Below, one piece after another: positions 1 through 33,803 of a DNA stretch of 33,803 bases. Both the position numbers and the translations under genes were made by a program. Numbering within the stretch: the first letter of the stretch is position 1; each line of letters opens with the position of its first letter. Origin of the DNA: a bacterium. Lineage in GTDB: Bacteria > Patescibacteriota > Minisyncoccia > JAHIHE01 > DAOWLE01. Location of the stretch: NCBI GenBank assembly GCA_030643545.1, contig DAOWLE010000044.1:1-33803 (forward strand). The letters are read 5' to 3'. The notes under the pieces are model-generated. The model was not told the DNA's origin and ran no database searches. It was given only the letters and a program-made list of their open reading frames with translations.

Positions 1-1553
1 CCTTCAACAAGTTTTTCTATTTCAGCGTCAACTTCTAAAATTTCAAAAATTCCAATTCTTCCTTTATATCCCAGATTATTGCATTTTGGACAGCCCTTTG
101 CCCGATAAAGATTTTTAATTGTCTGGGGAATTTTAATTTTTGCCTTTGGTGAAATAATCGCCAAAACCTTTTTAATATTTTCCATCGTTTCTGGAGCAAT
201 CCCATATTTTTCACGGCAATAAGGGCAAAGTTTTCTGACTAACCTCTGGGCAATAATAATATTTGTCGCCGGTCCAATCAAAGACGGCTTCATTCCCAAA
301 TCAATCATTCGCGGAATCGCGCCGGCCGCCGAATTAGTATGCAAAGTGGAAAAAACCAAATGTCCGGTCAGGGCGGCGTTGATCGCCGTGCTTAATGTTT
401 CAGAATCCCGAATTTCACCGACCATAATTATGTCCGGATCCTGGCGTAAAACATTTTTTAAAACCGCGGCAAAATTAAGCCCTTTGTCTCTTTTAACTTG
501 TGTTTGGGAAATTCCTTCAAGATAATATTCAATCGGATCTTCAATGGTAATTATTTTAATGCCCGGTTTGCTAACTTTAATAAGAAAAGAGGCGAGGGTG
601 GTCGTTTTTCCGGAGCCGGTCGGTCCGGTATTTAAAATCATTCCATTGGGTTTTAAAATTTCTTTTTTAATTATATCAAACGATCGCCCAACCAAGCCCA
701 AAGATTTTAAATCTAAAGGAACAGCGCTTCTGTCCAAAAGCCGCAGAACAATGCTCTCGCCGAATTGCCCGGGAAGAGTTGAAACCCTAATACTGATTTC
801 TCTTGTTCCCATTTCAATTTCAAAATGGCCATTCTGCGGAATACTATTCACATTTATTTTTAAAGACGAAGTAATTTTAATTCGAGAAACAATAAATTTA
901 TGGATTTTTTTCGGCAGGAAAGCAACATTTTGAAGCACTCCGTCAATTCTGTATCTTAATCTTATTTGATTTTCCTCAGCTTCTAAATGAATATCGCTCG
1001 CTTTCACTTTTAATCCGCCGGCTATAATTGTGCTAATCACTTCAGTCGTCGGCAACTCGGTAATTCTTTGCTTTAAATCAATTATCGTTTTAATTCCTTT
1101 TTCAAATTCAGTAAGCTGCTTTTCAGTAAGTTCAATTTTTTCTTTTTGAAATTCTTCAGTCAAAATTAATGATTTGTAAAATTCCCAAGCCCGCTCCAAA
1201 CCGCTTTTTGAAACAACAAAAAGATGGCACTGATAGCCCTGATCCTTTTCTAATTCTTTCAAAACTTTTTTGGTTTTTGAATTAGTCGGATCAAGAATGC
1301 CAACTTTTAATTCTTTTCCTTTTTTATAAATAACAGCCAGCTCGGCTGAACGCGATTTTTCTTCTGGAAGAGTGGCAACGACTTCTGTCTCCAAAGGAAA
1401 AATATTCAAATCCAAATAAGAAAGATTATTTCTCGCCGCCAATTCAGCCGCTTCCATTTCTTCGGAATGCCGGCGAAGTTTTTTAAAAACCGCTTTTCTT
1501 GTTTTTTCCCTATCAACCCGAACAATTTTTTTTTGTTTTAATAAATTATCCAT
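1..1553 (-). CDS. pilB: Type IV pilus assembly / type II secretion ATPase PilB/GspE (3' end outside window)
   Basis: Cytoplasmic hexameric ATPase that drives extension of type IV pili or pseudopili. The frame is open from the ATG at 1553 to the window edge, giving about 517 residues without a stop, so the C-terminal tail is missing. Residues about 20-115 form an N-terminal MshEN-like region. An ASDIHLE motif lies near 185-191, the Walker A box GPTGSGKTTT near 310-319 and the Walker B region DPDIIMVGEIRD near 372-383. A zinc-binding tetracysteine is visible as CPYC near 443-446 and CPKC near the end, which is typical of PilB/GspE and absent from PilT. The frame matches the family over its whole visible length. 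It is the last gene of an HD-mraY-pilB group and is separated from mraY by 91 bp. GspE of a type II system cannot be excluded, but pili are the usual role in CPR genomes. Confidence 0.93.
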   Translation of the reverse strand, partial: MDNLLKQKKIVRVDREKTRKAVFKKLRRHSEEMEAAELAARNNLSYLDLNIFPLETEVVATLPEEKSRSAELAVIYKKGKELKVGILDPTNSKTKKVLKELEKDQGYQCHLFVVSKSGLERAWEFYKSLILTEEFQKEKIELTEKQLTEFEKGIKTIIDLKQRITELPTTEVISTIIAGGLKVKASDIHLEAEENQIRLRYRIDGVLQNVAFLPKKIHKFIVSRIKITSSLKINVNSIPQNGHFEIEMGTREISIRVSTLPGQFGESIVLRLLDRSAVPLDLKSLGLVGRSFDIIKKEILKPNGMILNTGPTGSGKTTTLASFLIKVSKPGIKIITIEDPIEYYLEGISQTQVKRDKGLNFAAVLKNVLRQDPDIIMVGEIRDSETLSTAINAALTGHLVFSTLHTNSAAGAIPRMIDLGMKPSLIGPATNIIIAQRLVRKLCPYCREKYGIAPETMENIKKVLAIISPKAKIKIPQTIKNLYRAKGCPKCNNLGYKGRIGIFEILEVDAEIEKLVE

Positions 1554-1559
1554 AATACT

Positions 1560-1594
1560 AAAGTCAAAAGTTTATAAAGTTGAAAGTTAAAAGT
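1560..1594. repeat. 35 bp dispersed repeat, copy A
   Basis: This AAAGTT-rich sequence recurs at 5239-5273 with two differences. It lies just upstream of pilB and is built from short repeated AAAGTT-like units. It is noncoding. No function is visible. Confidence 0.7.
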
Positions 1595-1644
1595 AATTGT
1601 TCTGTAAAACTAATGAAAATTTTTGTTTTTTGTTTTTTGTTTCC

Positions 1645-2697
1645 TCATCCCATCAATCCGACCACCAACCCGATCGCTGCCAAAACAAAAGAAATAATCC
1701 AGAATCGCATTGTCACTTTTGTTTCCGGCCAGCCCTTGGCTTCAAAATGATGGTGAATTGGCGTGGAAAGAAATATTTTTTTGTGCCGGAATTTTTTGGA
1801 AGCCATTTGAATAATTACCGAAGATGATTCAAGGACTAAAATAAAACCGACAATCGGCAAAACAAGAATTGAATTAGTCAGCATCGCCACCACGCCCAAA
1901 GTTGTTCCCAGCGCCATTGCTCCGGTATCGCCCATAAAAAATCTTGCCGGATAAATATTAAACCATAAACACGCCAGAAGCGCTCCGGAAATCGCCGCGC
2001 AAAACATTGCTAACTCAACTTTTCCCTGAAAAAAAGCGATCGTTCCAAAAGCGGCAAAACAGCTTAATAAAATTCCGCCGGCAAGCCCGTCCAGACCGTC
2101 GGTTTCATTGACTGAAAAAGCGGTAGCGATAATAATAAAAATAAAAAGAGGAACATACCACATGCCTAAGCTAAAATCTCCAACACCGGCAATATGAATT
2201 AAATCCCATTCAAGTTTGCAAAAAAACCACCAGGCGCCGCCAACAGCGACTGCGGAATAAAAAAGCAGCCGATGCCGAACCCGCATTCCCCCGCCTTTGG
2301 GCCCGATTTTTTTTACATTCATTAAATCATCAACCGCGCCAATCACACCGCTAATAACCAAAGCGCCAATCGGCAGCCATGTCTGGGAACGGGAAAGAAA
2401 ATTTAATTTGCTTATGAAAGAATCTATATTAAAAAAACCGGCAAGCCAAAAAAATCCCGCCAAGCCAAAAACAGTAACCCAAATCAAGAGGCCGCCCATT
2501 GTCGGAGTGCCGGCTTTATTTTTATGCAGAGACATATAAATCGGCGCGTTGGCGTCTTCTCTGATTTGTTTTCCCAATTTGTATTTGTACAAAACGCGGG
2601 TTAAAATCGGCGTCCAGGCCATTGCCACAACAAAAGCGACCGCAGAAATAGCAAAAACCCGCATAATATTTGTAACAATAATCGGATCTTGAAACAT
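1645..2697 (-). CDS. mraY: Phospho-N-acetylmuramoyl-pentapeptide transferase MraY
   Basis: Integral membrane enzyme that transfers phospho-MurNAc-pentapeptide from UDP to undecaprenyl phosphate, making lipid I in peptidoglycan synthesis. The 350 residues are close to the family's usual length and contain about ten hydrophobic segments. The catalytic signature is complete: the AVDD aspartate pair at 123-124 followed by NVKK, the NETDGLDG motif at 197-204, FMGDTGAMALG around 254-264 and the HHHF motif at 315-318. It starts 11 bp after the stop of the HD-domain gene, so the two are probably cotranscribed. The Shine-Dalgarno signal is weak. MraY acts one step before the lipid carrier recycling that depends on UppS, which is also encoded in this window. 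Confidence 0.97.
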   Translation of the reverse strand: MFQDPIIVTNIMRVFAISAVAFVVAMAWTPILTRVLYKYKLGKQIREDANAPIYMSLHKNKAGTPTMGGLLIWVTVFGLAGFFWLAGFFNIDSFISKLNFLSRSQTWLPIGALVISGVIGAVDDLMNVKKIGPKGGGMRVRHRLLFYSAVAVGGAWWFFCKLEWDLIHIAGVGDFSLGMWYVPLFIFIIIATAFSVNETDGLDGLAGGILLSCFAAFGTIAFFQGKVELAMFCAAISGALLACLWFNIYPARFFMGDTGAMALGTTLGVVAMLTNSILVLPIVGFILVLESSSVIIQMASKKFRHKKIFLSTPIHHHFEAKGWPETKVTMRFWIISFVLAAIGLVVGLMG

Positions 2698-2708
2698 AAT
2701 TCCAGATG

Positions 2709-3464
2709 TTAGAAATTAATAAAAGAATTCGGATACTTTTTTTGAATTTTTTCCCAAAGTTCTTTTGCAAATTTTTTAATTGGTTTAATCTTTATTAAAT
2801 TATAACTTTCCTCGGCGTTTTTTAGAACAGATAACAACGCGGCTTCATTTTCAGTAATACCTTTTCCAGAAGCTGTTTTTTTATCTTCTTCTATATTTTT
2901 CTTGTCTGTTTTTCTTAAGTGTAAAATTTTTTCAAAACCTTCCGGAGTAAGTTGAGTCAAAATATCGCATTCATAAACTAATTGGCCGACTTTAGTGGCT
3001 GGCTGGGGATATTCAAAATCATTTCCGTATTTTTCTTTGGAGATTCTCGTTGGATATCCTTCCTTGCCCATATGTCTAATAATAGCCAATTTTACGCTCT
3101 TTGCCAATCCCTGACTTTTCCCCATCTCCAATAAAATCTTTTCAGCTATTTCTCCGCCTTTTTCTCCATGAAGTTCAAATTCTCCAAATCCTTTAGCAAT
3201 ATCATGTAATATAGCGGATAAAACCGCAATTTCTTTTTCCCTATTATTAAAATTTTCTTCTTCTGAAAATTTAATGGCAAAATTCTTGACTTGTTTGTTG
3301 TGAATAATAAATTGTTCTATTGTTTCTTCTGAAATATTATTTGATTTGTAAAAATCTTCCACCTTTGCCTCTAAAAATTCCCAATCTTTTTCATCAGTTT
3401 CTATAGTTCCTTCTAAAAACGGTTCAGAAACATTAATTTCGTTTTTCTTGAAATTTTTTATCAT
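2709..3464 (-). CDS. HD-domain metal-dependent phosphohydrolase
   Basis: Predicted soluble HD-superfamily hydrolase of 251 residues. The metal-binding HD signature is visible in order: a His in the IIHNK segment near residue 54, the HD pair in AILHDIAKG near 87-88, a His in HGEKGGE near 99, and IIRHMG near 128. These hydrolases act on phosphate esters such as nucleotides; the substrate here cannot be told. The region from about 30 to 150 is the HD domain, and the lysine-rich C-terminal third is unassigned. It is the first gene of a probable operon with mraY and pilB and has a good promoter about 47 bp upstream. A link to cell-wall synthesis is suggested only by position. Confidence 0.75.
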   Translation of the reverse strand: MIKNFKKNEINVSEPFLEGTIETDEKDWEFLEAKVEDFYKSNNISEETIEQFIIHNKQVKNFAIKFSEEENFNNREKEIAVLSAILHDIAKGFGEFELHGEKGGEIAEKILLEMGKSQGLAKSVKLAIIRHMGKEGYPTRISKEKYGNDFEYPQPATKVGQLVYECDILTQLTPEGFEKILHLRKTDKKNIEEDKKTASGKGITENEAALLSVLKNAEESYNLIKIKPIKKFAKELWEKIQKKYPNSFINF

Positions 3465-3510
3465 AAAAACAGCAATTTAATCTTTTTTAACTTCAATAAC
3501 CTATATTTTT

Positions 3511-3539
3511 ATTTTACCATTTTCATAAATTTTAAGCAA
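3511..3539 (-). promoter_or_regulatory. Sigma-70-like promoter of the HD-mraY-pilB operon
   Basis: On the minus strand a TTGCTT box, a 17 nt spacer and TAAAAT preceded by TGG (extended -10) are present. The expected start gives a 5' leader of roughly 40 nt before the HD gene. The same architecture occurs upstream of pcrA and of the phospholipase-like gene. Confidence 0.65.
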
Positions 3540-3553
3540 AAAAAATCAAAAAA

Positions 3554-3581
3554 GAAGGCGACACGCCGTCGTGTCGCCTTC
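3554..3581 (-). terminator. Rho-independent terminator after the dacA operon
   Basis: A perfect 12 bp stem (GAAGGCGACACG and its complement) with a 4 nt loop is followed on the minus strand by a T-rich run, TTTTTTGATTTTTT. It lies 16 bp after the stop of the 64-residue membrane protein and ends that transcript before the HD promoter. Confidence 0.9.
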
Positions 3582-3597
3582 AAAAAAAACGGTATAT

Positions 3598-3792
3598 TTA
3601 TATTCCTATATTTGCGTATATATTTAAAAATTTAGGAATAATAAACATTAGCCCGATAAGCGGAAAAATAATCGCGACAACCGTAATAATCAGCGCAACA
3701 AGAAAATACTTTCTTGTTGTTTCAACTGATTTATAAATTTCATTAAGTTTTTTATCTTGTTCCTCAATTTTTTTTAAAATTTTCTCTTCCAT
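3598..3792 (-). CDS. Small membrane protein, unknown function
   Basis: A 64-residue protein with a charged, heptad-like N-terminal helix (residues 1-25, rich in Lys and Glu, possibly a short coiled coil). One or two hydrophobic segments cover about 29-59, the second containing FPLIGLMFIIP. It resembles small coiled-coil/TM proteins frequent in CPR genomes, but no function is known to me. It starts 21 bp after the dacA-like stop and is followed by a strong terminator, so it is probably cotranscribed with the carboxypeptidase and may be envelope-associated. Confidence 0.6.
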   Translation of the reverse strand: MEEKILKKIEEQDKKLNEIYKSVETTRKYFLVALIITVVAIIFPLIGLMFIIPKFLNIYANIGI

Positions 3793-3813
3793 ATATTTTT
3801 AATGTTAAACATT

Positions 3814-5001
3814 TTATTCCCATGAATAATTTTCAAAAATCCAGCTGACTAATTTTTCTGTTTCAATAAATCTGTCATTAGCGTTCAGAATAACGCTGAC
3901 GATTTGATGATTGTTGACCGGATCGCCGACAACCAAAATTAATGACTCGCCGCTTTGTTCCGTATAGCCGGTTTTTCCTCCGGCGATATTGGGAAGTTTT
4001 CCTAAAAGCTCGTTGGTATTTTTCAAATGATGGACAAATTTTTTATCAACAGATCTGACGCTGATTTTCTGCGTTCTTAATATTTCCCAAATTAACGGCT
4101 CGTCAAGAGCGCAATCAACTAACTTTGCTAAATCATAAGCAGTGGAATAATTTCCTTTTTCATTTTTCTCCAGCTCGTTAAAAATTGGATTTTTAATATA
4201 ATCATTATTATTTGAATTGTCAGAAATATTTTCAGCCGGATCTAATCCGTTCGGATTAATAAAATGAGTGTTTTTTAATCCGAAAGAATTTGCTTTTTGA
4301 TTCATCAATTTAATAAATTCCAAAACAGAATCATTTGTTTCAAAATTTGAATCAGCTGGTTCCGAAATAAAAACAGAATTATCAGGAAGTTCTTCAACAC
4401 TGATAATTTTCTCTCCGACATATTCAGCTAAAGCGACAGCCGCGTCATTGCCTGAATGCGCCAGCAGAATATAGAGAAGATTTTCAACAGTAATTTTTTC
4501 TCCGGGAAATAAATTTCCTTTTTTGCCTTCCACTTCAGCTGCTTTTGCGCTTATTGTAACAACATCATTCAAATCTGCTTTATCCAAAACCACCAAAGCC
4601 GCCATTAATTTAGTTAAGCTGGCAATCGGTAATTTTTCGTTAATATTCTTTTGATAAAGTATTTTATTTGTGGCAACATCTGAAATAATCGCCGCTTTTG
4701 CGCTCACTTCAATTTCAGAAACTTCTGAATTTTTAATCGGCGCGGAATTTTTTTCTTCCGGCAGAAAAAGATAATTTTCCAATTCTTTTTGGGAAGAAAT
4801 TCCCAAAATTTTATTCTCAAAATTTTCAGAATAATTATCAAACGTCTGGACAGCAATAAGATTTTCTTGCTGCGAATAAATATTTTTATTAATTTCTTTA
4901 ATTATTTCAAAATTAAAAAGTCCAACAGTAAAACAGGAAAATAAAATAAAAATAACGATAATAGAAATGGATTTTTTAACTGGCATAAATTCTTCTGTCA
5001 T
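3814..5001 (-). CDS. D-alanyl-D-alanine carboxypeptidase, peptidase S11 family
   Basis: Penicillin-binding-protein type serine carboxypeptidase that trims the terminal D-Ala of peptidoglycan stem peptides outside the membrane. The three active-site motifs are present: SLTK at 128-131, SGN at 183-185 and KTG at 343-345. One hydrophobic segment at about 11-30 serves as signal anchor or uncleaved signal. About 35 residues near 205-240 form a less conserved insertion. The first ATG at 5001 lies inside a palindromic repeat (4997-5023). The second ATG at 4986 (Met6) is equally plausible, has purine-rich sequence before it and would keep the repeat outside the gene. It is followed closely by a small membrane protein and a terminator. 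Confidence 0.92.
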   Translation of the reverse strand: MTEEFMPVKKSISIIVIFILFSCFTVGLFNFEIIKEINKNIYSQQENLIAVQTFDNYSENFENKILGISSQKELENYLFLPEEKNSAPIKNSEVSEIEVSAKAAIISDVATNKILYQKNINEKLPIASLTKLMAALVVLDKADLNDVVTISAKAAEVEGKKGNLFPGEKITVENLLYILLAHSGNDAAVALAEYVGEKIISVEELPDNSVFISEPADSNFETNDSVLEFIKLMNQKANSFGLKNTHFINPNGLDPAENISDNSNNNDYIKNPIFNELEKNEKGNYSTAYDLAKLVDCALDEPLIWEILRTQKISVRSVDKKFVHHLKNTNELLGKLPNIAGGKTGYTEQSGESLILVVGDPVNNHQIVSVILNANDRFIETEKLVSWIFENYSWE

Positions 5002-5076
5002 TCCCGTGAAAACGGGAATCCACTATTACAATAAGCATAAATTATAAGCGTAGATTCCTGCCTTCGCAGGAATGAC
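4997..5076. repeat. Paired palindromic repeat (REP-like)
   Basis: Two hairpins, 4997-5023 (core TTCCCGTG..CGGGAA) and 5051-5076 (core TTCCTGC..GCAGGAA), are arranged so that the whole unit begins GTCATTCC and ends GGAATGAC, an outer inverted repeat. The left hairpin overlaps the annotated first start codon of the dacA-like gene. Similar GTCATTCC palindromes are common in CPR genomes. Confidence 0.8.
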
Positions 5077-5151
5077 AATTTAAAAAAAGTTTAAAAATTA
5101 GAAAATTAGACATTTATTAGAAATTAAAAATTAAAAATTAAAAATTAGGGG

Positions 5152-5235
5152 TGGGGATGGAGGGAGTCGAACCCTCATGTTTTAAAAAACAGTGGTTTTT
5201 GAGACCACCCTGTATACCAATTCCAGCACATCCCC
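5152..5235 (-). tRNA. tRNA-Leu(CAA)
   Basis: A type II tRNA of 84 nt. The acceptor stem GGGGATG pairs with CATCCCC, followed by discriminator A. The anticodon arm is GTGGT-CTCAAAA-ACCAC, giving anticodon CAA, which decodes UUG. A long variable arm (TGTTTT..AAAACA) and the T arm GAGGG-TTCGACT-CCCTC follow. CCA is not encoded (CCC follows). It lies 46 bp after the nrdD stop and may be read from the lgt-nrdD transcript. Confidence 0.96.
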
Positions 5236-5238
5236 GAG

Positions 5239-5273
5239 AAAGTTAAAAGTTTATAAAGTTGAAAGTTCAAAGT
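5239..5273. repeat. 35 bp dispersed repeat, copy B
   Basis: Second copy of the AAAGTT-rich sequence at 1560-1594, here between tRNA-Leu and the nrdD stop. It differs from copy A at two positions. Confidence 0.7.
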
Positions 5274-5280
5274 TTGGTTT

Positions 5281-7380
5281 TTATATTTTGAAAGTTTTTC
5301 TTTCTTTAAATTCTTCCTGCTTGCCTTTATTCCATTGCTGAATTGGCCGCAGATAACCGACCACCCGCGAATAAACTTCGCACGGCTGTTTGATTAAACA
5401 CTTCGGACAATAGAAATGCTCGCCTTGCAAATATCCGTGAAAAGGGCAAATACTGAAAGTCGGAGTAAAGGTAAAATAAGGGAGCGAAAAATTTTCAAAA
5501 ACTTTTTTAATAAACTCTTTAACGATTTTAACATCATTAATTTTCTCGCCCAAGAAACCGTGAAAAACCGTTCCGCCGGTATATTTTGTCTGGAGGCCGT
5601 CTTGCAGGCGAAGCGCTTCAAAAAGATCATCAGTGTACCCGACTGGCAACTGGGTTGAATTCGTATAATAAACTTCTTCCTCGCCGGCAGTAATAATATC
5701 GGGATATTTTTCTTTATCCATTTTTGCCAAACGGTAAGAAGTTCCTTCAGCTGGCGTTGCTTCAAGATTATAAAAATTCCCTGTTTTATTTTGGTAATCA
5801 ATCATTCTGTCTCTCATAAAATCCAAAACTTGGCTAGTAAATTCAATCGCTTCTTTTTGTCCAATATCTTTTTTCATAAAATTAAGCGTCGCTTCATTCA
5901 TTCCAATCAATCCGATTGTTGAAAAATGATTAGCCCAATATTGCTTATGGGCTTTTTTAATTCCGTCTAAATAATACCGCGAATAAGGATAAAGCCCTTT
6001 TTCAGTAAATTTTTCCAAAACTTTTCTTTTAATTTCCAAACTTCCTTTTGCCAAATCCATTAATTCGCCTGTTCGTTTAAAAAATTCCTCTTTTGTTTTT
6101 GAAAGATACCCTATCCGCGGCATATTAATTGTTACCACGCCGATTGAACCGGTCAATGGATAAGATCCAAATAATCCCCCGCCCCGCTTATGTAATTGGC
6201 GGTTGTCTAAACGCAACCGGCAGCACATACTTCGCGCGTCTTCCGGATCCATATCAGAAGAAATATAATTTGAAAAATAAGGTATGCCGTACTTGGCGGT
6301 CATTTCAAAAATTCCGTTTAAGCTTGGATTGTCCCAGTCAAAATCATCAGTAATATTATAAGTGGGAATCGGAAAAGTAAAAACTCTTCCTTTGCCGTCT
6401 CCCTCGGTCATCACTTCGCTGAAAGCACGGTTGATTATATCCACTTCATCCTGAAATTCGCTGTAAGTTTCTTCCTGCAATTTTCCCCCGATAACAACCG
6501 GCTGCTTGGCGAGCGTTGACGGAACCTTAACATCAAAAGTCAAATTCTCAAAAGGAGTTTGAAATCCTACTCTTGTCGGAACATTGCAGTTGAAAAGAAA
6601 TTCCTGCATCGCTTGTTTGACTTGTGAATAAGTTAAATGGTCATAACGGATAAAAGGAGCCAGCAAAGTATCAAAAGAACTTAACGCCTGAGCTCCGGCT
6701 GTTTCTCCCTGCAAAGTATAAAAGAAATTTACAACCTGTCCCAAAGCGGAACGAAAATGTTTGGCAGGTTTTGATTCAATTTTTCCGGTAACGCCACCAA
6801 ATCCTTTTATCAAAAGATCGTAAAGATCCCAACCAACGCAATAAGCGGCTAAAGTATTTAAATCATGAATATGAAAATCTCCTTCTTTCGCCGCTCTTCT
6901 TATTTCCGGCGGATAAATTTTATTAAGCCAATATTTTTTTGTCACATAAGATGAAATATAATTATTCAGGCCTTGCAGAGAATAAGACATATTGCTATTT
7001 TCGTGAACTTCCCAGTCAACCTCATCAAGATATTTGTCAACCATATCAACGGTCTCGTCAACTTTTTTTTCTATTTCCCTGATTTTTTGATGCTGGTCCC
7101 GATAAAGAATATACGCTTTGGCGGCTTTTTCAAAACCTTTTTCCATTAAAACTTTTTCAACCGTATCCTGAATTTTTTCAACGGTGGGAATTTGCGGCGG
7201 CGGACAATGCTTGTTCAAAATAGCGACAACTTTATCAGAAAGTTTCCAGACAACATTGCCGTCTTTTGTATCGGTCGCTGAAAATGCTTTTTCAATTGCC
7301 TTGGCGATTTTTTTCTGCTCAAAAGCGACGACCATTCCGCTTCTTTTTTTTATTTTTGTAATTTTATTTTTATGAAACAT
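5281..7380 (-). CDS. nrdD: Anaerobic (class III) ribonucleoside-triphosphate reductase NrdD
   Basis: Glycyl-radical enzyme that reduces ribonucleoside triphosphates to deoxyribonucleotides without oxygen. The 699 residues contain an N-terminal ATP-cone (about 1-95, with KKRSGMVVAFEQKKI). The core carries NVPTRVGFQTPF and DARSMCCRLRLD. A C-terminal zinc site is formed by CPFHG, CPKC and a further Cys. The radical loop RVVGYLRP contains the predicted radical glycine at 675. Length and motif order match the family. The activating enzyme NrdG is not in this window and must lie elsewhere. The gene starts 30 bp after the lgt stop, so both are probably expressed from the lgt promoter. It implies an anaerobic or microaerobic lifestyle. 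Confidence 0.96.
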   Translation of the reverse strand: MFHKNKITKIKKRSGMVVAFEQKKIAKAIEKAFSATDTKDGNVVWKLSDKVVAILNKHCPPPQIPTVEKIQDTVEKVLMEKGFEKAAKAYILYRDQHQKIREIEKKVDETVDMVDKYLDEVDWEVHENSNMSYSLQGLNNYISSYVTKKYWLNKIYPPEIRRAAKEGDFHIHDLNTLAAYCVGWDLYDLLIKGFGGVTGKIESKPAKHFRSALGQVVNFFYTLQGETAGAQALSSFDTLLAPFIRYDHLTYSQVKQAMQEFLFNCNVPTRVGFQTPFENLTFDVKVPSTLAKQPVVIGGKLQEETYSEFQDEVDIINRAFSEVMTEGDGKGRVFTFPIPTYNITDDFDWDNPSLNGIFEMTAKYGIPYFSNYISSDMDPEDARSMCCRLRLDNRQLHKRGGGLFGSYPLTGSIGVVTINMPRIGYLSKTKEEFFKRTGELMDLAKGSLEIKRKVLEKFTEKGLYPYSRYYLDGIKKAHKQYWANHFSTIGLIGMNEATLNFMKKDIGQKEAIEFTSQVLDFMRDRMIDYQNKTGNFYNLEATPAEGTSYRLAKMDKEKYPDIITAGEEEVYYTNSTQLPVGYTDDLFEALRLQDGLQTKYTGGTVFHGFLGEKINDVKIVKEFIKKVFENFSLPYFTFTPTFSICPFHGYLQGEHFYCPKCLIKQPCEVYSRVVGYLRPIQQWNKGKQEEFKERKTFKI

Positions 7381-7410
7381 AAAATTAAATTAGTTCTTTA
7401 AAAAAAAAGT

Positions 7411-8181
7411 TTAGGCTTGAGATTTAGACCTGTTTTTATTATACCACAAAACCCAGATTAAAGTCAAAGCAAATATTGCGATGGAAATCCATTGGGATAT
7501 TGTTAAATTATAAAAATGCGGATCACAGACATCTAAATCATTGCAGCGGAAAAAATCCAGAAAAAAGCGGGTAGCGCTGTAATAAAGCAAAAATAGAGAG
7601 AAAAGAATTCCGCGGCGGGTGATTTTTTTCCTTAAAAACCAAAGGATAAAAAACAAAATTAAGCCGTTCAGAGAAAGATAAATAGATACCGGATGCCTCA
7701 AACTTTTATCAAGATATTCCATTGCCCAAGGGAGATTTGTCAAACTGCCGATATGGTCATTGATTAAAACGCAGCCGATTCGACCGATAAAAATTCCCAA
7801 AGGAACTGCCAAAGCGACAACATCAGCCACTTGTAAAAAAGAAAGTTTTGATTTTTTAATATAAAAATAGCTTGCTAAAAAAGCAAAAAAAACTCCGCCG
7901 TATAAAACCTGGCCTCCTTTCCAGAAATAAAAAATATCTGAAAGATTGTTTGAAAAATAATCCCAGAAAAGCGCGATGTAAAAAATTCTGGCGCCAAGAA
8001 AAGCGCTGATGATGATGATGATTGACAAGCTGATTATTTTATCGCGGCTAATATTTTTTCTTTTCGCTTCTTTTAAAGCGACAAAAAGACAGGCGATAAA
8101 AGCCAGCGAAGCTAAAATTCCCCAGACATAAAAAGTCATCGGACCGAGAACAATTTTTTCAAATGAAAAATAAGGAAGCAT
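7411..8181 (-). CDS. lgt: Prolipoprotein diacylglyceryl transferase Lgt
   Basis: Membrane enzyme that transfers diacylglycerol from phosphatidylglycerol to the lipobox cysteine of prolipoproteins. The 256 residues contain about seven hydrophobic segments. The WKGGQVLYGG segment lies near 88-97. The Lgt signature at about 133-146 begins GRIGC instead of the common GRIGNF and continues VLINDHIG. It is followed by HPVSIYLSLN and the C-terminal RFFLDFFR. The divergent signature is a lineage variant, not a sign of decay, since the frame is complete. It has its own promoter immediately upstream and appears to be leaderless. It precedes nrdD by 30 bp. Confidence 0.9.
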   Translation of the reverse strand: MLPYFSFEKIVLGPMTFYVWGILASLAFIACLFVALKEAKRKNISRDKIISLSIIIIISAFLGARIFYIALFWDYFSNNLSDIFYFWKGGQVLYGGVFFAFLASYFYIKKSKLSFLQVADVVALAVPLGIFIGRIGCVLINDHIGSLTNLPWAMEYLDKSLRHPVSIYLSLNGLILFFILWFLRKKITRRGILFSLFLLYYSATRFFLDFFRCNDLDVCDPHFYNLTISQWISIAIFALTLIWVLWYNKNRSKSQA

Positions 8182-8187
8182 ATTTTT

Positions 8188-8216
8188 AGTTTACTCCAAA
8201 AATAATCTTTTGCCAA
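8188..8216 (-). promoter_or_regulatory. Promoter of lgt-nrdD, leaderless
   Basis: TTGGCA, 17 nt, TAAACT on the minus strand. The -10 box ends only 6 nt before the lgt ATG, so transcription would start at or next to the start codon. Confidence 0.6.
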
Positions 8217-8232
8217 ATTTTCCGCCATCAAA

Positions 8233-8255
8233 AAATCAGCCGGCTCGGCTGATTT
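8233..8255 (-). terminator. Rho-independent terminator after the phospholipase-like gene
   Basis: A 10 bp stem (AAATCAGCCG/CGGCTGATTT) with a 3 nt loop is followed on the minus strand by a T run. It lies between the end of the gene at 8298 and the lgt promoter. Confidence 0.8.
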
Positions 8256-8297
8256 AAAAAGCAAGGTATTATAAATTGCGCTTATAAATATAAAAAA

Positions 8298-9431
8298 TTA
8301 TTTAATAACTCCGCCTTCTTTTTTAATTGTTTTCATCTTGTCTTTTATTTCTTCTTTTAATTTATTATATTTATCCCAAGTTAATAGCCAAACAAGGGCA
8401 ATAGAATCAATCGTATCAGCCAAAACATAAATACTGATTTTATCAAGTTTCTTTTTATATTTTGGATCTTCCAAAATTTTCAGTTTTTTATATTCTTCTT
8501 CTTTCATCTTTTCCGGAATAAAATCAGTAGAAATTAAATAAGAAACAAAACAAACCGCTTTAATATAATCATATACTTTTCTGTTTTCCTCGCCTAAAAC
8601 TTCTTTATCTGCGAGCCTTCCTTTTACTTTTTTTAATTTCCATTTTCTTTTGCTTAATTCATCTATTACATCATACAGAAAAGATTTTTTAAATTTTTTT
8701 CTGCATTTCTTGTCTTTAATAAGTTCAGGCGCGCCGTCAATATCATAATCAAAAACCTTTCTCTTTTTATCAAATTCATAAAATTTTGTTATTTCTTTAT
8801 CCCAGTATTTTTCCATATCCGGATGGATTGTTGACGGTCCGTAGAAATCTCTGGCATCGCAATGCGGCGGCACATGAGCATCAGCTAAATAATGGCTTAA
8901 CATTAAAAAGTAAAGCGTTATTTGGTCATCATTAAAAACAATATCAGATCCTTTTGGTTCGTCTTTTTGGATCAAAATCATATCTCTGATAGAATGAGTT
9001 AGTGCTTCGCATCTGTCAGGAAGAGTATATTTTGACTTTTTGCAAACTTTTTCTTTAAGCCGTGATTTTTTAATTTTAAGTTTTTTAAATGAAGACAAAT
9101 GGTTCGGCGTTCTATTCTTAATTTCCATCATATGCTCTTTCCCTTCTTTTGTTGACGGTTTCACAAGTTTTAAAGTATGTCCGCCGGTAAGATTATCAGA
9201 GATAACACTGTCGGGAAACCAAGCACCTTTAACAAATGCGTCTTTATGCTTGTCAAAAAATTTTACAAAACTTTCGGCTTGTTTTTCAAAATGTTTGTCA
9301 AAATTATTGCTGATAAAATAACTTCTGAAATTTTTTTCAAGAAAACTGCCGTTGGAAGTTTTGGATTTTTTTGGCTTTTTTAATCTTTCCAACGCCATTA
9401 AGGCAAGCCATGCATGAGCTATTGCTTTCAT
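8298..9431 (-). CDS. Zinc-dependent phospholipase C / S1-P1 nuclease-like protein
   Basis: The 377 residues are compatible with the zinc phospholipase C/S1-P1 nuclease fold, whose members use three zinc ions to cleave phosphodiesters in lipids or nucleic acids. Candidate zinc ligands appear in the expected order: a His in the N-terminal AIAHAWLA, an Asp in AWFPDS near 93, a His in ALTHSIRD, and the HYLADAHVPPHCD segment near 182-194, which matches the family's HxxxDxxxPxH core. The C-terminal helix contains LADTIDSIALVWLLTWD. No signal peptide is visible, although the family is usually secreted, so it may be cytoplasmic or the family assignment may be distant. It has its own promoter and terminator and is a single-gene unit. 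The substrate is unknown. Confidence 0.65.
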   Translation of the reverse strand: MKAIAHAWLALMALERLKKPKKSKTSNGSFLEKNFRSYFISNNFDKHFEKQAESFVKFFDKHKDAFVKGAWFPDSVISDNLTGGHTLKLVKPSTKEGKEHMMEIKNRTPNHLSSFKKLKIKKSRLKEKVCKKSKYTLPDRCEALTHSIRDMILIQKDEPKGSDIVFNDDQITLYFLMLSHYLADAHVPPHCDARDFYGPSTIHPDMEKYWDKEITKFYEFDKKRKVFDYDIDGAPELIKDKKCRKKFKKSFLYDVIDELSKRKWKLKKVKGRLADKEVLGEENRKVYDYIKAVCFVSYLISTDFIPEKMKEEEYKKLKILEDPKYKKKLDKISIYVLADTIDSIALVWLLTWDKYNKLKEEIKDKMKTIKKEGGVIK

Positions 9432-9480
9432 AATTTTTTGTTTAATTTTTGTTTTGTTAAATTTTTACCTTTCTAAAATT

Positions 9481-9509
9481 ATTTTAACATATTTTGTTTC
9501 GCTGCGCAA
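9481..9509 (-). promoter_or_regulatory. Promoter of the phospholipase-like gene
   Basis: TTGCGC, 17 nt, TAAAAT on the minus strand, about 50 nt before the ATG at 9431. Confidence 0.6.
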
Positions 9510-9623
9510 CTTAAATTTTTTATTGTTAAATTTTTAATTCATCATTTTCTGCCAAATTTTGAGCAAAAAAAATAAGAGGAAAAAAATATTTTTAAAATCC
9601 TCATGCTTAATTTTCTTTTTAGA

Positions 9624-10652
9624 TTAATCGGAAATTAAATTCATAATTATTTTAATCATCACGTCTTTTTCCTTCGGATTGCTTTCCGCTATTAATAAAG
9701 CCAGAGCAATTAAAGTATTGTCGTTTATCTTTTTTTCTCCATTTTCGCGATAGAGATAATTTGATTTATCTAAAAAATAAATAAATAAAAACGAGGAAAT
9801 TCTTTTGTTTCCGTCAGTGAAAGGATGATCTTTTATTGTTAAATACAAAAGATGCGCGGCTTTTTCTTCAATAGTTTTATAAAGTTCTTTTTTGCCGAAT
9901 GTTTGATAAAGATTTTTAACAACGCTTTCAAACGCGCTTTGCTTTTCCGCGCCAAAAAGCTCGCTTGCTTCTTTTTTAACCATAAGCTCTTTTTTCAATT
10001 CCGCAATAATTACAAAACAGTTTTTGTATTTCAAAGCAAAATCAACTTTTTTGCCTTTCGGCTTTTGTAAATTACCCTTGTCATATTTTTCTAAAACGCT
10101 TAATGTTTTAGAATAATCGGCAAGAAGATTGATAATTTCCTTTTCCTGTCCTTTAAGTTGTTTCTTGTTTGCCTGTTTTTGTAAAAAGGCAATTGTAGTT
10201 TGCAACTCATTAAATTTATTCCGCGCTTCTAAAAGCCGGCTTTGATTTATCGCGTATCCTTGAATAAGATAATTTTTTAAAACTTTTGTCGCCCAGATGC
10301 GAAATTGCGTGGCTTGCGCGGAATTCACGCGATAACCAACAGAGATAATTGCGTCAAGATTGTAAAATTTCACAGATTGAGTTTGAGTTTTTCCTTTAAT
10401 AGCTCCATGTTTAGTGGTATGTTCCAAAATGGAACTAACCGAATCTTCTTGTAATTCTCCGCTCTCAAAAATATTTTTAAGATGTTTAGTAATAGCTGGT
10501 CTTTGTACTCCAAAAATTTGAGCCATCTGGCGCGCGTCAAGCCAAACTGTTTCTTTTTCTAAATGCACTTTCAAGCCAACTTCGTTTTTTGAAGCTTGAT
10601 AAATAATAATCTCGCCCTTATTAAATTTTTCCACTTTTTTCTTTTTAGGCAT
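9624..10652 (-). CDS. RhuM-family N-terminus fused to a Fic/Doc domain
   Basis: A 342-residue two-domain protein. Residues about 15-150 match the RhuM (virulence/phage-associated) domain, with WLDARQMAQIFGV and a helix-turn-helix-like QRPAITKHLKNIF segment. Residues about 200-342 form a Fic/Doc domain with the motif HPFTDGNKR at 276-284. Classic Fic AMPylators have GNGR. The Lys after GN is the Doc-type variant; Doc phosphorylates EF-Tu. A toxin or signalling role is therefore likely but unproven. A helical linker at about 150-200 joins the domains. No separate antitoxin is adjacent, so the RhuM part may control the toxin. The gene starts 34 bp after the PD-(D/E)XK nuclease stop and is the last gene of the defence-like array. 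Confidence 0.82.
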   Translation of the reverse strand: MPKKKKVEKFNKGEIIIYQASKNEVGLKVHLEKETVWLDARQMAQIFGVQRPAITKHLKNIFESGELQEDSVSSILEHTTKHGAIKGKTQTQSVKFYNLDAIISVGYRVNSAQATQFRIWATKVLKNYLIQGYAINQSRLLEARNKFNELQTTIAFLQKQANKKQLKGQEKEIINLLADYSKTLSVLEKYDKGNLQKPKGKKVDFALKYKNCFVIIAELKKELMVKKEASELFGAEKQSAFESVVKNLYQTFGKKELYKTIEEKAAHLLYLTIKDHPFTDGNKRISSFLFIYFLDKSNYLYRENGEKKINDNTLIALALLIAESNPKEKDVMIKIIMNLISD

Positions 10653-10686
10653 ATTTTAAATAAATTTTTGAAAGTTTGGAAATGGA

Positions 10687-11481
10687 TTATGAATTTGTTT
10701 CTGCGGAGAGAATTGCTTTTCTGTAATTACAATAATCGCATTCAGGATTGGCTTTTGGAATTTTACTGCTATTCAAACATTTATGAATGTCAAAAATAGT
10801 TTTCTCAACCCAGTTATCATTGCCTTTGTATGGAATTAGAGTAATATCAAATTCTAATTTTGCGTCAAACGCTTTTTTATCTGTCTTGCCGTTGCAATAA
10901 ACAAAATAACCAGTATCAGAAACTTTGTAGCCGTTCTGTCTGAGCAGCCACTGATAAACTTCCATTTGCCTTTTATATCCCTCGTGCCAATCCTTATCTA
11001 ATTTTGTGATTTCTTCGGCTTTGGCTGTCGCTTTATAATCAACGACAAACAATTCAGGAGATTTCTCCCCCTTGCGAAGGGGGAGATTAAGAGGGGGTTT
11101 AGCCCAAAGATCATCAATCGCTCCGAATATTAAAAGATTGGTCGGTTTATGTAAAAATTGAATGCCAGTAAAATTGTGTCGCCATTTATCTAAATCTTTG
11201 TGCGGAATCGGTTGGGCATCCACGCCGTATTTTTCAATCAAAGGATGTTTTTTATTTTTCGCCCGGCAAATGTCAAATTCTTTTTTTAATAAAGCGTCCA
11301 CCGCAGAATTCAAAGCAAACGGAAATCCCGGCGGCCGTCCAACTCCCAATTTTCTGTCAAAATAAAAACAGCGAGGGCAATTTAAAAACAAATCAATCTT
11401 TGATCGAGAAAGATTAAAAGGTTCTTTTGAACCGGAGTTGTATAAATTTTTTGTTCGTTTGGAATTGTAGTATTGAGACAT
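10687..11481 (-). CDS. PD-(D/E)XK nuclease of the Cas4/RecB type with four-cysteine cluster
   Basis: Predicted DNA exonuclease of 264 residues. It has an SRSKIDLFLNCPRCF start typical of RecB-like/Cas4 nucleases. The catalytic aspartate lies in GAIDDLW (123-124), followed by VVDYK with D148 and K150. A QMEVYQWLL helix equivalent to the QxxxY motif follows. Two Cys pairs (C35/C38 and C248/C251) probably bind a 4Fe-4S cluster. Residues about 128-141 are an in-frame insertion encoded by a palindromic repeat (11065-11100) just before the catalytic strand. The first 15 codons are duplicated at 13327-13373. There is no cas1, cas2 or CRISPR array in the window, so CRISPR adaptation is unlikely. The context points to phage defence or repair. 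Confidence 0.82.
   Translation of the reverse strand: MSQYYNSKRTKNLYNSGSKEPFNLSRSKIDLFLNCPRCFYFDRKLGVGRPPGFPFALNSAVDALLKKEFDICRAKNKKHPLIEKYGVDAQPIPHKDLDKWRHNFTGIQFLHKPTNLLIFGAIDDLWAKPPLNLPLRKGEKSPELFVVDYKATAKAEEITKLDKDWHEGYKRQMEVYQWLLRQNGYKVSDTGYFVYCNGKTDKKAFDAKLEFDITLIPYKGNDNWVEKTIFDIHKCLNSSKIPKANPECDYCNYRKAILSAETNS
11065..11100. repeat. Palindromic repeat inserted in frame in the PD-(D/E)XK gene
   Basis: A hairpin CTCCCCCTT-GCG-AAGGGGGAG (11065-11085) is followed by ATTAAGAGGGGGTTT. In frame on the minus strand it reads PPLNLPLRKGE, a peptide I recognise as the translation of a dispersed palindromic repeat in many bacteria. It adds about 12 residues to the protein without breaking the frame. 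Confidence 0.8.
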
Positions 11482-11484
11482 AAA
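11438..11484. repeat. 47 bp direct repeat, copy flanking the RT gene downstream
   Basis: Contains the start codon and first 15 codons of the PD-(D/E)XK gene. It matches 13327-13373 at 45 of 47 positions. The two copies bracket the reverse transcriptase gene. Confidence 0.92.
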
Positions 11485-11568
11485 TTTATTGATTATTTTT
11501 TGAAAAGTTTTTTGTATTTCTTAAACTTTGGAGAATGACTGTAAAACAGTTTTTGTAATGAAACCATG

Positions 11569-13194
11569 TCAATTAATAGATTTTACATACTTTACAATAC
11601 TTTTATCTAAAATATCATCTCCTTTCATAATTGATTTCAACCAATGATTTCTTTCATCTTTTGACAATAACGAAGAACAATAAATTAATGCATACCTACC
11701 TCTTCTTTCATAAACATCAATATTTGACTTATGATCTTTTATAAAGATATCATCACTTTTTAATTTTGCAAAAAAAGCTTTATCATATAATGTGTTTATA
11801 GATTCTGTTTTTAAATGTATATGTTTAAAATTCTTGTTTTGAAATAAATACGACATCCACATATTTACATAAGGATAATCTTTGAAATATTTGCTCTTGA
11901 ACAAGAAATTTATCAGTTTAATATTTTTACTAATAAAATCATTATCAACAGTTTTATTTATATATAAAATAACTTCTCTTAATATAGGAAGAAAAAGTTT
12001 AAAATTTTCTAGTATAAACTTGCGTGGTTTTTTGATTCTATAGTGTGTGCATTTTCTTATAACATACTTCAATACTTTATAATCAGAAACTTTTGAATTG
12101 ATATTTTCTTTGATTATTTTTGTATAAGCATTTGATAAAATATTGAATTGATCATTTTTTGACATTTTTTTATATATCTTACCAAAATCTAAATTCTCAG
12201 GATCTTCTTCCATATCATACGGGTCAATTCCTGTGTCATATTGATTAATTAAATCTATTTTATTCTCTATCTCATCCATTGCTTTTTTTTCTGTGATATT
12301 AAGAATATTATTATCTTCTTGTTTTTCTTCATTTTTAAAATATTTTTCTTTAAATATTTCTACATCACAAATTTTTGTCTTTTCTCCTGAAAATATAAGC
12401 CTGTGTGATTTATAAATGTAACAACTTATCTCGTGTAAAATATATTCTAAATCCTCTTTCTTTTTTGAAAAAATACGAATGTCGTCGCTGTATCTAACAA
12501 AATTACATGTATATTGTAATATCTTTTTATCAATATCACTCATTATTGCTTCAGATAAAATTGTACTTGCGGCTGGTCCTACTGGTATACCTTTAGATGT
12601 GCTCTTGTTTAAATTTAGCAAAAAATTTTCAAGAACAACAGCTTCTTCTTCTAAACTTCCTTCTCCAGCTTCAGATATCATATTTCGAACCCTATGAATA
12701 TAAATTTGATTGTAAAAATCAGCAATATCCGCCACTAATATATATCCTTTACTATATTTTTTACAAAAATCCTCAGTTTTTTTTGAAAAATCTCCCCATC
12801 CATTATCATCTTTTCTAAAAAATGATCCATCAGAAGTAGGTTTGATTCTATAAGAACATGCTATTTTTCTTCTAATGGAAACTCTGTGCTTTTCTATGTT
12901 TTTACAGATTTCATAAACTAATGCCGTATAGATAAGAGAATCTATTGGCTCTAAATTGTGTACAATTCTATAATTATAATTTGGCTTAAGAGCAAGCATT
13001 ATGTCAGGTGATTTTGGCGCATAATCAAAAATATTAATTTTTCTAATGTATTCTTTAACTTCTATCCAGTTTTCTGAAATTGAATGAAATTCAAACGATT
13101 TGGGAAAAAAATCGCTACTGTAAAATTTAAGATGGTGTTTTAACGACCATTCTAAAAATCTATCGTCAATAAATTTAGTTTTTACTTTTTTCAC
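11569..13194 (-). CDS. Reverse transcriptase, defence-associated (Abi/UG-like), class unassigned
   Basis: A 541-residue RNA-directed DNA polymerase. The palm motifs are intact: motif A LVADIADFYNQI (D156), the GIPVGPAASTILSE segment at 202-215 (family motif 4) and the catalytic YSDD at 235-238, followed by an SGEKTKI segment. A hydrophilic insert covers about 283-330. The C-terminal 210 residues look mostly helical and end with an ALIYCSSLLSKDERNHWLK segment similar in style to Abi/UG reverse transcriptases. There is no VTG motif as in retrons and no maturase or HNH domain as in group II introns. It is flanked by 47 bp direct repeats and sits between the RloB-like and PD-(D/E)XK genes. Its AT-rich codon use and many ATA and AAT codons differ somewhat from the housekeeping genes, which fits transfer. 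Confidence 0.9.
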   Translation of the reverse strand: MKKVKTKFIDDRFLEWSLKHHLKFYSSDFFPKSFEFHSISENWIEVKEYIRKINIFDYAPKSPDIMLALKPNYNYRIVHNLEPIDSLIYTALVYEICKNIEKHRVSIRRKIACSYRIKPTSDGSFFRKDDNGWGDFSKKTEDFCKKYSKGYILVADIADFYNQIYIHRVRNMISEAGEGSLEEEAVVLENFLLNLNKSTSKGIPVGPAASTILSEAIMSDIDKKILQYTCNFVRYSDDIRIFSKKKEDLEYILHEISCYIYKSHRLIFSGEKTKICDVEIFKEKYFKNEEKQEDNNILNITEKKAMDEIENKIDLINQYDTGIDPYDMEEDPENLDFGKIYKKMSKNDQFNILSNAYTKIIKENINSKVSDYKVLKYVIRKCTHYRIKKPRKFILENFKLFLPILREVILYINKTVDNDFISKNIKLINFLFKSKYFKDYPYVNMWMSYLFQNKNFKHIHLKTESINTLYDKAFFAKLKSDDIFIKDHKSNIDVYERRGRYALIYCSSLLSKDERNHWLKSIMKGDDILDKSIVKYVKSIN

Positions 13195-13233
13195 ATTATT
13201 GTTTTTATTTTCTATTAACCTTTTTTATTATCA

Positions 13234-13306
13234 CTATCTCCAAACCTCGTCAATTTCGTCTTTGATTTATTGCTCAAAAACTTCAATTAACTGTTGGCTG
13301 GCTTAT
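13234..13306 (-). pseudogene. Decayed coding fragment related to the pseudogene at 15547-15976
   Basis: On the minus strand a short frame reads VFEQ-stop-IKDEIDEVWR-stop. It parallels VFKQQIKDEIVEIF at the end of the 15547 pseudogene, with roughly 34 of 45 bases identical. The in-frame TAA shows decay. It lies inside the RT cassette, upstream of the RT start. The rest of the 187 bp between RT and the RloB-like gene is the 47 bp repeat and AT-rich sequence. No strong hairpin suitable for a structured RT template RNA is evident there. Confidence 0.5.
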
Positions 13307-13326
13307 TAGGCAAATGCAGGCGGGGA

Positions 13327-13373
13327 TTGTATAAATTTTTTGTTCGTTTGGAATTGTAGTGTTGGGACATAAA
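13327..13373. repeat. 47 bp direct repeat, copy upstream of the RT gene
   Basis: Duplicate of the 5' end of the PD-(D/E)XK gene. It encodes a start codon and MSQHYNSKRTKNLYN and then runs into unrelated sequence with a stop 12 codons later. Its ATG lies 8 bp after the stop of the RloB-like gene, where the second gene of an operon would be expected. Confidence 0.92.
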
Positions 13374-13381
13374 GTTATAAT

Positions 13382-13912
13382 TTATTTTCCCTCCATAATT
13401 GAAATTAATTTGTTTAATTCAAATATTGCCGATCTTTTAGAATCTAATAACTTTTTGGAAAATAACTTGTCGTATTCGCTCGGTTTACCACGTTTCTTTT
13501 TTTCAAGATATTTTAACTCAAACTCATTTTTACACCACCTGGAATTTTTTCCGTTTGGTTTTTTGTAAATAATTGATATAAGTAAAAATTCCAAACAAGG
13601 AGTATTTTCTATTAATTCAATTTTTCTTCTTTTTGCTTCTTGTCTTGCTTCAATCATTTCATTTTTTGGTTTATCGTTATCAAAAACAACAATTTTTCTA
13701 TCAAAAGCACCATATGTTTTATCTGCATCAATAATAATATTTTGTGCATCACCACCTTTCCCTTTTTTAACAGTCGTAGCTGTGCCACTATTGCGAGAAT
13801 ATAATTTTCTTAAATGTTTTAAAAACATTTCTTCGTTAAATCCTTCTCCGAACAGAAGAAGAGTTTTTTTTGCTCTTCGTCTTTTCTTTTTGTATGGATT
13901 AGTTCTTGACAT
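13382..13912 (-). CDS. RloB/AbiLii-like Toprim protein
   Basis: A 176-residue protein with a Toprim-like layout of the RloB family: a basic N-terminus, LLLFGEG with the conserved Glu at 23, FDND at 77-80 supplying the DxD pair, and NTPCLEFLL near 103-111, which corresponds to the family's NPxFExWL motif. RloB proteins pair with AAA ATPases in AbiL and RloA/B modules and are presumed nucleases, though their reaction is not settled. It starts 12 bp after the ATPase stop, a tight operon. The N-terminal KKKRRRAKK stretch may contact nucleic acid. The C-terminus is slightly shorter than usual, and the final HF-type motif is not evident. Confidence 0.8.
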   Translation of the reverse strand: MSRTNPYKKKRRRAKKTLLLFGEGFNEEMFLKHLRKLYSRNSGTATTVKKGKGGDAQNIIIDADKTYGAFDRKIVVFDNDKPKNEMIEARQEAKRRKIELIENTPCLEFLLISIIYKKPNGKNSRWCKNEFELKYLEKKKRGKPSEYDKLFSKKLLDSKRSAIFELNKLISIMEGK

Positions 13913-13924
13913 ATTTGTTTTATC

Positions 13925-15139
13925 TTATAATTTAGGAACGGCTCCATACGCGCCTGCAATATATTTTGCGTAATAATTATCATCGGCGCGCACTCCAGAC
14001 ACATCATCTAGACGCCAGGATTCGCTTTCTCCTTTTTCATTTTTTTCTGTGAGAATAATCTGATATTTATCTAGCTTATTTAAAACCAGATGACTATGAG
14101 TGCTGAAAAATAATTGAGCATTATTAGGATTCGTTTCTGGATGAATAAATAATTCATACAGAGATAAAACTATTTCCGGATGCAGATTAACATCAAATTC
14201 ATCAAGAACCGCAACACCTCCATTAGCTAACACCAAAAGAATAGTTTTTAATAAAATAAAAAGCTGCTTTGTGCCAGAAGATTCATATTGCATTGGGAGA
14301 TATTCAGTCCGATTGTTAAAAAAATGGGCAACTTTTACATTCATTGAAAAACTATTTTCTTTTTTCTCTTTTTTTATTTTAAACGACTCTAAACCAAGAT
14401 CAAAACGAGATAATAATTTTTCAGCTTCTTTCTTTAGTGTTTCATTTTTACTTTCACTATAGAAATCCAGTGCTTCAATCAACTGTTGATTTGCGTTAGG
14501 CAAAAGATGATCGCCAATCCAGCCAGCTTCAATAACATTAGTCTCTACTTTTTTCCAATAGTCGAAAAATTTAAGACTCTCTTTATGTCCCAAGCGAACA
14601 GCGATACTAATTATACTAGCATTGGGCCGAATTGAGTTTTCAAATCCGTTTGGAAGATTAAAACTCTTATCGTTCAGTTCATATTCTCCACTTTTCCGGT
14701 TCCACTGACGGGAAAAAATCTTCTTGCTTGTCATTTTTTGTTTGGTTTTATTTTTAACTTTCAGCTCTTCTAAAACAATTTTCTTTTCTTCCAAAATAAA
14801 GCTGTAAGTATAAATATTACCATCAATTTCAAAATCAGCCGACAACTTAATTGGTTTATTCTTCCGCTCGCCAAACATAAACGATTTTACCGGCAATGGC
14901 GTTGTTGGATTAATATTAGATGAATCTGCTATTAGCCATTTTATAAACGGCAAAACTTTCAACAAATTTGTCTTGCCAGAAGCGTTCGGCCCTATTACGG
15001 TTTCAATTTTAGAAAGTCGAGTCCCCGAAGGAGTTAAAAAATAACCATGATTGTTTGGCGCTTTTTCATTTACAACAAAACTTACCGAGCAATCTTCGGC
15101 AAATGAATAAAAATTTTTGCATGAAAATGAATGAATCAT
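13925..15139 (-). CDS. AAA15/AbiLi-like ATPase (partner of the RloB-like protein)
   Basis: A 404-residue SMC/ABC-like ATPase of the AAA15 family. The N-terminus MIHSFSCKNFYSF is the usual start. Walker A GPNASGKT lies at 50-57, the SSGTKQLF signature at about 288-295, Walker B VLDEFD at 311-316, and a switch His in STHSH. The C-terminus carries IAGAYGAVP, which is typical of AbiLi/AAA15 proteins. Such ATPases act as sensors or motors for a partner nuclease, here the RloB-like protein 12 bp downstream, so the pair resembles lactococcal AbiL. It is the first gene of the island's main operon and has an unusual AT-rich inverted repeat upstream instead of a clear promoter. Confidence 0.88.
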   Translation of the reverse strand: MIHSFSCKNFYSFAEDCSVSFVVNEKAPNNHGYFLTPSGTRLSKIETVIGPNASGKTNLLKVLPFIKWLIADSSNINPTTPLPVKSFMFGERKNKPIKLSADFEIDGNIYTYSFILEEKKIVLEELKVKNKTKQKMTSKKIFSRQWNRKSGEYELNDKSFNLPNGFENSIRPNASIISIAVRLGHKESLKFFDYWKKVETNVIEAGWIGDHLLPNANQQLIEALDFYSESKNETLKKEAEKLLSRFDLGLESFKIKKEKKENSFSMNVKVAHFFNNRTEYLPMQYESSGTKQLFILLKTILLVLANGGVAVLDEFDVNLHPEIVLSLYELFIHPETNPNNAQLFFSTHSHLVLNKLDKYQIILTEKNEKGESESWRLDDVSGVRADDNYYAKYIAGAYGAVPKL

Positions 15140-15175
15140 ATATTTGTTGTTTTTAAAATGTATTCAAATATTTAT

Positions 15176-15360
15176 GGTTGTTTATTTTGGTTATTAGAGA
15201 AACTTTTTGTGTTAACTGAATAATTAGTTGTTTCATATTAATAAAAATATTAATTAAAAATAAAAAATAATGCTCCAATATTTGTTTTAATTCTCATTTC
15301 TAACTGTAAAGAATAATTTATTTGTACTACTAATAACCCTAATAGCCAAAATAAACAAAC
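15176..15360. repeat. Imperfect inverted repeat (22 nt arms) upstream of the ATPase gene
   Basis: The arms at 15176-15197 and 15339-15360 match at 20 of 22 positions (core TTGTTTATTTTGG) and enclose 141 nt of AT-rich sequence without coding potential. It lies 37 bp upstream of the ATPase start. It could be the ends of a small mobile element or a long-stem RNA. The remaining 15361-15546 holds only AT-rich sequence and the hairpin at 15453. Confidence 0.7.
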
Positions 15361-15452
15361 TATATACAAAATATAAAATACATAAAAAAATCTATAGTTA
15401 TATGTTAGCAAAATTATATATATATGTCAAGAACCTACAAATTTTTGTATAA

Positions 15453-15483
15453 AAATGCTTAAAATCATATATTTTAAGCATTT
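15453..15483. terminator. Bidirectional terminator-like hairpin
   Basis: A perfect 13 bp stem (AAATGCTTAAAAT and complement) with a 5 nt loop has T-rich sequence on both exits. On the minus strand it would stop transcripts coming from the DpnI region before the ATPase operon. Confidence 0.7.
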
Positions 15484-15546
15484 TTTAACTCCGTTAGCAC
15501 TTTTTTAAAAAAAAGTTATCCACAATCTAAAATTTATTTCATTTTC

Positions 15547-15976
15547 TTAAAAAATCTCCACAATTTCATCTTTAATTTGTTGCTTAAAAACTTTACGGAT
15601 TATAAATTTGTTTTCACGGAGAAGCAACTCTATTTTTTGCAACGGCAAATAATTAAAATATAATTCCTATTTTTCATCTGTTATAATTACATTTTTCTTA
15701 TCTGGATATTTTTCTGAAAAAATAGGATTAACAACTGGAATATTATCAGCCATTACAACCTTTGTGTCATTTCCGTGTTTTTTCGCTATTTTCTCTAATT
15801 TTTGAATAAATTTTTTTAGTTTGATTTTACTCGCTAAAAAATAATGTATATTTTTTCTTGATTTTTTAGCAAAGTTGAAAATTTTCTTACTTTACAAAAT
15901 TATTGTCATTAAAAAAATTAGATAACCACAAAACAGGTTTGGTTAAAAATTTTGGAATCAATAATGTCAAATTCAT
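15547..15976 (-). pseudogene. Degraded gene of unknown family
   Basis: A start MNLTLLIPKF at 15976 runs for 29 codons to a stop. The reading then shifts to another frame, which stays open for about 73 codons, meets an in-frame TAG at 15667-15669 and continues about 37 codons in the same frame to a TAA at 15547. One frameshift and one amber stop would restore a protein of roughly 140 residues with basic, helical character (KKFIQKLEKIAKKHG) and the ending KQQIKDEIVEIF. I do not recognise the family. It lies 4 bp after the DpnI gene, so it may be a decayed member of that cassette. A related fragment is at 13234-13306. Confidence 0.55.
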
Positions 15977-15980
15977 AAAT

Positions 15981-16748
15981 TTAAACTAATTTATATTTAC
16001 CATCGCCAAGAAATTTTAAATAACCTTTATCTCGTAAAAATTGAAGTTGCTGTCTAATTTTGTCTTCAATGTGTTTATTTTCAGGATGTTTTATTTTTAA
16101 ATATTTTTCAAAAGCATAAATTTCATTAAGTTTAAATTCATTTTTTCCAAGTTTATCAATGCAATTCATAACATCTAAAATCCATCCTTTCAATTTTGCT
16201 TTTTTAGATTCTCTTAAAAATAAAGTTTTTTGCCAATTCTTTAAAATTTTTGCTTTTGGTTCTATTTTCTTATTTCGCACATAAAAAATTTTACCGCTTT
16301 GAGGAATACTTTGTAGTAAAATATTACATCCAATCCATCCTGCGCGACGAGCATTTAAAGACAGTGGCTTTCTTTTTTCAATAATTTCAGGAACAAAAAA
16401 ATGTTTCGGAATGATAAAAAAATTTAAAACTTCATAGCTACTAACATCATAATTTAATAAGAAAAAATTGGGATTATTCGCACTTTGCAACCTTTCTATC
16501 ATTGTTTTATATGCTCCGTCTAAAACTTTTTTTCCAATAGAATCTTTTTTGCTTTTTAATTCATATTCTTCTTTACAATTAGGACAATAAAAATCAGCTA
16601 CTGGCTTATTGTTTTCATAAGAATCAATATTTATTCCGCAATTCGGACAAAAAATTTCTTCATCAACCCAGTTTTCACTAAGCACTCTGATTTTTTGAGA
16701 AGCGCTTTTGTAATCTTTTGCGAGTTCTTTATTAAAAACTATTTTCAT
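15981..16748 (-). CDS. dpnI: DpnI-family methylation-dependent restriction endonuclease
   Basis: A 255-residue close relative in layout of pneumococcal DpnI, which cuts GATC only when the adenine is methylated. Residues 1-180 form the catalytic domain: zinc-binding Cys pairs CPNC at 34-37 and 55-58, and the PD-(D/E)XK site D52, E63, K65 in ADFYC and YELKSK. The segments NPNFFLL, LNARRAGWIGCNI and LFLRESKK correspond to DpnI. Residues about 185-255 form the C-terminal winged helix (NHIxxKIRQQL-like HIEDKIRQQLQFLRDKG). It has the full family length with nothing missing. It starts 12 bp after a truncated DpnA-like methyltransferase. An active enzyme requires that the host's own GATC sites be unmethylated. 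Confidence 0.95.
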   Translation of the reverse strand: MKIVFNKELAKDYKSASQKIRVLSENWVDEEIFCPNCGINIDSYENNKPVADFYCPNCKEEYELKSKKDSIGKKVLDGAYKTMIERLQSANNPNFFLLNYDVSSYEVLNFFIIPKHFFVPEIIEKRKPLSLNARRAGWIGCNILLQSIPQSGKIFYVRNKKIEPKAKILKNWQKTLFLRESKKAKLKGWILDVMNCIDKLGKNEFKLNEIYAFEKYLKIKHPENKHIEDKIRQQLQFLRDKGYLKFLGDGKYKLV

Positions 16749-16760
16749 AATAAATAAAAT

Positions 16761-16892
16761 TTAAATAGACAAAAAATAAGGCGGATCGGCAAAAATCATA
16801 TCAATGGAATTTTCTTTCATTTCTGCCAAAACTTTTAAACAATCTGAATCGTATAATTCGAATTTTTGTTTTTGATAGTATGGTTTAATCAT
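16761..16892 (-). pseudogene. Truncated DpnA-like adenine methyltransferase
   Basis: The ATG at 16892 begins MIKPYY and reads 43 codons to a TAA at 16761. It ends IFADPPYFLS-I-stop, directly after the catalytic DPPY motif. In full beta-class GATC methyltransferases such as DpnA the sequence continues for about 220 more residues, including the SAM-binding FxGxG motif, which are absent here. The N-terminus (KPYY, SIDMIFADPPYFLS) matches DpnA well. A longer start at 16946 exists, but the shorter one matches the family. It cannot be active. The break point lies 12 bp before the DpnI start and could be a cassette-exchange scar. The first half-site may also act as a leader ORF for DpnI. Confidence 0.8.
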
Positions 16893-16981
16893 ATATAATA
16901 CTTTAATTTCTATTTTTATTCTACAACGAAAACGTCCAAAAATCAACAGAGGGTTTTTATGGATAAATTATAATTAAAAAA

Positions 16982-17000
16982 GCGGCAATCAAATTGCCGC
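16982..17000 (-). terminator. Rho-independent terminator of the tRNA-Glu array
   Basis: An 8 bp stem GCGGCAAT/ATTGCCGC with a CAA loop is followed on the minus strand by TTTTTT. It lies just downstream of the last tRNA-Glu fragment. Confidence 0.85.
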
Positions 17001-17017
17001 AAAAGTTTTTGTGAAAG

Positions 17018-17131
17018 CAGGGCTATCGGGATTCGAACCCGAGTTACTAGGATGCCCGCCCTACGGCGGATCTCCTCCTACGGCGGATCCGCAGAAAGCG
17101 GACGCTAAAAGCGGAAAAACCTATCGTCTTA
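17018..17131 (-). pseudogene. Broken tRNA-Glu copy 1 with a 61 nt insert in the anticodon
   Basis: The 3' half of tRNA-Glu (T arm and acceptor strand) and the anticodon stem are retained. An insert at 17055-17115 separates nt 35 and 36 of the tRNA. The insert is a chain of GC-rich hairpins (CCGCC..GGCGG, TCCGC..GCGGA). The acceptor and most of the D arm on the 5' side are replaced by TAATAAAG sequence. It cannot form a tRNA. Confidence 0.8.
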
Positions 17132-17152
17132 ATAAAGTTTTTTGTTGAAAAG

Positions 17153-17236
17153 CAGGGCTATCGGGATTCGAACCCGAGTTACTAGGATGCCCGCCCTTCG
17201 GCGGGTCCGCAGGAGGCGGAAAAACCTATCGTCCTA
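17153..17236 (-). pseudogene. Broken tRNA-Glu copy 2 with a 31 nt insert in the anticodon
   Basis: Same structure as copy 1. The insert at 17190-17220 is two tandem hairpins and sits between nt 35 and 36 of the tRNA. The flank TAATAAAGTTTTTTGTTGAAAA is shared with copy 1, so the two arose by tandem duplication. The 5' acceptor and D arm are missing. Confidence 0.8.
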
Positions 17237-17257
17237 ATAAAGTTTTTTGTTGAAAAG

Positions 17258-17331
17258 CAGGGCTATCGGGATTCGAACCCGAGTTACTAGGATGAAAACC
17301 TAGCGTCCTAACCAGACTAGACGATAGCCCC
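17258..17331 (-). tRNA. tRNA-Glu(TTC), intact
   Basis: A 74 nt tRNA. The acceptor GGGGCTA pairs with TAGCCCT (G1-U72 wobble) and has discriminator G, as in other tRNA-Glu. The D arm starts GTCTAG. The anticodon arm CTAGG-TTTTCAT-CCTAG gives anticodon TTC. The T arm is TCGGG-TTCGAAT-CCCGA. CCA is not encoded. It is the only unbroken member of the four-copy array. Confidence 0.96.
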
Positions 17332-17366
17332 ATTATTGTATTTTCTTGTAATTATTAAAACTGTAA

Positions 17367-17444
17367 TTACTAGGATGCCCGCTTACAGCGGATCCGCCGT
17401 AGGCGGAAAAACCTAGCGTCCTAACCAGACTAGACGATAGCCCC
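17367..17444 (-). pseudogene. Broken tRNA-Glu copy 4 with a 30 nt insert in the anticodon
   Basis: It retains the complete 5' half (acceptor strand, D arm, anticodon stem) and the 3' side of the anticodon stem. The insert at 17378-17407 carries two hairpins. The T arm and 3' acceptor strand are missing. It is complementary in content to copies 1 and 2, which keep the 3' half. The remaining sequence up to rpmH (17445-17578) holds nothing I can identify. Confidence 0.8.
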
Positions 17445-17578
17445 ATTGTTTAATAAATCTTTGATTCTTTTTTTTAATAATTCTCTTTGTTGTCCGTTTG
17501 TTTTTAATTCAAATTGCCAAATATATCAATCAGCTTTATTTTAAAAACATAAAAATCGCCAAAATATTTTTTGGATAA

Positions 17579-17713
17579 TTAACGAGTCAGAACTTTTCTT
17601 CCTTTTTTCCTTCGCCGGGCAATAACATTCCGCCCGTCTTTAGTACGCATTCGCGCAATAAATCCATGGACTCGCTTCCTTTTTTTCTTTTTTGGCTGGT
17701 AAGTCATCTTCAT
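17579..17713 (-). CDS. rpmH: 50S ribosomal protein L34
   Basis: A 44-residue basic protein reading [18 protein letters not shown] at the start and [20 protein letters not shown] after it. This is the classical L34 pattern with full family length. L34 binds 23S rRNA in the large subunit. In most bacteria rpmH is followed by rnpA and near dnaA; here the downstream neighbour is the tRNA-Glu array, so the classical cluster is broken. A promoter lies directly upstream and the mRNA would be leaderless. Confidence 0.97.
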
Positions 17714-17720
17714 AAATTAA

Positions 17721-17749
17721 AGCATAACATTAATTTATTTTTTAGTCAA
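17721..17749 (-). promoter_or_regulatory. Promoter of rpmH, leaderless
   Basis: TTGACT, 17 nt, TATGCT on the minus strand. The -10 box ends 7 nt before the ATG at 17713. Confidence 0.65.
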
Positions 17750-17775
17750 CAAAATGATAATATTTAATAATATTT

Positions 17776-17894
17776 GACCCCGCCCTAATTTCAAAGTATA
17801 ATTTTTACTTAAGGATAGTTAAAAGGCGAAGCCGCCTTACGGCTCTATTATTCTATTACAAAAATCTTACGAAAAAATTAGGGCGGGGTTGACA
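17776..17894 (+). mobile_element. MITE-like element, copy 1, with outward -35 box
   Basis: Terminal inverted repeats CCCCGCCCTAATTT (17778-17791) and AAATTAGGGCGGGG (17875-17888) bracket a roughly 85 nt interior containing the hairpin AAGGCGAAGCCGCCTT. It is noncoding. The same element occurs at 19125-19242. Its right end reads GGGGTTGACA, supplying a -35 box for the gene at 17926. Confidence 0.78.
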
Positions 17895-17917
17895 GAAATA
17901 ACTATCCATATTAAAGT
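17889..17917 (+). promoter_or_regulatory. Promoter of the DHH-like gene
   Basis: TTGACA at the element's edge, 17 nt, TAAAGT. The -10 box ends 8 nt before the ATG, so the mRNA is probably leaderless. A TATAAT at 17917-17922 is too close to the ATG to serve as -10. Confidence 0.55.
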
Positions 17918-17925
17918 ATAATACT

Positions 17926-19053
17926 ATGGAAAAAAATTCCAAAAAACAAATTTTTGAATTTATCAAAAAAAGCGAAAATATTCTCATTGCTTTGGGAACG
18001 CGGGCAAACGGCGACGCTTTGGGAAGTTCTTTAGCTTTTTATTTATTTTTAAAAAAATTAGGGAAAAATGTTGATATTATTTCAGCAAATTCGCCTTTGG
18101 AAAAATTCAATTTCCTTCCGAGTTATGATAAAATCAACAAAAATTTTAAAGCGGACAGGGAATATATTATTTCTATTGATGTCCCTCAGGGCAAATTAAA
18201 TCAGCTGTATTACAAGCACAAAGGCGAACAATTAAAAATTTATCTTAAGCCAAGAAATATTGAATTAAATCGGGAAAAAATTTCCCTTCAAAGTGGAAAT
18301 TATAACTATGATTTAATTCTCGTTTTTGGAATGTATGATCTGGAAATGCTCGGTTCGCTTTATGAAGAAAACGCCGAGCTTTTTTTTGAAACGCCGATTA
18401 TTAATATTGACAATCATCCTTCAAATGAATATTTCGGTAAAGTTAATTTAGTTGAAATTACCGCCAGCGCCGTTTCGCAGATCCTCAGCGAGTTTCTTTT
18501 TGAAATCCAGAAAGATTCGATTGACGCAAATATCGCCACCTGCCTTTTAACCGGAATTATTTCTGAAACAAAAAGTTTTCAGGCGATTAACACTACTCCG
18601 AAAGCGCTGGAAATCGCCGCCAGATTAATTTCACTCGGAGCCAAACAGCAGGAAATTATCCGTTATCTTTATAAAACAAAATCTTTAAATTATTTAAAAC
18701 TTTGGGGAAGATCAATGGCGCGCCTACGTTATGATTCCCAATTCAGAATTATCTGGTCATTGATTTCACAAACGGATTTTCAAAAAACCCAGACCAATTC
18801 CGACGATTTGAATTTAGTGATTGAAGAACTAATTAAAAATTCTCCGGAAGCAAACCTTTGCCTGATTTTCTGGGAATCAGCAGAAGGCGTTCAGGGACAA
18901 GCGCAGATAATTAAAAATTTAAATCTAGAAGAACTGCAGAATCTTCTCGGCGGTTCGTTTGAAAACAATAAAATTAATTTTAAATTAGGAACAACCGACA
19001 TTACTCAAGCGGAAAAACAAACTTTGGAAAAAATTAAAAACTGGTTAAAATAA
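17926..19053 (+). CDS. DHH-family phosphoesterase-like protein with degenerate active site
   Basis: The 375 residues have the two-domain layout of NrnA-like DHH/DHHA1 phosphoesterases, which degrade short oligoribonucleotides or pAp. The first motif, normally HxNPDGDALGS, reads TRANGDALGS at 25-34, so His and the first Asp are lost. The name-giving DHH reads DNH at 162-164 in NIDNHPSN. The DHHA1 glycine motif near the C-terminus is reduced to GGS. The fold seems kept, but metal binding is probably impaired, so it may be a binding or regulatory protein, or use altered chemistry. It is a plus-strand gene preceded by a MITE-like element; the next gene is Wzz-like. Confidence 0.8.
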   Translation: MEKNSKKQIFEFIKKSENILIALGTRANGDALGSSLAFYLFLKKLGKNVDIISANSPLEKFNFLPSYDKINKNFKADREYIISIDVPQGKLNQLYYKHKGEQLKIYLKPRNIELNREKISLQSGNYNYDLILVFGMYDLEMLGSLYEENAELFFETPIINIDNHPSNEYFGKVNLVEITASAVSQILSEFLFEIQKDSIDANIATCLLTGIISETKSFQAINTTPKALEIAARLISLGAKQQEIIRYLYKTKSLNYLKLWGRSMARLRYDSQFRIIWSLISQTDFQKTQTNSDDLNLVIEELIKNSPEANLCLIFWESAEGVQGQAQIIKNLNLEELQNLLGGSFENNKINFKLGTTDITQAEKQTLEKIKNWLK

Positions 19054-19124
19054 AAAAAGTCGCATTTTTTTAAGTAAAAAATAAAGAGGGACGCAAATCC
19101 TTTTTTTTATTTTGCTGGGGCTCG

Positions 19125-19242
19125 CCCCGCCTTAATTCCAAAGCAAAACTTTCAATTATTAACAAACTAAAGGCGAAGCCGCTTTGTAGCTCCGTTATTC
19201 TATTATAGTAAATCTTGCGAAAGAATTAGGGCGGGGTTGACA
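19125..19242 (+). mobile_element. MITE-like element, copy 2, with outward -35 box
   Basis: It matches copy 1 along its length (about 70% by eye), with ends CCCCGCCTTAATT and AATTAGGGCGGGG and the same central AAGGCGAAGCCG core. The stretch 19054-19124 between the DHH-like gene and this element holds only AT-rich sequence. Confidence 0.78.
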
Positions 19243-19265
19243 AAAAATCAGACCTATGGTATAGT
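19237..19265 (+). promoter_or_regulatory. Promoter of the Wzz-like gene
   Basis: TTGACA inside the element's edge, 17 nt, TATAGT, about 26 nt before the ATG at 19292. This is a near-consensus sigma-70 promoter. Confidence 0.75.
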
Positions 19266-19291
19266 ATTATATTGAGTAAAAAACTTATATT

Positions 19292-20101
19292 ATGGATATT
19301 TTAAACGAAATTAATAAAATCAAGAATCATTATGAAAAAATCATCTGGATAGCTGTTTTGGTAATGTTGTTCAGCTTTTTATTCAGCTTGATTCTGCCTT
19401 TAAAATACCGCTCAAGCGCGGAAGTTTTAATTATCCAGAAACAAACCAGTGAAATTGACCCTTACACATCAGCAAAATCAGCGGAACGAACCGCTGAGAC
19501 ATTAACCAAAGTTATTTATTCTTCCTCGTTTTTTGACAAAGTTCTGCGGTCTGGATACAAAATTGAAGAAAGTTCTTTCAGTAAAGAGGAAGTGAAAAAA
19601 AGAAAGGACTGGAAAAAAACAATTGAAACGCAAATAGTCAGAGGAACTGGAATTATTAAAATTAATGTTTATCATAAAGATCAGTATCAGGCGGAACAAA
19701 TCGCCAGCGGAATAGTTTATGTCTTGGAAAGATACGGGCAGGAATTCCACGGCGGCGGAGATTTTATTGAAATCAAAACAATTGATTATCCTTTAACAAG
19801 CAAAAATCCGGTTAAGCCGAATTTGATTTTGAATGTGATATTCGGTTTTGCTTTTGGTTTAATTCTGGGAACAGTTTATGTTTTTCTTTATTTGGACGAT
19901 GAAAAAAAATCAAAAGGAATAATTTTAAATAATCTGAATAAATTGAATCCAAAAAAAACAGCGATGGCGTCTGAAGTAGCGCCCCGCCTGTTGTTATTCT
20001 CTGATTCTAAAAAATCTCCGAAAGATTCCGGAAAAATAGATAAGGAAATCCGAAAAAAACTTGAAAAATTTCGCAAGAATACTGACAAGTGGTCAATTTA
20101 A
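19292..20101 (+). CDS. Wzz/chain-length-determinant-like membrane protein
   Basis: A 269-residue inner-membrane protein with the Wzz topology: the first TM segment at about 17-37 and the second at about 178-200 flank an extracytoplasmic domain of mixed helices. The second TM is preceded by PLTSKNPVKPN, the proline motif of polysaccharide co-polymerases. The C-terminal 70 residues are cytoplasmic, rich in Lys and Ser, and lack a Walker-type tyrosine-kinase domain. It likely controls the length or export of a surface polysaccharide, but no glycosyltransferase or polymerase is nearby. It is convergent with uppS (11 bp between stops). Confidence 0.8.
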   Translation: MDILNEINKIKNHYEKIIWIAVLVMLFSFLFSLILPLKYRSSAEVLIIQKQTSEIDPYTSAKSAERTAETLTKVIYSSSFFDKVLRSGYKIEESSFSKEEVKKRKDWKKTIETQIVRGTGIIKINVYHKDQYQAEQIASGIVYVLERYGQEFHGGGDFIEIKTIDYPLTSKNPVKPNLILNVIFGFAFGLILGTVYVFLYLDDEKKSKGIILNNLNKLNPKKTAMASEVAPRLLLFSDSKKSPKDSGKIDKEIRKKLEKFRKNTDKWSI

Positions 20102-20112
20102 ATTTAAACTTT

Positions 20113-20832
20113 TCATTTTCCAAATCTTCTCTGGCGATGGTTGTAATTATCCATCGCTTTTTTAAAATCTTCCAGAGTAAAATCAGGCCAAAGTTTGTCA
20201 GAAAAATATAATTGCGTATTTGCCGTATTCCACATCATAAATCCGTCTGAAAGATGAGGATCTCCGCCGGTGCGAATAAGAAAATCAACCGGCGGAAGAT
20301 CGCAAGTCAAAAGATTTTCCTTTAAAAGTTCAGATGACATTTTAACTCCGCTTTTAATTTTTAAAGCGGTTTTTTCAATCGCTCTTAACATATCCTCGGT
20401 GCCGGAATACGCAAGAAAAAAATTCAAAAAATGATCCTGATAATTTTTAGTAACATCCATCGCTTCTTGAATAATTTCAACAATTTCTTTCGGAAAAAGT
20501 TCTTTCCACCAGCCGATCGCGTTAATTTTTATTTTATTTTTATGAACATATTCATCATTGATTAATTCCTGAAAATCTTTTTTAAATAAGTTCAGCAAAA
20601 AACGGACCTCGTAAGGCGAGCGTTTCTGAAAATTATCTTTGGACATTGCCCAAATGGAAAAATAAACAACGCCCATATCAAAAATCTCCTTTAAAATTTC
20701 TCTAAAGTTTTTTTCTCCTTGCCGATGCCCAAGCCATGGTTTGAGTTTATGATCCATCGCCCACCGCCGATTCCCGTCTGGAATTATGGCAAGATGATTT
20801 GGAATTTTTACTGCTTCTTTTTTTGTTGTCAT
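20113..20832 (-). CDS. uppS: Undecaprenyl diphosphate synthase (isoprenyl transferase)
   Basis: A cis-prenyltransferase that condenses isopentenyl diphosphate with farnesyl diphosphate to make the C55 lipid carrier for wall and polysaccharide synthesis. The 239 residues contain the catalytic IPDGNRRWA motif (D19), GHRQGEKN, and the C-terminal signature FLIRTGGDPHLSDG, with WPDFT after it. DGFMMW replaces the more common NFLLWQ, a lineage variant. Its ATG overlaps the gdh stop by 4 bp (ATGA), so it is translated as part of the kinase-regulator-trxB-gdh-uppS operon. Confidence 0.95.
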   Translation of the reverse strand: MTTKKEAVKIPNHLAIIPDGNRRWAMDHKLKPWLGHRQGEKNFREILKEIFDMGVVYFSIWAMSKDNFQKRSPYEVRFLLNLFKKDFQELINDEYVHKNKIKINAIGWWKELFPKEIVEIIQEAMDVTKNYQDHFLNFFLAYSGTEDMLRAIEKTALKIKSGVKMSSELLKENLLTCDLPPVDFLIRTGGDPHLSDGFMMWNTANTQLYFSDKLWPDFTLEDFKKAMDNYNHRQRRFGK

Positions 20833-21908
20833 TTATAAATCCTTTCTTTGGCAATATCCATTGCAATTTTTCGCGGGATGATTTTTTCATCTCGCGATCT
20901 TTCTAAAATTTCCTGAGTGTTTTTAACAATTTTTTCCTGAATCATTTTAAACATTTTTTCTTCATTCCCGCCGATATATTCTACATAAGAAGAAATCACT
21001 CCTCCGGCATTGGCAATAATATCCGGAATAATCAAAATTCCCTTTTCGCCTAATCGCTCTTCAATATCCATAGTCATCGGAATATTTGAACCCTCAACAA
21101 CAATTTTTGCTTTTACTTCTTGAAAATTTTCTTCAGTGATTAAATTCGGAATTGCCGCTGGAATTAAAATGTCGGTTTCTAAAGAAACGATTTTTTCTGC
21201 GGAAAAAATCTCGCCGTCGCCATAATTTACCACTGAACCGGTTTGTTTTTTTATTTCAGAAAGTTTTTCAAAATCAATTTCATTCGGTTGATAAAGACAT
21301 CCCTTTGAATCAGAAACTCCGACTAATTTTAATCCCTTTTCAGTTAAAAATTTAGCGGCAAAAACACCAACGTTGCCAAAACCTTCAATAGTAAAATTTA
21401 AATTTTCCGGATTAAGATTTAAATGCTTTATTCCAACAAGAGCCGCTTGGGCGACGCCAAAACCAGTTGAACCGAGTTCATGAGGCAGTCCGCCCATTTC
21501 TTTCGGCTTGCCAGTGCAAGATTTCAGATCGCCATTTTCTTCGGCAAAAATTTTCATTTCCTTTTCCGCAATATTCATATCCGGCGCGGCAATATACAAA
21601 GAAGGGCAAAGCAGCTTTAAGGCGCGTGAAAAAGCGCGGACGATTTCTTCTTTTTTTTCTGGAGAAATTTTTTTTGAATCAGCGATAATGCCGGATTTTG
21701 CTCCGCCAAAAGGCAAATCCGCCAAAGCGTTTTTAAAAGTCATCGCTCTTGCCAAGCCAAAAACTTCTTCGCGCGAAACATCCGGCGTCATTCTTATCCC
21801 GCCTTTTCCCGGACCCAAATTTGTATTATCAATAACTAAAAACCCGCGCATTTTGCTCTGCGCGTCATAAACTTCTAAAATTTTCTCCGGACCGATATTA
21901 TCAAACAT
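20829..21908 (-). CDS. Glu/Leu/Phe/Val dehydrogenase family protein
   Basis: NAD(P)-dependent oxidative deaminase of 359 residues, shorter than the usual 410-450 because the N-terminal extension is missing. It shows GPGKGGIRM with K35, MTFKNALADLPFGGAKSG with the catalytic lysines K59 and K71, APDMN, and a Rossmann motif GFGNVG near 188. The C-terminal IIPDIIANAGGVISSYVEY is the family signature. Glutamate is the probable substrate, but leucine or valine dehydrogenase activity is also possible. It overlaps trxB upstream by 8 bp and uppS downstream by 4 bp, which suggests translational coupling. Confidence 0.9.
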   Translation of the reverse strand: MFDNIGPEKILEVYDAQSKMRGFLVIDNTNLGPGKGGIRMTPDVSREEVFGLARAMTFKNALADLPFGGAKSGIIADSKKISPEKKEEIVRAFSRALKLLCPSLYIAAPDMNIAEKEMKIFAEENGDLKSCTGKPKEMGGLPHELGSTGFGVAQAALVGIKHLNLNPENLNFTIEGFGNVGVFAAKFLTEKGLKLVGVSDSKGCLYQPNEIDFEKLSEIKKQTGSVVNYGDGEIFSAEKIVSLETDILIPAAIPNLITEENFQEVKAKIVVEGSNIPMTMDIEERLGEKGILIIPDIIANAGGVISSYVEYIGGNEEKMFKMIQEKIVKNTQEILERSRDEKIIPRKIAMDIAKERIYK

Positions 21909-22842
21909 TTTTTAAATAGTTATATGCGCTAATCGCGCTAATCGCTCCTTCGCTTGTTGCGGTGACAATTTGAGCAATTTTATTTGATCCGGTAGTAATA
22001 TCGCCGGCAGCAAAAATTCCTTTGATATTTGTTTGCCCTTTTCCATTAACGATAATGAAACCTTCTTTATCAAGTTTTATCCCAATTTTTTGAGTGAGTC
22101 TGCTTGGCGGCTTAGCGCCGATTTCGATAAAAACACCATCTAAAATTAATTCATTAGAACCGTTATATTTTTTATCTAAAATAATTTTTTTTACTTTTTC
22201 TTTTCTTTGAATCTCCAAAAGATTTGTTGATTTAATTCTTTTGATTTTAGGATTAGATTTTATCCGATCAATTAAAATATCTTGAGCCCGCATTTTTTCT
22301 TTACGATAAATAATATACACCTTTGAAGAACATTGAGATAAAAGAATAGCCGCTTGGGCCGCCGCATTGCCGCCGCCGACCACAGCAACAATTTTATTAT
22401 GAAAAAAAGCGCTGTCGCAAGTGGCGCAATAACTGATCCCTTTGCCTAAAAATTCTTTTTCTCCGGGAATATTCAAGCGGCAAAAAGTTTTTCCTAAAGC
22501 CAAAATAACTGCCCGAGTTTTGTAAGTATCTCTATCACTGATAATTTTAAACCCATTTTCCATCGGTTTAATTTCCTGAACTTTCTCTAATTTAATTTCT
22601 GAACCCAATGCTTTAACTTGTTCCTGAAAAATTTTCACCATATCTATGCCTGAAGTAGATTTTACTCCGGGATAATTTTCTATAATAAAAATTTCGCTAA
22701 GCGTACCGCCAAGAGCAGTTCCCAATACTAAGTTTTTCAAATTAAACCGCGATGCGTAAATAGAAGCGGCTAATCCAGCTGGTCCGGCGCCAATAATAAT
22801 CAAATCGTAAATCTGTTTTTTTTCTATTGCGTCTTTTACCAT
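21901..22842 (-). CDS. trxB: Thioredoxin reductase-like FAD-dependent oxidoreductase
   Basis: A 313-residue flavoprotein. The FAD-binding GAGPAGLA is at 18-25, the redox-active CATC at 139-142, an NAD(P)H-binding GGGNAA near 156-161, and a C-terminal FAD motif AAGDIT. The length is typical of bacterial thioredoxin reductase, which reduces thioredoxin with NADPH. The NADPH-discriminating HRRxxxR motif is replaced by YRKEKMRA, so NADH or ferredoxin-type donors cannot be excluded. It starts 17 bp after the response regulator stop and overlaps gdh by 8 bp. Confidence 0.92.
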   Translation of the reverse strand: MVKDAIEKKQIYDLIIIGAGPAGLAASIYASRFNLKNLVLGTALGGTLSEIFIIENYPGVKSTSGIDMVKIFQEQVKALGSEIKLEKVQEIKPMENGFKIISDRDTYKTRAVILALGKTFCRLNIPGEKEFLGKGISYCATCDSAFFHNKIVAVVGGGNAAAQAAILLSQCSSKVYIIYRKEKMRAQDILIDRIKSNPKIKRIKSTNLLEIQRKEKVKKIILDKKYNGSNELILDGVFIEIGAKPPSRLTQKIGIKLDKEGFIIVNGKGQTNIKGIFAAGDITTGSNKIAQIVTATSEGAISAISAYNYLKNV

Positions 22843-22859
22843 ATAATTTAATTCTGATT

Positions 22860-23267
22860 TTATTCTTTTCCGATTATTCCTTTGATTTTTCCGACAATTT
22901 CGCTAAGATCATGGTCAGCTTTAACTACATAATTTGTCGCGCCCAGAACCAAAGCTTTTTGGACATCTTCTGTTCCGCCAAGATTGGTTAAAATAATAAT
23001 CGGGATTTTTTTTGTTTTTTCGTCTTTTTTCAAAGCTTCTAAAACTTCAAACCCATCCATTTTCGGCATAATTAAATCAAGCAAAATCATATCCGGCGCT
23101 TCAGAAACAGCCATTTTTAATCCTAATTCTCCGTCAAGAGCGCTTACAACTTCGTAATCTTCCTGAAGTAAAATTTCCTGAAGCGCTTTTTGAAGAATTG
23201 CCTCATCTTCAACAATAAGAATTTTTTGTTTCCCGCCTGTCGGCGGATGTAATTTGTTTTCCTCCAT
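22860..23267 (-). CDS. Single-domain response regulator
   Basis: A 135-residue receiver domain only, with no DNA-binding output. It shows acidic residues VEDE near 19-22, the phospho-acceptor D64 in LLDLIMP, T94 and K116. It is expected to be phosphorylated by the kinase encoded 36 bp upstream and to act through protein contacts. The first 12 residues are a flexible tail. Confidence 0.92.
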   Translation of the reverse strand: MEENKLHPPTGGKQKILIVEDEAILQKALQEILLQEDYEVVSALDGELGLKMAVSEAPDMILLDLIMPKMDGFEVLEALKKDEKTKKIPIIILTNLGGTEDVQKALVLGATNYVVKADHDLSEIVGKIKGIIGKE

Positions 23268-23303
23268 AATAAAATTTCCTTTCTTAATTATAAATATGAA
23301 ATA

Positions 23304-24254
23304 TTAAGATTTTGCGATGGGCAAACTAAACCAAAAAGTTGTTCCTTTATTTTCTTCGGAATTAAAGCCAATTTTTCCGCCAGAACCTTGAATAATCGCT
23401 TTGACAATAAATAATCCCAGCCCGGTTCCTTCGGTTTGGCGTTTAAGAACATTTTCTGAACGAAAAAACTTTTTAAAAATCTGCTTTTGCTGTTTTTTCG
23501 GAATGCCGACCCCATTGTCTTTAATTTTAAAACAAAATTTATTTTTTTCCCGTTTGAGTATTATTTCAATTTTTCCTTTTGCTTTACTGTATTTAATAGC
23601 ATTATCAACTAAATTCTGGACAACAGACCTGATTCTTTCCGGATCTGCTTTTATTAAAGGTGCATTACCATTAACATTTAAAGAAATTTCTATATTATTC
23701 GCTTTAGCTAAATTTAAAAAATCATCAACTACCGAACGAGCAATTTCTTCAAAATGAATATTCTGCGGTTTAATCTTCATCCGCCCGTCTTCAATTCTTG
23801 AAACATCCAATAAATCATTAACTAATTTAATCATCCGATTATTATTTTCCTGAAGATCTTTCAAATAGCTTAATTGCTTTTCATTTAAAGCGCCAAGTTT
23901 TTGAGTCGCAAGAAGTTCCAGCGGCCATTTAAAATTTGTCAAAGGAGATTTCAGCTGATGGCTGACTATGCTGATAAATTCATTTTTAAGAATTGCCGTT
24001 TCTGCCATTTTTTCCACGCCTCTGATAATAAAATTTCCTAAAACAAAAATCGCTATTGCCACAAATGACACGCTCCCGACAACCACTTCAGGATTATAAT
24101 ATTCCTCGGCAAGAAGATAAGTTCCGCTCATTGCCAATAAAGTCAATAACCCCATTAAAATAAATAAAAAGCCCGGGCATTCTCTTGCTTTAAGATTATG
24201 CTTGCGGCACTGGGTGAATGGATCAATATTTTCAAGAATTTTTTTAATATTCAT
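23304..24254 (-). CDS. Membrane sensor histidine kinase
   Basis: A 316-residue kinase with two TM segments (about 29-49 and 57-77) and almost no extracellular loop, so it may sense the membrane or an internal signal. The HisKA motif SIVSHQLKSPL carries H99. The HATPase_c domain follows with NLVDNAIKYS, DNGVGIP, and GTGLGLFIV. A Cys-rich N-terminus (C16, C26) is visible. It heads an operon with the receiver protein, trxB, gdh and uppS, an association that hints at redox or nitrogen sensing. Confidence 0.93.
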   Translation of the reverse strand: MNIKKILENIDPFTQCRKHNLKARECPGFLFILMGLLTLLAMSGTYLLAEEYYNPEVVVGSVSFVAIAIFVLGNFIIRGVEKMAETAILKNEFISIVSHQLKSPLTNFKWPLELLATQKLGALNEKQLSYLKDLQENNNRMIKLVNDLLDVSRIEDGRMKIKPQNIHFEEIARSVVDDFLNLAKANNIEISLNVNGNAPLIKADPERIRSVVQNLVDNAIKYSKAKGKIEIILKREKNKFCFKIKDNGVGIPKKQQKQIFKKFFRSENVLKRQTEGTGLGLFIVKAIIQGSGGKIGFNSEENKGTTFWFSLPIAKS

Positions 24255-24302
24255 ATTTGTTTATGTTTTTAAGTTTTTAGTTTTTAACATTTCTATACTT
24301 TT

Positions 24303-24331
24303 ATTATATACTAAATTATTTTTCTAATCAA
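24303..24331 (-). promoter_or_regulatory. Promoter of the sensor kinase operon
   Basis: TTGATT, 17 nt, TATAAT on the minus strand, with about 40 nt of leader before the ATG at 24254. Confidence 0.75.
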
Positions 24332-24387
24332 GGGGGTAAAATCTTTATTCTCTACAAAATCAGAACTTATGTATTTGGCAAACAATA

Positions 24388-24466
24388 CGCAATAAATGTC
24401 ATGGTGAGCTTGTCGAACCATGACATTTATTGCGGGACAATATCCTTCGACAAGCTCAGGATGACA
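24388..24466. repeat. Long hairpin plus STCGACAAGCTCA-type repeat
   Basis: A perfect 18 bp stem (24388-24405 with 24417-24434) with an 11 nt loop carries GCTTGTCGA. A second unit with CTTCGACAAGCTCAGGATGACA follows at 24444-24465. It lies between the pcrA stop and the kinase promoter. There is no T run, so it is not a normal terminator. Similar sequences are dispersed in many bacterial genomes. Confidence 0.75.
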
Positions 24467-24488
24467 TGAAACTACGTAAGTTTTAAAA

Positions 24489-26510
24489 TTAATAACATTC
24501 TACCAAATCATCCGGAATATCTTTTAAAAATCGCGAGGGCGGATTTGCCTGGCGAGCGCCGAATAAATTTCTCTGGCAGGCGTAAATAAGATAAACCTTT
24601 TCTTTAGCGCGAGTGATTCCCACATAACAAAGCCGGCGTTCTTCTTCTAATTGAAAATTCAAATTTCCTTCTTGGCTCATTCTGATGCTTCTGCTGTGAG
24701 GCAAAAGCCCTTCTTCTAAACCAACAATAAAAACCACTGGAAATTCAAGTCCCTTTGCCGAATGCAAAGTCATCAAGCTAACCACATTATTTTTATCCAA
24801 ATTATTCCCTCCATCCCCCTTATTTTTTTTATCCCCCGGGTTTCTCAAATCCTCCGTATCTTGGATCAAAGAGACATCTTCCAAAAAATGATTCAACCCT
24901 TCAGAAGGATTCAAATTATCATATCGGTTCGCTACGGTTAAAAGTTCCTGAACATTTTCCCACCGTTTATCTCCCTCTTTTCCTTTTTCTAACCATTCTT
25001 TATAATGAATTTCTTCCAAAAGAAATTTTATAAAATCAGTAAGCTTGAAAGATAAAATTCCTTCTTGCAGTTTTTGAAAAAGTTTGCCGGTCTTTTCTAA
25101 TTTTTCTCTTTGGGAATCTGTAATTTCAGAAATGTTTTTAGCGTTTAGAAGGACTTTAATAAAATCCTTATTTTCCTGACGGAATTTTTCCATTACTTTT
25201 TCCTGCAGCAATTGTCCGATTCCTCTGGTTGGCAGATTTATTATTCTGGAAAAACTAAAAATATCTTTAGGATTCCAAAGTGCCCGCAGATAAGACAAAA
25301 TATCTTTAATCTCGCTTCTTTGGTAAAATTTTATTCCGCCGACAATTTTATAATTAAAATTTCTATTTAGAAAAGTTTCTTCTAATGAACGCGACTGGCT
25401 GTTAGTGCGGTAAAAAATCGCAAAGTCGCTAAAATTAAATCCTTGTTCTTTAGATAATTTTTCAATTTCCTGAAGGATAAATTCTGCTTCGTCTCTTTCA
25501 TCAGATGCTTCATAACTAACTAAAGAAGAGCCCTCTTTTTTTTCTGTCCAAAGTTTTTTTTCTTTTCGCTGAACATTTTTGGAAATAATATTATGGGCCG
25601 CTTCAAGAATTTTTTGGGTTGAACGATAGGACTGGTCTAAGAAAACAACTTTTGCTTCCGGATAATCTTTTTCAAAAGAAAGAATATTTCTGATGTCCGC
25701 GCCCCGCCAAGAATAAATTCCCTGATCAACGTCTCCGACAACACAGATATTTTTATGTTCGGCGGCTAAAAGTTTCGCTAAAATATATTGCGCGTAATTA
25801 GTGTCCTGATATTCGTCAATTAAAATATAACGAAATCTCTGCTGGTATTTTTTTAAAATCTCGGGATTTTTCTGAAAAAGTTTCACGGTCAACATAATTA
25901 AATCATCAAAATCCAGCGCATTATTTTTCTTTAATTCGTTTTGGTAATGCTGATAAACTTTTCCAACCTGTTCTTCAAAATATCCCTGTTTCTGTTCTAA
26001 ATAAGATTGATAATCTATCAGCTCGCTTTTTGCCGCAGAAATATTTTTTTGTATAGAAAAGGGATTAAACATTTCACTGTCCATTTCCAAATCAGCCATT
26101 ACTTTTTTAATCAAAGCTAATTGGTCTTTATCATCATAAATTAAAAATGTTTTGCTCCAGCCAAGTTTGTCTATTTCAAACCTTAAAACACGAACGCAAA
26201 AACTATGGAATGTGCTGATAGTCGGAGTTCCAAGAGTTGAGCTTTTGGAGATTTTCCAAGAGTTCAACTCTTGGAGATCTTGAAAAATTTTCTTTACTCT
26301 TTCTTTCATTTCTCCGGCTGCTTTATTGGTAAAAGTAACCGCTAAAATATTTCCTGGATTAACTTTGGCATAACTGATTAAATAAGCAATTCTATGAATT
26401 AAAACTTTTGTTTTTCCAGAGCCGGGTCCGGCAATAACAAGAAGCGGTCCGCTTACCGACTGTGTCGCTTCTTTTTGTTTTTCATTAAGTCCGTCTAAAA
26501 TTTTATCCAT
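24489..26510 (-). CDS. pcrA: UvrD/PcrA-type superfamily 1 DNA helicase
   Basis: ATP-dependent 3'-5' DNA helicase for repair and replication restart, 673 residues. Walker A GPGSGKT is at 28-34, followed by FTNKAAGEMKERV, TFHSFCVRVLR, LIDEYQDTN, GDVDQGIYSWRGAD, VSLMTLHSAKGLEFPVVF, and ERRLCYVGITRAKEKVYL. It ends soon after motif VI, without the C-terminal Tudor-like RNA-polymerase-binding region of typical PcrA. Two low-complexity insertions coincide with repeat DNA: residues about 79-95 (26229-26275), and a Gly/Lys/Asn-rich stretch NPGDKKNKGDGGN near 555-567. Both keep the frame. It is a single-gene unit with its own promoter. Confidence 0.95.
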   Translation of the reverse strand: MDKILDGLNEKQKEATQSVSGPLLVIAGPGSGKTKVLIHRIAYLISYAKVNPGNILAVTFTNKAAGEMKERVKKIFQDLQELNSWKISKSSTLGTPTISTFHSFCVRVLRFEIDKLGWSKTFLIYDDKDQLALIKKVMADLEMDSEMFNPFSIQKNISAAKSELIDYQSYLEQKQGYFEEQVGKVYQHYQNELKKNNALDFDDLIMLTVKLFQKNPEILKKYQQRFRYILIDEYQDTNYAQYILAKLLAAEHKNICVVGDVDQGIYSWRGADIRNILSFEKDYPEAKVVFLDQSYRSTQKILEAAHNIISKNVQRKEKKLWTEKKEGSSLVSYEASDERDEAEFILQEIEKLSKEQGFNFSDFAIFYRTNSQSRSLEETFLNRNFNYKIVGGIKFYQRSEIKDILSYLRALWNPKDIFSFSRIINLPTRGIGQLLQEKVMEKFRQENKDFIKVLLNAKNISEITDSQREKLEKTGKLFQKLQEGILSFKLTDFIKFLLEEIHYKEWLEKGKEGDKRWENVQELLTVANRYDNLNPSEGLNHFLEDVSLIQDTEDLRNPGDKKNKGDGGNNLDKNNVVSLMTLHSAKGLEFPVVFIVGLEEGLLPHSRSIRMSQEGNLNFQLEEERRLCYVGITRAKEKVYLIYACQRNLFGARQANPPSRFLKDIPDDLVECY
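26229..26275. repeat. Palindromic repeat inserted in frame in pcrA
   Basis: Two CCAAGAGTT-type palindromes, the second perfect over 21 nt (TCCAAGAGTT-C-AACTCTTGGA), occur side by side inside the coding sequence between the FTNKAAGE and TFHSF motifs. They encode ELNSWKISKSSTLGT, which has no counterpart in the helicase consensus. Confidence 0.75.
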
Positions 26511-26516
26511 ATTTTT

Positions 26517-26545
26517 ATTTTACCACTTTTCAAATTTTTGAGCAA
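26517..26545 (-). promoter_or_regulatory. Promoter of pcrA, leaderless
   Basis: TTGCTC, 17 nt, TAAAAT preceded by TGG on the minus strand. The -10 box ends 6 nt before the ATG. Confidence 0.65.
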
Positions 26546-26669
26546 AGAAAGAAGAGGATAAATTAATTCCCATATCCCCGCAATTTTGTCAAGTTCAAAA
26601 CTAAAACTTTATTCTATTTAATATGATAGTACATACTATCGTACTGTTTAAAAACAAACTATCAAATTC

Positions 26670-26698
26670 AAAAGGCGGCACTCAAGTTGCCGCCTTTT
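26670..26698. terminator. Terminator-like hairpin, best on the plus strand
   Basis: An 11 bp stem (AAAAGGCGGCA/TGCCGCCTTTT) has a 7 nt loop. The plus strand exit is T7 and the minus strand exit T4. It lies after the giant surface gene on the minus strand, so it may end that transcript, but the stronger T run faces the plus strand, where no gene precedes it. The rest of 26546-26669 holds an ATGATAGTACATACTATC palindrome near 26621 and nothing else I can identify. Confidence 0.65.
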
Positions 26699-26826
26699 TT
26701 TGCTCTGAATCTATTTGTTTTTGTTATTTTTGTTTTTGTTTTGCGGGATTGTCAATATATCTATTATATTACAAACACATTCAGAGTTCACCCTGTTAAT
26801 TTTTTTAATTTTTTGTTGCGTTTTCC

Positions 26827-26891
26827 GTAGGGAACAAAAATTTTTATTCCCTACATATATTGTTCCTGCCAATTGCTTCCTGCCAATTGCT
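26827..26891. repeat. Hairpin and 14 bp tandem repeat after the giant surface gene
   Basis: An imperfect palindrome GTAGGGAA..AAAAATTTTT..TTCCCTAC (26827-26854) is followed by two exact tandem copies of TCCTGCCAATTGCT (26864-26877 and 26878-26891). It lies directly downstream of the giant gene's stop and may act as a transcript end. The region 26702-26826 is AT-rich with TTTTTG runs and no other signal. Confidence 0.7.
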
Positions 26892-26900
26892 AACCGCCAT

Positions 26901-29900
26901 CTACTGATACATCACATCAACTCCTAAGCTATAAAGATCTAATTCCGCCTGATTAACATTGTAAATCGCTTCTTCAGACCCACCGCGGGCGTAAAATTGC
27001 CCGGCAGTCATATTAAGATGATGCATTGTTGAATCACCATTAATTTCATAGACCTTGTCAGTTGCTGACGGAGTTCCATTTGGTCCGGTGCAAACTCTTG
27101 CCCAAGCGGATAAGGAATAATCATCAAGAGAGGAAACTGATTTAATCATATCCCAGTTAAGATGCCCGTAAGAATTGAAAACCTCCGGAGAAACAATATG
27201 CCTTTTGATTTTCTTGTCGTTGATTATTTTAATTACATAAACTTTTTCATCGTCGCCAACGCGGACAACATCGCCATCAGAAAGTTCAATAACTGAATCC
27301 CCCATTATGGCAAAGTTGGAAAAATTAGTTGTAGTTGCCGTAATCGTATTGGTCGCCGCGTTAACGCTGCCGGTTAAAGCAACCCATTCTGTTCCATTCC
27401 AGCGATAAATTTTTAATGTCGCTTCGTCAATTCCGGAAATTTGCGCGTCGGTGTAAGTGAAAGAAAGAGTCACCGCTTTTGAGAATGAACTAATTGAAGT
27501 TGTTCCGGCGGTAGCGGTAATCGTGAAAGCGCTTGCCATTGATTTTCCAGTCGGCGCCGGAGCTGAAGCGGCAACACTTGCCGTGGAAGCAGAGGCAATT
27601 TCAACAGTAGCGTTTTGAGTTAAAGCGTTAGCCGGAATTTCAACTTTTGCCGTAGTATTATCAGCGGCGGTCAAAATTGTTTCTCCGCCGTCTGAAGACG
27701 TGGCCTCAACTGTCCCGGTAGTGGTTGAAGGGGTTGATGACAAAGTGCTTGTTCCTCCGCTGCTGCTATTTACCGGCGTTGCTGAAACTTCGTTTGAAAC
27801 AGGCGATTCATTTCCAGAACTGTCAGCCGCAGTTACCACATAGTAATATGCTGTTCCGTTTTGAGCAGTTGTGTCAGTATACTGGCTCACGGCAACTTGG
27901 GAAGTATTAATTTGATTTGCGCTGATCGCCTGAACGCTCGCGCTGGTACTTCGATAAATCTCATATTCTAACAAATCAGCTTCTGAATTATCATCCCAAT
28001 CCAAACTCACTTGGCTGCTGCCGGCAGTCGCGACTAAATTGGTTGGCGCGCTCGGAGCGATTAAATCAGAAGGAGTGGTCCCCCCGAAAATGGTAAGATG
28101 GCCTGTTGTTGATTGAAGCGTTATTTTGTAATCTCCATAAGCATCAGAATCTGAAACTAAATTATCCGCAAAAGTGTCAAAGTCTGGCTGGACTGTCCAT
28201 TCTGCATCAGAAGCGTTCGCTTTAGTATAAGCTTTTTTAGTTGTGGAAAGCGGCACCCAATCGCCCACTGAAGCGTCCCAGTATGAATTGGTCAATAATT
28301 TTAATTTACCCATATCAGTTTCTCCTGCTTCAGTAATATCTTCTTTATAATAATTAAGCTCTATTTCTATATCGCTATTTAAGGTAGTGATTGCCTGACC
28401 TGAATTATCTTGCGCGGTAATTTCTTTTCCTTTACCTCCGAGAGGTTCAGCTGAATTTGTTTTGGAAACGCTGCTTACTTCTTTTGTCCTGATATTTCCT
28501 GAAGAAGTGCCGCTTCCAAGAGCGTTTGGAGGAGCGACAATCTTAACACCAGTCCCGGAACTCAAACTATCGTCTAATGTTCCACCGGAAGCTGGAGTCA
28601 TCGGCCTGGATTTTAGTTTGGAACTCCAGTTTGCGTCCACAGTTAAATTAATATTATTTCCAGCCGAGCCAGAACCGTCAACAGTAATAGGGCTGCCAAA
28701 TCCTGTCTCGCTATATCCTTCTCCAACTCCTTTCAAAATATATGTTCCGTCAACCACGCCAACTGAAAAAGTCCCGTCAACTTCGGTTGGAGAACCGGCA
28801 ATTTGCTTGGTTGTTGTTTCTTCAACCCAAACCCAGCCGTTGGCAATTTCTTCATTGCTATCATAAGTGCTGTCGTTGTCAGCGTCAGCGTAAATTACAC
28901 CGGTAATAAATTGGTCAGCAGCTGTTAAAGCGTAATCTACTTCGGAAGCGTCTGCCAAAACAACAATATCAGTCGGCTGTTGAGGAACATATCCAGGCAT
29001 TTCAACGCCCATTTTATATGTTCCGGTTTTTACAGTAATAGTATAAACTCCGCTGCTATTTGTCGCGGCTCCGGTATGGACTCCTGTTGTTGGATTTCCC
29101 ATCCACACCCAGGCGCCTCCAATATTACTGCTGTCAGAACTGTCAGTGATAGTTCCGGTAACAGCAAATAATTCGGTTAAACTGTCAGGCAAATCAAATT
29201 CTACTGTGTTGTCAATTAAACTTACAGTTCCTTCAGCCCAAATAGCAGGAGTGCCACCCACTACAGTAATACAATGTTTAGTGTTTCCCGCAGCATCCGC
29301 CTCATCTGGAATATAAAATCCGGCGCCGGGAACATCTAAAAAGAACAGATAATCTCCGACTGGAAGTCTAACAGATGAATCAGCGTTCAGCGCGGACATC
29401 TTAATCGTTTTATGAAAACCAGTAGGATGACAAATATTGCCAGAACAGCTAAGCCCGTCAATATTGACTATTCCTGTTTGAGAAGCGGCGCCATTAGTAA
29501 ATTTAATATCTACTTCTTTTAAATTTTCGCTGGCAATTATTATGTCTTTTCCAGTTTTGCTAGCGGTAGTAATTACAACATTAGCCGGACTGTTTGCCAC
29601 CTCATCATCAACTGTCAGTTCAACTTCGCCGAATTCCGGAGTCCAAATGTCAACTCTGTATTTTCCCGGAGGAACTGAAATTGAATATTCTCCAGACGCG
29701 TTAGTTTGTCCGCCATATTCTCTTCCAAGATAATTTCCATTGCTATCGTATTCAACCGCCCTGATAGGCATATAAGTTTGATCAATGTTGTTAAGAGTGA
29801 CAGTTCCTGAAATAGCATAATAAGTTACTGAAGAATCTTGCGACAAATTCTGTGTCATTGACGCTCCATCCACCACAACTGTCTGTGATTGAGAATCTCC

Positions 29901-32900
29901 AAAACCTGGAATATAAGATTGAACAACCCAGCTTCCATTAGACACATAAAGAATATAATTTCCAGAAGCGTCAGTCATTGTGTCAGCGTGCCCCATTCCA
30001 TTTGGCTGATACGCCCAAACCGGAGCGTAGGAAACCGGATTTGTTCCATTGGTTACTTTTCCGGAAATAGTCCAATCAGGTTTTTGAATTTTAAAGATGA
30101 ATAAATTATCGCCAGCGTCTTCTGTCCCGTTATTATTTACATCAATAATTAGAGAATTATCTACCTCAACATCAGCAGTGCTATTTCCATCATCAACAGG
30201 ATTAGAACCAACACTTTCCAAATCTCCATCGGTAAACACTCTTACAGTTCTATCTGGCGTACCCGGCAATCCCGGCTTGAACACGCCGACTGAATATGTT
30301 CCCGCTGTCGCGACTTTCAAAGTAAATTTTCCGTTTGTATCTGTCTTCGCGTGAGATCCCATTCCCATTCCCATCGGCTGATAAGCAAACGCTTCCGCGT
30401 CAGCAATAGCGTTGCCCGCGCCGTCTTGGACATATCCAATAATCTCCATAGTGGCGGTTGAAATTGAAATATCTAAAGTTTGCGAGGATGAACCGTTGCT
30501 TACAATTGTTGTCGGCATTGGCGGCATCCAGTCAGGCATTGGCGGAGGGCCGGCCATCGGACCTTTTGGCATTGCCGGGCCTACTCCAACCATCCAATCT
30601 CCCGCTGGAAGATAAAGAATAGTTGATAGCGCACTGCCAGTTCCAGTTAAAGTTTTTACTTTAAAACCGACAGGGCTTCCGGCAAAAACATCTATTGCGT
30701 CGCCGTTAGGAATACCAGTTATATTTACGGTAACAGCCGCCACAGCGCCAGCGTCTTCTTTTGCCAAAGCTATTGTTTTAGTTTCACCAACTTGATCAAC
30801 AATAATCGGCTGGGGCATTGGCATCCCCAGATAATCAGTAGTGCCTAAAGTAATAGTCGGTTCGGTAAATAACATATATTGTCCCTCTAATAAACTTGAA
30901 AATGTTACCGAATCAGATGTTTCATTAAGGAAAGCAACAGTTTGCTCCATTGGACCGGTCATCGGACTGCCCAAGAAAACAGTTACATCGCCATTGTCGC
31001 CGGAAGTCACTCCGTTTATTGTTACCACTAAACTATTGCTTCCGCCTTCGTTTATAAAGAACGGCATCGCGGTAATTGTTTCAAGCAAATTTCCGCTCGC
31101 GTCCATTGTTTTCATATCAACCGTGTATCCAGAAGTTTCAAATCCGCGCGGGATTGAAGAATTTACAATGTCCTTTATATCCATACACAAAAAATCATTG
31201 GGCTGGGTAGCGGATGTTTTAGTTGTTATTGTAATTGTTCTCGCGTTCTTGTCGCCGAGCACTGAATTAATTCCTACAGTTCCCTCGTTCCATTCATTTA
31301 TATCATTATTCACAGGAGAATACGGATCTTTTGCCGCGTTTTCCACATCAAATCCAACCGGGAAAGTTAAAACGATTCTGCCTCCGGCCGGGATTACTTT
31401 CGTTGTCGGAACATCAACAAAATATATTGTTGTCTGTCCGGCCATTGCGTTCATCGGAAAAACGCCGGCGCCCATCATTCCCATCATCCCCATATCCGGT
31501 CCCATCATCCCGCCGCCGCCCATCATCGGACCAAGCATTCCTCCGGTGTTGGCGCTGTTTTGAATCGGCATTTGAAAAGTTGAACCGCTAGTCATATCAT
31601 TTCCTGAAAGATCGGTAACACCAGTTCCTGTAACAGTTGCGGATGTTGTATCAATATAATAATCATTGCCGGCAGTAGTTCCTGGTATATCATCAATCAT
31701 TACTGTATTTCCCATTCCGTCATATTTGAATTTAGCGTTTGTTAAAACAAGTCCGCTGATGCCGCTCCAGTCAATTGTCCCTGCTGGTCCTTGTTTAATA
31801 ATATAATTCGCCGGGTTCAAAACAGAGGTCGCGTAATTTGCCGCTGTGTCAGCCACGCTTGCCGAATTCATAGATTCTGAAAAAGTAATTGCCACCCCGT
31901 ATTCATCGCCGTTGGCGAACATAATTGACGGATCAACAGCATCGCTAACACTGTCAGTCGTAAATGTAATTATATTTGAAGCAATAGGCACTCCGACCGC
32001 GTCAGTAACGCTCGTCGTAACAGTCAAAGTATAATCAGTGCTGGTCGCTAAAATAACGCTTGGGGAAAACGACGCGGACTGGGACATTGGATCATAACTT
32101 ACATTTCCCGTCACCGCAGAGGTTCCTCTTTTTAAAGTAATAGTGTTTGAATTTATTGTTGACGGATCCATCCCTTCGGAAAATTGAATAGTCATCATTC
32201 CCGGATTAACAGCAATTTCAATATCTCCGTTTGCCGGCCAGCTTCCTAATACTGTTGGGGGAGTTGTGTCCGAACTTGTTCCCACTTCAAATCCTGAATT
32301 ATAAAATCTATAAGTTGAAACATGGCGCCCTTGTCCTGGATCCCCCATCCAAATTCCGGTAGCGCTTTTTAAGGCGCCTGAAACAGCAATCCTATACCTG
32401 CTTCCAACCGCAAGAGCGGATAGCGGAGTTAAAGTTGCATTCTTTCCAGAAGTATCAAGAGAGATAGAAAAATCTACAGCGATTTCTGTTTCGTCATATC
32501 CGCTATAAGTAAGTTTATATAATTTTATGTTTGTGGTATTAACTGTGGTTGAATCCATCGGGTCGGAAAAATTGATATTTATTTTAGCGTTTGTCATTAC
32601 ATTCATCGCTCCGTCATAAGGATTTGTTCCAATGACAAACGGAGGCATCATCGCTCCGGTTCCAAAATTATCGCCCATCATCTGATCGTTAGTAAAAGTT
32701 CCGCCAGCGGTAAATGAAATCATATGTCCGCCATCAGGACGGTTGCCTTGCAATGCGTTTCCGGCGGTGTCGCGGATGGTGCCGTTCATAATTAAATAGT
32801 AAGTTGTGTTTTCTGTAAATCCTGCTCCGCCAGCCGGCAAACTGATTACTCCCAGATACGGATCCATTTCTACTGGTGGCATATATTGATCTCTGGTTGG

Positions 32901-33803
32901 ATTGTATTCGGCGGTGTATCCGGTTAACGCGGCTTCCGCGGCCCCTGAAGGATTATTAGTCAGAGTAACGCTTGATGTAGTAAAAGTTGTTGTGTCAATA
33001 TCTTTTGAAAATCCGACAAAAATTTTAAAGTCCGCCATTCCCGCTGGAATTCCCATCATCCCGTCCGGCGGACCTGTCCACATTACCATTGGCTTTTCGC
33101 TGTCGCCGGTCATTCCTCCACCTTGGCCAAGATACATAGTTCTGTCAACTGTTACAGCGGCGCCGTTGACAAATACATCATTAATATTTTCTTCAAAATA
33201 TCCATCCTTAATCATTGTTAAATTATAAATTCCGTTTGGAACGGATAATGTATATACTCCGCTTCCATTAGTAGTCGCGCTATAACCAGTTCCTTCTATC
33301 ATTACTAAAACACTTGCAATCGCTGCTGGAATATCGTCTGTAACTGTTCCTGTAATATCATATGTTGTTATAGACGACGATAATACGACGCTAATAATAA
33401 AAGGACTTACTGCCACCGCTGCTTCTTGCAAGGCCACTGTATCATAAGTTCCTGTATCAGCCATCGCGTCCATTGACATAAAACCGGTCCCGCCGTCTGT
33501 GACAACTTTTAAATAATAATATAAACCATTAACTCCAGTGCTTGCGTCAACAGTGCCTTGTGGAATCGTAAATTTAAAAAATCCATTTGATTGGTGAGTT
33601 CCAAGAATAGTTGTGAATTCCGCTGCCGTCGGGCTTCCATCGCCAATCATATAATGCAGTTCTGCGACTATCTGATCAATCGGCGTCATTGGATCTCCCA
33701 TTTGCGCGGTAATTTCTAAATCAGATTCTGTTACTGCTGAATTGATAGGCATATGCATAATCATCGGACCATTTCCCGCGGCTCCGCCATAACCGCTAAA
33801 ATC
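26901..33803 (-). CDS. Giant multidomain surface protein (5' end outside window)
   Basis: The frame is open to the window edge, so the N-terminus and signal peptide are missing and the true protein exceeds 2300 residues. Residues below count from the first internal Met at 33764. Several carboxypeptidase-regulatory-like beta domains occur (for example about 130-210 and several between 1110 and 1710, recognisable by ITGTVTD..G..VxxG.Y). Big_5-type Ig-like domains lie at about 220-610 (PVMxWxGPP, TNPxDGAMNV, SWPANGDIEI). A fibronectin type III domain is at about 1895-1990 (SAPTNLVATAGSSQVSLDW). A ZU5-like TAKVEIPANAL stretch lies near 2030. The last 130 residues form a C-terminal domain with VRVGDDEKVYVIK and two related halves. 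Met/Gly- and Pro/Met-rich linkers are at about 740-770 and 1060-1085. It is probably an adhesin or surface coat protein; the ligand is unknown. Confidence 0.88.
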   Translation of the reverse strand, partial: DFSGYGGAAGNGPMIMHMPINSAVTESDLEITAQMGDPMTPIDQIVAELHYMIGDGSPTAAEFTTILGTHQSNGFFKFTIPQGTVDASTGVNGLYYYLKVVTDGGTGFMSMDAMADTGTYDTVALQEAAVAVSPFIISVVLSSSITTYDITGTVTDDIPAAIASVLVMIEGTGYSATTNGSGVYTLSVPNGIYNLTMIKDGYFEENINDVFVNGAAVTVDRTMYLGQGGGMTGDSEKPMVMWTGPPDGMMGIPAGMADFKIFVGFSKDIDTTTFTTSSVTLTNNPSGAAEAALTGYTAEYNPTRDQYMPPVEMDPYLGVISLPAGGAGFTENTTYYLIMNGTIRDTAGNALQGNRPDGGHMISFTAGGTFTNDQMMGDNFGTGAMMPPFVIGTNPYDGAMNVMTNAKININFSDPMDSTTVNTTNIKLYKLTYSGYDETEIAVDFSISLDTSGKNATLTPLSALAVGSRYRIAVSGALKSATGIWMGDPGQGRHVSTYRFYNSGFEVGTSSDTTPPTVLGSWPANGDIEIAVNPGMMTIQFSEGMDPSTINSNTITLKRGTSAVTGNVSYDPMSQSASFSPSVILATSTDYTLTVTTSVTDAVGVPIASNIITFTTDSVSDAVDPSIMFANGDEYGVAITFSESMNSASVADTAANYATSVLNPANYIIKQGPAGTIDWSGISGLVLTNAKFKYDGMGNTVMIDDIPGTTAGNDYYIDTTSATVTGTGVTDLSGNDMTSGSTFQMPIQNSANTGGMLGPMMGGGGMMGPDMGMMGMMGAGVFPMNAMAGQTTIYFVDVPTTKVIPAGGRIVLTFPVGFDVENAAKDPYSPVNNDINEWNEGTVGINSVLGDKNARTITITTKTSATQPNDFLCMDIKDIVNSSIPRGFETSGYTVDMKTMDASGNLLETITAMPFFINEGGSNSLVVTINGVTSGDNGDVTVFLGSPMTGPMEQTVAFLNETSDSVTFSSLLEGQYMLFTEPTITLGTTDYLGMPMPQPIIVDQVGETKTIALAKEDAGAVAAVTVNITGIPNGDAIDVFAGSPVGFKVKTLTGTGSALSTILYLPAGDWMVGVGPAMPKGPMAGPPPMPDWMPPMPTTIVSNGSSSQTLDISISTATMEIIGYVQDGAGNAIADAEAFAYQPMGMGMGSHAKTDTNGKFTLKVATAGTYSVGVFKPGLPGTPDRTVRVFTDGDLESVGSNPVDDGNSTADVEVDNSLIIDVNNNGTEDAGDNLFIFKIQKPDWTISGKVTNGTNPVSYAPVWAYQPNGMGHADTMTDASGNYILYVSNGSWVVQSYIPGFGDSQSQTVVVDGASMTQNLSQDSSVTYYAISGTVTLNNIDQTYMPIRAVEYDSNGNYLGREYGGQTNASGEYSISVPPGKYRVDIWTPEFGEVELTVDDEVANSPANVVITTASKTGKDIIIASENLKEVDIKFTNGAASQTGIVNIDGLSCSGNICHPTGFHKTIKMSALNADSSVRLPVGDYLFFLDVPGAGFYIPDEADAAGNTKHCITVVGGTPAIWAEGTVSLIDNTVEFDLPDSLTELFAVTGTITDSSDSSNIGGAWVWMGNPTTGVHTGAATNSSGVYTITVKTGTYKMGVEMPGYVPQQPTDIVVLADASEVDYALTAADQFITGVIYADADNDSTYDSNEEIANGWVWVEETTTKQIAGSPTEVDGTFSVGVVDGTYILKGVGEGYSETGFGSPITVDGSGSAGNNINLTVDANWSSKLKSRPMTPASGGTLDDSLSSGTGVKIVAPPNALGSGTSSGNIRTKEVSSVSKTNSAEPLGGKGKEITAQDNSGQAITTLNSDIEIELNYYKEDITEAGETDMGKLKLLTNSYWDASVGDWVPLSTTKKAYTKANASDAEWTVQPDFDTFADNLVSDSDAYGDYKITLQSTTGHLTIFGGTTPSDLIAPSAPTNLVATAGSSQVSLDWDDNSEADLLEYEIYRSTSASVQAISANQINTSQVAVSQYTDTTAQNGTAYYYVVTAADSSGNESPVSNEVSATPVNSSSGGTSTLSSTPSTTTGTVEATSSDGGETILTAADNTTAKVEIPANALTQNATVEIASASTASVAASAPAPTGKSMASAFTITATAGTTSISSFSKAVTLSFTYTDAQISGIDEATLKIYRWNGTEWVALTGSVNAATNTITATTTNFSNFAIMGDSVIELSDGDVVRVGDDEKVYVIKIINDKKIKRHIVSPEVFNSYGHLNWDMIKSVSSLDDYSLSAWARVCTGPNGTPSATDKVYEINGDSTMHHLNMTAGQFYARGGSEEAIYNVNQAELDLYSLGVDVMYQ

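Follow-up and report, generated by a model that had tools for sequence, protein, structure and literature searches.

Stacked defense modules beside a tRNA-Glu gene in a Minisyncoccia bacterium: a probable case of independent arrivals

When five genes of defense-type families lie in one orientation with short gaps, do they form one multi-effector system, or are they separate modules that came to be stacked? The question is raised by a 33,803-nucleotide stretch of contig DAOWLE010000044.1 (the window), where a sequence-only reading had described an AbiL-like ATPase and RloB pair, a reverse transcriptase (RT), a Cas4/RecB-like nuclease and a RhuM-Fic gene, and had entertained both answers. The genes, their positions and their spacing are as it described: five intact minus-strand ORFs occupy 9624-15139, separated, in the order ATPase to RhuM-Fic, by 12, 187, 87 and 34 bp (Table 1). 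They belong, very probably, to a small defense island beside a tRNA-Glu gene, built by independent arrivals and consisting of four functionally separate modules plus a DpnI gene that share only position and strand. We infer a role in phage defense for the island, as we do the biochemical activities proposed for its modules below.

Table 1. Features of the island and its edge, by position in the window
Feature	Positions	Strand	Length, matches and remarks
RhuM-Fic protein (module 4)	9624-10652	minus	342 aa; RhuM 2.5e-24; Fic 1.8e-10; PADLOC PDC-S23 1.2e-123
Cas4/RecB-like Fe-S PD-(D/E)XK nuclease (module 3)	10687-11481	minus	264 aa; PDDEXK_1 8e-12; Cas4 2e-10
Nuclease gene start and leader, intact counterpart of the 62-nt repeat	11438-11499	minus	direct repeat
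Drt8-family UG/Abi RT (module 2)	11569-13194	minus	541 aa, GTG start; RVT_1 1e-13; PADLOC Drt8 7.8e-117
62-nt remnant of nuclease gene 5' end, between RloB and RT	13327-13388	minus	90% identical to 11438-11499; blastn E 6e-20
RloB/AbiLii Toprim-like nuclease (module 1)	13382-13912	minus	176 aa; Pfam RloB 7e-11; PADLOC AbiLii 3e-14
AbiLi-like AAA/ABC ATPase (module 1)	13925-15139	minus	404 aa; Pfam AAA_21 1.3e-30; PADLOC AbiLi 5e-72
DpnI-type methyl-directed restriction endonuclease, further island module	15981-16748	minus	Pfam DpnI 6.7e-82, DpnI_C 2e-32; PADLOC mREase_II 1e-117
Truncated N-terminal adenine methyltransferase piece	16761-16946	minus	stops just past DPPY; PADLOC MTase_II 1.7e-12 over 40 residues
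tRNA-Glu(TTC) at island edge	17257-17331	minus	pseudo-copies on both sides

Profile searches against Pfam, PADLOC and NCBIfam returned the gene families that had been called from the sequence (AAA_21/AbiLi, RloB/AbiLii, RVT_1/Drt8, PDDEXK_1/Cas4, and RhuM plus Fic/PDC-S23); none of the five proteins passed the curated NCBIfam cut-offs. The single orientation holds for all five genes, but the minus strand is the local background, carrying every main gene between positions 3 and 16946, housekeeping genes included, so that sharing a strand does not argue for an operon. The spacing of the genes would permit co-transcription. GC content differs by module, at 25% for the RT, 37% for the nuclease and 33% for the ATPase. 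Two features had been overlooked, the DpnI gene and the decayed 5' end of a nuclease gene inside the 187-bp gap.

The resemblance of the ATPase and RloB to AbiL was confirmed by the profile matches and by the neighborhoods of their relatives. The ATPase is rare, occurring in six of the 141 genomes of the class including the source, and in each of the five others (5/140; 44-88% identical) a RloB gene adjoins it, as it does here; the RT, the nuclease and the other window genes were not found in the wider flanks examined at those five loci. This is the only gene pair of the cluster that stays together in the genomes searched. Both partners retain their motifs: the ATPase has a Walker A (GPNASGKT) and a Walker B (VLDEFD) whose key residues are invariant in six relatives, and the acidic residues E23, D78 and D80 of RloB are invariant in the alignment. 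The predicted RloB fold (pLDDT 89) has the Toprim domains of OLD and GajA as its top matches (Z 9-10, VIA; unrelated folds about 8), and a Foldseek search with the same model gave weak results, with nothing at E<0.001. RloB has been linked to the OLD Toprim, and AbiL to abortive infection (PMC10440598). Like AbiL of Lactococcus lactis, the source pair consists of two adjoining genes of the same families, an ABC ATPase and a separate RloB with OLD-like Toprim features (PMC10440598); in sequence, the two pairs are distant. If the pair behaves as PARIS, OLD and Gabija do, its ATPase may sense infection or restrain its RloB partner, and the RloB Toprim protein would cut nucleic acid and abort the infection. 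A scan of viral contigs with the ATPase gave no match.

The RT had been placed in an arrangement not recognized as a named system. No conserved arrangement was found, but the RT itself is of a named kind: the profile comparison with UG/Abi classes gave a full-length match to the Drt8 model, with the second-best PADLOC group far behind (3.9e-38). Its active site reads RYSDD, and D156, D237 and D238 are invariant across 53 aligned sequences, all of which match Drt8. A profile-guided scan recovered 80 related loci in bacterial and archaeal genomes, mostly 25-45% identical and full or near full length, and five in viral contigs; as a single-sequence query against viral contigs and phages, the RT gave no match. 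Plasmid matches are distant (22-30% identity), and no matching neighbor genes were found at the plasmid loci, the third of which was read as ORFs only. Neither 188 close genomes nor 380 genomes of the phylum held a strong relative, which argues that the RT came from outside the lineage. The nearest relative (61% identical over the whole length) lies in an Ignavibacteria MAG (locus L043), where it is bordered by housekeeping genes and, across a gap of 477 bp on its other flank, by an unrelated gene; none of its neighbors is a defense gene.

The flanks of these relatives bear directly on whether the RT works with its present neighbors. Across the 85 loci, with flanks of up to 10 kb, tblastn with the other window proteins found no nuclease, RloB or DpnI match; the sole matches were to a RhuM-family protein some 5 kb distant at one locus (L049) and a weak ATPase match at another (L054). 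At 22 of the 78 flanked loci the RT has no close same-strand neighbor, no Pfam family is recurrent just downstream, and only phage integrases (nine loci) and recombinases are widely recurrent within 5 kb. Since its relatives stand alone or with unrelated, non-recurrent neighbors, the Drt8-type RT is most simply read, from these comparisons, as a one-gene system.

The AlphaFold model of the RT (pLDDT 90.6) has an RT core and an all-helical C-terminal half, and its best full-length PDB matches are DRT6, DRT4, Abi-P2 and AbiK, which share this architecture but just 14-17% sequence identity with the source protein. DRT4 and DRT6 are grouped with the template-free Abi-type (Class 1) RTs. AbiK and its kin synthesize DNA with no template, sometimes protein-primed (PMC13174585; PMC11077055). 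The RT of module 2, if the model is a guide, may likewise make DNA without an RNA template, with synthesis probably primed on the RT protein itself and leading to abortive infection. To look for a noncoding RNA, the regions flanking the RT and its closest relatives (five RTs in all) were aligned with MAFFT, at the level of sequence and not structure, and no conserved stretch emerged. Reviews describe the mechanism of DRT8 as not established.

Immediately behind the RT lies the nuclease, whose Cas4/RecB-like character was called correctly. Residues C35, C38, D148-Y-K150, Q172, Y176, C248 and C251 are invariant in ten orthologs, and an in-frame insert of an 11-residue repeat near 11061-11100 is unique to the source copy among them. 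The protein narrowly passes Pfam PF01930 (23.0 against 22.7) and scores 32.5 bits against the NCBIfam TIGR00372 cut-off of 65; being below that cut-off, it is filed as Cas4-like and not as Cas4. A PADLOC scan of the island genes found no other cas genes among them, and no solved relative of the profile was detectable by sequence. Among 141 class genomes, 89 carry the gene, in many cases at 55-77% identity, which fits the published commonness of solo-Cas4 in CPR bacteria (PMC5704561). With such solo-Cas4/RecB Fe-S nucleases it shares the PD-(D/E)XK core, Q-x3-Y, four invariant cysteines, a wide distribution in a small-genome lineage and a setting away from evident CRISPR loci (PMC5704561); it differs in being nearer PDDEXK_1 than Cas4 by Pfam.

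A second, decayed copy of this gene's beginning records part of the locus history. The 62-nt remnant between RloB and the RT forms a direct repeat with the intact nuclease start and leader, and its translation runs MSQHYNSKRTKNLYN before it decays. After it, in the same 187-bp gap, comes the end of another dead gene, and a similar dead-gene end occupies the gap upstream of the ATPase. This repeat indicates that a nuclease copy once stood at the remnant site and that insertions and deletions made the present order; it is thus, on the alignment, a scar of piecewise accretion and not the trace of a conserved operon. Partial nuclease copies were also seen at two other loci (L184 and L236).

With these data in hand, a narrower form of cooperation can be weighed, in which the RT and the downstream nuclease make up a two-gene DRT8 system, the RT making DNA and the nuclease acting as effector or processor, and the remaining genes are unrelated. 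A 2025 paper reports that DRT8 contains a PD-(D/E)XK domain (PMC12596737), and here a PD-(D/E)XK gene starts 87 bp behind an RT that fits the Drt8 model at full length and groups with 52 others. Such a pair is nevertheless very unlikely. The reported PD-(D/E)XK component was not seen as a recurrent neighbor among the RT relatives, L043 included, tblastn found no relative of this nuclease in the flanking regions searched around other RTs, and the adjoining nuclease belongs to another gene lineage, found in the 89 class genomes without such an RT; the fossil upstream of the RT further implies that the nuclease, or a duplicate, was present independently of the current order. An obligate pairing is accordingly disfavored by the RT flanks, the L043 locus and the nuclease distribution. 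Because the nuclease is common across the class in mostly housekeeping settings, its position behind the RT is no ground for equating it with the nuclease part that DRT8 is reported to have (PMC12596737). It would more probably serve in DNA processing, repair or stand-alone defense than as the dedicated partner of the RT.

A different kind of link, between the nuclease and defense operons at large, is a lead from the viral collection, where the gene lies directly behind or adjoins defense genes on five of eight contigs. On four of these contigs it starts 14 bp behind GajAB (Gabija), 2 bp behind a type IIG restriction enzyme and a Ppl-like gene, 4 bp behind a Ppl-like gene, and 4 bp behind a CBASS cyclase and 2TM effector; on the fifth its neighbor is a type II restriction enzyme. 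Solo-Cas4 has been reported from many CPR genomes and, in certain DPANN archaea, beside restriction systems (PMC5704561). The nuclease could on this evidence be a promiscuous accessory that follows, and cooperates with, many different defense operons of the lineage, among them the AbiL/RT cluster; we regard this as unlikely, given that the upstream neighbors at about 48 chromosomal loci are varied and mostly housekeeping, with PADLOC matches for only a handful of the 86 examined, that the viral collection samples such loci with a bias, and that closely spaced genes are frequent in genomes this compact. Quite unlikely, too, is the fuller version, in which the nuclease is a general defense accessory of the lineage that settles right after unrelated operons (Gabija, CBASS, Ppl-like, restriction, AbiL/DRT8), with duplicated copies of its 5' end left as markers where cassettes came or went. 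The scar and the viral-collection contigs suggested that defense cassettes might use the nuclease gene as their dedicated landing site; the chromosomal survey yielded no general rule, and the partial copies at L184 and L236 are too few for that conclusion.

The last gene of the run, RhuM-Fic, is widespread, being present in 53 of the 141 genomes, often in multiple copies. No window genes adjoined it at the inspected loci apart from two weak partial matches (one nuclease-like, one DpnI-like), and a scan of viral contigs gave no match. The protein matches the PADLOC candidate PDC-S23 at full length, with a RhuM domain fused to Fic and no difference seen, and its Fic motif is conserved (HPFTDGNKR, fitting HPFxxGNxR). 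The literature consulted gives no mechanism for PDC-S23; module 4 probably combines a DNA-binding domain with a Fic domain that would modify a target in an AMPylation-like manner.

Separate arrival is also indicated by the nearest relatives of each module, which we compared with Lgt as a vertical marker among genomes from outside the source's own genus and family. Lgt is 50% identical to that of G004 and 38-40% to those of G007, G008, G010 and G014; outside the order it reaches 32% or was not found. Against this background the ATPase is 88% identical to its relative in G010, RhuM-Fic is 65% and 66% identical to those in G008 and G014, and the nuclease is 77% identical to that of G026, a genome in which Lgt gave no match, and just 61% to that of G004; the nearest RT lies in another phylum. 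Judged by identity, the four modules have four different nearest sources, with relatives far closer than the vertical marker allows. Genomes beyond this sample might carry sister copies of the entire cluster.

These results leave little room for the reading of all five genes as a single composite multi-effector operon, for which the shared strand, the short gaps and the defense-type families had spoken. Conserved linkage in the genomes searched is confined to ATPase-RloB, nearest relatives differ by module, the strand is that of the surroundings and the 187-bp gap holds decayed gene pieces; we consider such an operon extremely improbable. The neighborhood survey that the sequence-only reading had proposed for the composite came out negative, none of the other genes being recurrent beside more than 80 Drt8-type RTs. 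Its caveat that the genes might never co-occur elsewhere proved largely justified, the exceptions being ATPase with RloB and the one RhuM-family match about 5 kb from an RT. Of its two alternatives, stacked modules is thus the one that the survey, the discordant relatives and the scar support: the genes arrived separately and, the ATPase and RloB excepted, do not travel together across genomes. The island is an ordinary pile-up of known kinds of module, not a novel five-gene system, and recognizing the apparent system as such avoids the naming of a false new family. With it, a Drt8-type RT and an AbiL pair are added from a bacterium of reduced genome, and its physical scar shows the way islands of this sort grow. 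A further question is why the Cas4-like nuclease is so common here, at times right behind defense operons.

Upstream of the five genes, toward the edge of the island, lie the DpnI gene, the methyltransferase piece and the tRNA-Glu gene. The DpnI-type protein has both DpnI domains at full length, like members of the Dam-replacing family; unlike them, its gene is preceded by the truncated methyltransferase piece.

The Cas4/RecB-like nuclease gene of the defence island carries an in-frame insert of 11 residues (PPLNLPLRKGE) immediately ahead of the VVDYK active-site strand of its product. At the DNA level this insert is a palindromic repeat, and it is missing in the nine nuclease orthologs compared. 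Elsewhere, the viral-collection contigs L199, L200, L201, L205, and L206 hold a nuclease ortholog adjoining or directly behind defence genes, these being Gabija, type IIG restriction with a Ppl-like gene, CBASS, and type II restriction. Near the full copy at two further loci, L184 and L236, there is a second, partial nuclease gene (residues 222-250, downstream, and residues 22-79, about 2.5 kb upstream, respectively), and both resemble the scar in the window, a 62-nt remnant of the nuclease 5' end between the RloB and reverse transcriptase genes.

Features of the island and its surroundings (positions in the window)
Feature	Position
377-aa protein, neighbour of the island	8298-9431
Insert within the nuclease	11061-11100
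Dead-gene fragments, intergenic	13195-13327; 15139-15980
Methyltransferase fragment and DpnI gene	15981-16946
tRNA-Glu with pseudo-copies	17015-17450
Real tRNA-Glu	17257-17331 (-)
2287-aa ORF, up to the window edge	26901-33764

Dead-gene fragments lie in two intergenic stretches, and two of the pieces end alike (...IKDEIDEVWR and ...IKDEIVEIF). Directly ahead of the DpnI gene, a methyltransferase fragment of 61 residues ends just past its DPPY motif, and it looks as if the remainder of the methylase gene has been replaced by DpnI. Contig 20 of the same genome also encodes a D12-family methyltransferase, next to further candidate genes for restriction.

The tRNA-Glu at the edge of the island is flanked by three pseudo-copies. 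All three are interrupted at the anticodon position by a palindromic insert of the TCCGCC/GGCGGA type, the core palindrome of which is a dispersed repeat, with 23 sites in the genome versus none for the reversed control.

The 377-aa protein matched no Pfam family in the profile search; by eye, its His/Asp pattern looks like that of zinc-dependent phospholipase C-like proteins. The 2287-aa ORF has a GC content of ~0.44, versus 0.30-0.38 across most of the remaining window.

Follow-up and report, generated by a model that had tools for sequence, protein, structure and literature searches.

A Drt8-type reverse transcriptase between two copies of the start of a Cas4-like nuclease gene: a probable recombination scar

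DRT8 has been described by its PD-(D/E)XK component (PMC12596737), and no mechanism is given for it (PMC13213688). Homology-facilitated illegitimate recombination (HFIR) during natural transformation is an established reaction, in which foreign DNA is gained by means of one homologous anchor and one non-homologous joint (PMC3240628). The locus described here resembles both of these systems in part; a Drt8-type reverse transcriptase (RT) lies directly upstream of a PD-(D/E)XK nuclease gene and is flanked by two copies, R1 and R2, of the start of that gene. It was analysed within a stretch of 33,803 nucleotides (the window), and its features are as follows.

13925 to 15139, reverse strand: AbiLi-like AAA ATPase of 404 amino acids (PADLOC AbiLi, 5.1e-72)
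13382 to 13912, reverse strand: RloB/AbiLii-like protein of 176 amino acids (Pfam RloB, 7.4e-11; PADLOC AbiLii, 3e-14)
13327 to 13373, reverse strand: R1, the upstream repeat, read from the repeat alignment and its codon 4 as a dead copy of nuclease codons 1-15, in a 27-codon ORF
13195 to 13326, reverse strand: leader, from R1 to the RT (RNA fold z about -2.6 against shuffles, a weak signal from a single sequence); its 13326 end is the putative illegitimate joint
11569 to 13194, reverse strand: Drt8-type UG/Abi RT of 541 amino acids, with a GTG start and YSDD intact (PADLOC Drt8, 7.8e-117; AlphaFold2 model)
11485 to 11568, reverse strand: spacer, from the RT stop to the nuclease (GC 23%; RNA fold z = 0.09, not notable)
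11438 to 11484, reverse strand: R2, the downstream repeat, read from the repeat alignment and its codons as the nuclease gene's authentic 5' end
10687 to 11481, reverse strand: intact Cas4/AddB-like PD-(D/E)XK nuclease of 264 amino acids, a widespread chromosomal gene in the class (Pfam PDDEXK_1, 8e-12)
9624 to 10652, reverse strand: RhuM-Fic protein (PDC-S23), a neighbouring gene outside any conserved operon

The reverse transcriptase, the repeats and the nuclease

The RT is encoded by an intact ORF and matches the PADLOC Drt8 model (PDLC03783) across residues 11-539, i.e. over its full length, while the runner-up model reached 3.9e-38. YSDD occupies residues 235-238, and D156, D237 and D238 are invariant in alignments. 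An AlphaFold2 model of the protein (pLDDT 74) was matched, along most of its length, by hexameric DRT6, DRT4/UG15, Abi-P2, AbiA and AbiK. When 384 genomes of the class and 333 of the phylum (two overlapping samples) were searched, a strong Drt8 match was found only in the window's own genome, with phylum search bit scores of 389 for this genome and 99.6 for the next. Single-protein scans of genome contigs and viral contigs gave no close relatives of the RT; members of the Drt8 family are found on plasmids of Rhizobium, Caballeronia and Aminobacter and also in viral contigs. On an Aminobacter plasmid (L115, 2992-6674), a Drt8 RT immediately adjoins a type VII-A retron RT. The GC content of the RT gene is 25% and its GC3 is 0.18, low even within the window, in which RloB (0.19) and DpnI (0.16) are other genes of low GC3. 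On these sequence grounds it is well supported that the RT is a foreign inserted module acquired from outside, because it is AT-rich and has no comparable relative in the searched genomes of the class and phylum. A sequence-only reading of this DNA had also taken the RT for an inserted module that left the nuclease start intact, and the rarity of Drt8, the low GC and the dead state of R1 (see below) speak for it.

Alignment of 11438-11484 with 13327-13373 gives 45 identities in 47 bases, the longest exact run being 34, and the similarity reaches about 66 bp once one gap is allowed; no such match was present in 100 dinucleotide shuffles of the window. The description of these 47-bp repeats as copies of the 5' end of the PD-(D/E)XK gene was thus confirmed. 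The repeat is made up of 3 bases upstream of the nuclease ATG and codons 1-15, with the start of the gene as one edge and an arbitrary codon as the other. Only two differences separate R1 from R2, both of them T/C on the coding strand. At codon 4, R1 has His, where Tyr or Phe is found in 164 of 166 nuclease orthologues, and because of this His, R1 is taken to be a decayed, dead fragment; R2, whose codon states match the orthologues, is judged to be the constrained copy.

Three other identities of the repeat were tried and ruled out. It is not a dispersed element, an alternative that the sequence-only reading had kept in view, since the genome holds R1 and R2 only; a 28-bp core of the repeat has no third copy anywhere in its 845 kb. 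It is not a feature of Drt8 either, because eight other Drt8 RTs have no direct repeats around them. A diversity-generating retroelement, which would have repeats differing at template adenines, was rejected on the grounds that the copies have only the two T/C differences and that the RT is Drt8/UG by model.

Relatives of the nuclease are present in 247 of the 384 class genomes (about two thirds), are often 55-80% identical to it, and have unrelated neighbours that differ from genome to genome. In the scan of genome contigs, most of its occurrences were in Parcubacteria-type genomes, with others in Nitrospirota, Scalindua and further groups. Its invariant residues comprise a four-cysteine pattern (C35, C38, C248 and C251) and a VDYK motif with D148-Y149-K150, and its structure model matches the folds of AdnAB, Cas4, AddAB and Exo5. 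A 34-bp palindromic element (CCCCCTCTTAATCTCCCCCTTCGCAAGGGGGAGA) lies in frame within the nuclease gene at 11064-11097 on the reverse strand (KPPLNLPLRKGEK); this element is missing from the aligned orthologues, and the genome holds two more near copies of it.

Origin of the insert

The reading that we prefer, with a probability of about 0.66, is that the RT segment was added upstream of the resident nuclease by recombination anchored in the nuclease gene. The donor would have carried the leader, the RT and the beginning of an almost identical nuclease gene. On one side, donor and resident DNA would have been joined by a homologous crossover within that gene, in a homologous tract that cannot be delimited; on the other side, the donor leader would have been joined illegitimately to the resident nuclease gene just after codon 15. 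Resident codons 1-15 would in this way have been stranded upstream as R1, and the downstream gene restored with the second copy, R2. A repeat with one edge at an end of the gene and its second edge at any point inside is the outcome expected of one homologous crossover and one illegitimate joint; in the window, the first edge coincides with the gene start, at which orthologous sequence would stop. The route might have been HFIR or, equally, single-crossover integration of a circularised fragment, both of which would give the same map; we infer the order of events and DNA uptake as the route, and ComEC and DprA are encoded in the genome. Neither the donor sequence nor the presumed pre-insertion allele was found among the genomes searched, which are drafts and mostly metagenome-type assemblies. 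For the leader DNA, the genome itself gave only short AT-rich pieces without a significant match, plasmids gave none, and an Rfam search returned no convincing match to a known RNA; the leader might contain an RNA used by the RT. The RT would presumably act in the manner of other UG/Abi defence RTs, with phage-triggered DNA synthesis and growth arrest, and would form a system complete in itself that does not depend on the upstream AbiL pair.

Sequence comparison revealed two independent parallels to this structure. In the first (G137; L121, 6305-9160), a 225-bp duplication of the nuclease 5' end, 92.9% identical, surrounds a cassette of about 2.4 kb with DUF3024/PDC-S43, coiled-coil, HTH and NYN-domain genes; the duplication comprises 213 bp from the nuclease start and 11 bp, and the whole nuclease lies downstream. 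The second (G026) is a mirror image, in which the terminal 90-112 bp of the nuclease recur downstream, around a gene of 1.28 kb. In a further genome (G014), just the first 24 codons of the nuclease are left, with an ATPase-HerA pair on one side and a UvrD fragment on the other.

These parallels bear on an alternative that we consider unlikely, namely site-specific integration, with the nuclease 5' end as the attachment site, the 47-bp repeats as attL and attR, and insertion (with potential excision) of the RT cassette by a recombinase whose gene lies elsewhere. A small cassette between clean direct repeats, its recurrence in G137 and the restoration of the nuclease, as for integrations at gene ends (of which the prophages in icd are an example), would be in keeping with such an event. 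However, the duplications differ in length (47 and 225 bp) and in their inner ends, G026 uses the 3' end, and no recombinase was found in the window, G137 or G026 inserts or in the scanned neighbouring ORFs. With the window excluded, end duplications are also not significantly commoner at the nuclease than at other genes. Of the four gene-end duplications detected in a first set (105 loci, 1230 genes), three belonged to the nuclease; a second set, of 87 loci, had four, all of them at other genes. Pooled without the window, the counts are 2/190 for the nuclease and 5/2107 for other genes (p=0.11), and with it 3/191 for the nuclease (p=0.023); since the loci were not centred on the control genes and there is some overlap between the samples, an enrichment of end duplications at the nuclease is offered as a suggestion. 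The idea of the nuclease as a proven hotspot was dropped in view of the pooled p without the window and the second set.

Duplication followed by decay seems to us just as improbable as site-specific integration. The nuclease would have been tandemly duplicated, or joined by a second copy that arrived together with the RT, and all but the first 15 codons of the upstream copy would have been deleted. The final map would be identical, and truncated or extra pieces of the nuclease do occur in three other genomes (G038, G022 and G065), but a deletion ending in the leader would be required on top of the acquisition, nothing else of the upstream copy is left, and R1 still shares 96% identity with R2.

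The AbiL-like pair and the question of an operon

The closest copy of the ATPase-RloB pair is that of G010, in which the two proteins are 88% and 74% identical to those of the window and neither the nuclease nor the RT follows. The DNA homology between the two runs from 15152 to 13375 of the window, ending just past the RloB stop. Six further genomes of the class also have the pair with neither gene behind it, which makes seven relatives in all. After the pair in G010 (L308, 9689-9720), a stretch matches the nuclease start at 14 of 21 bases, with a chance probability of about 2e-4, and the nuclease was not found in the G010 genome; this likeness, which does not discriminate R1 from R2, could be a remnant or microhomology. 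A palindrome upstream of the pair, at 15426-15485 of the window, is 95% identical in G010, where the stretch from the palindrome to the ATPase start is not conserved. Further upstream, at 16980-17445 on the reverse strand, an intact tRNA-Glu (17331-17257) lies amid three partial copies, each with a palindromic, GC-rich insert of about 30-60 nt that breaks the anticodon loop after ...GGTTTT and before CATCCTAG; next to these tRNA copies are the gene for DpnI and the cluster of defence genes.

It was claimed in the sequence-only reading that the RT had split a functional defence operon, ATPase-Toprim-nuclease-RhuM/Fic, and this has become very unlikely. The gene order does result once the insert is removed, deletion of 11485-13373 placing the nuclease ATG beside RloB, as was confirmed on the map, and the adjoining genes are of defence type. 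The upstream ATG, in R1, follows the RloB stop by 11 bases, a value corrected from 8 bp; this spacing carries little weight because, in 46 of 160 loci, no more than 15 bp separate the preceding gene from the nuclease start. With unrelated neighbours in genome after genome, the nuclease does not look like a defence-operon partner, and relatives of RhuM-Fic are found near it at only a few, scattered loci. Judged by comparison of the genomes, the four genes do not form a conserved unit, because the seven relatives carry the AbiL pair without the nuclease or the RT. Of the RT-free operon for which related genomes were searched, the pair without the RT was recovered, but in none of them joined to the nuclease, and no empty site, with RloB joined directly to this nuclease, was found among related genomes.

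An assembly artefact, in which strain variants were joined through a short repeat into a chimeric contig, is highly improbable in spite of the draft state of the genome (45 contigs) and the fact that short repeats can mislead assemblers, since two mismatches separate the copies, which are longer than their 34-bp exact run, both copies have unique flanks, and comparable structures exist in unrelated genomes.

Comparison with known systems

In PADLOC, DRT8 is represented by the Drt8 RT and a partner, RTasPDDEXK (PDLC03797), and it is to the first of these that the window corresponds over the full length of the protein. A PD-(D/E)XK gene lies directly downstream of the RT both in the window and in L295, where it is the RTasPDDEXK partner (PADLOC, 7e-64). 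Unlike this partner, the window nuclease has no RTasPDDEXK match, PADLOC giving Cas4 models only, and hhalign assigned a probability of 0.5% to its relation with the L295 protein; it is a Cas4-like gene that is common in genomes without any Drt8 RT. By sequence, the RT is hence a Drt8 member with its canonical partner missing. Drt8 RTs without an RTasPDDEXK partner also seem to occur elsewhere, because the PADLOC partner was present in one of the four scanned Drt8-neighbour proteins, that of L295. It is possible that the resident Cas4-like nuclease has been recruited by the RT as a partner. A bolder view, for which we see little likelihood, is that the landing site was not neutral, the Drt8 RT having been retained for the nuclease as a substitute partner, and that the nuclease gene may be a place at which defence cassettes dock time and again, a duplicated gene end being left by each.

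If recombination anchored in the nuclease gene is indeed the origin, the locus is a readable scar of how a small, streamlined genome can gain a defence gene without its own mobile element, using a conserved gene as the anchor and duplicating the end of that gene. The two further cases at the nuclease suggest that such gene-end scars may be usable for tracing cassette gain. A misleading four-gene 'defence operon' is at the same time removed, the structure being better read as a recombination scar.

With the abortive infection pair AbiL (AbiLi-AbiLii), the window shares an adjacent ATPase and RloB-like gene with matches to both PADLOC models; the pair is here merely a neighbour of the RT, with no evidence of a functional tie. 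Integration at gene ends with gene restoration leaves, as in the window, a whole target gene and the displaced gene end on the far side, whereas the window has no integrase, the duplicated length varies among the cases and either gene end is used. The repeat fits the one homologous anchor and one non-homologous joint of HFIR; the products of that reaction usually lose resident DNA, whereas in the window the joint would lie inside the anchor gene, and the first codons are duplicated.

Follow-up and report, generated by a model that had tools for sequence, protein, structure and literature searches.

The window, a stretch of 33,803 nucleotides of Patescibacteria DNA, carries an array of four tRNA-Glu copies at 17017–17444, which is read on the minus strand. 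Its features, and one that adjoins it, are listed here in the direction of reading.

17445–17513, minus strand: putative C-terminal remnant of a GIY-YIG ORF, FELKTNGQQRELLKKRIKDLLNN, adjoining nt 1 of copy 4
17408–17444, minus strand: copy 4, tRNA-Glu 5′ half, identical to the 5′ half of the intact copy
17378–17407, minus strand: copy 4, insert between nt 35 and 36, a 30-nt double hairpin, TCCGCCTACGGCGGA TCCGCTGTAAGCGGG
17367–17377, minus strand: copy 4, remaining 11 nt of the anticodon arm, CATCCTAGTAA, after which the homology stops
17257–17331, minus strand: copy 3, intact tRNA-Glu(TTC) (ARAGORN; Rfam RF00005, 63.1 bits)
17221–17237, minus strand: copy 2, 5′ remnant of 17 nt, TTAGGACGATAGGTTTT
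17190–17220, minus strand: copy 2, insert, a double hairpin of 31 nt
17152–17189, minus strand: copy 2, complete tRNA-Glu 3′ half
17116–17132, minus strand: copy 1, 5′ remnant of 17 nt
17055–17115, minus strand: copy 1, insert of 61 nt, hairpins that are expanded and decayed
17017–17054, minus strand: copy 1, complete tRNA-Glu 3′ half

The original prediction described three tRNA-Glu copies broken at nt 35/36 by inserts of 61, 31 and 30 nt (copies 1, 2 and 4), with the 3′ half kept in copies 1 and 2, the 5′ half in copy 4 and one intact tRNA between them. ARAGORN, Rfam and the alignment coordinates bear this out on the minus strand. The insertion point in each broken copy lies between anticodon nucleotides 35 and 36 (TT/C), one T being ambiguous. 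Copies 1 and 2 arose by tandem duplication of 105–135 nt and have since diverged; the identical point within the window therefore does not stand for three independent events, and the proposal of one insertion followed by duplication and divergence holds for these two copies only. The 15+15 layout of the copy 4 insert is the same as in 31 distinct inserts. A whole-genome match of the tRNA part of the array returned no second match in the 845-kb genome of the window (G000), and the intact copy 3 is probably the sole tRNA-Glu(TTC) gene of that genome.

Beside the array, at 10687–16748 (minus strand), lies a defence cluster. In it, a DRT8-type reverse transcriptase is accompanied by a PD-(D/E)XK/Cas4-like nuclease, an AAA ATPase and a RloB-like protein form an AbiL-like pair, and a methyl-directed restriction enzyme of the DpnI type is also present. 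Immediately upstream of this DpnI gene, a 43-residue ORF (16764–16892, minus strand) with a DPPYFLS motif and no Pfam match looks like the truncated start of an adenine methyltransferase, although DpnI cuts methylated GATC.

The tRNA-Glu element and its hairpins in other genomes

The same point is interrupted elsewhere. In G012, a genome of another family, the 5′ half of that family's own tRNA-Glu and a matching hairpin insert precede a GIY-YIG ORF, after which comes an intact tRNA-Glu, and the same order was found in G247 and G491 with different hairpin sequences. We scanned a collection of 84,980 genomes with a pattern that fixes the tRNA letters and the first T of the insert and admits any insert of about 20–40 nt. 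Of the 45 hits, 33 proved to be genuine tRNA-Glu loci, to which G247 adds a further one; the other 12 had neither hairpins nor tRNA and were chance matches (for example, in Neobacillus, Salegentibacter and Lachnospiraceae); G323 and G243 in the class sample were chance matches likewise. Hairpins are present in 31 of the 33 loci, and the insert is usually exactly 30 nt; the other two (L119 and L146) have a nested form without hairpins. Nearly all of these loci belong to Patescibacteria (Uhr-, Moran-, Wolfe-, Falkow-, Kerfeld-, Magasanik-, Buchanan- and Berkelbacteria, and others). Recurrence at 33 other tRNA-Glu loci rules out a chance coincidence of the insertion point. Assembly error, which had been named as a possible cause of the array, is very unlikely, since the architecture recurs in independent assemblies, including the complete chromosome CP011209.1. 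The tRNA-Glu form is rare all the same, being found in 2 of the 18 genomes of the order and in three clear cases among 383 genomes of the class (~1%). A complete tRNA-Glu element also lies on a contig binned as Bacteroidetes (L138, SCSP01000153.1), which reflects either transfer out of Patescibacteria or a binning error.

The complete form reads, 5′ to 3′, tRNA-Glu nt 1–35, double hairpin, GIY-YIG ORF and intact tRNA-Glu. The insert is followed by CATC and a few more nucleotides of the anticodon arm and then, in most loci, by 6–43 nt before the ORF, whose start is mostly within 45 nt of the hairpins. The ORF encodes 80–92 amino acids and ends 1–11 nt before nt 1 of the tRNA or inside it; in eight loci (L102, L106, L108, L118, L123, L135, L139 and L147) it reads some 15–23 nt into the tRNA and stops there. 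The cassette is about 0.3 kb in size, with the GIY-YIG ORF as its sole ORF. In about 19 loci the left and the intact 5′ halves are identical, the homology stopping a few nucleotides upstream of nt 1, and a foreign origin is therefore visible only where the halves differ. They do so in L129, L133, L139, L148 and L112, mostly in the acceptor strand, while the intact tRNA is self-consistent wherever its acceptor register was found (as in L133, L148 and L112); the two halves thus have different histories. Downstream 3′-half copies with hairpins, like copies 1 and 2 of the window, are present in L104, L108 and L113.

Several loci carry further arrangements. In L119 (6153–6330) and L146 (137–315), an intact tRNA-Glu lies within an inverted repeat, CCCCACACCAATTTTT / AAAAATTGGTGTGGGG, which itself sits in the anticodon loop of an outer split tRNA-Glu; this nested form has no nuclease and is kept in the two genomes. 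Extra tRNA 3′ ends, which begin at or near the T loop, are found downstream of tRNA-Glu in L104, L137, L140 and L144 (in L137, preceded by a further hairpin), and suggest that this tRNA is also entered at another site. L145 has the C-terminal end of a further GIY-YIG ORF ahead of its left tRNA half, which suggests tandem elements.

The typical insert consists of two touching 15-nt hairpins, each with a 6-bp stem and a 3-nt loop. We compared 31 distinct 30-nt inserts, from tRNAs for Glu, Ser, Pro, Asp, Cys and Gln, in which 98.4% of the 372 stem pairs (12 pairs per insert) are Watson-Crick. When partners were shuffled between sequences this fell to a mean of 71% (maximum 77%), a shuffle that overstates independence, as sequences within one clade share history. 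The differing inserts at one point, which had drawn attention to the array, are real, and are accounted for by a conserved two-hairpin structure whose stems are free to vary but covary. The near absence of G-T pairs (3 of 372) fits a palindrome that would be kept at the DNA level. Between L118 and L123 there is one compensatory pair difference, and between L127 and L142 the stems are identical despite a dS of 0.77 in the nuclease gene.

These comparisons bear on the window itself. The putative ORF remnant at 17445–17513 is of 23 residues and was the best of 1330 six-frame window peptides against the profile of the Glu-linked nucleases, at an E value that is weak when taken alone (0.058); tblastn supports it as well. 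It lies exactly where complete elements place the end of the ORF, and its frame enters the copy 4 tRNA and stops at the TAG of that tRNA, as in several complete elements. We regard it as a probable C-terminal remnant of the nuclease. Decay of the ORF can be followed through the tRNA-Glu form, from the full ORF to its last 46 amino acids (L144), 20 amino acids (L148) and none (L126, L137). The array of the window is best explained as a GIY-YIG element of the tRNA-invading kind that has decayed and no longer has its ORF. As the nuclease remnant lies directly upstream of copy 4, the window probably went through at least two rounds, in which copy 4 once regenerated the tRNA behind a nuclease gene and was later itself interrupted; the 3′-half copies 1 and 2 lie downstream of it. 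The small palindromic element of the original prediction is not the whole element; in the complete form it is the left junction of a nuclease cassette.

The nuclease and other tRNA genes

The GIY-YIG catalytic domain is present (PF01541, E 2.8e-16) and covers residues 1–71 of 85. Free-standing GIY-YIG homing endonucleases of the SegB kind are expected to have a separate C-terminal DNA-binding region; we found none here, the proteins of 80–92 amino acids being nearly all GIY-YIG domain. Residues Y5, Y16, G18, R26, H30 and E62 are invariant in 24 proteins. For the best-resolved pair of nuclease genes (L127 and L142), dN is 0.010 against a dS of 0.77, and these substitution rates indicate that the nuclease is under purifying selection. 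We placed the tRNA-Glu-linked proteins on a tree of 92 GIY-YIG proteins, the finer branching of which is unreliable owing to the few alignment columns. Twenty of them, drawn from many candidate phyla, group together; there are also a small Uhrbacteria group and one Berkelbacteria protein. With 2 label changes on the tree versus 21 in shuffles, they are essentially one clade spread across many candidate phyla. ORFs that do not adjoin a tRNA fall into a supported group of their own, which numbers 35 and has just one linked member.

A search for the palindromes in relatives and in other tRNA genes, which the original prediction had proposed, returned them at tRNA-Glu and at other tRNAs. About ten of 28 GIY-YIG genes in five genomes adjoin tRNA genes. 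As an independent sample we took 59 Patescibacteria genomes, chosen regardless of the element, and examined 61 single-domain ORFs. Twelve of them end close to a tRNA on their own strand (Cys, Asp, Val, Pro, Thr, Gly, Asn, Ser or Arg), between −40 and +22 nt from its 5′ end, and none of the 61 faces a tRNA on the opposite strand; at a chance rate of about 0.3% per ORF, the probability of 12 in 61 is about 6e-19. Most linked cases have an upstream piece of the same tRNA, with hairpins interrupting a loop, and in the sample no clear upstream piece was seen for Val, Gly and Thr. The hairpins lie in the D loop in Pro, Asp, Asn, Ser and Thr, in the anticodon loop in Cys, Ser and Leu, and in the T loop in Gln. 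The notion of an element directed at anticodon loops is upheld as to its targeting of a site, the same anticodon point recurring in tens of genomes, and fails as to the anticodon loop being the sole target. In L248, L217 and L266 the ORF comes after the tRNA, before or after a copy of the tRNA 3′ end. A plain scan for 15+15 hairpins recovered 2 of the 12 tRNA-adjacent sample cases and missed most, because many inserts are longer or decayed. In the genome of the window, a further locus (L163, G000:C25 39104–39740) has a tRNA-Ser(GGA), some 350 nt of palindromic sequence and then a GIY-YIG ORF that belongs to the tRNA-linked clade.

Interpretation and known systems

The architecture, its recurrence, the covariation of the hairpins, the selection on the nuclease and the target-specific nuclease clades are established by comparison of sequences. 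We put at about two in three the probability that these loci are homing-type GIY-YIG elements, each of which interrupts a tRNA gene within a loop and brings along a piece that regenerates the tRNA. The nuclease would break the loop of a tRNA gene that is still whole, and repair templated by a copy with the element would insert the hairpins, the ORF and the tRNA 5′ part; that part would regenerate an intact tRNA, such that the essential gene is not lost. The hairpins would label the junction; in the upstream copy they may abolish the cut site, or the nuclease may recognize their structure. Breaks and unequal repair among repeated tRNA pieces could give rise to the tandem and nested half copies. 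Cutting and homing by the nuclease are what we infer from the loci, and the insertion itself is deduced solely by reference to the paralogous intact tRNA. The differing 5′ halves in L129, L133, L139 and L148 suggest cutting of a target and copying into cut alleles, and T6 SegB lends support to cutting and repair by analogy. Against homing stands the donor, which keeps an intact, presumably cleavable tRNA, something not expected from classical homing.

We considered whether the 30-nt double hairpin could be a mobile unit in its own right, inserted at TTTT^CA-like sites by an unknown enzyme, the GIY-YIG ORF being a passenger or a separate parasite of tRNA loci. Dispersed double hairpins of the same family do occur in the genome of the window and in G004, and are preceded by TTTT and followed by CA in 3 of 9 and 8 of 19 cases, respectively, where 0.02 and 0.09 are expected. 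Hairpins without an ORF, in the window, L126 and L137, are also compatible with such a unit. The flanks fit the TTTT^CA of the tRNA-Glu loop as a candidate target core, and several of the G004 copies have longer flanks in common and cannot be counted as independent. The position of the ORF beside the hairpin is fixed across many tRNAs and phyla, and the sole such hairpin of G012 sits at the element. We consider this reading unlikely. Two double hairpins also lie apparently inside a protein-coding region of G004 (L070, G004:C17, near 3017–3155).

Somewhat less probable still is a function for the host, in which the nuclease and the interrupted tRNA together make up a unit, either regulated or defensive, for instance in tRNA amplification or as decoys against tRNA-cutting defences or toxins. 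The constraint on the nuclease and the stems and the AbiL, DRT8 and DpnI genes that adjoin the array would agree with it, and in T6, SegB-driven amplification of tRNAs defeats a tRNA-cutting defence (PMC13096335). Yet the tRNA-Glu form is patchy as well as rare, decay to ORF-less remnants is frequent, and a different tRNA is struck in each host. Plain tandem duplication of tRNA-Glu with pseudogene decay and hairpins of local origin, a reading for which copies 1 and 2 might be cited, is highly improbable, as it is already contradicted by the same point and two-hairpin layout, with different stems, in tens of genomes, and by 5′ halves that are intact and not randomly decayed. Insertion of a REP/RAYT, Rickettsia-palindrome or intron-like kind is scarcely credible: the palindromes are GC-rich in an AT-rich genome and some are reused elsewhere in it, but the Y1 transposase (IS200-like, PF01797) is absent from G000 and G004, the holders of most dispersed palindromes, on which ground RAYT/REP was rejected, and the window has no Rfam intron or ribozyme match.

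Other candidates were rejected. A group I intron in the anticodon loop does not accord with inserts of 30–61 nt, the absence of an Rfam intron match and the adjoining intact tRNA; with that tRNA beside the broken copies, splicing is not needed. Tyrosine-type integration is unsupported, the cassettes having no other ORF. The single IMG/VR hit, which has no hairpins, was a chance match, and a viral origin was set aside. The neighbouring DRT8 reverse transcriptase was considered as a possible copier of tRNA halves, and the idea was dropped because the element recurs elsewhere as a self-contained cassette.

If the homing-type reading is correct, the elements would be widespread, target-specific parasites of essential tRNA genes, which restore the tRNA and in this way spare their host. 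Roughly one in five of the sampled Patescibacteria GIY-YIG ORFs sit at a tRNA in an element-like manner. The reading would provide a function for many unexplained single-domain GIY-YIG genes of Patescibacteria and an origin for the partial tRNA copies that their genomes hold, and would open the way to a test of how an 85-residue nuclease finds a tRNA gene. GIY-YIG genes have been listed, without a mechanism, among those moving out of Patescibacteria (PMC12455944). Insertion at loops only, a mark conserved in structure and not in sequence, and few G-T pairs point to structure-specific recognition of DNA. On a broader proposal, which we advance tentatively and with more doubt than confidence, the elements would form a distinct class of Patescibacteria mobile elements, in which GIY-YIG lineages, each tied to one tRNA, recognize tRNA-gene loops in the form of DNA hairpins (as a cloverleaf or a cruciform), add a two-hairpin mark and regenerate the tRNA.

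We found no description of such an element in the open-access literature, and one may exist elsewhere; it is apparently a previously undescribed small mobile element of Patescibacteria. Integrative elements with tyrosine integrases that target tRNA genes exploit the anticodon loop or the T loop, and a part that they duplicate makes the tRNA whole again. The duplicated part here is mostly the 5′ one, in contrast, and the element is of ~0.3 kb with a GIY-YIG ORF alone. In Allomyces, orf360 in atp6 is an endonuclease element that carries the end of its target gene. There, as here, insertion breaks a gene, the element supplies the replacement part and the gene stays intact; the target of orf360 is a mitochondrial protein gene, whereas here a tRNA 5′ half is replaced and hairpins lie at the junction.

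Mitochondrial double-hairpin and repetitive hairpin elements of fungi and sponges (Allomyces DHE; sponge RHE) occur in genes and spacers (PMC2800124). They resemble the present inserts, in form only, in being short, with two adjacent GC-rich hairpins that keep their structure while the sequence varies. They differ in being mitochondrial and not tied to a regenerated tRNA, and their description mentions no endonuclease or anticodon (PMC2800124). In CPR bacteria, GIY-YIG proteins are encoded in non-intron insertions of rRNA genes, and were judged to lie outside spread by homing (PMC11270868). The bacteria are the same and a GIY-YIG gene again sits in a structural RNA gene, but those insertions are in rRNA at sparse sites, and that account mentions neither tRNA nor hairpins (PMC11270868). 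The GIY-YIG enzyme SegB of T6 cuts within tRNA genes and drives the amplification of tRNA segments, and in phages segB is found clustered with tRNAs of many isotypes (PMC13096335). SegB and related enzymes of T4-like phages thus share with the present nucleases the coupling to tRNA genes of many isotypes. Here, in contrast, the gene is chromosomal in Patescibacteria, encodes a single domain of 80–92 amino acids, is fixed to the tRNA 5′ end and is accompanied by a partial tRNA copy and a two-hairpin insert, the terms 'hairpin' and 'truncated tRNA' being absent from the SegB account (PMC13096335). The element would work like a free-standing homing endonuclease and, by size and domain content, is not a member of the SegB group.
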